Shown: one piece after another, positions 1-35,604 of the stretch
Layout: each line of letters starts with the position of its first letter
Numbering within the stretch: the first letter of the stretch is position 1
Virus record (IMG/VR): IMGVR_UViG_3300024353_000200
Coordinates: 1-35,604 of that record
DNA from: a virus
Length of the DNA: 35,604 nucleotides
Direction: 5' to 3' (one strand)
Made by a program: the position numbers and the translations under genes
Notes under the pieces: model-generated
Told to the model about the DNA's origin: nothing
What the model saw: the letters and a program-made list of their open reading frames with translations, nothing else
Database searches by the model: none

Positions 1-1338
1 GTGCAGGTACACCAATTCCAGTTGCGACAATTCCAGTTAAACCCAGCTAACGACTTCGACGAAGTTGACTACATGGCAAAGTTACAAATCAAATATGTGC
101 CGATCGACGCTCTGAAAGTCAACCCTCGCAATCCCCGGGTAGCTCCTACAAAAGCAATCTTAGCCATTAAAGACAGCATCCGAGAATTTGGATGGACAAA
201 CCCCATCTTGGTGCAGAAATCGAACAACCTAGTTATTGCAGGACATCAACGCATCAAAGCGGCCAAACTGGCCGGACTAAAAGAAGTTCCCATAATCTAC
301 TTAGACTTAGACGATGTCAAGAGCCTCGCTTACAACATTGCCGACAACAAACTTGCAGAGCTAACCGACTGGAACGAACGTGAACTATCACGGATCCTGG
401 AGAGCCTCAACAACGATGTGGATCTCACGCTGCTTGGCTTCAACAAAGAAGACTTGGACATGCTTATTCCAGAACTCGCTGAACAAATCAAAGGGTTCGA
501 GGAAGAACTCAACGAAGCTCTCAACAAAGTCGGTACAACAAACGTTAGAGCGCCAGTCGTTTGGATGGGCAGCAAATCACATTTAGCCACTTGGATCATA
601 AGCCACTTTCCCGAACATTCCTGTTATGTAGAGCCTTTCGGCGGCGCCGCATCAGTTCTCCTGCGCAAGGAACGAGTTAAATCAGAAGTCTACAACGACC
701 TTAACCATTTCGTCTACAACTTCTTCAAGTGTATCAGAGACCAACCGAAGCATCTACTCAGCGCTCTTGCCTTTCTCCCTCACAGCAGACAACTCTATGA
801 CGAGTTAAGGATCGCCTTCAAAAAAGGATCCGTACACCCAGGTGAATTAGTTTTACAGGCTGCCTGCTGGTATCACCTCCAACAAAGTAGCTTCGCAGGT
901 CACTGGGGAACTGGCTGGGCGCATGGCGCAAAAGGCGGCTCCGTACTTCGCAACACTATGAACCGCTTATGGGACGTTGCTATGCGACTGCAGGGCGTAC
1001 AAATTGAAAACTCAGATTTCCGCAAAATCTTTGAAACCTACGACACCGAAACCACCCTGTTCTATGTGGATCCTCCTTACATCACACACGAACACTATTA
1101 CCCAAAGACCCAAGTGGAACCTTTCACCTTAGACGACCACAAGGATCTTGCGCAGATTCTAAATAACATTCAAGGCAAAGCCTGCGTCAGCTACTACCCC
1201 AGTCCCTTCGTAGACGTTGCCTACAAAGGCTGGCGACGAACGAAGAAAACCGTTCGCGCTTGGGCTAAGGGAGTAACAAAACAAAGTAAGACAGGGCGTC
1301 GACCTTTCCGCACTGAACTATTGCTTATGAATTATTAG
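1..1338 (+). CDS. ParB-like nuclease domain fused to Dam-type DNA N6-adenine methyltransferase
   Basis: Two-domain protein. Residues about 28-150 form a ParB/sulfiredoxin-type N-domain with the GHQR signature at 81-84. Residues about 185-445 form a class D12 adenine methyltransferase with the AdoMet motif VEPFGGAASVLL (210-221) and catalytic DPPY (357-360). Phages often place ParB-methylase fusions beside terminase; the ParB part probably guides DNA binding and the methylase marks viral DNA, perhaps against host restriction. The frame is open at base 1, a GTG, so the true start may lie upstream; Met25 (position 73) is the first internal ATG and would still keep both domains. Its TAG stop directly abuts the small terminase gene. 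The recognition site cannot be read from sequence, although GATC-containing hexamers are abundant in this half of the window. The domain calls are secure; the role is inferred. Confidence 0.9.
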   Translation: MQVHQFQLRQFQLNPANDFDEVDYMAKLQIKYVPIDALKVNPRNPRVAPTKAILAIKDSIREFGWTNPILVQKSNNLVIAGHQRIKAAKLAGLKEVPIIYLDLDDVKSLAYNIADNKLAELTDWNERELSRILESLNNDVDLTLLGFNKEDLDMLIPELAEQIKGFEEELNEALNKVGTTNVRAPVVWMGSKSHLATWIISHFPEHSCYVEPFGGAASVLLRKERVKSEVYNDLNHFVYNFFKCIRDQPKHLLSALAFLPHSRQLYDELRIAFKKGSVHPGELVLQAACWYHLQQSSFAGHWGTGWAHGAKGGSVLRNTMNRLWDVAMRLQGVQIENSDFRKIFETYDTETTLFYVDPPYITHEHYYPKTQVEPFTLDDHKDLAQILNNIQGKACVSYYPSPFVDVAYKGWRRTKKTVRAWAKGVTKQSKTGRRPFRTELLLMNY

Positions 1339-1941
1339 GTGTGCAACTTGGCAGGTAAACTCGTGGATACATCCGTGGATACACCCATAGGTAAATCAGA
1401 GCCTTGGGAACGTCAACCTGGCGAAACCAACAAAGCCTACTATGCTTTCACCCTGTACCGGGACATGGGCTACAAGCGAAGCTTGGTGAAAGTAGGGCAA
1501 AAGTATGGTGGAAACCGTAACATCCGAGCCTTAATGGAACGTTGGAGTTCACAATATAACTGGGTTGAACGAGTTACTGCTTACGATGATTATTTAGAGT
1601 TGCAGAAGCGACTTGCCCATGAGGAAGAGTTGGAGAAGATGTGCAAGCGCCACCTCACCTTAAGTATGGCATTGCAGTCGAAAGCAGCTGAGAAACTTAA
1701 GGATCTCGAGGGGAAAAAGATGCGCGTCAGCGATGCAATCCGGGCTGTCAGCGAGGGAACCAAGCTGGAAAGGCTCACCAGGGGAGAACCCACAGAGAAG
1801 GTGCGAGGCGAACTTGTCACAACCATTAAAGGCCCTGCTGTGATGCCTTGGGAGAACATGCCTGAAGCCCGAGACGCCATAAGACAAGTTGCGGAAAAGC
1901 TGCGTAGGGAAAAGAACCAGAGTGACGCAAGCTCTTCCTAA
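1339..1941 (+). CDS. Terminase small subunit-like protein
   Basis: 200 residues, placed immediately before the large terminase. Such proteins recognise viral DNA and hand it to the ATPase motor. The N-terminal half contains a helical, HTH-like segment (RDMGYKRSLVKVGQKYGG, about residues 42-60) typical of small terminases, which choose the next repeat by stepwise sequence reading. It is followed by a charged helical middle (LQKRLAHEEELEKMCKRHL) that could oligomerise. GTG 1339 directly follows the upstream TAG. TTG 1348 is an alternative, better spaced from the SD-like AGGTG at 1337-1341. The gene overlaps the large subunit. The call rests on position, size and HTH pattern, not on a recognised family signature. 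Confidence 0.7.
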   Translation: MCNLAGKLVDTSVDTPIGKSEPWERQPGETNKAYYAFTLYRDMGYKRSLVKVGQKYGGNRNIRALMERWSSQYNWVERVTAYDDYLELQKRLAHEEELEKMCKRHLTLSMALQSKAAEKLKDLEGKKMRVSDAIRAVSEGTKLERLTRGEPTEKVRGELVTTIKGPAVMPWENMPEARDAIRQVAEKLRREKNQSDASSS

Positions 1942-3169
1942 CTATTACAGGTATATACCTGACGCCGGTAAGCAGCTGCAGTTCCACGCTGCACGAAACA
2001 TCTACCGTTTCAGATCTGTCATCTGCGGAACAGGCGGAGGCAAAACCGTATGTGGCCTAGCTGAAGGGATCAGTTGGGCTAAGAAGTATCCTGGAAGCGT
2101 CGGTTACGTTTTTGAGCCAAGTTTCCCCATGGTACGTCGCATCTTGTTGCCAACGCTCCGGCGTGATTTGTTGCTTGGAAAGCCTCTGCACGCTAACCCT
2201 GACATCAAACGGTTTCACCGGGGCGATATGCGCCTCGAGTGGGAGAACGGCAGCGAATTCTGGTTTGTCAGCCTTGAAGACCCTGAGATGGCTGAGGGCA
2301 GCAACATCGACTGGGGTATGATTGACGAAGCTCGCCTGGTGCGGCACTTTGATGTGGCCTTGAGAACTGTTATTCGCAGACTGCGAGGCAGTGACCCAAG
2401 CCAGGGCTATCCGACTGGCCTGTGGATCACGACAACGCCAGATGCTCCAGGTAGTGATTTACACCGGTTTATTGAGAACCCGAAGACGAAGCACCCTGAC
2501 AGCAAAGTGTTCAGGTGGGGCATACATGACAACCGGCACTTAACAGCGGAGTACATCAGGGACATATTGCGCACTCACCACGGCGGCTTAGCTGAAAGGT
2601 TCGTGCATGGCCGGTTCGCCGCTGTCGGCGTTGGCACAATTCCCTTCGACGCTTCTGTGCATGTCACGTCAATAATCAACAAACAAATCATCGTTCAAAT
2701 GGTTTATGGCGTAGACTTTGGCTGGAGTAACCCGAGCTGCGTTTTAGCCATAGGATTTGACCGTGACGGTCGCGCTTATGTGCTTGAGGAATATTATGAG
2801 GCTCGAGTGACAGAAGACAAAGTGAAGGAAGTTCTCCAGGACATGCAAAGCCGCTGGGGTCGCGGGCGTGTCTATTGCGATCCTACTCAGCTGCAGACGA
2901 TCAACTGGCTGATCAGCCATGGCATACTTGCTCAGAAGAGCCTTCCGAAGCGAGTCGAGGGGATCCGGCATATGGCTGGGTATTTTCCTAAAGCCGAGGA
3001 CAACAGACCCCGAATTCAGATTCATAGTAATTGCGTCAACCTAACCGCGGAACTGCAGGTGTATGACGAAACCAAAAAAGAGTTTGACCATGCTGTTGAC
3101 ACTTTGCGCTATGGTTTAGGGAGTCGAATGAAGAAAGAAGGCGACGTCGACGCCTGGATACTTGGGTAA
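1922..3169 (+). CDS. Terminase large subunit (packaging ATPase-nuclease)
   Basis: DNA-packaging motor. Numbering from an upstream TTG at 1889, Walker A is GTGGGKT (47-53) and Walker B with catalytic glutamate is GMIDEA (about 143-148). The C-terminal RNase H-like nuclease carries acidic residues in VYGVDFGWSN (D276), VYCDPTQ (D331) and DHAVDTLRYG (about D400-D404). I prefer GTG 1922 as start because it shortens the overlap with the small subunit from 53 to 20 nt and loses only 11 non-conserved residues. At about 415 residues it is a normal-length terminase with both ATPase and nuclease halves intact. It acts at the portal to cut and pump DNA into the prohead. Both domains are unmistakable. 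Confidence 0.95.
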   Translation: MTQALPNYYRYIPDAGKQLQFHAARNIYRFRSVICGTGGGKTVCGLAEGISWAKKYPGSVGYVFEPSFPMVRRILLPTLRRDLLLGKPLHANPDIKRFHRGDMRLEWENGSEFWFVSLEDPEMAEGSNIDWGMIDEARLVRHFDVALRTVIRRLRGSDPSQGYPTGLWITTTPDAPGSDLHRFIENPKTKHPDSKVFRWGIHDNRHLTAEYIRDILRTHHGGLAERFVHGRFAAVGVGTIPFDASVHVTSIINKQIIVQMVYGVDFGWSNPSCVLAIGFDRDGRAYVLEEYYEARVTEDKVKEVLQDMQSRWGRGRVYCDPTQLQTINWLISHGILAQKSLPKRVEGIRHMAGYFPKAEDNRPRIQIHSNCVNLTAELQVYDETKKEFDHAVDTLRYGLGSRMKKEGDVDAWILG

Positions 3170-3177
3170 CGACGCAA

Positions 3178-3225
3178 AAAGGCTGTTGGTTGCCAGGCCT
3201 CGAGCTGATTATTGGCTGATTAAGA
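3178..3225 (+). repeat. Dispersed intergenic repeat, copy A
   Basis: A block in the terL-downstream gap reads CCAG, 2 nt, CTCGAG, 2 nt, GAT, 1 nt, ATTGG, then TGAT and AAG (3193-3223). The same order recurs at 3720-3750, with about 26 of 32 positions identical. A GGCTGTT..TGCC unit lies before this copy and after the other one. It is non-coding on both occasions. It may be a processing, packaging or regulatory element, or the trace of a duplicated gene junction; I cannot choose. Confidence 0.5.
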
Positions 3226-3253
3226 AAACAGAACCAAAAAGGAAACGATTAGA

Positions 3254-3706
3254 ATGACTTGGACAACTCGAGAGAAATTCTTAGCAGCACTCTTCATTGT
3301 GACCTTAGCTGTAGCCACTATAATTATTGTAGCTCCAGCTTTCCGAGTAAAGAACGTCGGGGCAATCCGGGCCGTCGGGGTTAAGTTGTACTGGGACGAG
3401 CAGGCTACCCAAGTCGTAACCCTCATCGATTGGGGGCTCATGGGTCCAGGAGAACTGAAAGGCGCCACGGTTTACATTCGCAACATTAAGAGCTTAAACT
3501 GCACTCTCACTCAAAACTCTACAGAGTGGGATCCTGCACATGCAGGGCAATACTTAACGACTGACTGGAACTATACAGGGCAGATCATCGCTCCAGGCCA
3601 GCAGATCTCTGTCTTGCTGACGCTTCAAGTGTCGATCGGCATAGAGAACGTGACGACCTTTTCTTATTGCTGGGACTTTTGGGCGATTGAAGCATCGGCT
3701 GGTTAA
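3254..3706 (+). CDS. Membrane-anchored, sequon-rich surface protein
   Basis: 150 residues. A single N-terminal hydrophobic segment (about 10-29, LAALFIVTLAVATIIIVAPA) is followed by a beta-rich ectodomain with four N-glycosylation sequons (NCT, NST, NYT, NVT). This is the architecture of archaeal secreted or cell-envelope proteins with an Ig-like fold, and superficially of a type IV pilin-like subunit, though no clear class III signal peptidase site is visible. ATG 3254 is preceded by an AAAAGGAAAC ribosome-site-like stretch. It sits alone between terL and the gene-free structured block, so it may be a cargo gene altering the host surface (superinfection exclusion) or a virion membrane protein. 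I do not recognise the family. Confidence 0.75.
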   Translation: MTWTTREKFLAALFIVTLAVATIIIVAPAFRVKNVGAIRAVGVKLYWDEQATQVVTLIDWGLMGPGELKGATVYIRNIKSLNCTLTQNSTEWDPAHAGQYLTTDWNYTGQIIAPGQQISVLLTLQVSIGIENVTTFSYCWDFWAIEASAG

Positions 3707-3718
3707 CGGTTGTATGGC

Positions 3719-3767
3719 GCCAGATCTCGAGGGGATCATTGGTTGATAAGTGGCTGTTAGGCTGCCG
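3719..3767 (+). repeat. Dispersed intergenic repeat, copy B
   Basis: Second copy of the element at 3178-3225, with the shared order CCAG, CTCGAG, GAT, ATTGG, TGAT, AAG (3720-3750) and then a GGCTGTT..TGCC unit (3752-3766). Here the CTCGAG part falls inside the 5' helix of the structured block. A weaker partial match, GCGCCAG followed by CCTCGAG, lies at 11028-11045. Confidence 0.45.
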
Positions 3768-3793
3768 GGAGATCTGACGTCTTCGGATGGTTT

Positions 3794-3832
3794 ACGTCTT
3801 ACAGTAGCAACATTCGTCTTACGATAGTAACA
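3794..3832 (+). repeat. Tandem imperfect 19-nt direct repeat inside the structured block
   Basis: Positions 3794-3812 and 3814-3832 share CGTCTTAC followed by a TAG.AACA tail, with a few substitutions. The second copy can form a small TTAC/GTAA hairpin. Possible repeated protein-binding or RNA-structural unit. Confidence 0.5.
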
Positions 3833-4417
3833 TAGTTCACGGTCCTTAATTGGACGTTGAGGCTCTGCAGCCTGTTCTCCTTTCTCGTGTCGGGTGCTGA
3901 GAACTGAATTTGTCTTCAATCGGGCTGCACGAGCTTCGATTCAAACTAACTCTCAGGAGTTAGGCGCAGGGGAGTAAGACTACGAAGTCTTCAACTCTAG
4001 ACCATTTTCGTACCCCTTATGGTTTTGAGCAGGGCTTCGAGTCTAAGCGCAATACAAATCTCCCCACAACCTCGCACAGACGTTAGGCGGAGACCTCAAC
4101 CCGTCACGATAACACCTTTTGCTGAGGTGTAGGCTCGAGCGAGGGGAGCTGAATAACGAGGCGTTCATGGGACGCCTACAAACCTAACGTCCTCCAGATG
4201 TCACTTAGGGACCTGAGCACCGACCGCTGAGGAATATGTGTGTGACCGACACGGCAAGGCTACTGCCAGATAGTGTAGCTTCACACATAGCAGCCCGACG
4301 TCGTGGCTGACCTCGGAAAAATTCCCCAATGTGCTATTCGCAGGGGATTTCCCTCGAGGCTCCATAGAAGCCGGTTAGACAGGTCCCGCATATACTGTTC
4401 GCGCATTCTGAGGCAAG

Positions 4418-4624
4418 ATGGCAATGCACGAGAAAATCTGCAGAATCGTCCAGAAAGTCAATAAATGTTTTTGCAGTCCAAGGCCGCCCTATTGTCTACT
4501 CGTTGATGCCTTAGCGAAAGGGCTTAACGAAAGGGAATGCCTTGAAGCATTAGCGAAAAGGATTAACGAGGAATGTACCCACGTTGAGAAGTCCAATATC
4601 AAGCCTAGAAGAGTGGCTGTTTAA
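4418..4624 (+). CDS. Small cysteine-containing protein of unknown function
   Basis: 68 residues from ATG 4418, with a GAGG ribosome site at 4410-4413 just upstream. It contains five cysteines (CRIV, CFCSPRPPYC, ECLEAL, ECTH) and a helical middle with an internal echo: LAKGLNERECLEALAKRINEE repeats an LAK.(L/I)NE pattern. No family recognised. It directly follows the structured RNA block and overlaps the longest reading of the next frame, so it probably belongs to the head operon. The ribosome site, codon flow and position favour a real gene, but its shortness leaves doubt. Confidence 0.5.
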   Translation: MAMHEKICRIVQKVNKCFCSPRPPYCLLVDALAKGLNERECLEALAKRINEECTHVEKSNIKPRRVAV

Positions 4625-4640
4625 ACAGAAACGTCGTGTC

Positions 4641-4874
4641 ATGACGTCAGTTTGGAGCAGGGAAATAGCGAAAGCTAACCAATTCAAAAAACTTGTCGGG
4701 GAAACCAACTGTCCATCCTGCGAAAAACCATTGCTGAAACTGCGAAAGTACGAGCAGGGACCTAAAGGCTACGAAGCCGAAGTGCGCTGTGAAGGCTGCA
4801 ACTTCACCGGGTTGCTGAATAGCAGCTGGACAAACTTCGAGCATGTTGACAGCAAAGGGCGTGCACGTGAGTAA
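4641..4874 (+). CDS. Small zinc-ribbon protein
   Basis: About 77 residues from ATG 4641; the frame stays open to a TTG at 4584, which would overlap the previous gene by 41 nt. Two CxxC knuckles, NCPSC and RCEGC, about 26 residues apart define a zinc ribbon, with the basic stretch KLRKYEQGPKGYEAEV between them. The stop overlaps the portal start as TAATG, so translation is coupled to portal. Zinc-ribbon mini-proteins bind DNA, RNA or protein. Nothing here fixes the partner, although its position beside portal suggests an assembly or packaging accessory. Confidence 0.7.
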   Translation: MTSVWSREIAKANQFKKLVGETNCPSCEKPLLKLRKYEQGPKGYEAEVRCEGCNFTGLLNSSWTNFEHVDSKGRARE

Positions 4875-6370
4875 TGAGTAGTCGAGTAGGCGGCAGACGC
4901 ATAGGATCGGCAACAACACGTTCAGAGAGCTCCATCTATCTTCCTCGAGGCGGAGTCAGCGGCGCCGGGCAATACGGCGAGGAAATAAACGATCGAAGCC
5001 GCACATTCGCCATATTGCGAGAACCAGTTGCTCACCGTGTAGTCTGCACAGTGGCCAAGGACGTTTTTGACAACTGGTTCACTTTGGAACTGGAAGGGGC
5101 GAAAGAGAAGGATAACAAAGCCTTCGATCAGCTGCTTCAAGCTGAGCTTAGACGTCTCCGAGCAAAACGTGAGCTCACCATCATGAGCGTCATGGAGCGA
5201 GGCTACGGCTACGGCATAATAGTTCTCGGTTACCAAGACGACGCTGAAAGCTTAGAGGAACCCCTTAAAGCCCCGTCAGCTCTGCGACAGATCAAAGCGT
5301 ATGGCACACCGCAAATAACGAAAGTGGCGTTAGACAAAAAAGAGACACTTGAGGATGGCAAGCCAAACCCGCATTTTATGCTGCCTGAAATCTACTTCAT
5401 TCAACAGAAGGGCGTGACTCGACGCCTCAGAGTTCACCACAGCAGGGTCATACATTTCGCAACTCGGTATGAGGACCCGACTAAAGATCAGTGGCAAGGC
5501 CAAAGCGTTCTCGACCCACTTTGGGACGACGTGGTGACTCTTCGTAACATTCGCTGGAGCATGGGGCAAACCATGTTCCGATACGGCTCGGGCTTTCCAG
5601 TATTCACATTTAACGAAGCAACAAAGGCACAGCTGCAATCTTGGGAAGCTGCAGGACTCTTCGGCGACATCAGCAACCGCACGTACTTCCTCAAAAACGA
5701 GAAGCAAGACATCTCATTCGAAGGCTTAGCCGGGCGAGCTTTGGATCCTCTGAATTACTATCTGCCTCAAATGGAACACATCAGCGCCGCTTCAGGCATC
5801 CCCCTGGCGATTCTCAGAGGCGTTCAAGCCGGCGCATTGACAGGCAGCGAAGTTAACCAAATGGAATATTACGGCATCATCAGCGACGAACAAACCGCAT
5901 ACGAATCCGGCTTGCGCAAACTCGTCGACATCATAAGACTGTTCGCCATCAAGAAGGACAAAAAAGCCGTCGAGAAAATGGGAGCTGCCGAAGTCGACCA
6001 GGCAATCATCGCCGTGGCATTCAGCGACACGTTCATCGGTTTTGACGCTGTTAAACTTCCAGAAGAAGCAGAGCTGCAGGCGTTCCTTTTCAACTGGAAA
6101 GGCGGCTTTGAACTTGACGAAGAGAAGAAACAACGCATCGCATTAATGAAGGCGCAAGAGCTGCAAATTCGAGGTCAATGGCTTCGGATAAACGAGATTA
6201 GAAAGGTCGAAAACCCCGAAGACGTCGGAATAGGTCCTGAAGGCGAAAAACTTCTAGGGCAACCGAGTGTAGATTTCCAAAACTTAGGGCAGAGTGCTTT
6301 TCGTGTCACAGTTAATCCAGATGGATCCTCAACGGTTATTGAGAAGCCTGGACGCCGCATTAAAGGTTAA
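4874..6370 (+). CDS. Portal protein
   Basis: 498 residues, the expected size for a portal, the dodecameric ring at the unique vertex through which terminase pumps DNA. The pattern is that of the DUF1073/phage_portal_6-like group. An N-terminal part reads REPVAHRVVCTVAKDVFDNWF, then a GYGYGIIVLGYQD strand region, the segment SRVIHFATRYEDPTKDQW followed by a QSVLDPLWDDV helix, and the HISAASGIPLAILRG region typical of the portal clip/stem. A long charged C-terminus follows. ATG 4874 overlaps the preceding TAA by one base. The gene lies after terL and before the minor head protein, the canonical order. Confidence 0.9.
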   Translation: MSSRVGGRRIGSATTRSESSIYLPRGGVSGAGQYGEEINDRSRTFAILREPVAHRVVCTVAKDVFDNWFTLELEGAKEKDNKAFDQLLQAELRRLRAKRELTIMSVMERGYGYGIIVLGYQDDAESLEEPLKAPSALRQIKAYGTPQITKVALDKKETLEDGKPNPHFMLPEIYFIQQKGVTRRLRVHHSRVIHFATRYEDPTKDQWQGQSVLDPLWDDVVTLRNIRWSMGQTMFRYGSGFPVFTFNEATKAQLQSWEAAGLFGDISNRTYFLKNEKQDISFEGLAGRALDPLNYYLPQMEHISAASGIPLAILRGVQAGALTGSEVNQMEYYGIISDEQTAYESGLRKLVDIIRLFAIKKDKKAVEKMGAAEVDQAIIAVAFSDTFIGFDAVKLPEEAELQAFLFNWKGGFELDEEKKQRIALMKAQELQIRGQWLRINEIRKVENPEDVGIGPEGEKLLGQPSVDFQNLGQSAFRVTVNPDGSSTVIEKPGRRIKG

Positions 6371-6773
6371 CGCTGTTCTGAAGACCCGATCTGTCATAGC
6401 GGCGGATCATGCAGGGTATCATCATTCACCTTACGACTGGTGGATCCTGAAAGCGCGCTTGACAAGCCCCAAAACATGCGAAGTATGCAAGTTGCTAGAT
6501 CTTCTGGTTTACAGGGGCGACTGGGTTCCTGCGAGGTTTCCATATCACGTTCACATGAGAATTAACAGGATCAAAGCACGTATTCACCCAAACTGTCGGT
6601 GTGTGTTGGTTTGGGCTGGACGTGCATTGGGGATCTACGAGACATCGTTTGGGCTGCTGGAGCCGGACGAAGTTGCGAGGCTTTGGATGCCTTCCCTGAA
6701 AGAGCTAGAGCGTTTAACGCCTAGCCAACTGCAGTCCATCATTCAGTTTTTGCGGTTACCCAATTCAAGCTAA
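6294..6773 (+). CDS. Minor head / head-morphogenesis protein (Mu gpF-like C-terminal domain)
   Basis: 159 residues from GTG 6294, which overlaps the portal gene by 77 nt; ATG 6321 would cut the overlap to 50. The diagnostic part is the cysteine pattern CEVCKLLD ... HPNCRCVLVWAG, the CxxC plus HPNCRC signature of phage Mu gpF/SPP1 gp7-like head-morphogenesis proteins. These are normally encoded right after portal and found inside the capsid. The protein is shorter than typical members (250-400 residues) and keeps essentially the C-terminal domain, which may be a natural reduction. Position and motif support the call. Confidence 0.8.
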   Translation: MLFVSQLIQMDPQRLLRSLDAALKVNAVLKTRSVIAADHAGYHHSPYDWWILKARLTSPKTCEVCKLLDLLVYRGDWVPARFPYHVHMRINRIKARIHPNCRCVLVWAGRALGIYETSFGLLEPDEVARLWMPSLKELERLTPSQLQSIIQFLRLPNSS

Positions 6774-6793
6774 CAACTTTGGAGAAATTGAAA

Positions 6794-8329
6794 ATGACCG
6801 TAAGCAACATGACACTTCTAGCGTACGACCAAATGGAAATAGGTAGAACCAAAATCGTTGAGGAAAACAAACGCTTTCTAAAGATAGCAGCTGTCATAAG
6901 CAAAGTCGGCGTCTACAAATACCCTGAAGGCATGGCTTTGAAAAGCGCAGGTGAACTACGGAAAGCCGTCAGGTCGGCTCGCTACGCAAAAATAACCCTG
7001 GGCGATCACCCTGCAGGGAAGATCATAATGAGCCAAGATCAGATTTTCGGCGGACTGGAGAAGCCGTTTTTCGACGGGAACAAAATGCGGAGCGTATTGA
7101 GCTTTGACAAACAAGTCGTGCCTGAAGCAACTCTGAAGATACTTCGGTCTGGTGACTCGAAAGACCTCAGCATCGGCTTCTACTACATTGCTGACTGGTC
7201 ACCCGGCTGGCACCGTGACGTCAACACGGATAAGCCTATAAAATACGACTTTCGCATGACAAACATTATGATCGACCATGTTGTCGCTGCGATGAACCCG
7301 AACCTTCACGGCCGCTGCACTTTCCCCAGCTGCGGGATTGGAGTCGACACAATAATGAAACGTTTCAGCGTTGCAGAGGACAAAGTTGAGAAAAGGGGAG
7401 CTCAATGGTGCGTGATCCACTGCAGCGGTCCGGACACTGGAAAACCAATAAAATGTTTTCCCACGGAAGCTGAAGCTCAAGCTATGCACAGGGCAATTCA
7501 AGCTAGGAAAAACGCCGGGCAAGCTGATCTTTTCGTGGCATTGAACAGCTTCAAAATAGAGTTAGATTCGTTGACTCCTGAAAGTCGAATGTTACTTTTC
7601 GGGGATACTGAACAACCCTCTAAAGAATGGATGGGCGGTTGTAAATCCAAAGCCAGTAGCTTCGCAGATAACCCCAGCGCCTTCTGCGGCTGGGTGTTCT
7701 ATCATGGAACTCCAGAATTGAAGCGAAGCTTTGGCAGTTCAAGCGTATCACAAGGAGAAGAAAAGAAATTGAGTCAAGAAGAATCGGCATACGCAAAATG
7801 CGTGCGTGAAAAGGTAGAAGGCGGCATGACGGACGAGGAAGCACGAGAAGCCTGCAGAGAACATAAGACAGACCAAGACGAATCCGCATACGAGAAATGC
7901 CTGATTGAAAAGAAGGCGGAAGGCATGTCAAAAGAGGATGCGGAATCAGCATGTGAAGCGTTGAAGCCTGCAGCTGCAGATCAGGACGAACCTAAAGAAA
8001 AGACGCCATGGCAACTATGCCTCCAGCAGGAAATGGCATCGGGCAAAACCAAGGAACAAGCTCGTATGGCATGCAAAGAGAAGGGTTTGAAGGGACCAAC
8101 GACACAAGAGCAGGATCAGGATCCTGTAGCTCAGCCAGTTGAAAGCGTAGAAGTCCTGCCAACACCGCTCGAGACGTGTATTGCTACTCGGATGGAAGCT
8201 CATGGCGAAGACGAGGCCACAGCTAAGAAATGGTGCGAAGACGACGCTGCAGGACTACATCAACCAGTATCCACAATCGTCGACAACATCGAAAGGCTGA
8301 AAGCTAAAAAACAAGCATTGACCAGGTAG
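6794..8329 (+). CDS. Prohead protease (DUF2213-like) with Cys-repeat C-terminal region
   Basis: About 511 residues from ATG 6794, chosen because GGAGA at 6781-6785 lies 8 nt upstream; a TTG at 6779 is also open. The first 190 residues resemble DUF2213-type phage proteases: KIAAVISKVGVYKY, GDHPAGK, and SKDLSIGFYYIADW (a catalytic-core-like serine strand). Then come WCVIHCSGPDTGKPIKCFPT with EAQAMHRAIQARKN, and GGCKSKASSFADNPSAFCGW, short cysteine modules seen in other phage head proteins. The C-terminus has four helical repeats with paired cysteines, three CX17C and one CX18C (about residues 338-500). The protease would mature capsid, and the repeat tail may act as a built-in scaffold. A T-run follows the gene. 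Confidence 0.75.
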   Translation: MTVSNMTLLAYDQMEIGRTKIVEENKRFLKIAAVISKVGVYKYPEGMALKSAGELRKAVRSARYAKITLGDHPAGKIIMSQDQIFGGLEKPFFDGNKMRSVLSFDKQVVPEATLKILRSGDSKDLSIGFYYIADWSPGWHRDVNTDKPIKYDFRMTNIMIDHVVAAMNPNLHGRCTFPSCGIGVDTIMKRFSVAEDKVEKRGAQWCVIHCSGPDTGKPIKCFPTEAEAQAMHRAIQARKNAGQADLFVALNSFKIELDSLTPESRMLLFGDTEQPSKEWMGGCKSKASSFADNPSAFCGWVFYHGTPELKRSFGSSSVSQGEEKKLSQEESAYAKCVREKVEGGMTDEEAREACREHKTDQDESAYEKCLIEKKAEGMSKEDAESACEALKPAAADQDEPKEKTPWQLCLQQEMASGKTKEQARMACKEKGLKGPTTQEQDQDPVAQPVESVEVLPTPLETCIATRMEAHGEDEATAKKWCEDDAAGLHQPVSTIVDNIERLKAKKQALTR

Positions 8330-8344
8330 CGCTCGCACAGTCCC

Positions 8345-8351
8345 TTTTTTT
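8345..8351 (+). terminator. T7 run, probable archaeal terminator
   Basis: Seven consecutive Ts 16 nt past the protease stop. Archaeal polymerase terminates at T-rich stretches without needing a hairpin. This would end the terminase-to-protease unit before the capsid unit. Confidence 0.5.
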
Positions 8352-8369
8352 CACGGTCACACAGTTGAC

Positions 8370-8512
8370 ACCTACAGAGAGCTAGGTATGAGGCTTTCCC
8401 TAGTGGACAACAAGCTAGGCTTCGGAACGTATTCCGAACGTCGTTATAAACGGCTTTGGAATGCATTCCTTAAAGTCGGTTGTTCACGCCTACGCGGGCG
8501 TGGCTAAAGAAC
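8370..8512 (+). other. Hairpin-rich leader ahead of the scaffold-capsid genes
   Basis: Five perfect stems stand in about 140 nt: 8370-8373/8384-8387, 8399-8403/8415-8419, 8421-8427/8432-8438 (7 bp, CGTA loop), the palindrome 8458-8469, and 8485-8490/8497-8502 (6 bp), with flanking GTTC/GAAC adding an outer clamp. A TTATAAAC at about 8444-8451 could be a TATA box, which would make the last two stems part of a 5' leader for the capsid operon. The alternative is a small structured RNA. No ORF fits here. Confidence 0.5.
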
Positions 8513-8540
8513 TCCGCAACAAACTTAGGAGAGAAACTAT

Positions 8541-9026
8541 TTGCCTAAAAAGAAAATTCAAAAGGATGCAACACCTCAAAGGGTAAAACCAACAGTAGAT
8601 AGCCCCATGGCTCATTCGATTGCGATTGACAGGTTGACCTTGAAAAATGCCAAGCTTGAAACTGCACTTGATGCTGTATCCCTCGAGCTTGTAGCAGCAA
8701 AGGATGCACTCAAGAAAATTGAATCAGGCTACAACGCTGAAGTCGCAACTAAACTAATGATGGACATTCAAATGGTTCTAGACATCAGCGACGATGAACG
8801 AGACAAGCTCTGCCACGGCAAAAACGATGAAGACCTTTCCCTAATGCTGGAGAACTTTGTAACGGCCACAAAGAAACGAACACCAGGGGATCCGGGCATT
8901 TTCAAGCCGATTCGAACCGGCGCTGCAGAACCCCGCAAATACGGAGACGACACAGAAAACTTCACAGTTGGATGCTTATACGGCAAATCTAGAGAGGAGA
9001 TCTTGAAGATGGGAGGCAAAATGTAA
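8541..9026 (+). CDS. Probable scaffolding / capsid-assembly protein
   Basis: 161 residues from TTG 8541, with AGGAGAG at 8527-8533 placed 7 nt upstream. Residues about 24-65 form a heptad-like coiled coil (IDRLTLKNAKLETALDAVSL and onward), flanked by a lysine-rich N-terminus. The C-terminus is extended and Gly/Pro-rich (TPGDPGIFKPIRTG). Small coiled-coil proteins directly before decoration and major capsid genes are usually internal scaffolds. No family signature is recognised, so the role rests on position and coiled coil. The stop overlaps the next start (TAATG). Confidence 0.55.
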   Translation: MPKKKIQKDATPQRVKPTVDSPMAHSIAIDRLTLKNAKLETALDAVSLELVAAKDALKKIESGYNAEVATKLMMDIQMVLDISDDERDKLCHGKNDEDLSLMLENFVTATKKRTPGDPGIFKPIRTGAAEPRKYGDDTENFTVGCLYGKSREEILKMGGKM

Positions 9027-9520
9027 TGCCGGGCTTAGTCGTTCCAACTAATCAAGTAATGTGTCTAGGGAAGGCTTTTCGGGTCGAAATGAAAGTGGGT
9101 GCGAACGCAACCCCTGCCAAAATGCTCCCGGGATTCCTAGTTATTCTGGACACCACCCTCGACCAGGTGAAAGAAGCTGGAGCAAAAGCACATGGCATTC
9201 TCGGAGTCATCGACGTTGACGCTGAACACACCATAGGGGATCCCTATGACAACGGTGACGACTCAGTCGGCGACAACGTGCCGATACTTATTCCTTACGA
9301 CGGTTCAATCCTAGCTTTAATGTTCTTAGCCAACGAAGACCTTGTCCAAGGCGACACAGTTGTTTCAGCCGCAGACGGCAAAATCGCTGAAGCCGCAGTA
9401 GCAGCTCTCGGAAGTCAAGGTGACATCGTAGGATATGCTTGGTGCACAGAATCCGGCGCAGCCGACAAACGAGTGCTTATTCGCTGGCACTTGACTCCTG
9501 AAGGCAAAGCCGTCGCTTAA
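9026..9520 (+). CDS. Head decoration / cement protein
   Basis: 164 residues, predominantly beta, with alternating hydrophobic strands (FLVILDTTL, HGILGVIDV, VPILIPYDGSILALMFL, GDIVGYAWC). The late segment VQGDTVVSAADGKIAEAA resembles the conserved turn in DUF2190/structural-cement proteins, which sit on capsid exteriors and stabilise expanded shells. It lies directly upstream of the major capsid gene, as in many tailed phages. The start ATG overlaps the preceding stop by one base. Head structural class is likely; the exact family is uncertain. Confidence 0.65.
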   Translation: MPGLVVPTNQVMCLGKAFRVEMKVGANATPAKMLPGFLVILDTTLDQVKEAGAKAHGILGVIDVDAEHTIGDPYDNGDDSVGDNVPILIPYDGSILALMFLANEDLVQGDTVVSAADGKIAEAAVAALGSQGDIVGYAWCTESGAADKRVLIRWHLTPEGKAVA

Positions 9521-9532
9521 TAGGTGACTAAC

Positions 9533-10429
9533 ATGCGAGGAATACGAAGAGTCGGAACAGCCACAGCTGTTTTGACAGACGAAGAAATGAACTACATCGA
9601 CGAAAAAGTTGTCGAAACCATCCGACCCTTGCTGATCGGACGACAACTATTCCCCTCACACGGCCTTGGACACGCAGGCTTCAGAACAGTCACATTCTAC
9701 ACTGAAGGCGAAATGAGCGCCGCCATAATGGACATGGAAGCCCAGCAGGAGAGCATGGATCGTGTGCCATTAGCTCCGCATACGGTCACGGTTCCAGTTC
9801 TCCACAAAGAAACCCGGTTGTTCTGGCGAGATCTCGAGATGAAACGAAAATCCGGACAGCCTATAGACGTTGCGCACGCCAAAAATGCGGGTCGGCGAGT
9901 TGCAGAAATGGAAGACTTGTTCCTGCTCACAGGAGATCATACTGGTGTCAACTACTTAGGTGTCGAAGGATTATCAACTGCGACCGGACGCTTAACGGGT
10001 GCCGGTGGCGATTGGGTGCAAGCAGGCACATCTTACAACTGTCTAACATACATTGCCACAGCCATCGCAGCACTAGAAGCAGCAGGACACTACGGTCCCT
10101 ACAAACTGATTTTACCCACTGCATTCAACGCTGAACTAAGAACTGCACACCCGGACTTGGATCAATGGCTGTTCAAAAGCGTCGGCGACCTAATTGGCGG
10201 AGTCGAAAACATCTTAGTCAGCCCAAGCCTGAAAGCAGCTGACGGCGTTGCTGACAGCGCCTTAGTTGTAGAACCAGGCGAGGGAAACTTTGACTTGTTA
10301 CTCGGCGAAGACGCACATACCATAAACTTCCCTGAGAAGGGCGGAAACATATGGCTTAGTGTGCGTGAGGTTGTTGCTCCACGAATTAGACGTCCAAAAG
10401 CAATCTACGAAATCACGGCCTTAACGTAG
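9533..10429 (+). CDS. Major capsid protein, encapsulin-like HK97 fold
   Basis: 298 residues from ATG 9533. AGGTGA at 9522-9527 sits 5 nt upstream, so I prefer this over GTG 9524. The pattern matches family-1 encapsulin/linocin M18-type proteins across its length. An N-terminal LTDEEMNYIDEKVVETIRPL helix leads into GRQLFPSHGLGHAG and a basic-acidic E-loop-like region. The P-domain helix (AGRRVAEMEDLFLLTGDHTG) follows, then GHYGPYKLILPTAF with AELRTAHPD, NILVSPSLK, DLLLGEDAHTI, and the terminal strand VREVVAPRIRRPKAIYEI. Encapsulins are thought to descend from such viral capsid proteins. Here it lies beside portal, protease and terminase, so it forms the icosahedral shell of a true virion. Confidence 0.85.
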   Translation: MRGIRRVGTATAVLTDEEMNYIDEKVVETIRPLLIGRQLFPSHGLGHAGFRTVTFYTEGEMSAAIMDMEAQQESMDRVPLAPHTVTVPVLHKETRLFWRDLEMKRKSGQPIDVAHAKNAGRRVAEMEDLFLLTGDHTGVNYLGVEGLSTATGRLTGAGGDWVQAGTSYNCLTYIATAIAALEAAGHYGPYKLILPTAFNAELRTAHPDLDQWLFKSVGDLIGGVENILVSPSLKAADGVADSALVVEPGEGNFDLLLGEDAHTINFPEKGGNIWLSVREVVAPRIRRPKAIYEITALT

Positions 10430-10436
10430 TTCGTCC

Positions 10437-10496
10437 GCAAGAGCTTTCTTGCACGTTTCTGGAGCTGGCTCTGGAAACGGATTTACCCCCCTTTTC
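10437..10496 (+). terminator. Double hairpin followed by pyrimidine tract after the capsid gene
   Basis: Stem 10437-10442/10447-10452 (6 bp, GCTT loop) is followed by stem 10454-10459/10474-10479 (6 bp) and then a C6T4 tract. It may be a 3' processing or stability element, or an attenuator that lowers downstream expression relative to the highly expressed capsid gene. Confidence 0.5.
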
Positions 10497-10527
10497 TAGG
10501 GAAATCAACCATCTGCGAGATGATTTT

Positions 10528-10719
10528 ATGACTGAAGAAAAGAACCCACACGACATAATCGAACTCATTGGCAAGCCGAAACCGTGGCGTCAACGAGCCA
10601 GCATTATTCTGATCCAGCTGTGGGAAGACAGGCGCTACACTAAATGGCTCTTAGCTAGCCTGTTCACACTCGACGTCTTCATCATAGGCTTGCTTCTCAA
10701 AATCGTCTTTAACGTTTAA
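10528..10719 (+). CDS. Small single-span membrane protein
   Basis: 63 residues from ATG 10528, preceded by GAGATGAT. The N-terminal half is polar and basic (KPWRQRASI), and residues about 40-61 form one transmembrane helix (WLLASLFTLDVFIIGLLLKIVF). Positive residues before the helix predict a cytoplasmic N-terminus. A membrane mini-protein inside a head operon could be a holin-like pore former or a virion/entry factor. Nothing in the sequence decides between them. Confidence 0.65.
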   Translation: MTEEKNPHDIIELIGKPKPWRQRASIILIQLWEDRRYTKWLLASLFTLDVFIIGLLLKIVFNV

Positions 10720-10734
10720 TGGAGGTGACAGACA

Positions 10735-11001
10735 ATACCCAAAAACATCAAGGTTCGCATAATAGATAAGGTCGGCGCATGGTACCACCCGAATGCAAGT
10801 GGTCAAATGGTCAAATATGTGCCAGGCGACGTTTTGGAAGTTCCAGAACGTTTCTTCCGAACTGACATCATGGAAAAAGTTTTGCCGCCTGCTCCGAAGC
10901 CTACGCCTGAAGAGGTAGAGATCCCGACAGAAACAGAAAAGCCGGACGAAATTCCTGAAGTTGCAGAGCCTAAAAAGGAGCCTAAGAAGAGACGATTCTA
11001 G
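10735..11001 (+). CDS. Small virion-region protein, apparent ATA start
   Basis: The frame is open from 10729, just after an in-frame TGA (10726-10728), and continues as PKNIKVRIIDKVGAWYHPNA into the ATG-initiated part (10807). The upstream part is clearly protein-like and a near-perfect ribosome site, GGAGGTGA at 10721-10728, lies exactly 6 nt before ATA 10735. Initiation at ATA (or a genomic ATG misread as ATA) is therefore more credible than at ATG 10807, which lacks a site. The product is 88 residues: a small beta domain (WYHPNASGQMVKYVPGDVLE) and a Pro/Glu/Lys tail. Function unknown; it resembles short phage proteins with an SH3-like barrel encoded near capsid genes. Confidence 0.7.
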   Translation: MPKNIKVRIIDKVGAWYHPNASGQMVKYVPGDVLEVPERFFRTDIMEKVLPPAPKPTPEEVEIPTETEKPDEIPEVAEPKKEPKKRRF

Positions 11002-11008
11002 AAATGCC

Positions 11009-11101
11009 GCAAACAGGTTGTTTGCTGGCGCCAGGAGATCCTCGAGTAATCCAGTTTCCGTATTTTATGCGCTGCTAGATCGCCACTTGACGATTTAGCA
11101 G
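11009..11101 (+). other. Two strong intergenic hairpins
   Basis: Stem 11009-11015/11019-11025 is 7 bp. Stem 11072-11082/11091-11101 is 11 bp with one G-T wobble and an 8-nt loop. They lie in the 126-nt gap before a short gene and flank a partial copy of the intergenic CCAG..CTCGAG element. Possible RNA processing or regulatory structure. Confidence 0.5.
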
Positions 11102-11127
11102 AGACGTGGTAAAATGGAGAAACCACT

Positions 11128-11277
11128 TTGGAAGAGAAGTTGAAAACCGGAAAAGTAATCGTCAAGGTTACGAAGCGGAGGGTCGGAGAGGACAAGCCTT
11201 ACGAGGTCGAAGTCACCGAGCATGAAGTCGACGTAAGCATGCTTCCTCGACGCCCGAAACGTCGTACGGAGAAATAA
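11128..11277 (+). CDS. Very small basic protein
   Basis: 49 residues from TTG 11128, with GGAGA at 11115-11119 upstream. It is rich in Lys/Arg and Val/Glu (KTGKVIVKVTKRRVGEDKPY), predicted as two or three beta strands, and ends with a basic cluster (PRRPKRRTEK). Spacing to the next gene is 5 nt. Codon flow matches the neighbours and both flanking genes are in the same operon, so it is probably real. No family recognised; nucleic-acid or capsid binding would fit the charge. Confidence 0.6.
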   Translation: MEEKLKTGKVIVKVTKRRVGEDKPYEVEVTEHEVDVSMLPRRPKRRTEK

Positions 11278-11282
11278 GAAAA

Positions 11283-11681
11283 ATGGTCTATTTGGAAGAA
11301 GGAATGGACGAGATCTGGAATCTCGCATGTGGCTACGGTTCAGCAGTTGCGTATGACAACACAAACGCTAGAATAGGCGTTGGAGACGATGATACTGCAG
11401 AGGACGAAACACATACAGGTCTACAGGCAGGTGTCAACAATAACTATCAAGGCATGAAAGCAGGATACCCCAAAACGCCGGGCGCCGATGCGATGGCTCA
11501 AAAAGCCGTCTTCAGAAGCGTCTTCGCAGATGGCGAGGCTGAGTTTGCATGGGAAGAGTTCGTAGTTGACAACGGTGCAGCCCGGGCTAAGGACATGCTT
11601 AGGATCGTGGCGAGCAAAGGAACTAAAGGCTCTGGAGAAGAGTGGGAAGTCGAAATCACAACGCCGCTGGCTAATCCTTAG
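11283..11681 (+). CDS. Virion structural protein
   Basis: 132 residues from ATG 11283. The pattern (NARIGVGDDDTAEDETHTGL, then NNNYQGMKAGYPKTPG, then VFRSVFADGEAEFAWEEFVV) matches a phage structural family in which a glycine-rich IGVGDG..A....T.L segment precedes an aromatic sandwich and an AnFaWnEw strand. Members are usually tail-fibre-associated or short-tail decoration proteins. It is followed by a T7 run, so it probably ends a transcript. Family-level similarity is recalled, not searched; a virion role is likely, exact position unknown. Confidence 0.6.
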   Translation: MVYLEEGMDEIWNLACGYGSAVAYDNTNARIGVGDDDTAEDETHTGLQAGVNNNYQGMKAGYPKTPGADAMAQKAVFRSVFADGEAEFAWEEFVVDNGAARAKDMLRIVASKGTKGSGEEWEVEITTPLANP

Positions 11682-11693
11682 TCACACCCACCA

Positions 11694-11700
11694 TTTTTTT
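11694..11700 (+). terminator. T7 run, probable terminator
   Basis: T-run 13 nt past the preceding stop, before the transglutaminase-like gene. It fits archaeal T-rich termination and separates the capsid unit from the fibre unit. Confidence 0.5.
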
Positions 11701-11739
11701 CTTAATTTCAAAGTTTCGTATTCACCAGTGGTAATTAGA

Positions 11740-12345
11740 ATGTGCCTGAATTTCTTCATCGACCTGTACTACGAGAGTTTGAACGACGTCAAGTACCCGA
11801 AGATCACAGTTCAACATTACTGTCGCTCGGTTCCCAAGCTTGGCAGGGTCCCCTTAGACGTTAGAACGTTCTTCACGAACCCTGCGGCTTCTGAGATCCA
11901 GAAGATCGTTGAGGCTCTGAAGGGTAGTGACGACGAGAAAGCATTAGCAGCTCTCACCTTCGTCCACGACAATATTCAGTACGTGCATGACTGGCAGCAG
12001 TTCGGCCTTGCAGAGTTTTGGATGGTCGCAGAGGAATCCTTGTTCACCAAGAAAGGCGACTGCGACGATGGCGCCATTTTACTCGCCAACATTCTTGTTG
12101 CTGCGGGCATACCTGGCTGGAAGGTTCGATTAACTGCAGGCTGGACTTTTGACCATCATGGTCATTGCTACGTCACCTACTTTTGCTCAAAAACTCGCAG
12201 GTGGGTTGCGCTCGACTGGTGCTTCCACTTTGACCGTGTACCGATCAGACATCGCCCGGACTATAAACAGTCTCAGATCTACGGTGAGGTATGGTTTAGC
12301 TGGACCCGAGATCAAGCGTATGGAAAACTTGAGGAATTAGTATGA
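11740..12345 (+). CDS. Transglutaminase-like cysteine protease-fold protein
   Basis: 201 residues from ATG 11740; a longer frame to 11566 only overlaps the previous gene. The papain-like transglutaminase core is complete: nucleophile Cys108 in KKGDCDDGAILLANIL, His142 in HHGHCYVTYF and Asp159 in RWVALDWC, preceded by the helix EKALAALTFVHDNIQYVHDW. Family members hydrolyse or cross-link peptides and amides. In a virion cassette it could process a structural protein, form isopeptide cross-links in fibres, or attack the host envelope during entry or exit. No signal peptide is visible. The stop overlaps the next ATG as ATGA. Fold and triad are clear; substrate is unknown. Confidence 0.85.
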   Translation: MCLNFFIDLYYESLNDVKYPKITVQHYCRSVPKLGRVPLDVRTFFTNPAASEIQKIVEALKGSDDEKALAALTFVHDNIQYVHDWQQFGLAEFWMVAEESLFTKKGDCDDGAILLANILVAAGIPGWKVRLTAGWTFDHHGHCYVTYFCSKTRRWVALDWCFHFDRVPIRHRPDYKQSQIYGEVWFSWTRDQAYGKLEELV

Positions 12346-12740
12346 AAATAACAATAACAACCGACGACGGAAAGGTACTCGAGTACACTCTTCCGCAAAA
12401 TAAAGATGGCGGCGAAGACATTTCAATTATTCACGGTAGACAGCCAATAATACTTAGAAAGAATGGAGAATGGTTTGGAAAAACAAGCTGGTGCAACCAT
12501 TGCGGATTATGCTGCATCCAGAAACACCCGGACTATTGGCTTTTCAAGATCAAGATGCTAAAGTTTGGCGATAAAGAAATTCCCTTCTGTGAACATGCAA
12601 GAGAACTAGTCGATGGAAAAATCATGTGCAGTGCAGGAATCCAAACCCCGCTAAACTGCATCTTAGCATACTCCCCAACTGAGAAGGTCATTCCATTTTG
12701 CAGCGTCAAATTTGAAGCGTTAAAGGAAAAAAAACCATGA
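12342..12740 (+). CDS. YkgJ-like metal-chelating Cys-cluster protein
   Basis: 132 residues from ATG 12342. It carries SWCNHCGLCCIQKHPDYW, the CxxCGxCC signature of the YkgJ/UPF0153 group of putative iron- or zinc-chelating proteins, with further cysteines in FCEHAREL, IMCSAG and PLNCILAYSP that complete the usual eight-Cys set. The N-terminus adds about 40 residues of beta sequence. It overlaps the transglutaminase-like gene by 4 nt, and the next gene overlaps its own end by 4 nt, so the three are translationally coupled. Some YkgJ-like proteins are thought to modify or bind other proteins; a joint role with the transglutaminase is a guess. Confidence 0.75.
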   Translation: MKITITTDDGKVLEYTLPQNKDGGEDISIIHGRQPIILRKNGEWFGKTSWCNHCGLCCIQKHPDYWLFKIKMLKFGDKEIPFCEHARELVDGKIMCSAGIQTPLNCILAYSPTEKVIPFCSVKFEALKEKKP

Positions 12741-15700
12741 TTCTAATAATTATTCTCCTTCTCCTTGGAATCGTAACCGCTATATTTTGCGTTTGCGTGT
12801 GTATATTTAAGGAGTATCGGAGAAGGTTGATTGGCGCCATAGGTACGCTGCTGCTGTTAATAGGTGGTCTTTTCTCAGCTACAGTAATGATGCCGCCGTT
12901 TGAACCAACAGGTGTTTCAAGCGAACTATTAACCATTCGACCAAACGCAGTAGGAGATCTCGGTCAATGGCAAGACTACCCTGCTGCAACATATAATTGG
13001 CAAAAAGTCGATGAAGCTGGAGGGGGCGACGGTGACTCTACTTACGTTAGAACTTCCTTGTATGACCAAAATTATTATCGAGATCTCTACAATGCTGAGG
13101 ATCCTTCGCCGACAGCGGGCTATCAGCCCGTCAACGTCACGATCTACGGAAGGACACGAAGCTCAGACCCCTACGAAGGGGCATTTTATATTACGATCAA
13201 AACCAACGGAGTAACCTACACATACTACAAAGACAGCCCACCGACTTCATACACGCTATACAGCCATTTTCTAGATCTGAACCCTCAAACTTCGCTTGAA
13301 TGGACAATCAATGAGATCAACGCGTTACAAATAGGGGTCTATGGTAAAAGCGGAGTGGATAACCCGAAAAATCCTACGGCCTGGTATCCCATTCGATGCA
13401 CCCAAGTCTATGCAATCGTGGGATTTGACTACGTTCCCCCCATCACGTTAACTAACGGTGCTCATTCAGGATCGGTCGCTGACGACATCGGACTTCAAGC
13501 CGACTGCACCACCACAAGCGGCACACTCGACATGTATGCGCTTTGGGACAATTCAACTGGAACTTACGAAAGAAAAACATGGATTGACTTCTTAGGCACG
13601 CCAACATCGACGGTTATCACAATCAACAAAACATACGGAAGCGGCGACTTCGACCTCAAATGGAGCATAGAAGCTAACAACACCGATGGCGACTCAACAT
13701 TCGTACTACTTGGAAACGACACTTTCACCATGGCTGCCCCTGTAGAAACTGAAAGCGTGAACATTCGCCCAACTGCCGACGCTTCGCCTGAAGAGTGGAG
13801 TTCGTCCACTGGAACAGGGGTAATCCATTTTGAGGATCTTGACGAAGCAGGAGACGGAGACGAAGATACTACAAGGGTGTGGGTAGCTGGCACAGTTGAC
13901 CCTTGGAAAACTGACCATTTCACCATGGAAGACGTATCGCTCTCATCTTCAACAATAACCAAAATCAAAGTGTACGGACGGGCAAGAAGCGAACTCCACG
14001 CCAACAAAGGTAGCTTTCGATTAGAGTTTGACGTTGACGGAACCATCCATGCTAGCGCAACTTGGACGCCTTCAACCGAGTACACTCTTTACGTGTTTAG
14101 CCTTACTGAAAATTCGAATGACGACTTTGCTTTTGAAGATTTGGACATTGATCGTATAGAAGCCGGAATCAAAGGTCAAAGCGGGCGGGATCCATTAGCA
14201 ACAGGAGCTATTTACTGTACTCAACTATGGATCGAAGTCGTCTACACGACACCTCCAGCTAGAAATCTCCTATGGGTAGACGATTACAACAGCACAGACA
14301 CTTCTTGGGCTCCTACTGGAAACAGTCCTTACATTGACGATTCTTACGACAGCAACATAAAGTCAGTAGCCGCAAACTATAACATTTCTTGGTTCACCTT
14401 TGACGACACAACTTATGATCCGTCGCATTCCTGGCTTGAATTTGAAGCACGAAAAAAGAACCATGACGACGGGGGAACAATACGGATGCACCTTTGGGAC
14501 GGCTACACAATGTATGATCTAGGCACGATGGAAGTTGACTTGAACTACAAATGGTATCGCCGATCTATTTCAGGCATCGTAGATACTCCCACCAAAGCTT
14601 GCATGACGATGATTAAAATTGAAAGTGAAGAAGCGGGATTATACACAGTCGTCATAAGGCGGGCAAGGCTGCATCTCTGGATTGCATACCCCAGCGAAGC
14701 AAGAATAACAAGCCCGGTTTACCCATCTTCAAACGAAGAGGTAACTGTATCTTGGAAGTGGCACCATGCAGTCGGAGTCGACATGATCTACTTTTCAGAA
14801 AACTCGTCAGGATCTTGGGCTGCCAATCAAACGCTCGACGTTTCAGGTACCCCGAACTGGGGAAATTTCACCTTCACTATGCCTGATTCATACGAAACGG
14901 TCATGTATAAATACTGGATTTTGGACGAAAGCGCAACTTGGGCTTGGACTAATGAAGAACCCCTTTACGGATTTTGGGGATTCAACCTCGAGAACTATGA
15001 CTTAGGCGCAAACTCTACAGTTCAAACATCTATGCGACACAGCTATGGACGGAAGGCGTTTCAAATTGGCGGCAATTACATACTTTTTTACGCTAATGGC
15101 TCCCGCACAAGAGCAGAATTCCATGATGGCAACAGCTGGAATTATGTTCAAGACGTATGTGACGCCACTGCAGGCTACTTCATCTATTTTTGGGTAAACA
15201 ACATCAGCGACGTCTACTACATTCATTACATCCGATGTGATGAATCACTCGGCGACGACGTCTTTTACAGAAGAGGGACCATTAACACCGGGACTGGAGA
15301 GATCAGCTGGAGTGCCGCAGTTCAGACTGTGCAAGCTCTCAGCGGATCATCAATGGGATACGTCACTTCGGTAGTTGTAGACTCAAACAATTACCCTTAC
15401 ATCATGTGGGCTAACAGGACGTCGGGGTATCAAATTTACATGACAAAATCGGAGAATAATGATGGCACTTGGTCGACGGAAAGCGGGTTTCCACGACAAT
15501 TAAACAGTATAAGTGCCTTGGTCAGCGGTCAACTATTGCCATTGCCCGACGAAAGCATACAGGCGGTTTGGTGTATGGCTGGGGGTTATCCCGCTAAAGC
15601 AAGAATATGGAACGACACGGCATCTTCTCTCTCGGGCATAGTAAGCGCAAGCACCGCCAACGTTCAAAACAACTATTACTTTTCAGTAATCAATGATCCG

Positions 15701-16354
15701 TCGGGACATGTGAACCTAGTTTTCAGTAACACCGTTTCCCTGTTGCACTCATGGAAAAACTACACTACGGGCACATGGGAAATTAAAGATCAGCTTGTCT
15801 CAGCCAATGTGGACGAAGACAGCTTTCCCGCTATCGGTTGGGACAGCATAGATAGCAAAGTTTACTGTAATTGGATTACTCAATTAGACGACAGCGCTTG
15901 GGTTAACACCTATAACTCGAGCGAATTATGGGAGCAGGAACAACGACTATACACCATTATTCCCTCAGATGGAAGCGCACGCTGGAGCAGCGACCCGAAC
16001 ATCGTAATTCCATATGCTACACTCGGCGAAATTCTCTACATAACCACCCAAGACGAAGCCCCAACTCAGAGGATCCACACGTACTTCTATGTCACTTCTC
16101 TCACTGAGCTGGTAGTTGGAGAGAACGTTATCAACCCTCTAGCGAGAGATGTGGGTCGTACTTTAGCTGAAATCAACGTGAGCATTTGGCTTGACGGCAT
16201 ACAAATGTACTCCATCGTCTACATCAACGCAACAGGGCACTATCCATTCTATTACCAGTACGAATTCAACAAGAACGTAATAGTTACTGACATGAGCCAC
16301 ACGCTGAAGATATGGTGTAACACTGCAGGGTCGTGGTATCACAGTTATGGTTAG
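12737..16354 (+). CDS. Giant membrane-anchored adhesin / receptor-binding protein
   Basis: 1205 residues. Two hydrophobic helices (about 1-22 and 34-52) are followed by an all-beta extracellular-type chain. Residues about 60-235 and 345-505 are two copies of one jelly-roll-like domain. Both open with IRP...W and VDEAG or LDEAG plus GDGD or GDED, contain VYGR.R and G.KG/GVYGKSG turns, and close with CTQ(V/L)(Y/W). Residues about 510-665 form another lectin-like domain. Later blocks with YIMWANRTSG, AVWCMAGGYP, HVNLVFSNT and KVYCNWIT repeats suggest a beta propeller. N-glycosylation sequons are frequent. It likely recognises the host surface; the N-terminal anchor is unusual for a tail fibre and could instead display it on the infected cell. 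Confidence 0.7.
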   Translation: MILIIILLLLGIVTAIFCVCVCIFKEYRRRLIGAIGTLLLLIGGLFSATVMMPPFEPTGVSSELLTIRPNAVGDLGQWQDYPAATYNWQKVDEAGGGDGDSTYVRTSLYDQNYYRDLYNAEDPSPTAGYQPVNVTIYGRTRSSDPYEGAFYITIKTNGVTYTYYKDSPPTSYTLYSHFLDLNPQTSLEWTINEINALQIGVYGKSGVDNPKNPTAWYPIRCTQVYAIVGFDYVPPITLTNGAHSGSVADDIGLQADCTTTSGTLDMYALWDNSTGTYERKTWIDFLGTPTSTVITINKTYGSGDFDLKWSIEANNTDGDSTFVLLGNDTFTMAAPVETESVNIRPTADASPEEWSSSTGTGVIHFEDLDEAGDGDEDTTRVWVAGTVDPWKTDHFTMEDVSLSSSTITKIKVYGRARSELHANKGSFRLEFDVDGTIHASATWTPSTEYTLYVFSLTENSNDDFAFEDLDIDRIEAGIKGQSGRDPLATGAIYCTQLWIEVVYTTPPARNLLWVDDYNSTDTSWAPTGNSPYIDDSYDSNIKSVAANYNISWFTFDDTTYDPSHSWLEFEARKKNHDDGGTIRMHLWDGYTMYDLGTMEVDLNYKWYRRSISGIVDTPTKACMTMIKIESEEAGLYTVVIRRARLHLWIAYPSEARITSPVYPSSNEEVTVSWKWHHAVGVDMIYFSENSSGSWAANQTLDVSGTPNWGNFTFTMPDSYETVMYKYWILDESATWAWTNEEPLYGFWGFNLENYDLGANSTVQTSMRHSYGRKAFQIGGNYILFYANGSRTRAEFHDGNSWNYVQDVCDATAGYFIYFWVNNISDVYYIHYIRCDESLGDDVFYRRGTINTGTGEISWSAAVQTVQALSGSSMGYVTSVVVDSNNYPYIMWANRTSGYQIYMTKSENNDGTWSTESGFPRQLNSISALVSGQLLPLPDESIQAVWCMAGGYPAKARIWNDTASSLSGIVSASTANVQNNYYFSVINDPSGHVNLVFSNTVSLLHSWKNYTTGTWEIKDQLVSANVDEDSFPAIGWDSIDSKVYCNWITQLDDSAWVNTYNSSELWEQEQRLYTIIPSDGSARWSSDPNIVIPYATLGEILYITTQDEAPTQRIHTYFYVTSLTELVVGENVINPLARDVGRTLAEINVSIWLDGIQMYSIVYINATGHYPFYYQYEFNKNVIVTDMSHTLKIWCNTAGSWYHSYG

Positions 16355-17828
16355 TCACCTCGTCTTAGGCAAGCTAACGTATAATGGAGATCTCAAAAGC
16401 GGAGAAACCGTAAACGTCAAGAATCTGAGGACAAACGACGACGTAGATGTTGTAACAGCCGGCGACGGAAGCTACATCACGGACTTGGATGATACCGGCG
16501 ATTTTCCGAATGGCTACTTAAACAACGACAATATTCGAGCCACGTGGAGCGGTCACCCCATCGACGGTCAGGTGAACACAGCCCTATTCGGCACGTTCAT
16601 CCATATTACCGTGTGGTTCTTCCAGTTTGAAGAAACCGTCGAGGGATCTCCAACTGCTCTCACGTTCAAACAGATCATACTAGCAGCCATGGCTGAGGGA
16701 TCGCCAAGCATAACAGCACTCGCAAAAATCCTGTGGCTAACTGAAACTGTTGAAGGAACGCCAAGCCTCGCAACTTTGAAGCAGATAGTGTTCTCGCAGA
16801 CAGCTGAGGGCGTGCCTCTCTTCACGTTCTTCCAAAAAATATTCTGGCTCACTGAAACCGTTGAGGGATCGCCGACCTTTAATCTGCCAATTAAAACAGT
16901 TGCCGTAACAGAAATCGTCCAGGGCACGCCAACGCTGACATTGCCGTTTCGACTGTGGTTCTTCACTGCAACCGTAGAGGGGCTATCAGTCTTATGTGTT
17001 CATGGCAAAGTCGTGACCCTCACAGAAACAGCCGAAGGAGTACCCGGCGTTGCAGCTCGGCGTTACCTAAGATTATCTGAAACTGTGGAAGGAACACCGA
17101 CATTCAACTTACCATTAAAAACTGTTGCCTTCACAGAAATAGTTCAAGCATCTGCCTCTGTAATTCTGCCACTTCGCAGCATCCTCTTAGAAGCAATCGC
17201 TCAAGGCGTCCCGTTTGCGGCCATTATGAAGTATCTGCCATTCACCGAGACTGTGGAAGGATCGCCCACGGTGTATATTCAGGTCCCTGCTGACGTCTTA
17301 GTCACATTCTCTGCAGGTCAACAGAGCTACTTAACTGGAACGCCGCTGATCGAGCGTCACAAGACCTTGTCTTTCACGGAGATAGTTGAAGGATCCCCCA
17401 CCGGTGCTTTAGCTTCTAAAGCGTTGATATTCGTTGAAACTGTTGGGGGCTCCCCGGTTTTGGCGGTTCCGCTGCATCCAATACTGTTCTCACCGGTCTT
17501 AGAAGCAACTCACACTTTGACTTCGGCAAGGATCCTCACTCTATCAGAGATCCTCGAGGGCGTTCCGGTTATTAGCCGGCGTTCGTTTGTGGTGCCCGCA
17601 ATTGTGATGGGGTCGCCAACGGTGACTCTTCCCGCAAAGCTGGCAATGCTGCAGGAGATCTTAACCGGGATTGCCACTGTGGCAACTGAGTTTAAGTTAC
17701 CTGTTCCATTCCGAACGCAGATTCAGGTCGGAAGGAGAAACATGGATTTGGAAATTGAAAGGAGAAATCTTGGGGTAGCCGTTCAAACTCGCAAAATAGA
17801 AATAAAAATTGAAATGGAGAGAGATTAA
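16347..17828 (+). CDS. Repeat-fibre protein (about 18 tandem TETVEG-type repeats)
   Basis: 493 residues from ATG 16347, overlapping the previous stop by 8 nt. Residues about 1-90 form an Ig/CnaB-like domain (LTYNGDLKSGETVNVKNL). Residues about 95-455 hold roughly 18 tandem units of 18-20 residues with consensus hydrophobic-x-LTET(V/I)EG(S/T)P, then hydrophobic, then Lys/Arg. Unit twelve is enlarged by about 25 residues. The C-terminus turns basic and coiled-coil-like (RTQIQVGRRNMDLEIERRN and onward). Regular short beta units with Gly-Ser/Thr-Pro turns suggest a beta-solenoid or beta-prism shaft. I infer a fibre or spike partner of the giant adhesin. Repeat number probably varies between relatives. 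Confidence 0.7.
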   Translation: MVSHLVLGKLTYNGDLKSGETVNVKNLRTNDDVDVVTAGDGSYITDLDDTGDFPNGYLNNDNIRATWSGHPIDGQVNTALFGTFIHITVWFFQFEETVEGSPTALTFKQIILAAMAEGSPSITALAKILWLTETVEGTPSLATLKQIVFSQTAEGVPLFTFFQKIFWLTETVEGSPTFNLPIKTVAVTEIVQGTPTLTLPFRLWFFTATVEGLSVLCVHGKVVTLTETAEGVPGVAARRYLRLSETVEGTPTFNLPLKTVAFTEIVQASASVILPLRSILLEAIAQGVPFAAIMKYLPFTETVEGSPTVYIQVPADVLVTFSAGQQSYLTGTPLIERHKTLSFTEIVEGSPTGALASKALIFVETVGGSPVLAVPLHPILFSPVLEATHTLTSARILTLSEILEGVPVISRRSFVVPAIVMGSPTVTLPAKLAMLQEILTGIATVATEFKLPVPFRTQIQVGRRNMDLEIERRNLGVAVQTRKIEIKIEMERD

Positions 17829-18115
17829 TGCCCGTAACTATCAAGCAAGGTGGTACAGTCAAAATCACTGTGACCCATCGAGATTTTGATGGCAGCCTTT
17901 TTGACCCGGATACTCAAGACAATCGCATTTATGACCCGAGCGACGTAGAGAGGGATCAGGAAACTAACCCGACAAAACTCTCAGTTGGAATCTACTATTA
18001 CTATCATACGCTTGCGGAAGCCGCCGAGGTCGGAACGTGGCGAGTGAAATGCAAAGGTGTAGAATCCACGTTTGTCGCCAAAGAAGATAAAACGTTCAAG
18101 GTTGTGGCAGCATAA
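17828..18115 (+). CDS. Ig-like virion protein
   Basis: 95 residues. The sequence runs TIKQGGTVKITVTHRDFDGS, then DPDTQDNRIYDPSDV, then KLSVGIYYYYHTL, VGTWRVKCKG and a closing strand TFVAKEDKTFKVV. This is the seven-strand layout of short bacteriophage Ig-like proteins (QG.T...T...DG.L.DPT...Y.P.......T...GVYYY...T.....GTW) found with fibre and neck genes. Starts overlap as TAATG on both sides (17828 and 18115), and GGAGAG at 17816-17821 is the ribosome site. It may attach fibres or sit on the neck. Confidence 0.65.
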   Translation: MPVTIKQGGTVKITVTHRDFDGSLFDPDTQDNRIYDPSDVERDQETNPTKLSVGIYYYYHTLAEAAEVGTWRVKCKGVESTFVAKEDKTFKVVAA

Positions 18116-18447
18116 TGACAGATTACTGCGAAAGAGATCTAGTTAAAAACCGCCTCGAGGGGATCGAAGCAACAGATGATGATTACGACGATAAGATTGA
18201 TGCGTGCATAGCTGAAGCCTCAGCAATCATCGACAACAAGCTTGAACAGTATGACGGTGTTCCTCAACCAGTCCCGGCTATAATTCAACACGCCGCCGCT
18301 GACATAGCGGCCGCATCATTCAAAGAAACTTTAGATCCTACAGCTGAGCAGCTGCTTCATCAGAAGGGCTTAGACAAAATCAACCAGTATATTGAAGCTT
18401 TGAAAGTCACCGAGATCCCCTTTGTTGTGGCTGAGGATACGTCTTAA
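18115..18447 (+). CDS. Head-tail connector (head completion) protein
   Basis: 110 residues, all helical: DLVKNRLEGIEATDDDYDDK, IDACIAEASAIIDNKLEQYD, AIIQHAAADIAAASFKET and a C-terminal QKGLDKINQYIEALK helix. This matches gp6/DUF1320-like adaptors that dock under the portal, with the conserved acidic D(D/E)..(D/E).I..C..EAS.IID..L core. It is the first of a connector set followed by head-closure, terminator and tube genes, consistent with siphovirus-type neck order. Confidence 0.75.
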   Translation: MTDYCERDLVKNRLEGIEATDDDYDDKIDACIAEASAIIDNKLEQYDGVPQPVPAIIQHAAADIAAASFKETLDPTAEQLLHQKGLDKINQYIEALKVTEIPFVVAEDTS

Positions 18448-18945
18448 TTGCCCGGCATACTTCACATGCGCGTGCGAGATACCCAACTGCAGAATTGGCT
18501 CCAGGCAGAACCGGAACGCCGAGAGGAAGCCCTTGACATCTGGCGCATGCAAGGCAGCTTAATGACTATGCAGCGTATGCGACTTGAAGCTCCGTATATG
18601 ACCCGAGCTATGCAGAGGTCGATTGGTTGGCGGCCAACACCTCGAGGATTCACTGTTTATGTTTCTGCGCCATACGCAATTTTTGTCGAGAAAGGCACCA
18701 GGCCACACATTATAGAGCCGAAGACTAAGAAGGCGTTAAGGTTCTTTCCGTCAGCTCTAGGAGTACTCAGCGGGGCGCCTCAAAGTTTGCTCGGATTGCA
18801 GGCTTCGATGTTGCAGCCGATTTTCGCTAGGAGAGTTCATCATCCGGGCACGAAGCCAAATCCCTTCGTGCAGCGCACTCGAGACGCTATGAGATCTCGC
18901 CTGCGGGATCTAGCTGAAACTATCTGGAGAAATGTTTGGACATGA
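18448..18945 (+). CDS. Neck / tail-completion protein (HK97 gp10-like)
   Basis: 165 residues from TTG 18448, directly after the upstream TAA; ATG 18466 is an alternative. The feature SAPYAIFVEKGTRPHIIEPK followed by KALRFFP, plus a later RRVHHPGTKPNPFVQRTRDA, is the hallmark of HK97 gp10/Mu gpG-type proteins (Y..Y.E.GTR.H.I.PK..K.L.F......V.HPG....PFL). They complete the tail-head interface. An N-terminal helical segment (EERREEALDIWRM-like, residues about 22-45) precedes it. The call is confident from this motif and from context. Confidence 0.85.
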   Translation: MPGILHMRVRDTQLQNWLQAEPERREEALDIWRMQGSLMTMQRMRLEAPYMTRAMQRSIGWRPTPRGFTVYVSAPYAIFVEKGTRPHIIEPKTKKALRFFPSALGVLSGAPQSLLGLQASMLQPIFARRVHHPGTKPNPFVQRTRDAMRSRLRDLAETIWRNVWT

Positions 18946-19355
18946 CAAGTCGAAAAGAAATTATTGACAGTATTCTATCAATTTTTAGAGCTCACGCTGA
19001 CACAAAAACTGTGGAGTGGCATAAAGGCGAGCCTCCCCGTAGTCGATGGAATCAGTACCCGTTCGGCTGGGTTGAATGGGTTGGGGGTCCTATAGAGCCT
19101 CGCACAGCAATCAGCGAGAAACATAAGCCTATGATCCACATAGTTGTGAATTCGAAACATGTTGACGAGGATAAGGCTGAAGATAGCGTAATGGATTACG
19201 CTGAAAAACTTGAAAGTGTGATCGAGGGGGATCGCACCCTTGGGGGTATGGCGACAACATGCTGGTTTATCTTCGACGAGAAATCCAAGATGTTCGAGGA
19301 AGACTACAGCATTGCAGGGATCCGGCTCACCCTCAAAGTTCTTTACGTGAAATAA
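18942..19355 (+). CDS. Tail terminator protein
   Basis: 137 residues from ATG 18942, which overlaps the previous TGA as ATGA; TTG 18936 has the closer TGGAGA site, so the first two residues are uncertain. The layout follows tail terminators: an N-terminal helix (RKEIIDSILSIFRAH), central strands (YPFGWVEWVGG, KPMIHIVVNSK), a helix (DYAEKLESVIEGDRTLGG) and a terminal strand (IAGIRLTLKVLYV). It caps the growing tail tube and joins it to the neck. Assignment follows position between the gp10-like protein and the tube protein. Confidence 0.7.
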   Translation: MTSRKEIIDSILSIFRAHADTKTVEWHKGEPPRSRWNQYPFGWVEWVGGPIEPRTAISEKHKPMIHIVVNSKHVDEDKAEDSVMDYAEKLESVIEGDRTLGGMATTCWFIFDEKSKMFEEDYSIAGIRLTLKVLYVK

Positions 19356-19376
19356 CGGGTATGAGGTTACAGAAAA

Positions 19377-20354
19377 ATGACTAAAACAGCTTTGCGATGG
19401 GTAGTTCTCGGAAAGGAACTGGCTGAACTTGGCGGAGCAGTGGGTACACCTGCAACGTACATTCGAACCAAGGAGAACCTAGTTTCTGATCCTGGCTACT
19501 ACATTCCGAAGCCTATTCTGCGGCGTGCATACTCCATCAACCAATCTGTGAAGTATCTAGTTCAAGGCTCAATCGGAGAGTTTGACGCAAGACCGGACAC
19601 AATCGGCGAACTTATCTACATGATTCTCGGCGCTAAAACCACCACGAACCCTGAAGGTGACGCTCAAGTCCACGTATTCAAGCCTTTCGATGGAGATCTT
19701 CCGCACTACACGATTTTTTGCGGTGCAGAAATCGTAACTAAAGTTCTACAAGGCTGCTTCGCATCTCGGTTGACTTTCAGGTTTGGCCAGACTCTTGATG
19801 CCCTGCAGATCTTAGCGAACATCGTTGGAGGAAGCGCTCCAACAGGAGACGTAAATTTTGGAACGTACCAGCCGGAAGACACAGTTTTCAGTACAGATGC
19901 AATGTTCACGTTTGACCAACTCGTCGACTTCGAAATTGATTCTGGAGACAGGTTAGCATACTTGTTCGATGGCGAAGTCACCATTGAAAACGTGTTGCCG
20001 ATCGACAAAATGCGCAAGGGCGGAAGCAAGTACATTCAGACCTTCCGACGTGGCGACCGCAAGATCACAGGAAAACTATCACTCGCCTTTGACAATGTAA
20101 CGACTAGAAACAGGTTCCTCGCAGGAACAGCATTTAGTCTAATGTTCAACTGGGAAGGAGCTACGATCAGCGGAGCATATAAGAAGGCTCTTAAAATAGA
20201 GCTGCATAACTGCAAATTCCTCCGTGACGTCTCACCGCACGTTGCCCCGATTGATGAGCCTTTCATCTTGAACGGTCCCTTCCAAGCCTTCTATGACGCA
20301 TCTGAAGCAAACGAAGGAGCCATTACCCTGACGAATACGGTTGCAGCATACTAG
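19377..20354 (+). CDS. Major tail tube protein
   Basis: 325 residues from ATG 19377. It reads like archaeal/bacterial siphovirus tube proteins: LGKELAELGGAVGTPATYIR, SINQSVKYLVQGSIGEF, then LIYMILGAKTTTNP, HVFKPFDGDLPHYTIFCGAE, then GCFASRLTFRF, and late strands such as KITGKLSLAFDNVTTRNRFL and KKALKIELHNCKFLRDV. This alternation of long strands with G/N turns matches the tube fold shared with gpV. It forms the stacked hexameric rings of the tail. A tube gene implies a real tail, yet the tape measure downstream is tiny. There is no adjacent sheath gene, so the tail is probably non-contractile. Confidence 0.85.
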   Translation: MTKTALRWVVLGKELAELGGAVGTPATYIRTKENLVSDPGYYIPKPILRRAYSINQSVKYLVQGSIGEFDARPDTIGELIYMILGAKTTTNPEGDAQVHVFKPFDGDLPHYTIFCGAEIVTKVLQGCFASRLTFRFGQTLDALQILANIVGGSAPTGDVNFGTYQPEDTVFSTDAMFTFDQLVDFEIDSGDRLAYLFDGEVTIENVLPIDKMRKGGSKYIQTFRRGDRKITGKLSLAFDNVTTRNRFLAGTAFSLMFNWEGATISGAYKKALKIELHNCKFLRDVSPHVAPIDEPFILNGPFQAFYDASEANEGAITLTNTVAAY

Positions 20355-20373
20355 ACTGGCGGGGGTGACACAG

Positions 20374-20904
20374 CTGAGTTTTGAAGAGTGGCATAGGAAA
20401 CAGGAAAAGACGTTTGAGACTCCCAGTGGCCTAAAAGTATCGGTGAAATTGCCCGATTACATGCAGCTGATAAAAGACTGGATGGACGCCGGGGTTAAGG
20501 ATCCCCTTGGCAAAAACACGAAGCTTAGCAAGCAGATCTCGAAGCCGCACGTGGTTAAGAAGTTGTTGCTGAAGTATGTGGTGAAACCCAAACTAACGGA
20601 AAAGCAGGTGACCATTCTAATCAAGGAGCATCCGACAACAGCCCAAATCATATATGCTGAAATCATCTCGCCCTTCATTACTCAAGCTGACAAGAACATA
20701 GACTTTTTTCGCCGCTACTATGCTTGGCTTGCGGGTGGGGTGTCTCGCCTTAATGATGCGAAAGCTACCAATCGAACTGTTGAATCCGTTACATCTGAGA
20801 GATCCCCTGCAACGCCTAATCTTCAACGAGACAGTGTTAGCTTACGCGATAGACTTCCTCCAGAGTCCACAGGAAAAACTCGAGATCGGAGAAGGGAAGG
20901 ATAA
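20374..20904 (+). CDS. Tail assembly chaperone, upstream frame (gpG-like)
   Basis: About 176 residues if translated from CTG 20374, which sits 5 nt behind GGGGGTGA (20361-20368). TTG 20341 and GTG 20365 are open alternatives. The mixed helical sequence FEEWHRKQEKTFETPSGLKV, LKLSKQISKPHVVKKLLLKY-like, LTEKQVTILIKEHPTTAQII fits a small acidic/basic chaperone between tube and tape measure. The last 40 residues (from about ATNRTV) turn into Ser/Arg-rich out-of-frame-like sequence, whereas the +1 frame there becomes protein-like. I infer that the shared N-terminus is this frame and a longer form arises by frameshift. Confidence 0.7.
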   Translation: MSFEEWHRKQEKTFETPSGLKVSVKLPDYMQLIKDWMDAGVKDPLGKNTKLSKQISKPHVVKKLLLKYVVKPKLTEKQVTILIKEHPTTAQIIYAEIISPFITQADKNIDFFRRYYAWLAGGVSRLNDAKATNRTVESVTSERSPATPNLQRDSVSLRDRLPPESTGKTRDRRREG

Positions 20905-20953
20905 GCTCGAAAAAATGAAGGAGTGGTGGTGGAAGAAACATGGCTCTGAGTGA
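20702..20953 (+). CDS. Tail assembly chaperone, downstream frame (gpT-like extension)
   Basis: The +1 frame relative to the previous gene is closed by TAG at 20699-20701 and opens at 20702, immediately before a TTTTTTC slippery run (20704-20710). Its real-looking part reads ELLNPLHLRDPLQRLIFNET, then VLAYAIDFLQSPQEKLEIGE and KDKLEKMKEWWWKKHG. An independent start at ATG 20720, 20753 or 20756 is possible, but none has a ribosome site. In most long-tailed phages the chaperone pair before the tape measure is joined by a programmed frameshift. It overlaps the tape-measure start by 14 nt. Confidence 0.65.
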   Translation, partial: TFFAATMLGLRVGCLALMMRKLPIELLNPLHLRDPLQRLIFNETVLAYAIDFLQSPQEKLEIGEGKDKLEKMKEWWWKKHGSE

Positions 20954-21569
20954 ATTAGCGATCGAGTCTCGCTGGACCTATCAAGATGCCGAGTTCAAAC
21001 GGATGATGCGAGACGTCGACTCAACTAAGGAGCGTGTTGTAGCTGCGAATACGGCCATTGACACTTCTACGCTTAGATCTGCCAGGAACGTCGCTCATTT
21101 AACAACTGCGTTCCTCAGCCTTGAAGGAACTGTTAAAGCTGTGGGAGCCGGGCAAATGAGCGTCCTCGAGGGCGCATTGAGACTTATTCCAACTTTTGTC
21201 AGTATGGCAGCTGCGATTTGGGGTGTCGTATCAGCTGAAAATGCACGCACAGTTTCAAGCGGTGTGGCTCATTCAGTTTCAAGCCTCGGTCTTTTGACCC
21301 CTATCGTGATTGCTGCTGCAGCCGCCGCCGCCGTTGGACTCGCAGCCTATGTGACTTATCCTCGGATGCATGAAGGCGGAGTGATTCCCATGACGGGACC
21401 TTACCTTATGAAAGCCGGGGAAACCGTGTTCAAAGCTAATACGCCTTCGGTGAATCTAACAGTTCCTTCATCTGCCCCTCAAAACTTCTTCAACGTGAGC
21501 ATCAACGTGGGAAGTGCTAGGGAAGCTACAGACGTTATGGACGAGTTGAAGGCTGGCGGGTATGTCTAA
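20940..21569 (+). CDS. Tape-measure protein, extremely short
   Basis: 209 residues from ATG 20940. Tape measures set tail length and are often ejected into the host envelope. An N-terminal helical part (ESRWTYQDAEFKRMMRDVDS) leads to two hydrophobic segments, LIPTFVSMAAAIWGVVSA (about 83-100) and LLTPIVIAAAAAAAVGLAAYV (about 118-138). The C-terminal segment MHEGGVIPMTGPYLMKAGET carries the GG(V/I)IP..GPYL..AGE turn typical of tape-measure C-termini. Usual lengths are 600-2000 residues, so this one would specify only about 30 nm at roughly 1.5 angstrom per residue. Position after the chaperones supports the call; no break is visible in frame. Confidence 0.75.
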   Translation: MALSELAIESRWTYQDAEFKRMMRDVDSTKERVVAANTAIDTSTLRSARNVAHLTTAFLSLEGTVKAVGAGQMSVLEGALRLIPTFVSMAAAIWGVVSAENARTVSSGVAHSVSSLGLLTPIVIAAAAAAAVGLAAYVTYPRMHEGGVIPMTGPYLMKAGETVFKANTPSVNLTVPSSAPQNFFNVSINVGSAREATDVMDELKAGGYV

Positions 21570-23547
21570 AGCTGATTGTGAAATTCGTGTTTTCCACGAG
21601 GCAAACCTTTTCGACGACAATTTCAAGCGCAAATGGACTATTGAATACAACGACCCTTACGTGCTCCAAACATACGAAGACTTCGTAGTTATTGCGATCA
21701 CTGCAGGAAAAGCATATGCTGCCATTGGGCGCACAGTTAACTATGCCATAAGCCAATTCAGATACGTCATTTTCAAAGTTAACACATGTATCGGTATTGG
21801 AAGCGTCCAAGTTCATGCCGGCGGTAGCTGGAGAGCCAAAACTTTCACAGGTCCGGGCATTTACACTTTTGATGTGGGCGCTGTTCTCAGCGGCACCGTT
21901 GACGAGATCATGCTGCGCATACAGGGGGTTCCTGCGAACCAGGTGGCTATAGATTGGCTGTGCGTCTGCAATACGGCTCAGCTTGTTCTCGACGAAGACG
22001 ACGCTTTGGAAGGTTCAATCCAAGTCGTCAAGCGCCTGATTAACGACGGCTGTAACACTGCTTCTTTCACTTTAAACAACGTGGGCGGAAGCTATGACGA
22101 TGTTTTGAAGGGCAACGATGTTATACTCTTTTACATAGCGAAAACAGGTCAAACTTTGGTGAAGCATTTCGGCGGCAGAATTGGAAAAGTGACTGATGTT
22201 GGCGGTGGCGGCTTGCTTAGACTGTTGCACGTCAACTGTGTCGGGCATGGAAATGAACTTGTTAATCCCCCTAACAGGCTAACCGAAATCTACGAGGGTG
22301 TCAACGGCGGCACCATCATTGAAGACTGTATCAACCTCACTGAATGCGTAAGTAAGCATCCACTGAAGTTCTTCAACTGTCACGCTGCATGCGGCATAAG
22401 TTCCACTCACACACGGACAAGCGTTGATGAAACACCTATCACAGTCATAAGGAACATTTTGGACGCTGCGAGAAACCCGAGTGCTGTTCCGGGCTTTGAC
22501 GGATACGTTACTCCAGCCGGCTGCTTTGTCGGTCACCTTAGAGGCTCAGTAAATCACGAGAAAGCCGGCACAGTCAGCTTGAAGACGTGGAACTTGGGAT
22601 ATGATGAACACTCGATAATTAACAAAATTAAAGTGTTGGGAATAGCCACGAAAAGGGTTCCCGCAGGCGATCAATGGTGTAACAACACAGGACAACCTCC
22701 CAGCGTTAAGGGCTGGACTAGCGATGGCACGCTGTCTTGGGGATCCGGCTTAGACGAGTGGAAGGTCGGCGGGGACTCTGTTAAAAGTGTACGCGCATAT
22801 CAGAGCGATATTTACTTCAAAAACAGCCTTCCAGACATCACTTCAATCGACTTGAGCAACTACAAACGTATAACTTTCAAGGCTGCAACTTTTTGGGCGA
22901 AGTGGAACGCCGATCCTGCAGCTCCAGGAGCAACAAGCGTAATCACCATTTTTGCCTTCTGCCCGGACGCCCTAAACTGTTTCTACCTTACGTTTGACGG
23001 ACCCAAACATGACGAATGGATGTGGGTTGACAAAACGCTTTCCGAAGTTGCCGGCTTCCTCAAACTTGGTAATCCGGACTGGGAGAACTGCCAAGCCGTA
23101 CAGGTGAAGATAGACATGTCTATACATGACGACATAGCTGCGTTCATTGACTTTTTCAACTTGGAGCGAGCTCGCTACGGTGGTCAATACAGCGATAATG
23201 CAAGCCAGCAAGTTCACGGCGTCAAGATGGGCGCTACAGTAGTCAAAGACAGTTTAACCAGTGATTTAGAGTGCGAGCTTGAAGCTGAGGGAATCCTGAA
23301 CAGGCATAAAGACGAGAAGGTAAGCCTCAAAGACTTAGACGTTGAAATCGACTTCGGCTTCATATTGGCTGACACAGTCTTAACTTCTGCGAGCAGCAGC
23401 AGGTTTAAGCTCCGGCGAAACACGATCTCAATAGGTCCAGGCGGGGAACTCAGCAGCATCATAAGTCTCAGCGAAGATCCTGTAGACGTTACTTTTGCTA
23501 TGAAGGATATAGCGAGACGAATTGCACTTCTTGAGTTGGGCAGCTAA
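21562..23547 (+). CDS. Tail tip / baseplate hub protein with inserted carbohydrate-binding-like module
   Basis: 661 residues; ATG 21562 overlaps the tape-measure stop by 8 nt. The first 150 residues are a beta domain (SVQVHAGGSWRAKTFTGPGI, ANQVAIDWLCVCN), probably a galactose-binding-like fold. Residues about 155-330 resemble gp27/gpD-type hubs: CNTASFTLNNVGGSYDDVLK, GNDVILFYIAKTG, FGGRIGKV, and LRLLHVNCVGHGNEL then RLTEIYEGVNGGTIIEDCIN. A second beta module (about 380-555: LSWGSGLDEWKVGGDSVKS, FWAKWNAD, FNLERARYGG) interrupts the hub before its C-terminal part (about 555-661). It closes the tail module and probably contacts the host. It is the last gene of the late region. Confidence 0.75.
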   Translation: MSKADCEIRVFHEANLFDDNFKRKWTIEYNDPYVLQTYEDFVVIAITAGKAYAAIGRTVNYAISQFRYVIFKVNTCIGIGSVQVHAGGSWRAKTFTGPGIYTFDVGAVLSGTVDEIMLRIQGVPANQVAIDWLCVCNTAQLVLDEDDALEGSIQVVKRLINDGCNTASFTLNNVGGSYDDVLKGNDVILFYIAKTGQTLVKHFGGRIGKVTDVGGGGLLRLLHVNCVGHGNELVNPPNRLTEIYEGVNGGTIIEDCINLTECVSKHPLKFFNCHAACGISSTHTRTSVDETPITVIRNILDAARNPSAVPGFDGYVTPAGCFVGHLRGSVNHEKAGTVSLKTWNLGYDEHSIINKIKVLGIATKRVPAGDQWCNNTGQPPSVKGWTSDGTLSWGSGLDEWKVGGDSVKSVRAYQSDIYFKNSLPDITSIDLSNYKRITFKAATFWAKWNADPAAPGATSVITIFAFCPDALNCFYLTFDGPKHDEWMWVDKTLSEVAGFLKLGNPDWENCQAVQVKIDMSIHDDIAAFIDFFNLERARYGGQYSDNASQQVHGVKMGATVVKDSLTSDLECELEAEGILNRHKDEKVSLKDLDVEIDFGFILADTVLTSASSSRFKLRRNTISIGPGGELSSIISLSEDPVDVTFAMKDIARRIALLELGS

Positions 23548-23620
23548 AAAAAAGGGAAGAGGATTCTCCTAGTGTGAGTCGGCGATGTGGGTTCACGGTC
23601 ATGGCTGTTTTGTGGTGGGA

Positions 23621-23672
23621 GGCTCTGTTAAGTCTTAGGGTGATAGGAAAGGCTGTTAACTGTCGGGTGATA
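23621..23672 (+). repeat. Direct repeat ending in GGGTGATA
   Basis: Units at 23621-23645 and 23651-23672 share GGCT..GTTAA...GGGTGATA. Together with the GGGTGAT motifs inside the 19-bp inverted repeat (23735-23741 on the minus strand, 25817-25823 on the plus strand), they give four GGGTGAT boxes around the ParB module. These are candidate operator or centromere-like boxes. Confidence 0.5.
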
Positions 23673-23711
23673 ACCATTATATCCATTCCGTTCTCTAAAA
23701 TAGTTAGGGAT

Positions 23712-23765
23712 CCTACTAGGTGTTCCATCTCACATCACCCTATGTGATTGGTTCTACCTAGTAGG
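23712..23765. repeat. Nested palindrome between converging units
   Basis: CCTACTAGGT (23712-23721) pairs with ACCTAGTAGG (23756-23765), and inside them TCACAT (23730-23735) pairs with ATGTGA (23742-23747). The inner part includes one copy of the 19-bp element also found inverted at 25815-25833. It lies where plus-strand late and minus-strand regulatory transcripts converge, so it may serve as a bidirectional terminator, a ParB/RHH binding site, or both. Confidence 0.55.
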
Positions 23766-23781
23766 CTTCCCTACCCTTCTA

Positions 23782-24207
23782 CTACTTTTGGCTTCTTGCT
23801 TTCCTTGCTCTAGCTCTTCGAGCTTCCGCAAGTTTCGCTCTCTCTTCAACCGTTTCTCTGCGACGCTCTAATGCGTCCTGTGTTTCCTCTGTTCCAGTTA
23901 TGTGAGCTTCAAAGTCGTCAATCGCCTTTGTGTATTCGACAATAGTTGTTAGATAACAATACCTTCTTTCAGGCATCCCTACCGGTTTTATGCTATAAAT
24001 GTCTACATCGATGCCTTCTCGTTTCATAGCTCTTCTCGCAGCACCTATTAGCTGTCTGGTTTTCGCTTTAGTTTCGAAATCGCTTTTTCCATACACGGTT
24101 CTCGCTATGTCGTCGATTGTTTTGCCCTTCTCATATCCTTTGCACTCTCTCAAAAATCTGAGAACATCCATATACTTGGTTGGAAACCGTCGTCTTCTTC
24201 TTGACAT
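23782..24207 (-). CDS. Winged-helix-like DNA-binding protein
   Basis: 141 residues from ATG 24207, with AAGGA about 6 nt upstream. A basic N-terminus (SRRRRRFPTKYMDVLRFLRE) leads to a helix-turn-helix-like pattern GKTIDDIARTVYGKSDFETK, then TRQLIGAARRAMKREGIDVD and a wing-like strand (DIYSIKPVGMPERRYCYLT). A long charged C-terminal helix (DALERRRETVEERAKLAEAR) is probably a coiled coil for dimerisation. Its promoter holds a perfect palindrome around the TATA box, so autoregulation is likely. No named family recognised. Confidence 0.7.
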   Translation of the reverse strand: MSRRRRRFPTKYMDVLRFLRECKGYEKGKTIDDIARTVYGKSDFETKAKTRQLIGAARRAMKREGIDVDIYSIKPVGMPERRYCYLTTIVEYTKAIDDFEAHITGTEETQDALERRRETVEERAKLAEARRARARKARSQK

Positions 24208-24223
24208 AGATTATCCTTCTTCT

Positions 24224-24275
24224 GTTTAGCTATATAATGTTTAGCTAAACAAAGATATAATCTTTTTATAACATT
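24224..24275 (-). promoter_or_regulatory. Promoter and palindromic operator of the HTH gene
   Basis: GTTTAGCT (24224-24231) and the 12-bp palindrome GTTTAGCTAAAC (24239-24250) flank a minus-strand TATA-like ATTATATAG (about 24231-24239). A second TATA-like TTATAAAAAG lies at about 24262-24271. A dimer bound to the palindrome would block TBP at the proximal box. The spacing suggests a near-leaderless transcript from the proximal box or a roughly 30-nt leader from the distal one. Confidence 0.6.
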
Positions 24276-24299
24276 TCTTGTCTAAATAGATGTTGAAAC

Positions 24300-25565
24300 C
24301 TATCTAACTTTGTGCCTTCTGGTGAACAATTCTGATTCTATGAGACCATTAAAGTCATCCAGCTCGTTCACTGTTACAGTAATCGTCTTCTGCAATCGCT
24401 CTAATCGTTCTATAGAGAAGGAACGTGTCATTTGTTTTCGTGCCACTTCTTTCACGCTTTGTGGATATTCAACCCAGATCTGAATCCATGTTCCGTGAAG
24501 GATTTCTTCTAATTTCATGGCAAGTCGCTCAGGAGCCTCCTCCTTCATTCTAGGAGCTATGTCCGACTTCCACTTCTCTATCCATTCAAGGGTTTCCTTG
24601 TCAACACTTTTCGCAAGAGTGTCGAGTCGTCTTACTATAGCTGTAGCCATTTCCTCTCGTTTCTTTGGTTCTAGCTCGGCCAATTTTTCAGTAATCTCTT
24701 CTGCTTTTACAAGCACAGCATCAGTCAAATGAATCGTTTCTTCTAACTCGAGTCTCTTAGGTCTTTTCCTTTGAGGAACCCTTCTAGCTTTTTTTCTGCC
24801 TTCTTTTCTGCGTTCTTTGGCTTCTCTCTCTTTCTCTTCTAGTATCTGTTCAACTTCCTCTCTAGCTTTCTTAGAAAGTTCCTCAAGTGGAACACGAACT
24901 GTTTCAATCCCTTTGGCTTTGTAAGCGAGTTCCCTTAAGTCAGCCTTTGGCTTCTCATCATAAAACCTAATGAACCTACGTTCAGCACCTTCTCTTCCAC
25001 CACGAATATCGTATTTAATAATCGCATTGGCTAGTCTTTCTTGGGTTTCATGATCATATTTCAGGAGTAACTGCGCTGCACGCTCAGTTAATTCATTACG
25101 CGCAATGAAATCTCTGACCTTCTCACTCAGCTTTTGGCTTTTGGCACACCAAGTTTGAACCGTCCCATAAGGTACATTAATTGCTTTAGCAACACTCTTA
25201 ATGGTTGGATACTTATCAGGAAATCTCTCCCACAGCGTATAGACTGCATCTCCCTTCTCTGCATTCGTGAGGTCTTCCCTTTGGGTGTTCTCAATTATGC
25301 GTATTTCCATTAGTGTGGCATCGTCTATTTCTTCTATTCGGGCATCAATTTCCTTCATTCCCATTAATTCTACGGCTCTTAGTCTTCGTTCTCCGACTAC
25401 CAATTCATAGTAGTTTTCTTTTGGTCTCACGACTATGGGTTGAACGAGTCCATGAGTTTTAATGCTCTCTCCTAAGCGCATAAGTGAATCTCTATCAAAA
25501 GTTTGTCTTGGATTCTCTTCGGTAACGATTATTTTGTTAATTGGAATTGACTTTGTTTCGCCCAT
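24300..25565 (-). CDS. ParB/Spo0J-like partition protein
   Basis: 421 residues from ATG 25565. The N-terminal CTPase domain is canonical: TEENPRQTFDRDSLMRLGES, HGLVQPIVVRP, GERRLRA (58-64) and ENTQREDLTNAEKGDA (92-107). The HTH follows (TIKSVAKAINVPYGTVQTW, about 121-139), then a helical central region (DFIARNELTERAAQLLLKY). Residues about 245-275 are a strongly basic linker (KKAREEVEQILEEKEREAKE, RRKEGRKKARRVPQRKRPKR), and a unique 150-residue C-terminus replaces the usual dimerisation tail. It likely loads on nearby sites to segregate or silence an episomal genome. The start overlaps the RHH stop by one base. No ParA lies nearby, so the RHH partner or a host ATPase may replace it. Confidence 0.9.
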   Translation of the reverse strand: MGETKSIPINKIIVTEENPRQTFDRDSLMRLGESIKTHGLVQPIVVRPKENYYELVVGERRLRAVELMGMKEIDARIEEIDDATLMEIRIIENTQREDLTNAEKGDAVYTLWERFPDKYPTIKSVAKAINVPYGTVQTWCAKSQKLSEKVRDFIARNELTERAAQLLLKYDHETQERLANAIIKYDIRGGREGAERRFIRFYDEKPKADLRELAYKAKGIETVRVPLEELSKKAREEVEQILEEKEREAKERRKEGRKKARRVPQRKRPKRLELEETIHLTDAVLVKAEEITEKLAELEPKKREEMATAIVRRLDTLAKSVDKETLEWIEKWKSDIAPRMKEEAPERLAMKLEEILHGTWIQIWVEYPQSVKEVARKQMTRSFSIERLERLQKTITVTVNELDDFNGLIESELFTRRHKVR

Positions 25566-25753
25566 TATTTTTCACTCTTCTTGTGTTCTACTCTTTCAAA
25601 TGCTTTTCCATTCTTTTCTATCCAATCGTTGATAGCCTCTTCTAAAGCTTTGCTTATCGATCCTCTCTTGGTTCCATAGACATCAATAGCTGTTATCTGG
25701 AAGTGTTTCCACAAATTCTCATCTAACGTTACGCTTGTTTTCATTTTTCCCAT
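25565..25753 (-). CDS. Ribbon-helix-helix DNA-binding protein
   Basis: 62 residues from ATG 25753; Met4 is an alternative. The strand MKTSVTLDENLWKHF, a first helix and a second helix (SISKALEEAINDWIEKNG) make the CopG/Arc fold, which binds DNA as a dimer with the strand in the major groove. It is cotranscribed with ParB (one-base overlap). Probable autorepressor or centromere-binding adaptor of this partition module. The promoter lies just upstream with a GGGTGAT box. Confidence 0.8.
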   Translation of the reverse strand: MGKMKTSVTLDENLWKHFQITAIDVYGTKRGSISKALEEAINDWIEKNGKAFERVEHKKSEK

Positions 25754-25787
25754 TCTTTTACACCATTATACCATGATACCGAATACT

Positions 25788-25833
25788 TGTATATTTTTCG
25801 GTCATAGTATATAGTAGGGTGATGTGAGATGGA
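25788..25833 (-). promoter_or_regulatory. Promoter region of the RHH-ParB operon with 19-bp inverted element
   Basis: The minus-strand sequence CGAAAAATATACAA (25788-25801) is a good BRE-TATA pair. It would start RNA about 15 nt before the RHH gene. Immediately upstream (25815-25833) is the exact reverse complement of 23724-23742. An element next to the promoter is what an operator bound by the RHH or ParB product would look like. On the plus strand, ATAGTATATAG offers a weak divergent TATA. Confidence 0.6.
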
Positions 25834-25967
25834 GACAACTCAGCAATTGATTGAAAATCTGAGAGAAAAGAGAAGTTTAGAGAGCTGAACATCTTTGCCC
25901 TTTAGACGTTGTTGAACAAGAGAGGTCATTTTTCGGCATTCTCCCCTTCGACTTAAGCAACTCCTTT

Positions 25968-26201
25968 TCATAGATATTTGTCTCCTATTCTCTTTCTCCA
26001 GCGCCTATACTGATCACCGAACTGTAAGGACGCCCCGTATCTTCTTCTCAGGCGGTGAAGTGTTGTGTAGACGGTATGCCTGGCTATCCGTAACTCGGTT
26101 GCAGTAGCATCTATCGGCTTCTTGTAACCTTTCTTAATTTTGTCGAGAAGCGTCTTTAACATCATTTCTTCCTTGAAAGTTACTTCTACGTGTCTTCCCA
26201 A
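25968..26201 (-). CDS. Small HTH protein
   Basis: Up to 77 residues from TTG 26201; ATG 26165, with AAGGA just upstream, would give 65. The HTH is PIDATATELRIARHTVYTTL, followed by the basic HRLRRRYGASLQFGDQYRRW. A minus-strand TATAAA at about 26222-26229 is 25 nt upstream of the longer start, so a leaderless message is possible. Probable small regulator. It is transcribed separately from both the ParB module and the early operon. Confidence 0.65.
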   Translation of the reverse strand: MGRHVEVTFKEEMMLKTLLDKIKKGYKKPIDATATELRIARHTVYTTLHRLRRRYGASLQFGDQYRRWRKRIGDKYL

Positions 26202-26365
26202 ATTTTTTCCAACCTTTTCATTTATACGTAATTACAGGAAACATCGTCAACGAGAACATTGTTTATTCCTTTAATTGTGGTAACTGACACTTTCAACACT
26301 CCAACATCTACTCCATTTACTCAACTTTCCTCCTTCATCAAACAGCTTTTCACATCTGAACACTG

Positions 26366-26881
26366 TTACACTCCCACCTTCTTCTTTGTCAGCGTCCAAT
26401 TCGACGAGTTCCTGATTGATTCAAGGTGACGTCTGCAAAGCGCCCACTCTTTGCCGGATGGAATGTTGAAGGCTGTGCCCGCGGCGGGGTTGGGGCAAAA
26501 CTTCATTGCGCACGGTCTTGGCGCAACGTACGGTTGCTGATTTTCCTCGTCGTATCTTGTTAGGAGCTGTTGAGGGTTACCCGGCTCGTGGCGGCGTACA
26601 TAATCGGTTGCTTGCTGTCGAAACCACTTACTTAGGTTGCTACCCTCTCGTTTCAGAATTTTCTCAAATTTTTCCAGCGTAGGTCTAAACCCGTTTGGAA
26701 CATAAAAACGCCTTTGTCTTATCCTGTTTTTCCCAAAGTGTATTTTTCTGTGGCATTTTGTACATACAACGAGGGTTTCAAACTCGTTTATATGATGAAC
26801 TGCTAAGTCCTTTTCATCTTTCTTCTTATTACATTCACTGCATTTGTAGTCAGCAGCCTTCAAGATTTTATGTCTTAGCAA
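26366..26881 (-). CDS. HNH endonuclease-like protein with second Cys cluster
   Basis: 171 residues from TTG 26881, with AAGGAGAG 8 nt upstream. The zinc-HNH core is CSEC (14-17), VHHINE (28-33) and VCTKCHRKIH (39-48), matching the HNH pattern with both zinc knuckles. The central region is basic (RIRQRRFYVPNGFRPTLEKF). A second metal site, CAMKFCPNP plus CRRHLESIR, follows near the C-terminus. It may cut DNA during packaging or recombination, or act in defence. The gene overlaps the E-rich upstream gene by 14 nt and is the last gene of the operon. Confidence 0.8.
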   Translation of the reverse strand: MLRHKILKAADYKCSECNKKKDEKDLAVHHINEFETLVVCTKCHRKIHFGKNRIRQRRFYVPNGFRPTLEKFEKILKREGSNLSKWFRQQATDYVRRHEPGNPQQLLTRYDEENQQPYVAPRPCAMKFCPNPAAGTAFNIPSGKEWALCRRHLESIRNSSNWTLTKKKVGV

Positions 26882-27101
26882 AAAAGAAACTCTCCTTTCT
26901 TTCTATAGCAGGGGCATTATGTCCATGTCCATATGGTTCTTCGTTAGTTGCTTCGTTTTCGGGTGTTCCAGTGGAAATAGAGGTTATTCTTTCTTCTTCT
27001 GATTCTTCTTCTCTTCTTCTTCCTTCTTCTTCTAATTCTACTTCTACTACTTCTTCTTCTAGTTCTTCGTCCTCTTTGGGTTCTATAGAAATAGTAGTCA
27101 T
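26868..27101 (-). CDS. Glutamate-rich acidic small protein
   Basis: 77 residues from ATG 27101 behind a strong GGAGGGTG site. About 24 glutamates are concentrated in residues 7-37 (EDEELEEEVVEVELEEEGRR), followed by a neutral Gly/Thr/His segment and a FFFAKT tail. The coding strand gives a rival basic frame (26944-27198) and a Ser-rich plus-strand frame, but only this frame has a ribosome site and operon overlap. Very acidic viral mini-proteins can mimic DNA or shield basic partners. A role towards the adjacent HNH protein is only a thought. Confidence 0.65.
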   Translation of the reverse strand: MTTISIEPKEDEELEEEVVEVELEEEGRRREEESEEERITSISTGTPENEATNEEPYGHGHNAPAIERKESFFFAKT

Positions 27102-27104
27102 TTT

Positions 27105-27275
27105 TCAGCACCCTCCACAAGGTAACGTTGTTTGCCAAACCGTTTTGTACCGCTTCCCAACAAAGAAAAGATGAGGATTCGTAAAGCAGCGGAGACAAAC
27201 AAAGAATTTCCCCGACGATCTCCCAAGGATAATTCCTTCTGTTTCCTTAAATCCGCAAACAGCGCAGGCACTCAT
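27105..27275 (-). CDS. Zinc-ribbon mini-protein
   Basis: 56 residues from ATG 27275. SACAVCG (C4, C7) and VCLRC (C27, C30) form a two-knuckle zinc ribbon, and the chain ends with a third cysteine pair, CGGC. Its ATG overlaps the stop of the preceding gene (ATGA), and its own stop lies within the ribosome-site region of the E-rich gene, so it is firmly embedded in the operon. Function unknown; probably nucleic-acid or protein binding. Confidence 0.7.
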   Translation of the reverse strand: MSACAVCGFKETEGIILGRSSGKFFVCLRCFTNPHLFFVGKRYKTVWQTTLPCGGC

Positions 27276-27457
27276 TTTCTTAGCTCCTTAGCGTTCCCTT
27301 CGTTCAAAGCAACCCACACTTTCACCGCTGCCAAGAACCCGCTGCTCACATTCTTCGTGCGACGTGCAAGCTGTGTCAAAATCCAATGTTCTCCCTTGAA
27401 AATAATAACGGTGACTTCGGGTTTGTAGCTGATGTGATGTTCCTGGGTCACTGGCAT
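27272..27457 (-). CDS. Hypothetical small protein
   Basis: 61 residues from ATG 27457, overlapping the end of the radical-SAM gene by 10 nt and the next gene by 4. Beta strands (KPEVTVIIFKGEHWILTQLA) and a helix (GFLAAVKVWVALNEGNAKEL) predict a compact alpha/beta fold. No family recognised. Coupling on both sides supports a real gene. Confidence 0.6.
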   Translation of the reverse strand: MPVTQEHHISYKPEVTVIIFKGEHWILTQLARRTKNVSSGFLAAVKVWVALNEGNAKELRK

Positions 27458-28170
27458 TTTACTTCTCGATCCTCCAGTAGCCTGCTGAGGTTGTCTTTCT
27501 TCCTCACTTCTGTGATAAGCTCCAGTTGATCCAGAAGTTGCTTCAATTTTGTTGGTGAAGGCTCAGGCAGATTATTATGGCCATGGCCGCTGTCCGCACC
27601 CACGCTAATGAAGTCAGCGAGTAAACTACGCATCCAATCAAGTAGTATGTCAAGGTCAAAGTACATCACTGGCTCAATCGAAATCATGGTGTCTCTTTGC
27701 ATTGGTAATTTCACCATTGCCAAGAACCTATCTCTCGGTGGCGGGGCCTTCGTCAACTGATAATCTCTATTTGTTTCTATCGTAGTTCCTAAGATGCAGT
27801 TTTCAGGGATCTCAAAATTGAGGAATCGTAGAGGATTCTTAGTCTGTAAGAGAAACATGGTTTCTGGAAATTCTCTCAAGCGGTTAAGTATAGATGTAAT
27901 CCACTGGGCAGGAACCCAATTGCCAAACAGGTCTCCGCAGGACTGTATGAAGATTATGTAGCCGTCCGGAACGATTAGCCTGGTGCGAAATGCTTTTTCT
28001 ATAAGTCGTGGTTCCCCATAATATCGATCGTTGCCACATCGCCTGAGCATGGGTGCAATTTTATTTGAAACATAGCAGTGACCGCATTGGTATTTGCATT
28101 CTCCAGCAATGAAGTTGATTGTGTACGCCCAGGGATACATATTTCCAGCTGGCTTATTGAGAGCTGTCAG
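27448..28170 (-). CDS. Radical-SAM protein of the phage Gp37/Gp68 (DUF5131) group, apparent CTG start
   Basis: 240 residues if begun at CTG 28170. AGGAGG (28179-28184) lies 8 nt upstream, and the CTG overlaps the previous TGA as CTGA, exactly like the ATGA couplings around it. A longer frame to 28293 would only cover the previous gene out of frame. The N-terminus TALNKPAGNMYPWAYTINFI is followed by GECKYQCGHCYV, a CX3CX2C iron-sulfur/AdoMet motif. Later segments (IIFIQSCGDLFGNWV, MFLLQTKNPLRFL, ILGTTIETN, ISIEPVM) follow the Gp37/Gp68 order. Such proteins are widespread in phages but their chemistry is unsettled. It follows an ASCH gene, hinting at RNA or nucleotide modification. Confidence 0.85.
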   Translation of the reverse strand: MTALNKPAGNMYPWAYTINFIAGECKYQCGHCYVSNKIAPMLRRCGNDRYYGEPRLIEKAFRTRLIVPDGYIIFIQSCGDLFGNWVPAQWITSILNRLREFPETMFLLQTKNPLRFLNFEIPENCILGTTIETNRDYQLTKAPPPRDRFLAMVKLPMQRDTMISIEPVMYFDLDILLDWMRSLLADFISVGADSGHGHNNLPEPSPTKLKQLLDQLELITEVRKKDNLSRLLEDREVKCQ

Positions 28171-28472
28171 ATGGATATCCTCCTGAAAATGTGCACGTAG
28201 ACTCTTTGAGTTGGGACGTAGCCTTTGCGTGGGTGAATCTTCTTCCAGACCTCTACGAAATCGTCTTTGGAGTCGCAGCCTTCTTCTCTCCAATGATCAG
28301 CAACGTCTTCTAAGGTACGTCGCTCCACCCGTTCTATCTCAAACTCGTGGCCAAAAGCATGGAATACGTCGCCCTTCTTGCCCAGTCGTCTGGTTCTGGC
28401 TGTCCAAGTTTTTTGTCCGCTGAGAAGCGGCTTCTTGAATCGGCTTTTGAATGGAAGTTTAATGGTGGTCAA
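28167..28472 (-). CDS. ASCH-domain protein
   Basis: About 101 residues from TTG 28472, with AAGGAG 10 nt upstream; a longer frame to 28517 overlaps the previous gene. The ASCH barrel is recognisable in KLPFKSRFKKPLLSGQKTWT, ARTRRLGKKGDVF, EFEIERVERRTLEDVADHW and the late G(C)DSKDDFVEVWKKIH segment. ASCH domains bind RNA or modified nucleotides and resemble PUA. Coupling to the following radical-SAM gene (4-nt overlap) suggests the pair act on the same substrate. Confidence 0.85.
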   Translation of the reverse strand: MTTIKLPFKSRFKKPLLSGQKTWTARTRRLGKKGDVFHAFGHEFEIERVERRTLEDVADHWREEGCDSKDDFVEVWKKIHPRKGYVPTQRVYVHIFRRISI

Positions 28473-28656
28473 GGGTGCGTTGCTCCTTTTCGATTTTAAC
28501 TGTGAAATATTGCTCAATTTCGTAGGCGTCCAAGCTTCGCTTGTCCGGGAAGCATAAGGTCAGCTTCTCTCCTTTGTCTCCTTTGAGGGTGACAACTGGG
28601 TCCTCATTTTCCCCTTTCAAGCCTTTGCCAATGACTTTGAATGTTCGTTCGACCAT
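28459..28656 (-). CDS. Small beta-rich hypothetical protein
   Basis: 65 residues from ATG 28656, chosen because GGGGGTGA lies 4 nt upstream; the frame is open to 28683. Strands VERTFKVIGKGL, DPVVTLKGDKGEKLTLCF and YFTVKIEKE predict a small barrel of OB- or SH3-like type. The gene overlaps the ASCH start by 14 nt. A nucleic-acid-binding role is possible but not shown. Confidence 0.65.
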   Translation of the reverse strand: MVERTFKVIGKGLKGENEDPVVTLKGDKGEKLTLCFPDKRSLDAYEIEQYFTVKIEKEQRTLDHH

Positions 28657-28660
28657 GCGT

Positions 28661-28792
28661 TCACCCCCTCTTGTTCTCCTCATTCTTCTTACGCTCTCGG
28701 TATCTCCTCATAGCCAACGCTTTTTTGCTCGGTCTTTCATGTCGTGGAGCTCCCCACCGTTTAGGCTGACTCACTTCAAATTCCATTTTCAT
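28661..28792 (-). CDS. Very small basic protein
   Basis: 43 residues from ATG 28792, which overlaps the ATPase stop as ATGA. The composition is strongly basic (SQPKRWGAPRHERPSKKALA and MRRYRERKKNEENKRG), and the C-terminal half is predicted helical. Its TGA is part of the next gene's ribosome site, a compact arrangement that supports real translation. Possibly a DNA-binding peptide or a partner of the ATPase encoded just before it. Confidence 0.6.
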   Translation of the reverse strand: MKMEFEVSQPKRWGAPRHERPSKKALAMRRYRERKKNEENKRG

Positions 28793-30288
28793 TCAAACTC
28801 CACGTTCGGAGGCAGAACGTACAGGTTCTCTCTGGATCCTCCTTTCTTCATCGACAGCAGATCCTCTTTGGCTAAGTGGACGAGTTCGAGTTTGACGCTG
28901 TTATAGTTAGGGCTCCAACGCTTCTCGAGAAGAGCCTTGTAGACGTCGCCGAGTCCACGCCAACTCTTGAAGAACCCGTCTTGAGCCAACGTTAAGATTT
29001 TGCCTCGGTTCGAAGAATCGCTGACTTTGACGTGTGTCACAGCTTTGGACACGGTGATCTTTGTTGTCACTTCTTCGAGTTCGATGTTTCGCAGACTCTG
29101 AATTGATGAAGGCTTCTCTGCTGCCAGGTTCACTTCACGCTTCAACCTGAGCATGTCGCCTTCTAACTGTTGTATCCGATTCCATACCGGTCTTAAATTC
29201 AAGCTGGATTCTCGAAGCGGCTTCTCTTCTACAGGCACCTGTGGTCTTTGGGAGCTGTTGTTTGACAAGAATTCTTTGACGCTTTCAGGCTTTAATTCGC
29301 CCCTGGCAACTTTCTTAGCCATTTCCTCAGGTACTCCATGGGGCCACACGTACACCGTCTCCACAGCCTGTCCGTGGGCAACTATGAAATGTCCTAAGGG
29401 CAGGGTTTGAACTGTTTTAGCTGGAACCTTAAGCCCTAACGTCTGCTTCAGCAGTCGTTCAACTTCGTTGGCTTCCATCATCTTCCCCATGATCCACACG
29501 CTCACCTGGCGAAGCGGGGTTTTGTCGACGCCGCCAAGGTCCTGGGCATCAATGATGAGGTAGTTGCCGTTGGTGGCGCCTTCCCGGATGAACTTCTCAA
29601 AGTACAGCTTGACCGGTGTGTTTCTGGATTGCGGCAGCATCTTCCACGCTTCCGGCAAGGCCACGATAACGTCGTTTTCATGCTGTAGAATTTGTTCCAT
29701 GCAGCTGCGGATCACCAGCATCTGCACTTCTTCATTAGTGTACCAGGGTGTTAGGTCCATAACGTTGATTCCTGGCTGAAGGAGGAGTTCATCGACGAAC
29801 TGTTCTTTGGCTTGGCTGAGAACTGGCAACACTTTGTCCAGGTACGCCGCAAGCAACGTGTAGATGTTCCTATCAAAGTCTCGCAGTCCCTTCCGGTTTA
29901 AGGCCTGGGTGATTCCTCGACGCACCGATGTTAGGCTGTTGCTGTGTTTGCAGATCCGTATTATCCAGGGAGTTTCAAATTTTAGTCGTTCGTGCATGGA
30001 TGCTTCGAGTAGACCCCGGACATATTCCCAGTCAAACCGTTCCCTGTAGAACGGTGGGACTCTGTGAGCATCAGCAAAAGTTTTCTCTCCACGTTTCGTC
30101 AAGAAAACCAAGCTTTTATGTGCAAGAATTGAGCTGTCTTTTCCTGGGCGTCTTCGAAGTATAGCTTCTGTCGTCGTTGTTTTTCCACTGAGCGAAGTCA
30201 TACCTGTAACTGCAATGTGGTGCAAGGGTATGTGGCATGGTTTGCCTTCTGGAACAGTGAATCCGAGAAGAACGTTGCTGTTGGTCAA
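28789..30288 (-). CDS. HerA/FtsK-family ATPase with C-terminal winged helix
   Basis: 499 residues from ATG 30288. The P-loop GMTSLSGKTTTT (29-40) is a slightly atypical Walker A. Walker B is NDVIVALPEAWKMLP, with catalytic Glu at about 213. LIIDAQDLGGVDKTPLRQVS (about 244-263) is the HerA-type sensor segment. The ATPase core is followed by a coiled coil (NRIQQLEGDMLRLKREVNLA, about 365-385) and a winged-helix tail (GRGLGDVYKALLEKRW-like, about 430-499). Family members form hexameric DNA-translocating rings. It could drive DNA transfer, replication or segregation, with neighbouring nuclease and RHH proteins as partners. It is separate from the packaging terminase. Confidence 0.85.
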   Translation of the reverse strand: MTNSNVLLGFTVPEGKPCHIPLHHIAVTGMTSLSGKTTTTEAILRRRPGKDSSILAHKSLVFLTKRGEKTFADAHRVPPFYRERFDWEYVRGLLEASMHERLKFETPWIIRICKHSNSLTSVRRGITQALNRKGLRDFDRNIYTLLAAYLDKVLPVLSQAKEQFVDELLLQPGINVMDLTPWYTNEEVQMLVIRSCMEQILQHENDVIVALPEAWKMLPQSRNTPVKLYFEKFIREGATNGNYLIIDAQDLGGVDKTPLRQVSVWIMGKMMEANEVERLLKQTLGLKVPAKTVQTLPLGHFIVAHGQAVETVYVWPHGVPEEMAKKVARGELKPESVKEFLSNNSSQRPQVPVEEKPLRESSLNLRPVWNRIQQLEGDMLRLKREVNLAAEKPSSIQSLRNIELEEVTTKITVSKAVTHVKVSDSSNRGKILTLAQDGFFKSWRGLGDVYKALLEKRWSPNYNSVKLELVHLAKEDLLSMKKGGSRENLYVLPPNVEFE

Positions 30289-30434
30289 TTCCGTTTCAAC
30301 CCCGTCTCTTCCAGGAGCAGATCTCTAATTGCTAGTCGGATGGCTTCAGATCGGTGTGGATAAAGTTGAGCCGTCACCAGTAAGTCTAGGCCTTCAAGGT
30401 AAGGTTCCGGAATGTACAATGAGATTCTTCTCAA
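30285..30434 (-). CDS. Ribbon-helix-helix protein
   Basis: 49 residues from TTG 30434, which overlaps the previous TGA as TTGA and has AAGGGGA 8 nt upstream; the open frame to 30485 adds only out-of-place residues. RRISLYIPEPYLEGLDLLVT, HRSEAIRLAIRDLLLEE is a clear RHH dimer fold. Its own stop overlaps the ATPase start by 4 nt. It may repress the operon or recruit the ATPase to DNA. Confidence 0.75.
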   Translation of the reverse strand: MRRISLYIPEPYLEGLDLLVTAQLYPHRSEAIRLAIRDLLLEETGLKRN

Positions 30435-30652
30435 CGGATCTTCCCCTTCTCGACGTCGATGATTTCTAGGACTCTTCGAGCCCACTCTCTGTCGGATTCC
30501 TTCTCTTTCTCCGAAAGGTCAACATACGCAGTTTTGATCTGACGCTTCCAACGTTCCACGTTTTCCTCAGTCATATTGGCAAGCATGTATTCGGTCCAGT
30601 GAGCCCACTGTTCATGTTCTAGCGCAGCAAGTTTCTCCAGAAGCTCATTCAT
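30431..30652 (-). CDS. RyR-like small domain protein
   Basis: 73 residues from ATG 30652. KLAALEHEQWAHWTEYML, then NVERWKRQIKTAYVDLSEKE and SDREWARRVLEIID, follows the RyR-domain pattern (A..EHE.W......, W......Y..L.E.EK..DR...). The same short protein is common in phage and plasmid contigs. RyR domains in eukaryotic channels are structural, and the viral ones may bind ligands or proteins. ATGA-type overlap with the previous gene. Confidence 0.8.
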   Translation of the reverse strand: MNELLEKLAALEHEQWAHWTEYMLANMTEENVERWKRQIKTAYVDLSEKEKESDREWARRVLEIIDVEKGKIR

Positions 30653-31092
30653 CTTATGAACACTTCCACGTCGTCAACTACGCTTTGCACCCAACGATTA
30701 CTCGGGCTGTTGTAGGGAAACCTGAGAATGTGAAAATGCAGCTGTGTTAATCTGTTGGAAATCCACTCGTCCCTTCGTCTGTTGCCATCTGTCTTATGAA
30801 CTACTCCGTCAAGGAAAGCGGGTAATCCTATAGTTGGTTTGAGCTTCGGGTTTTTCTCCTGCAACCATAAGAAGTCAGGTACAGTGATTTGGTGAGGCAG
30901 TCCTGACGAGGTTCGAAGTCGGTTCAAGACGCCAGTAAACAAGCTTTCTCGCAATACAACTTTGCCGGAGTCCAGGAGTATCACGGAGTCTAATGGTTCC
31001 ATCGTCTTATGCAAACCACGACGTTGTAACTCAGCATGCACCAACTCTTCCGCTTTTGGACGTGCGCCTTTCATATCCTGCCGAAAACTCAT
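30649..31092 (-). CDS. Vsr/DUF559-like PD-(D/E)XK nuclease
   Basis: 147 residues from ATG 31092 (ATGA overlap); the open frame to 31194 runs into the previous gene. An N-terminal helix (KAEELVHAELQRRGL) precedes the core: VPDFLW (D73), GLPAFLDGVVH (D95, H99), then RRRDEWISNRLTQLHFHILR. This is the order D...(D/E)G..H....R.rRD......L......LRF of the very-short-patch-repair/DUF559 fold. It could nick or resolve DNA intermediates together with the downstream HerA-like ATPase, or act in mismatch repair. Some catalytic residues differ from the common E-x-K form, so activity should not be assumed. Confidence 0.7.
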   Translation of the reverse strand: MSFRQDMKGARPKAEELVHAELQRRGLHKTMEPLDSVILLDSGKVVLRESLFTGVLNRLRTSSGLPHQITVPDFLWLQEKNPKLKPTIGLPAFLDGVVHKTDGNRRRDEWISNRLTQLHFHILRFPYNSPSNRWVQSVVDDVEVFIR

Positions 31093-31319
31093 GGAGTATT
31101 TTTCTCCATCTCTTTGAGAGCTTTCAACTCTCGACCCTGCTCGATTAGGACTTGAACCTGCGCATCTAACCGTGCTTGTAGCTCCAGAATGCAAAGGTCA
31201 TGCAGTGACGGTTTACCCTCTTCCTTCCCGAAAGCGTCGAGCGCACTGAAGATTACTCCAGTTTTATGCTCCGTGACGAACTGTTGTATCTCAGCCTCAG
31301 TTAGTTCCCTATCTGGCAT
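31089..31319 (-). CDS. Small helical protein
   Basis: 76 residues from ATG 31319 (TAATG overlap). Helical throughout, with a coiled coil near the C-terminus (LELQARLDAQVQVLIEQGRE). No recognised family; coupled to the nuclease gene. Confidence 0.6.
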   Translation of the reverse strand: MPDRELTEAEIQQFVTEHKTGVIFSALDAFGKEEGKPSLHDLCILELQARLDAQVQVLIEQGRELKALKEMEKNTP

Positions 31320-31897
31320 TACTTCACCGGCTCCCTCTGTATGAAAAGGTGCTTAGCGATTCCGTCTTCCATATTTATGCTGAAGGAATATTCCATGCCT
31401 TCCATCCGCACCAGTCGGGTTGATCCCGCCTTCGTCGCCTTTGATAATGGACTGGCAGCTATGGTTTTGGCAAGTTGATTCAGTAAGTCAACACGGTCAC
31501 AAACGTAATCCGTGAAGTGACCTGGGTTCTTGATCCAAGCTCGTTGTCCGGGGCCGGCTGGCTGCTTCTTATATGTCTGCCAAGGACAACCATCAAGTTG
31601 TTTAACCATCTCAGCTGTCCATACTGGTTTACCTTGTTCACTTGGTTGTGTATCGCTCTTCGTTGGCTGCGTCTGCTGCGCTGGTGAATGTGATCGTATG
31701 CTTTCCGGGTGTTGAATCAGCTGCTTCTCAAGGTAGTCCTGACAGAATTTAATGACCTTTTCAACTTCGAAGGTGTCTTTCAAACTGGAAACGTCAACTT
31801 CAAGGGCTATTGACTCTTTGCGCCACTGGCTCTTGTCAACCTCACCGCTGCAGCCTTTTTCAATGCGGAGGCTGATGATCTTAGCTTTCTCGCTCAA
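31319..31897 (-). CDS. Hypothetical protein, 192 residues
   Basis: ATG 31897. The first 75 residues form an alpha/beta unit (KIISLRIEKGCSGEVDKSQW, FEVEKVIKFCQDYLEKQL). A Gln/Pro/Ser linker (SPAQQTQPTKSDTQPSEQGK) follows, then a second region with WTAEMVKQLDGCPWQTYKKQ and IKNPGHFTDYVCDRVDLLNQ. I do not recognise it. It is coupled on both sides within the early operon and keeps operon-typical codon use. Confidence 0.6.
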   Translation of the reverse strand: MSEKAKIISLRIEKGCSGEVDKSQWRKESIALEVDVSSLKDTFEVEKVIKFCQDYLEKQLIQHPESIRSHSPAQQTQPTKSDTQPSEQGKPVWTAEMVKQLDGCPWQTYKKQPAGPGQRAWIKNPGHFTDYVCDRVDLLNQLAKTIAASPLSKATKAGSTRLVRMEGMEYSFSINMEDGIAKHLFIQREPVK

Positions 31898-31899
31898 AA

Positions 31900-32067
31900 T
31901 CAGTCGCCTCCCCGCTGCAGGTCTTCGAGAATTGATTTGATGGGTTCACGCCAGACGCCAGGGGCTCGTTTTAAAGCTCGTTCGCAAGCGGCCTTCCACT
32001 CTTGATTGTCTTGGCCGTACCGTCCTTGGAGATGGTTGCGCACTACGTCCTTCAGAAACTCGATCAT
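31900..32067 (-). CDS. Small helical protein
   Basis: 55 residues from ATG 32067, which overlaps the ParB-like stop as ATGA, with AAGGTG 5 nt upstream. Sequence MIEFLKDVVRNHLQGRYG, then WKAACERALKRAPGVWREPI, predicts three helices with basic faces. Function unknown. Confidence 0.65.
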   Translation of the reverse strand: MIEFLKDVVRNHLQGRYGQDNQEWKAACERALKRAPGVWREPIKSILEDLQRGGD

Positions 32068-32912
32068 GGCTGCACCTTCTTGAGCCGGTGTGTGTCCTCG
32101 TCAACGTGTATGATCCTGAAAACTGCTTTGCATTGTGGGCATTCAACAGTGTCGTCTTCGGTGAGTGTGGTGACTTGTTCTTCTGAGTCGGTCTGTTGCC
32201 GTAACCACTTGTCCTCGTCTGTCTCTATAACAGTCTCCATCGGTGGCTCCTGACTGCCCGGTTCCTTAATAGTGCCTGGGCTTTGCTCTGCCTGGTCCAC
32301 AGTTTCCTGCGAGGTGCTTTTCTGTGTCTTCCTAGTCTTCACATGTTCGGCGCAGCTCTTGCAGTATGTTTTACCGTCTATTTCAGTGAAGTTTTCAGGG
32401 TACAAACGTGTGCCTATCCCGCATGCTTTGCAGATAAGTGGAGCTGCTAGGAACTCACGAGGCTGCAACACAGTCGCGGTTGTGTCTTCAGGTTCTTCGC
32501 CAACTTCCCCGTCACCTTTAACACTTTCGTGTCCAATTGCCACAGTGGCAATTGGCTCTCTGTCCCAGCTTTTCTCTTTGTGTTCATCTGGAAGGTATCG
32601 CATTATGGTTCTGTAAGGTATGCCAATGTTCTCTGCAAGCTGCTTAGGCGTCCATCCTGTCATTTTGATTAGTTTACCGTATCCTTCGGCTCTTTCTTCA
32701 GCGTCGACAACACGTCTACATTGGTTTATTGCTACTCGTGCTTTCTCCAGTTTAATAGGGTCGTCAATATGTTCAAGCGTGATGCTTGGCCAGTCCGGGT
32801 CGATTTTATATCTGTGGAAGCCGTCGATGATGTTGCCGAAAGCGTCTTTTATAATTGGAACAAGTGGTCCTAGTTTCTCGGAGGACTCTTTCAGGTCATA
32901 TTCTTCGCTCAT
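32064..32912 (-). CDS. ParB-like HTH protein with zinc fingers
   Basis: 282 residues from ATG 32912. The N-terminus keeps a shortened ParB fold (LGPLVPIIKDAFGNIIDGFH, GFHR 31-34), then a helix bundle and a clear HTH (GWTPKQLAENIGIPYRTIMR, about 86-105). The middle carries a two-knuckle zinc finger (CKAC 161-164, CKSC 184-187), a Ser/Thr/Glu-rich spacer and a third knuckle CPQC (258-261). It lacks the CTP-binding ENTQREDL-type motif, so it probably acts as a site-specific regulator rather than a sliding clamp. It is the largest early regulator and sits near the operon start. Confidence 0.8.
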   Translation of the reverse strand: MSEEYDLKESSEKLGPLVPIIKDAFGNIIDGFHRYKIDPDWPSITLEHIDDPIKLEKARVAINQCRRVVDAEERAEGYGKLIKMTGWTPKQLAENIGIPYRTIMRYLPDEHKEKSWDREPIATVAIGHESVKGDGEVGEEPEDTTATVLQPREFLAAPLICKACGIGTRLYPENFTEIDGKTYCKSCAEHVKTRKTQKSTSQETVDQAEQSPGTIKEPGSQEPPMETVIETDEDKWLRQQTDSEEQVTTLTEDDTVECPQCKAVFRIIHVDEDTHRLKKVQP

Positions 32913-33139
32913 TTTGTTGGCTCCGTCGCTTTTGCTTGTAACACCTGCAAAACCTCGAGGGTAGCTCTTTTCAAAGTCTGCACAGCCTCCCCGAACGTTT
33001 CGGTGTGTCCGCCGAGCGAGGCTTTAGTTATCAGTTTATCAGGGTACTTGGCTCCTGTTTCGACTCGTTTCTCTTTTTCTATGGTTATGTGGAAGCTGAA
33101 ACCTACGGTTTTCTGTGTGATCTCCTGGGTCTCACTCAT
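32909..33139 (-). CDS. Hypothetical small protein
   Basis: 76 residues from ATG 33139 (ATGA overlap with the previous gene; the frame is open to 33163). Strand pair KTVGFSFHITIEKEKRVETG, then a helix (TFGEAVQTLKRATLEVLQVL). No family recognised. The strand-strand-helix pattern is common in small phage accessory proteins. Confidence 0.6.
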   Translation of the reverse strand: MSETQEITQKTVGFSFHITIEKEKRVETGAKYPDKLITKASLGGHTETFGEAVQTLKRATLEVLQVLQAKATEPTK

Positions 33140-33372
33140 TCTCGGTGTACTCCTAATTTCCACAGCGCCCAGTCATACCCGCACTTGGGACACGTTTTGA
33201 AAAGCCACATTTTGTGGGCGTGGTCTTCCACTTTCCATCCGGCCGAGTGAGGATAACCTGATATTGGCACAGCTGACAAGTCAACGTTGCACCATCCGCA
33301 CTTGTTGTCTTTGATTTTTTCTTCGAAGGGTTGTGTCTCTTCAGTTGTCAATTGGAATATGCTGAAACTCAT
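33136..33372 (-). CDS. Zinc-ribbon protein
   Basis: 78 residues from ATG 33372 (ATGA overlap). CGWC and CPKCG knuckles about 36 residues apart make a zinc ribbon with a long aromatic loop (GYPHSAGWKVEDHAHKMWLF). Downstream of the RHH leader gene, likely part of early gene control or host takeover. Confidence 0.7.
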   Translation of the reverse strand: MSFSIFQLTTEETQPFEEKIKDNKCGWCNVDLSAVPISGYPHSAGWKVEDHAHKMWLFKTCPKCGYDWALWKLGVHRE

Positions 33373-33527
33373 CTGGGTTTCTCCACGTTTCTCTGCAGTT
33401 GTTCCATTCGAAGGCGGGCAGCTTCGGAAAGAAACTCAGCGATGCTTCGGTACTTGCCATGTTCTTCTATGAAAGCTTCGACGCTATCCACAAGTTCGTC
33501 TTGTAGACTGATTTTTCTAAATCCCAT
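33369..33527 (-). CDS. Ribbon-helix-helix protein, first gene of the early operon
   Basis: 52 residues from ATG 33527 with GAGGT 8 nt upstream. RKISLQDELVDSVEAFIEEH, YRSIAEFLSEAARLRME shows the strand-helix-helix RHH fold. It lies immediately after a strong TATA box and TGCAGTAA boxes, so it most likely binds them and controls its own operon. Overlaps the next gene by 4 nt. Confidence 0.8.
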   Translation of the reverse strand: MGFRKISLQDELVDSVEAFIEEHGKYRSIAEFLSEAARLRMEQLQRNVEKPR

Positions 33528-33544
33528 CCAATATTACCTCATTC

Positions 33545-33674
33545 TTACTGCATTTATGCTCTGTACAGGAACGATATATAAAAATTGCGGTAATATTGCT
33601 TCAAATCTAGAGGAATCCTATAGATCAATTTCCACATAAATATTTTATATTGGATTGCAGTAAAGTTGCAGTAA
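33545..33674. promoter_or_regulatory. Divergent early promoter with four TGC(A/G)GTAA boxes
   Basis: Boxes at 33545-33552 (minus orientation), 33586-33593, 33656-33663 and 33667-33674; the last two are 11 bp apart, one helical turn. The leftward TATA is AATTTTTATATATC (33570-33583) for the RHH-led operon. The rightward TATA is AAATATTTTATATT (about 33638-33651) for the RHH-zinc gene. GGTAATATTG also occurs inverted at 33528-33538 and 33589-33598. Two RHH regulators are encoded on either side, so competing occupancy could act as a lysis-type switch. TATA and boxes are seen; the regulators are inferred. Confidence 0.75.
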
Positions 33675-33683
33675 GGAATAGAA

Positions 33684-34061
33684 TTGAACGGCTACGCAAA
33701 ACTCAGTCTAAAAAAAGAATTAATGGACCGAATTCAACAGTTCATAACAGATTATCCTGATCGAGGATTTAGAAGCCTCGCACAATTCGTTGAAGATGCG
33801 GTAAGAGAAAAAGCAGATAGTCTCCGTGTCTTTGAGTTGACGCCAAGATTTGAACATTTCAACTTAGACGAAGGCGGCGTCAAAATCCGTGACAGAAGCA
33901 TAGGTGTGGTTGTTGATATTTCCTTCAAGCCTAAAGGCATTCTGTGTAGTCATTGCGGAGATGGTCTATGCCGCCATGTTCAATTCGCCTTAACCGTTCC
34001 AGCTATCCAAGCCACCATCCGTAAAAGGCGCAGCGAAGGTTGGGTTCTTCCCGAAGTTTGA
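33684..34061 (+). CDS. RHH protein with C-terminal zinc-binding domain
   Basis: 125 residues from TTG 33684 with AAGG 7 nt upstream. The N-terminal strand-helix-helix (YAKLSLKKELMDRIQQFITD, FRSLAQFVEDAVREKADSL) is an RHH DNA-binding unit. Residues about 84-106, ILCSHCGDGLCRHVQFALTV, give a CX2CX4CXH zinc site like short archaeal SWIM-type modules. Probably the rightward regulator paired with the leftward RHH gene. It stands first in its own transcript. Confidence 0.75.
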   Translation: MNGYAKLSLKKELMDRIQQFITDYPDRGFRSLAQFVEDAVREKADSLRVFELTPRFEHFNLDEGGVKIRDRSIGVVVDISFKPKGILCSHCGDGLCRHVQFALTVPAIQATIRKRRSEGWVLPEV

Positions 34062-34062
34062 T

Positions 34063-34143
34063 ATGCATGCATGGGTCATAGAAACACTACCACTTCCAGT
34101 TAAAACAGCTGGAGAAACAAGACAACTTTTCAAAGAACCCTAA
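34063..34143 (+). CDS. Possible 26-residue leader or remnant peptide
   Basis: ATG 34063 begins 2 nt after the preceding TGA and gives MHAWVIETLPLPVKTAGETR plus six residues before TAA. The region opens with ATGCATGCATG, which recurs at 34926-34936. I see no ribosome site. Could be a leader, an eroded gene end, or nothing. Confidence 0.25.
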   Translation: MHAWVIETLPLPVKTAGETRQLFKEP

Positions 34144-34168
34144 TGAGCGCGTAAAGCTGGTAGGTTTA

Positions 34169-34663
34169 ATGAATGAAAGATTGAAAAACCTCTTGGATCT
34201 CTTTGAGGAATACAGATCGAAACGATTACATTTACTGTCTATGATAGGGATTCCAGATTCGTGTCGCGACCCCCTTTCAGAGTTCAGCGAGGTCCTTGTC
34301 GCGAGGCTTCTGAACGCAAAACCCGCAAAATCCAGAGTTCAGAAAGGTTACGATCTAATCACACCTCAAGGTGAAAAGGTTGAAGTGAAATATCTATCAA
34401 ATCCGAAAGACAGATGGATAAACTGGCACATCGTCACTTTCAACGAGATGCGAGACAAATATGCTCTGGTATACTACGAAGATCTCAAACCCAAAGCAGT
34501 GTTCATTTTTCCAAGAAACAATCTCGACAAAATATGCAAGGCTCTAGGGAAGCGACATGGAAAAACAGATACAGAACTCCAATTCACCAAGACCAATTAT
34601 CTGGATCTGACCACAAATCCAAACAGATTCAGAAGACTTGGCGTTGACATATATCTCTTCTAA
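34169..34663 (+). CDS. PD-(D/E)XK restriction-like endonuclease
   Basis: 164 residues from ATG 34169. The core YDLITPQGEKVEVKYLS places D62, E72 and K74 at PD-(D/E)XK spacing, preceded by the helix DPLSEFSEVLVARLLNA with E38/E41 that usually helps bind metal. Then strands (WINWHIVTFNEMRDKYALVY, KAVFIFPRNN) complete the fold. The pattern is that of type II restriction-like nucleases in accessory regions. No methyltransferase lies beside it; the only one in the window is the ParB-Dam at the other end. It could degrade host or competitor DNA. Confidence 0.8.
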   Translation: MNERLKNLLDLFEEYRSKRLHLLSMIGIPDSCRDPLSEFSEVLVARLLNAKPAKSRVQKGYDLITPQGEKVEVKYLSNPKDRWINWHIVTFNEMRDKYALVYYEDLKPKAVFIFPRNNLDKICKALGKRHGKTDTELQFTKTNYLDLTTNPNRFRRLGVDIYLF

Positions 34664-34675
34664 CGTGCTCGCGAA

Positions 34676-34692
34676 GATCTTATAATTAGGAA
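34676..34692 (+). promoter_or_regulatory. Candidate TATA box ahead of the broken gene
   Basis: TCTTATAATTAG lies about 30-37 nt before ATG 34715, suitable spacing for a leaderless archaeal start. Weak on its own. Confidence 0.35.
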
Positions 34693-34714
34693 ACAACGAA
34701 ACATATAGATTATC

Positions 34715-34939
34715 ATGGGGCGTTTTCCTCAATCCGAAGCGGACAAAGGCAGTCAAAAATGGATTCAGAAGATTGTCAACAAAAGACCCGAACTTCTGAA
34801 CCCACATATTAGACGAAATCTGAACCTCCCAGAAGACGACGATATCCAAAGGCTTTCCCCCTAAGAACACGACGGGTTTTCGGAGTATTCCGATCAAGAT
34901 TTCCTAAACCTGCTTGGCGTGAAATGCATGCATGCATGA
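34715..34939 (+). pseudogene. Gene fragment with in-frame TAA
   Basis: ATG 34715 opens 49 codons (MGRFPQSEADKGSQKWIQKI, then VNKRPELLNPHIRRNLNLPE and DDDIQRLSP) before TAA 34862-34864. The same frame continues as sensible protein (EHDGFSEYSDQDFLNLLGVK) until TGA 34937. The joined sequence resembles a larger family in which a SEA.KGSQKWIQ start and an SPL..D...EYRDQ.FL..LG segment are adjacent, so it looks like a gene disrupted by a stop and truncated at its end. TAA suppression is not expected. The 3' end lies in an ATGCATGCATGCATG run. The rest of this 368-nt gap holds only promoter-like AT-rich sequence. Confidence 0.6.
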
Positions 34940-34991
34940 CTTTGACTTTAAGAACGCTTTGACAATGCACGCAAGCATTCGGTTGAAACAG

Positions 34992-35027
34992 AAGTTATAT
35001 CTAATGTAACACACTATAAAAAAGAGG
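34992..35027 (+). promoter_or_regulatory. Promoter and ribosome site of the HEPN-like gene
   Basis: GTTATATCTAA (about 34992-35002) is a TATA candidate 30-40 nt before ATG 35032, with a second AT-rich run ACTATAAAAAAG (35014-35025). GAGG then lies 4 nt before the start. This gene therefore has its own transcript. Confidence 0.5.
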
Positions 35028-35031
35028 AATC

Positions 35032-35604
35032 ATGATAGATTGGAATGAGATTGAGAAAAAAATTAAGACAATTTCCATTTTTGAAACTTTTGAAACACAT
35101 TTAGACCCAAGGAAAATGGCAGTTATTAGAAAACATGCTAAACAAATGCGAAAAATTAACTCGGTTTATAGCGAATTGCTTAAAAAAATCAGTTGGACTT
35201 CAATATCTAAAACCGAAGAGACTTTACTTATAATTATATACACATTGTTTTTGACGGAAGGACTTCTCGGTTTCGGGATGAATATGATTATTTACGCTTT
35301 GATGCTGAAAGGACATCATGATATTTGGTTTGAGTGGAAACAAAGGTTTGTTTCTTCTTTTGACGAACTTTTCGAAGTTCGGTTATCTGTAAGATTGAAG
35401 TTTTTGGAAAAGCACGAGTTTGAGTTTTTTTCTGAAATATGCCCTAAAGATATAAGAGACACAATAGCCCACTTAAATTTCGATATTGGTTCTGATGGAA
35501 CTATTTGTATAAAGCAAAAAAAGAAATATACAAAGGAACAGTTGGAGACTAAGATTTTTAATGTTGTAAGATTAATGGGCTTGCTTGGTGAGGCACTTGA
35601 ATGA
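35032..35604 (+). CDS. HEPN-like protein
   Basis: 190 residues from ATG 35032 to TGA at the window edge. Entirely helical, with a hydrophobic helix (TEETLLIIIYTLFLTEGLLG, about 61-80) and the motif DIRDTIAHLNF (R142, H147), the R-X4-H core of HEPN ribonucleases. DIGSDGTICIKQKKKYTKEQ and an amphipathic terminal helix follow, as in the widespread RNAIAH-type family. HEPN proteins cut RNA in toxin-antitoxin and abortive-infection systems. No obvious antitoxin (MNT or RHH) overlaps it, although the RHH-zinc gene lies 1 kb upstream. Probable defence or superinfection-exclusion cargo. Confidence 0.65.
   Translation: MIDWNEIEKKIKTISIFETFETHLDPRKMAVIRKHAKQMRKINSVYSELLKKISWTSISKTEETLLIIIYTLFLTEGLLGFGMNMIIYALMLKGHHDIWFEWKQRFVSSFDELFEVRLSVRLKFLEKHEFEFFSEICPKDIRDTIAHLNFDIGSDGTICIKQKKKYTKEQLETKIFNVVRLMGLLGEALE

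Follow-up and report, generated by a model that had tools for sequence, protein, structure and literature searches.

The DNA analysed here, called the window throughout, is a virus record of 35.6 kb from IMG/VR. Between its terminase and portal genes lie a gene for a small protein, a region of 711 nt, a short ORF and a gene for a Zn-ribbon-like protein (Table 1). The relatives of the portal protein belong to Bathyarchaeia viruses and to proviral contigs; the host of the window virus is therefore most likely a bathyarchaeon, in agreement with the first-pass annotation, which had taken the DNA for that of an archaeal virus. In the closest portal relatives (L002, L003 and L004, with portals 52-54% identical to that of the window), terL, the Zn-ribbon gene and the portal gene are present without the insert, showing that the small-protein gene, the RNA region and the 68-aa ORF are an insertion in the window's lineage. 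Homologues of the small protein are found in L031, L016 and L029, and more weakly in L011; single-sequence searches with the terminase returned one distant locus. Elsewhere in the window, gene 1-1338 joins a ParB-like N-terminal domain to a D12-class adenine methyltransferase domain, and positions 9524-10429 encode the likely major capsid protein (encapsulin family match, PF04454, E 1.7e-25, and phrog_264). A strong imperfect inverted repeat at 23696-23781, present on both strands, separates plus-strand from minus-strand gene blocks and is likely a bidirectional terminator.

Table 1. Features of the terminase-portal interval of the window and of the RNA that it contains
Feature	Position	Strand	Evidence or remark
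Terminase large subunit	1889..3169	+	PF04466, phrog_2
Small protein with N-terminal hydrophobic segment, pilin-like by appearance	3254..3706	+	Directly 5' of the RNA region
Noncoding region, candidate extent of the large RNA (ends approximate)	3707..4417 (711 nt)	+	ORF scan, gap map, fold z -3.67
9-bp helix of the first-pass annotation	4079-4087/4183-4191	+	Alternative to P3, without comparative support
Conserved four-way-junction module	4121..4218	+	Covariance model R2 from five other viruses
P1	4121-4128 GCUGAGGU / 4211-4218 ACCUGAGC	+	R2 alignment; one G-G mismatch
P1a hairpin GGCUC/GAGCU	4132..4150 (pairs 4132-4136/4146-4150)	+	Between UGUA and GAAUAACG
Invariant joining segment GAAUAACG	4151..4158	+	R2 alignment, family comparison
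P2 AGGCGU/ACGCCU, loop UCAUGGG	4159..4177 (pairs 4159-4164/4172-4177)	+	Sequence-invariant helix
Joining segment ACAA	4178..4181	+	Family alignment, R2
P3 CCUAA/UUAGG, 5 bp	4183..4209 (pairs 4183-4187/4205-4209)	+	Sequence pairing, local fold
8-bp helix of the first-pass annotation	4208-4215/4380-4387	+	Alternative to P1, without comparative support
68-aa ORF, no family assigned	4418..4624	+	3' of the RNA region
Zn-ribbon-like protein, by appearance	4584-4874		Between the 68-aa ORF and the portal gene
Portal protein	4874..6370	+	PF06381, phrog_146

The block 3719-4400 had been described as free of plus-strand ORFs, and this holds for the whole of 3707-4417, where the longest plus-strand stretch from stop to stop is 43 aa. 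A search of all six frames found no convincing homologue, which lends no support to a conserved frameshifted protein across the block. The plus strand of the gap has a minimum free energy of -259 kcal/mol, compared to -231 +/- 7.7 for 100 dinucleotide shuffles, none of which folds as low (z -3.67); for 3719-4400 the value is z -3.83. When 200-nt windows are taken across the whole record, those starting at 4201 and 3901 on the plus strand come near the top rank, and those at 3901 and 3751 on the same strand, both outside the module of Table 1, fold strongly. The minus strand of the gap reaches z -3.13 in the same test, and its 200-nt window at 4201 reaches z -6.5. Thus, the high degree of structure claimed for this RNA stands up against shuffled controls, the energy arguing for structure and not for either strand. 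Searches with blastn and nhmmer among phages and portal-related loci found no direct homologue of the 711 nt beyond the module, so that folding energy is what argues for structure in the remaining 600 nt.

The module was recognized by comparison. L011, a portal relative, has a noncoding stretch after a weakly similar small-protein gene, and this stretch and the window have the string UAACGAGGCGU-N7-ACGCCUAC in common. A scan of IMG/VR viral contigs with the pattern TAACGAGGCGT-N(4-12)-ACGCCTAC yielded 98 stretches, most of them in noncoding gaps, apart from one group (L061, L064, L077, L081, L098 and L102) in which the pattern lies inside one conserved ORF and which was set aside as coding coincidences. 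The reversed control pattern gave 0 matches in 50 contigs. Covariance model R1 gave 75 matches at E<=1. When the stretches are aligned, a junction emerges that reads P1, J12 (AAA)UAACG, P2, J23 ACAA, P3, J31 AGAG, P1'. In a four-way variant there is one more hairpin, giving the order UGUAG-hairpin-(C/U)GAAUAACG. The source of the model was a length-matched subset (A4), the MAFFT alignment (A3) being misaligned in its 3' half. In the length-matched set of nine used for R1, 100% of the cells are paired; all six pairs of P1 and two of the three of P3 change on both sides, and P2 is constant. With these eight two-sided changes, the covariation score is 0.54; shuffles give 0.17 (0/500), and slid controls do not exceed 0.09. 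The set behind a second model, R2, consists of five viruses, with the window copy left out; it is again 100% paired, with 11 two-sided changes and a score of 0.62 against 0.23 in shuffles (0/500).

As a control for bias on P2, IMG/VR was rescanned with this helix left open (TAACG-N(16-26)-ACAANNNGAAANNNAGAG). AGGCGU/ACGCCU was found in 11 of the 11 matches having the P3 stem, and the other 39 matches lack both stems, as by chance. This means that P2 is conserved as a sequence, while the adjoining stems vary. In Arthrobacter phage Teacup, the sixth P2 pair is lost and five are kept. The RNAs carrying this module very probably make up a new viral RNA family.

R2 matches the window copy with 40.1 bits (E 1.3e-9 in 387 kb, a rough value from a short calibration). 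When R2 is run on the gap region with filters off, the module has an E of 2.5e-12 and the best minus-strand match scores only 9.3 bits, which settles that the module lies on the plus strand. The window has UGUA-hairpin-GAAUAACG, the P2 helix, ACAA, the closing helix P1 with its mismatch, and a P3 whose position matches that of the covarying P3 of the family. The layout UGUAG-hairpin-GAAUAACG is also found in L048, L056, L063, L093 and L137, and the P2 loop is identical in phage TJE1; by its sequence, the GUA...GAA around P1a is suggestive of a loop-E element. The J31 segment AGAG is not present in the window, where G4210 is the sole base between P3 and P1; it is degenerate also in L011 and other members. 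Indeed, the junction is altered in both the window and L011, with no AGAG and with P3 extended or absent. Local folding of 4119-4222 yields the module structure, including P1, which covaries in the family, whereas the energy model of the full 711 nt favours alternatives by 8 kcal/mol.

The first-pass annotation had listed two long-range helices in the RNA, each closing a multi-hairpin junction (Table 1). Inverted repeats of at least 9 bp number 2 in the gap versus 0.7 in shuffles, 45 of 300 shuffles reaching 2; those of at least 8 bp number 7 versus 2.7, with 4 of 300 shuffles reaching 7. Because long perfect repeats are only mildly in excess, these two helices say little by themselves: they are near chance, and they conflict with the P1 and P3 that the family supports. 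Since the same bases are used, at most one of the two sets can be formed at once, and a switch between them is a possible model. Covariation is found in P1 and P3 of the module family, and the helices originally listed are not the conserved ones. Likewise, the pairing CTCGAGGG/CCCTCGAG, which had been suggested to close the whole molecule, is one among several 8-bp pairs and has no comparative support.

The exact motif is single-copy in all 50 contigs tested, one of which has it at both ends, in the manner of a terminal repeat. A host-encoded element is not supported by the Bathyarchaeia genomes, 0 of 257 of which have the module. The window and L011 are the sole carriers among 41 portal-related sources, so that the module is sporadic in the window's lineage. 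It is carried by dozens of unrelated bacterial viruses, at one copy per genome. In Tetrasphaera phage TJE1, it is unannotated and scores 71.8 bits with R1. Shorter matches, also unannotated, occur in Microbacterium phage DizzyRudy (R1 15.6 bits), Stenotrophomonas virus Jojan60 (R1 15.0 bits), Arthrobacter phage Teacup and its relatives, and Rhodococcus phage ReT1v. R1 is weak on the actinophage and Jojan60 variants (at most 15.6 bits, and one R1 search missed Teacup), and the module is probably present in DizzyRudy, Teacup, Jojan60 and ReT1v. Compared to shuffles, the module loci of TJE1 and DizzyRudy have z values of -3.09 and -2.09, respectively. An upstream domain conserved in the actinophage RNAs (CCUAAACG..GCUG..AACAGUAA) was sought in the window and not found.

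No constant neighbour and no conserved downstream gene of the module was found across the contigs compared, and in many of them long noncoding flanks extend on both sides. The terminase is its most frequent named neighbour family: the module stands next to it in the window and L011, and T7-like terminases adjoin it in L096, L105 and L113. The distance to the terminase is about 1 kb in some viruses and 13-97 kb in others. Many copies lie beside tRNAs, and many others, including those of the window and L011, have no tRNA nearby. Complete canonical tRNAs are located 0-1 nt from the module or overlap it by a few nucleotides in L104, L116 and L135. Directly 5' of it, L107 (4437-4566) and L044 (8683-8813) have tRNA-like RNAs whose acceptor, D and T arms are intact and whose anticodon arm is lengthened by an insert of 66 nt. 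In Jojan60 (ON045087, L185), the module is closely followed on its 3' side by a tmRNA tRNA-like domain (2082-2164; RF00023, 61.8 bits), which is part of a tRNA cluster and has an encoded CCA and no mRNA-like part, about 292 model positions being missing. In five loci (L096, L105, L113, L124 and L138), a Shine-Dalgarno sequence and a mini-ORF (e.g. MATLEYTQYQ, MGYQ) shortly precede the module; these mini-ORFs end in Gln and the tandem stops TAATGA, and the stops fall within P1 in at least two loci, L105 and L138 among them. Finally, Microbacterium phage Camille (MH153800, L186) has a Pistol ribozyme at 1243-1301 (36.2 bits, just above the cut-off of 34.5). The surrounding locus is noncoding and agrees in its flanks with the RNA locus of DizzyRudy, where the module stands instead.

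The RNA of the gap has no match in Rfam at the gathering threshold, nor in a permissive search (E<=5) of 3650-4450; group I and II intron and known ribozyme models have no match in the window. In the window and the module-bearing loci scanned, Rfam recognized only tRNA, tmRNA and Pistol, none of which overlaps the module, in keeping with the earlier suggestion of a new RNA class. In the open-access literature searched, no description of the motif was found. The novelty would lie in the family, since structured RNAs carried by phages are already known as a kind. Phages are carriers of GOLLD and ROOL, frequently in the vicinity of tRNAs. These two and OLE are large ornate RNAs (PMC12286853), likewise structured and noncoding, but the models of all three fail to match either the window RNA or the scanned module loci. 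The same is true, for the window, of the phi29 packaging RNA, to which the RNA had also been likened: it too is viral and noncoding, with a three-way junction, and some copies of the module are near packaging genes, but the location of the module is not tied to them. The likeness to tmRNA and phage tmRNA-like RNAs (RF00023) lies in the Jojan60 arrangement and in other module loci that contain tRNA-like elements or a short ORF; however, the module itself is no part of tmRNA, and a tRNA-like domain with a tag reading frame was sought in the window and not found. Bacterial Y RNAs (YrlA) have a tRNA-like part and a sequence-conserved stem, in a different order from that of the module loci. A Y RNA/Ro60 reading was rejected: the YrlA model has no match, and none of 34 carriers has a TROVE/Ro60 gene that exceeds the cut-off. 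The T4 species 1 and 2 RNAs (rnaC and rnaD) are small stable RNAs of a viral tRNA cluster, species 1 ending in a T-arm; the module motif is absent from them, and they were discarded as relatives.

The window contains a second, independent structured RNA element at 8330-8540, between a DUF2213 protease gene and ORF 8541-9026, which is conserved in L005, L007, L008, L009, L013 and L034 and has no match in Rfam. Its hairpin CCCTAG/CTAGG covaries (CCCTAC/GTAGG, CCTTAG/CTAAG, CCCTCG/CGAGG). The loop GG(A/G)CAAC can pair with a downstream GTTG(T/C)TC to form a pseudoknot, followed by the hairpin CACGC/GCGTG and by CTAAAG.

Our tentative proposal, to which we give somewhat less than an even chance, is that a structured RNA acting in trans is encoded here; it would belong to a viral family without earlier description and engage a conserved component of translation or tRNA processing through P2. 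The conserved core is a three- or four-way junction (P1, an optional P1a, P2 and P3) in which P2 is invariant and the joining segments (UAACG, ACA(A) and AGAG) are fixed, and which in the window virus would be embedded in a larger, lineage-specific fold. The constancy of P2, next to a P1 and a P3 that change freely, in a module found at changing loci across bacterial and archaeal viruses, suggests that P2 and its flanks are probably a docking site for something conserved across all hosts. Against this, the invariance of P2 could come from an intramolecular catalytic or tertiary role. That tRNAs, tRNA-like RNAs, a tmRNA domain and short ORFs bearing a Shine-Dalgarno sequence are repeatedly fused with the module or lie beside it points to a target in translation or tRNA processing, a machinery that the RNA may occupy or redirect in infection; however, the adjacency to tRNAs could simply mean that RNA genes gather at hot spots of viral genomes. 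Action in trans fits better than action in cis, because the module is single-copy, has no constant neighbour and stands at a variable distance from the terminase.

The main rival to such a trans-acting docking RNA is a new self-cleaving or other processing ribozyme, freeing tRNAs, tRNA-like RNAs and large RNAs, with P2 and the joining segments as its catalytic core. Such a function would agree with the build of the module, a compact junction in which the outer stems covary and the core does not change, with its frequent place immediately 3' of a tRNA or tRNA-like RNA, and with the Pistol in the corresponding intergenic region of Camille. We nevertheless hold it to be unlikely: this Pistol and the DizzyRudy module do not occupy exactly the same position, no constant context of a cleavage site was recognized, and a wholly invariant 6-bp helix is unusual among known nucleolytic ribozymes. 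The mini-ORFs with stop codons in P1 (L105, L138 and others) and the many copies within untranslated tRNA operons might instead indicate a cis-acting element controlling the transcript that carries it, by antitermination, transcript stabilization or leader-peptide attenuation. This is quite unlikely, given that the downstream gene is not conserved, that each genome has exactly one copy and that many contigs have long noncoding flanks on either side.

The original suggestion of a packaging or virion RNA comparable to phi29 pRNA draws on the terminase as the commonest named neighbour, adjacent in the window, L011 and the T7-like L096, L105 and L113. It now appears improbable, as many other contigs have the module 13-97 kb away from the terminase, many viruses have it beside tRNAs, near portal relatives lack the RNA, and the pRNA, GOLLD and ROOL models are unmatched. 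Compatible with any of these explanations is the view that the fold outside 4121-4218 is decayed sequence and that the module alone matters. No relatives of the outer parts were found, the long perfect helices are near chance and the minus strand folds nearly as well; yet the z value over the 711 nt, the strong windows outside the module and the structured noncoding flanks of other carriers (TJE1) make this somewhat doubtful.

In its broadest form, the interpretation is of a universal viral RNA that bacterial and archaeal tailed viruses carry once per genome. Its invariant helix would bind a component common to the two domains (the ribosome, RNase P or another factor of tRNA processing), or the RNA would itself represent a new class of ribozyme; we consider the chances that this is so to be about equal either way. 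If true, this RNA, carried by viruses of archaea, proteobacteria and actinobacteria, with no entry in Rfam and no annotation in cultured phages, would join the few RNA elements that tailed viruses of two domains share. From the fixed helix, a common partner or a catalytic core is predicted, and the cultured carriers make this prediction testable.
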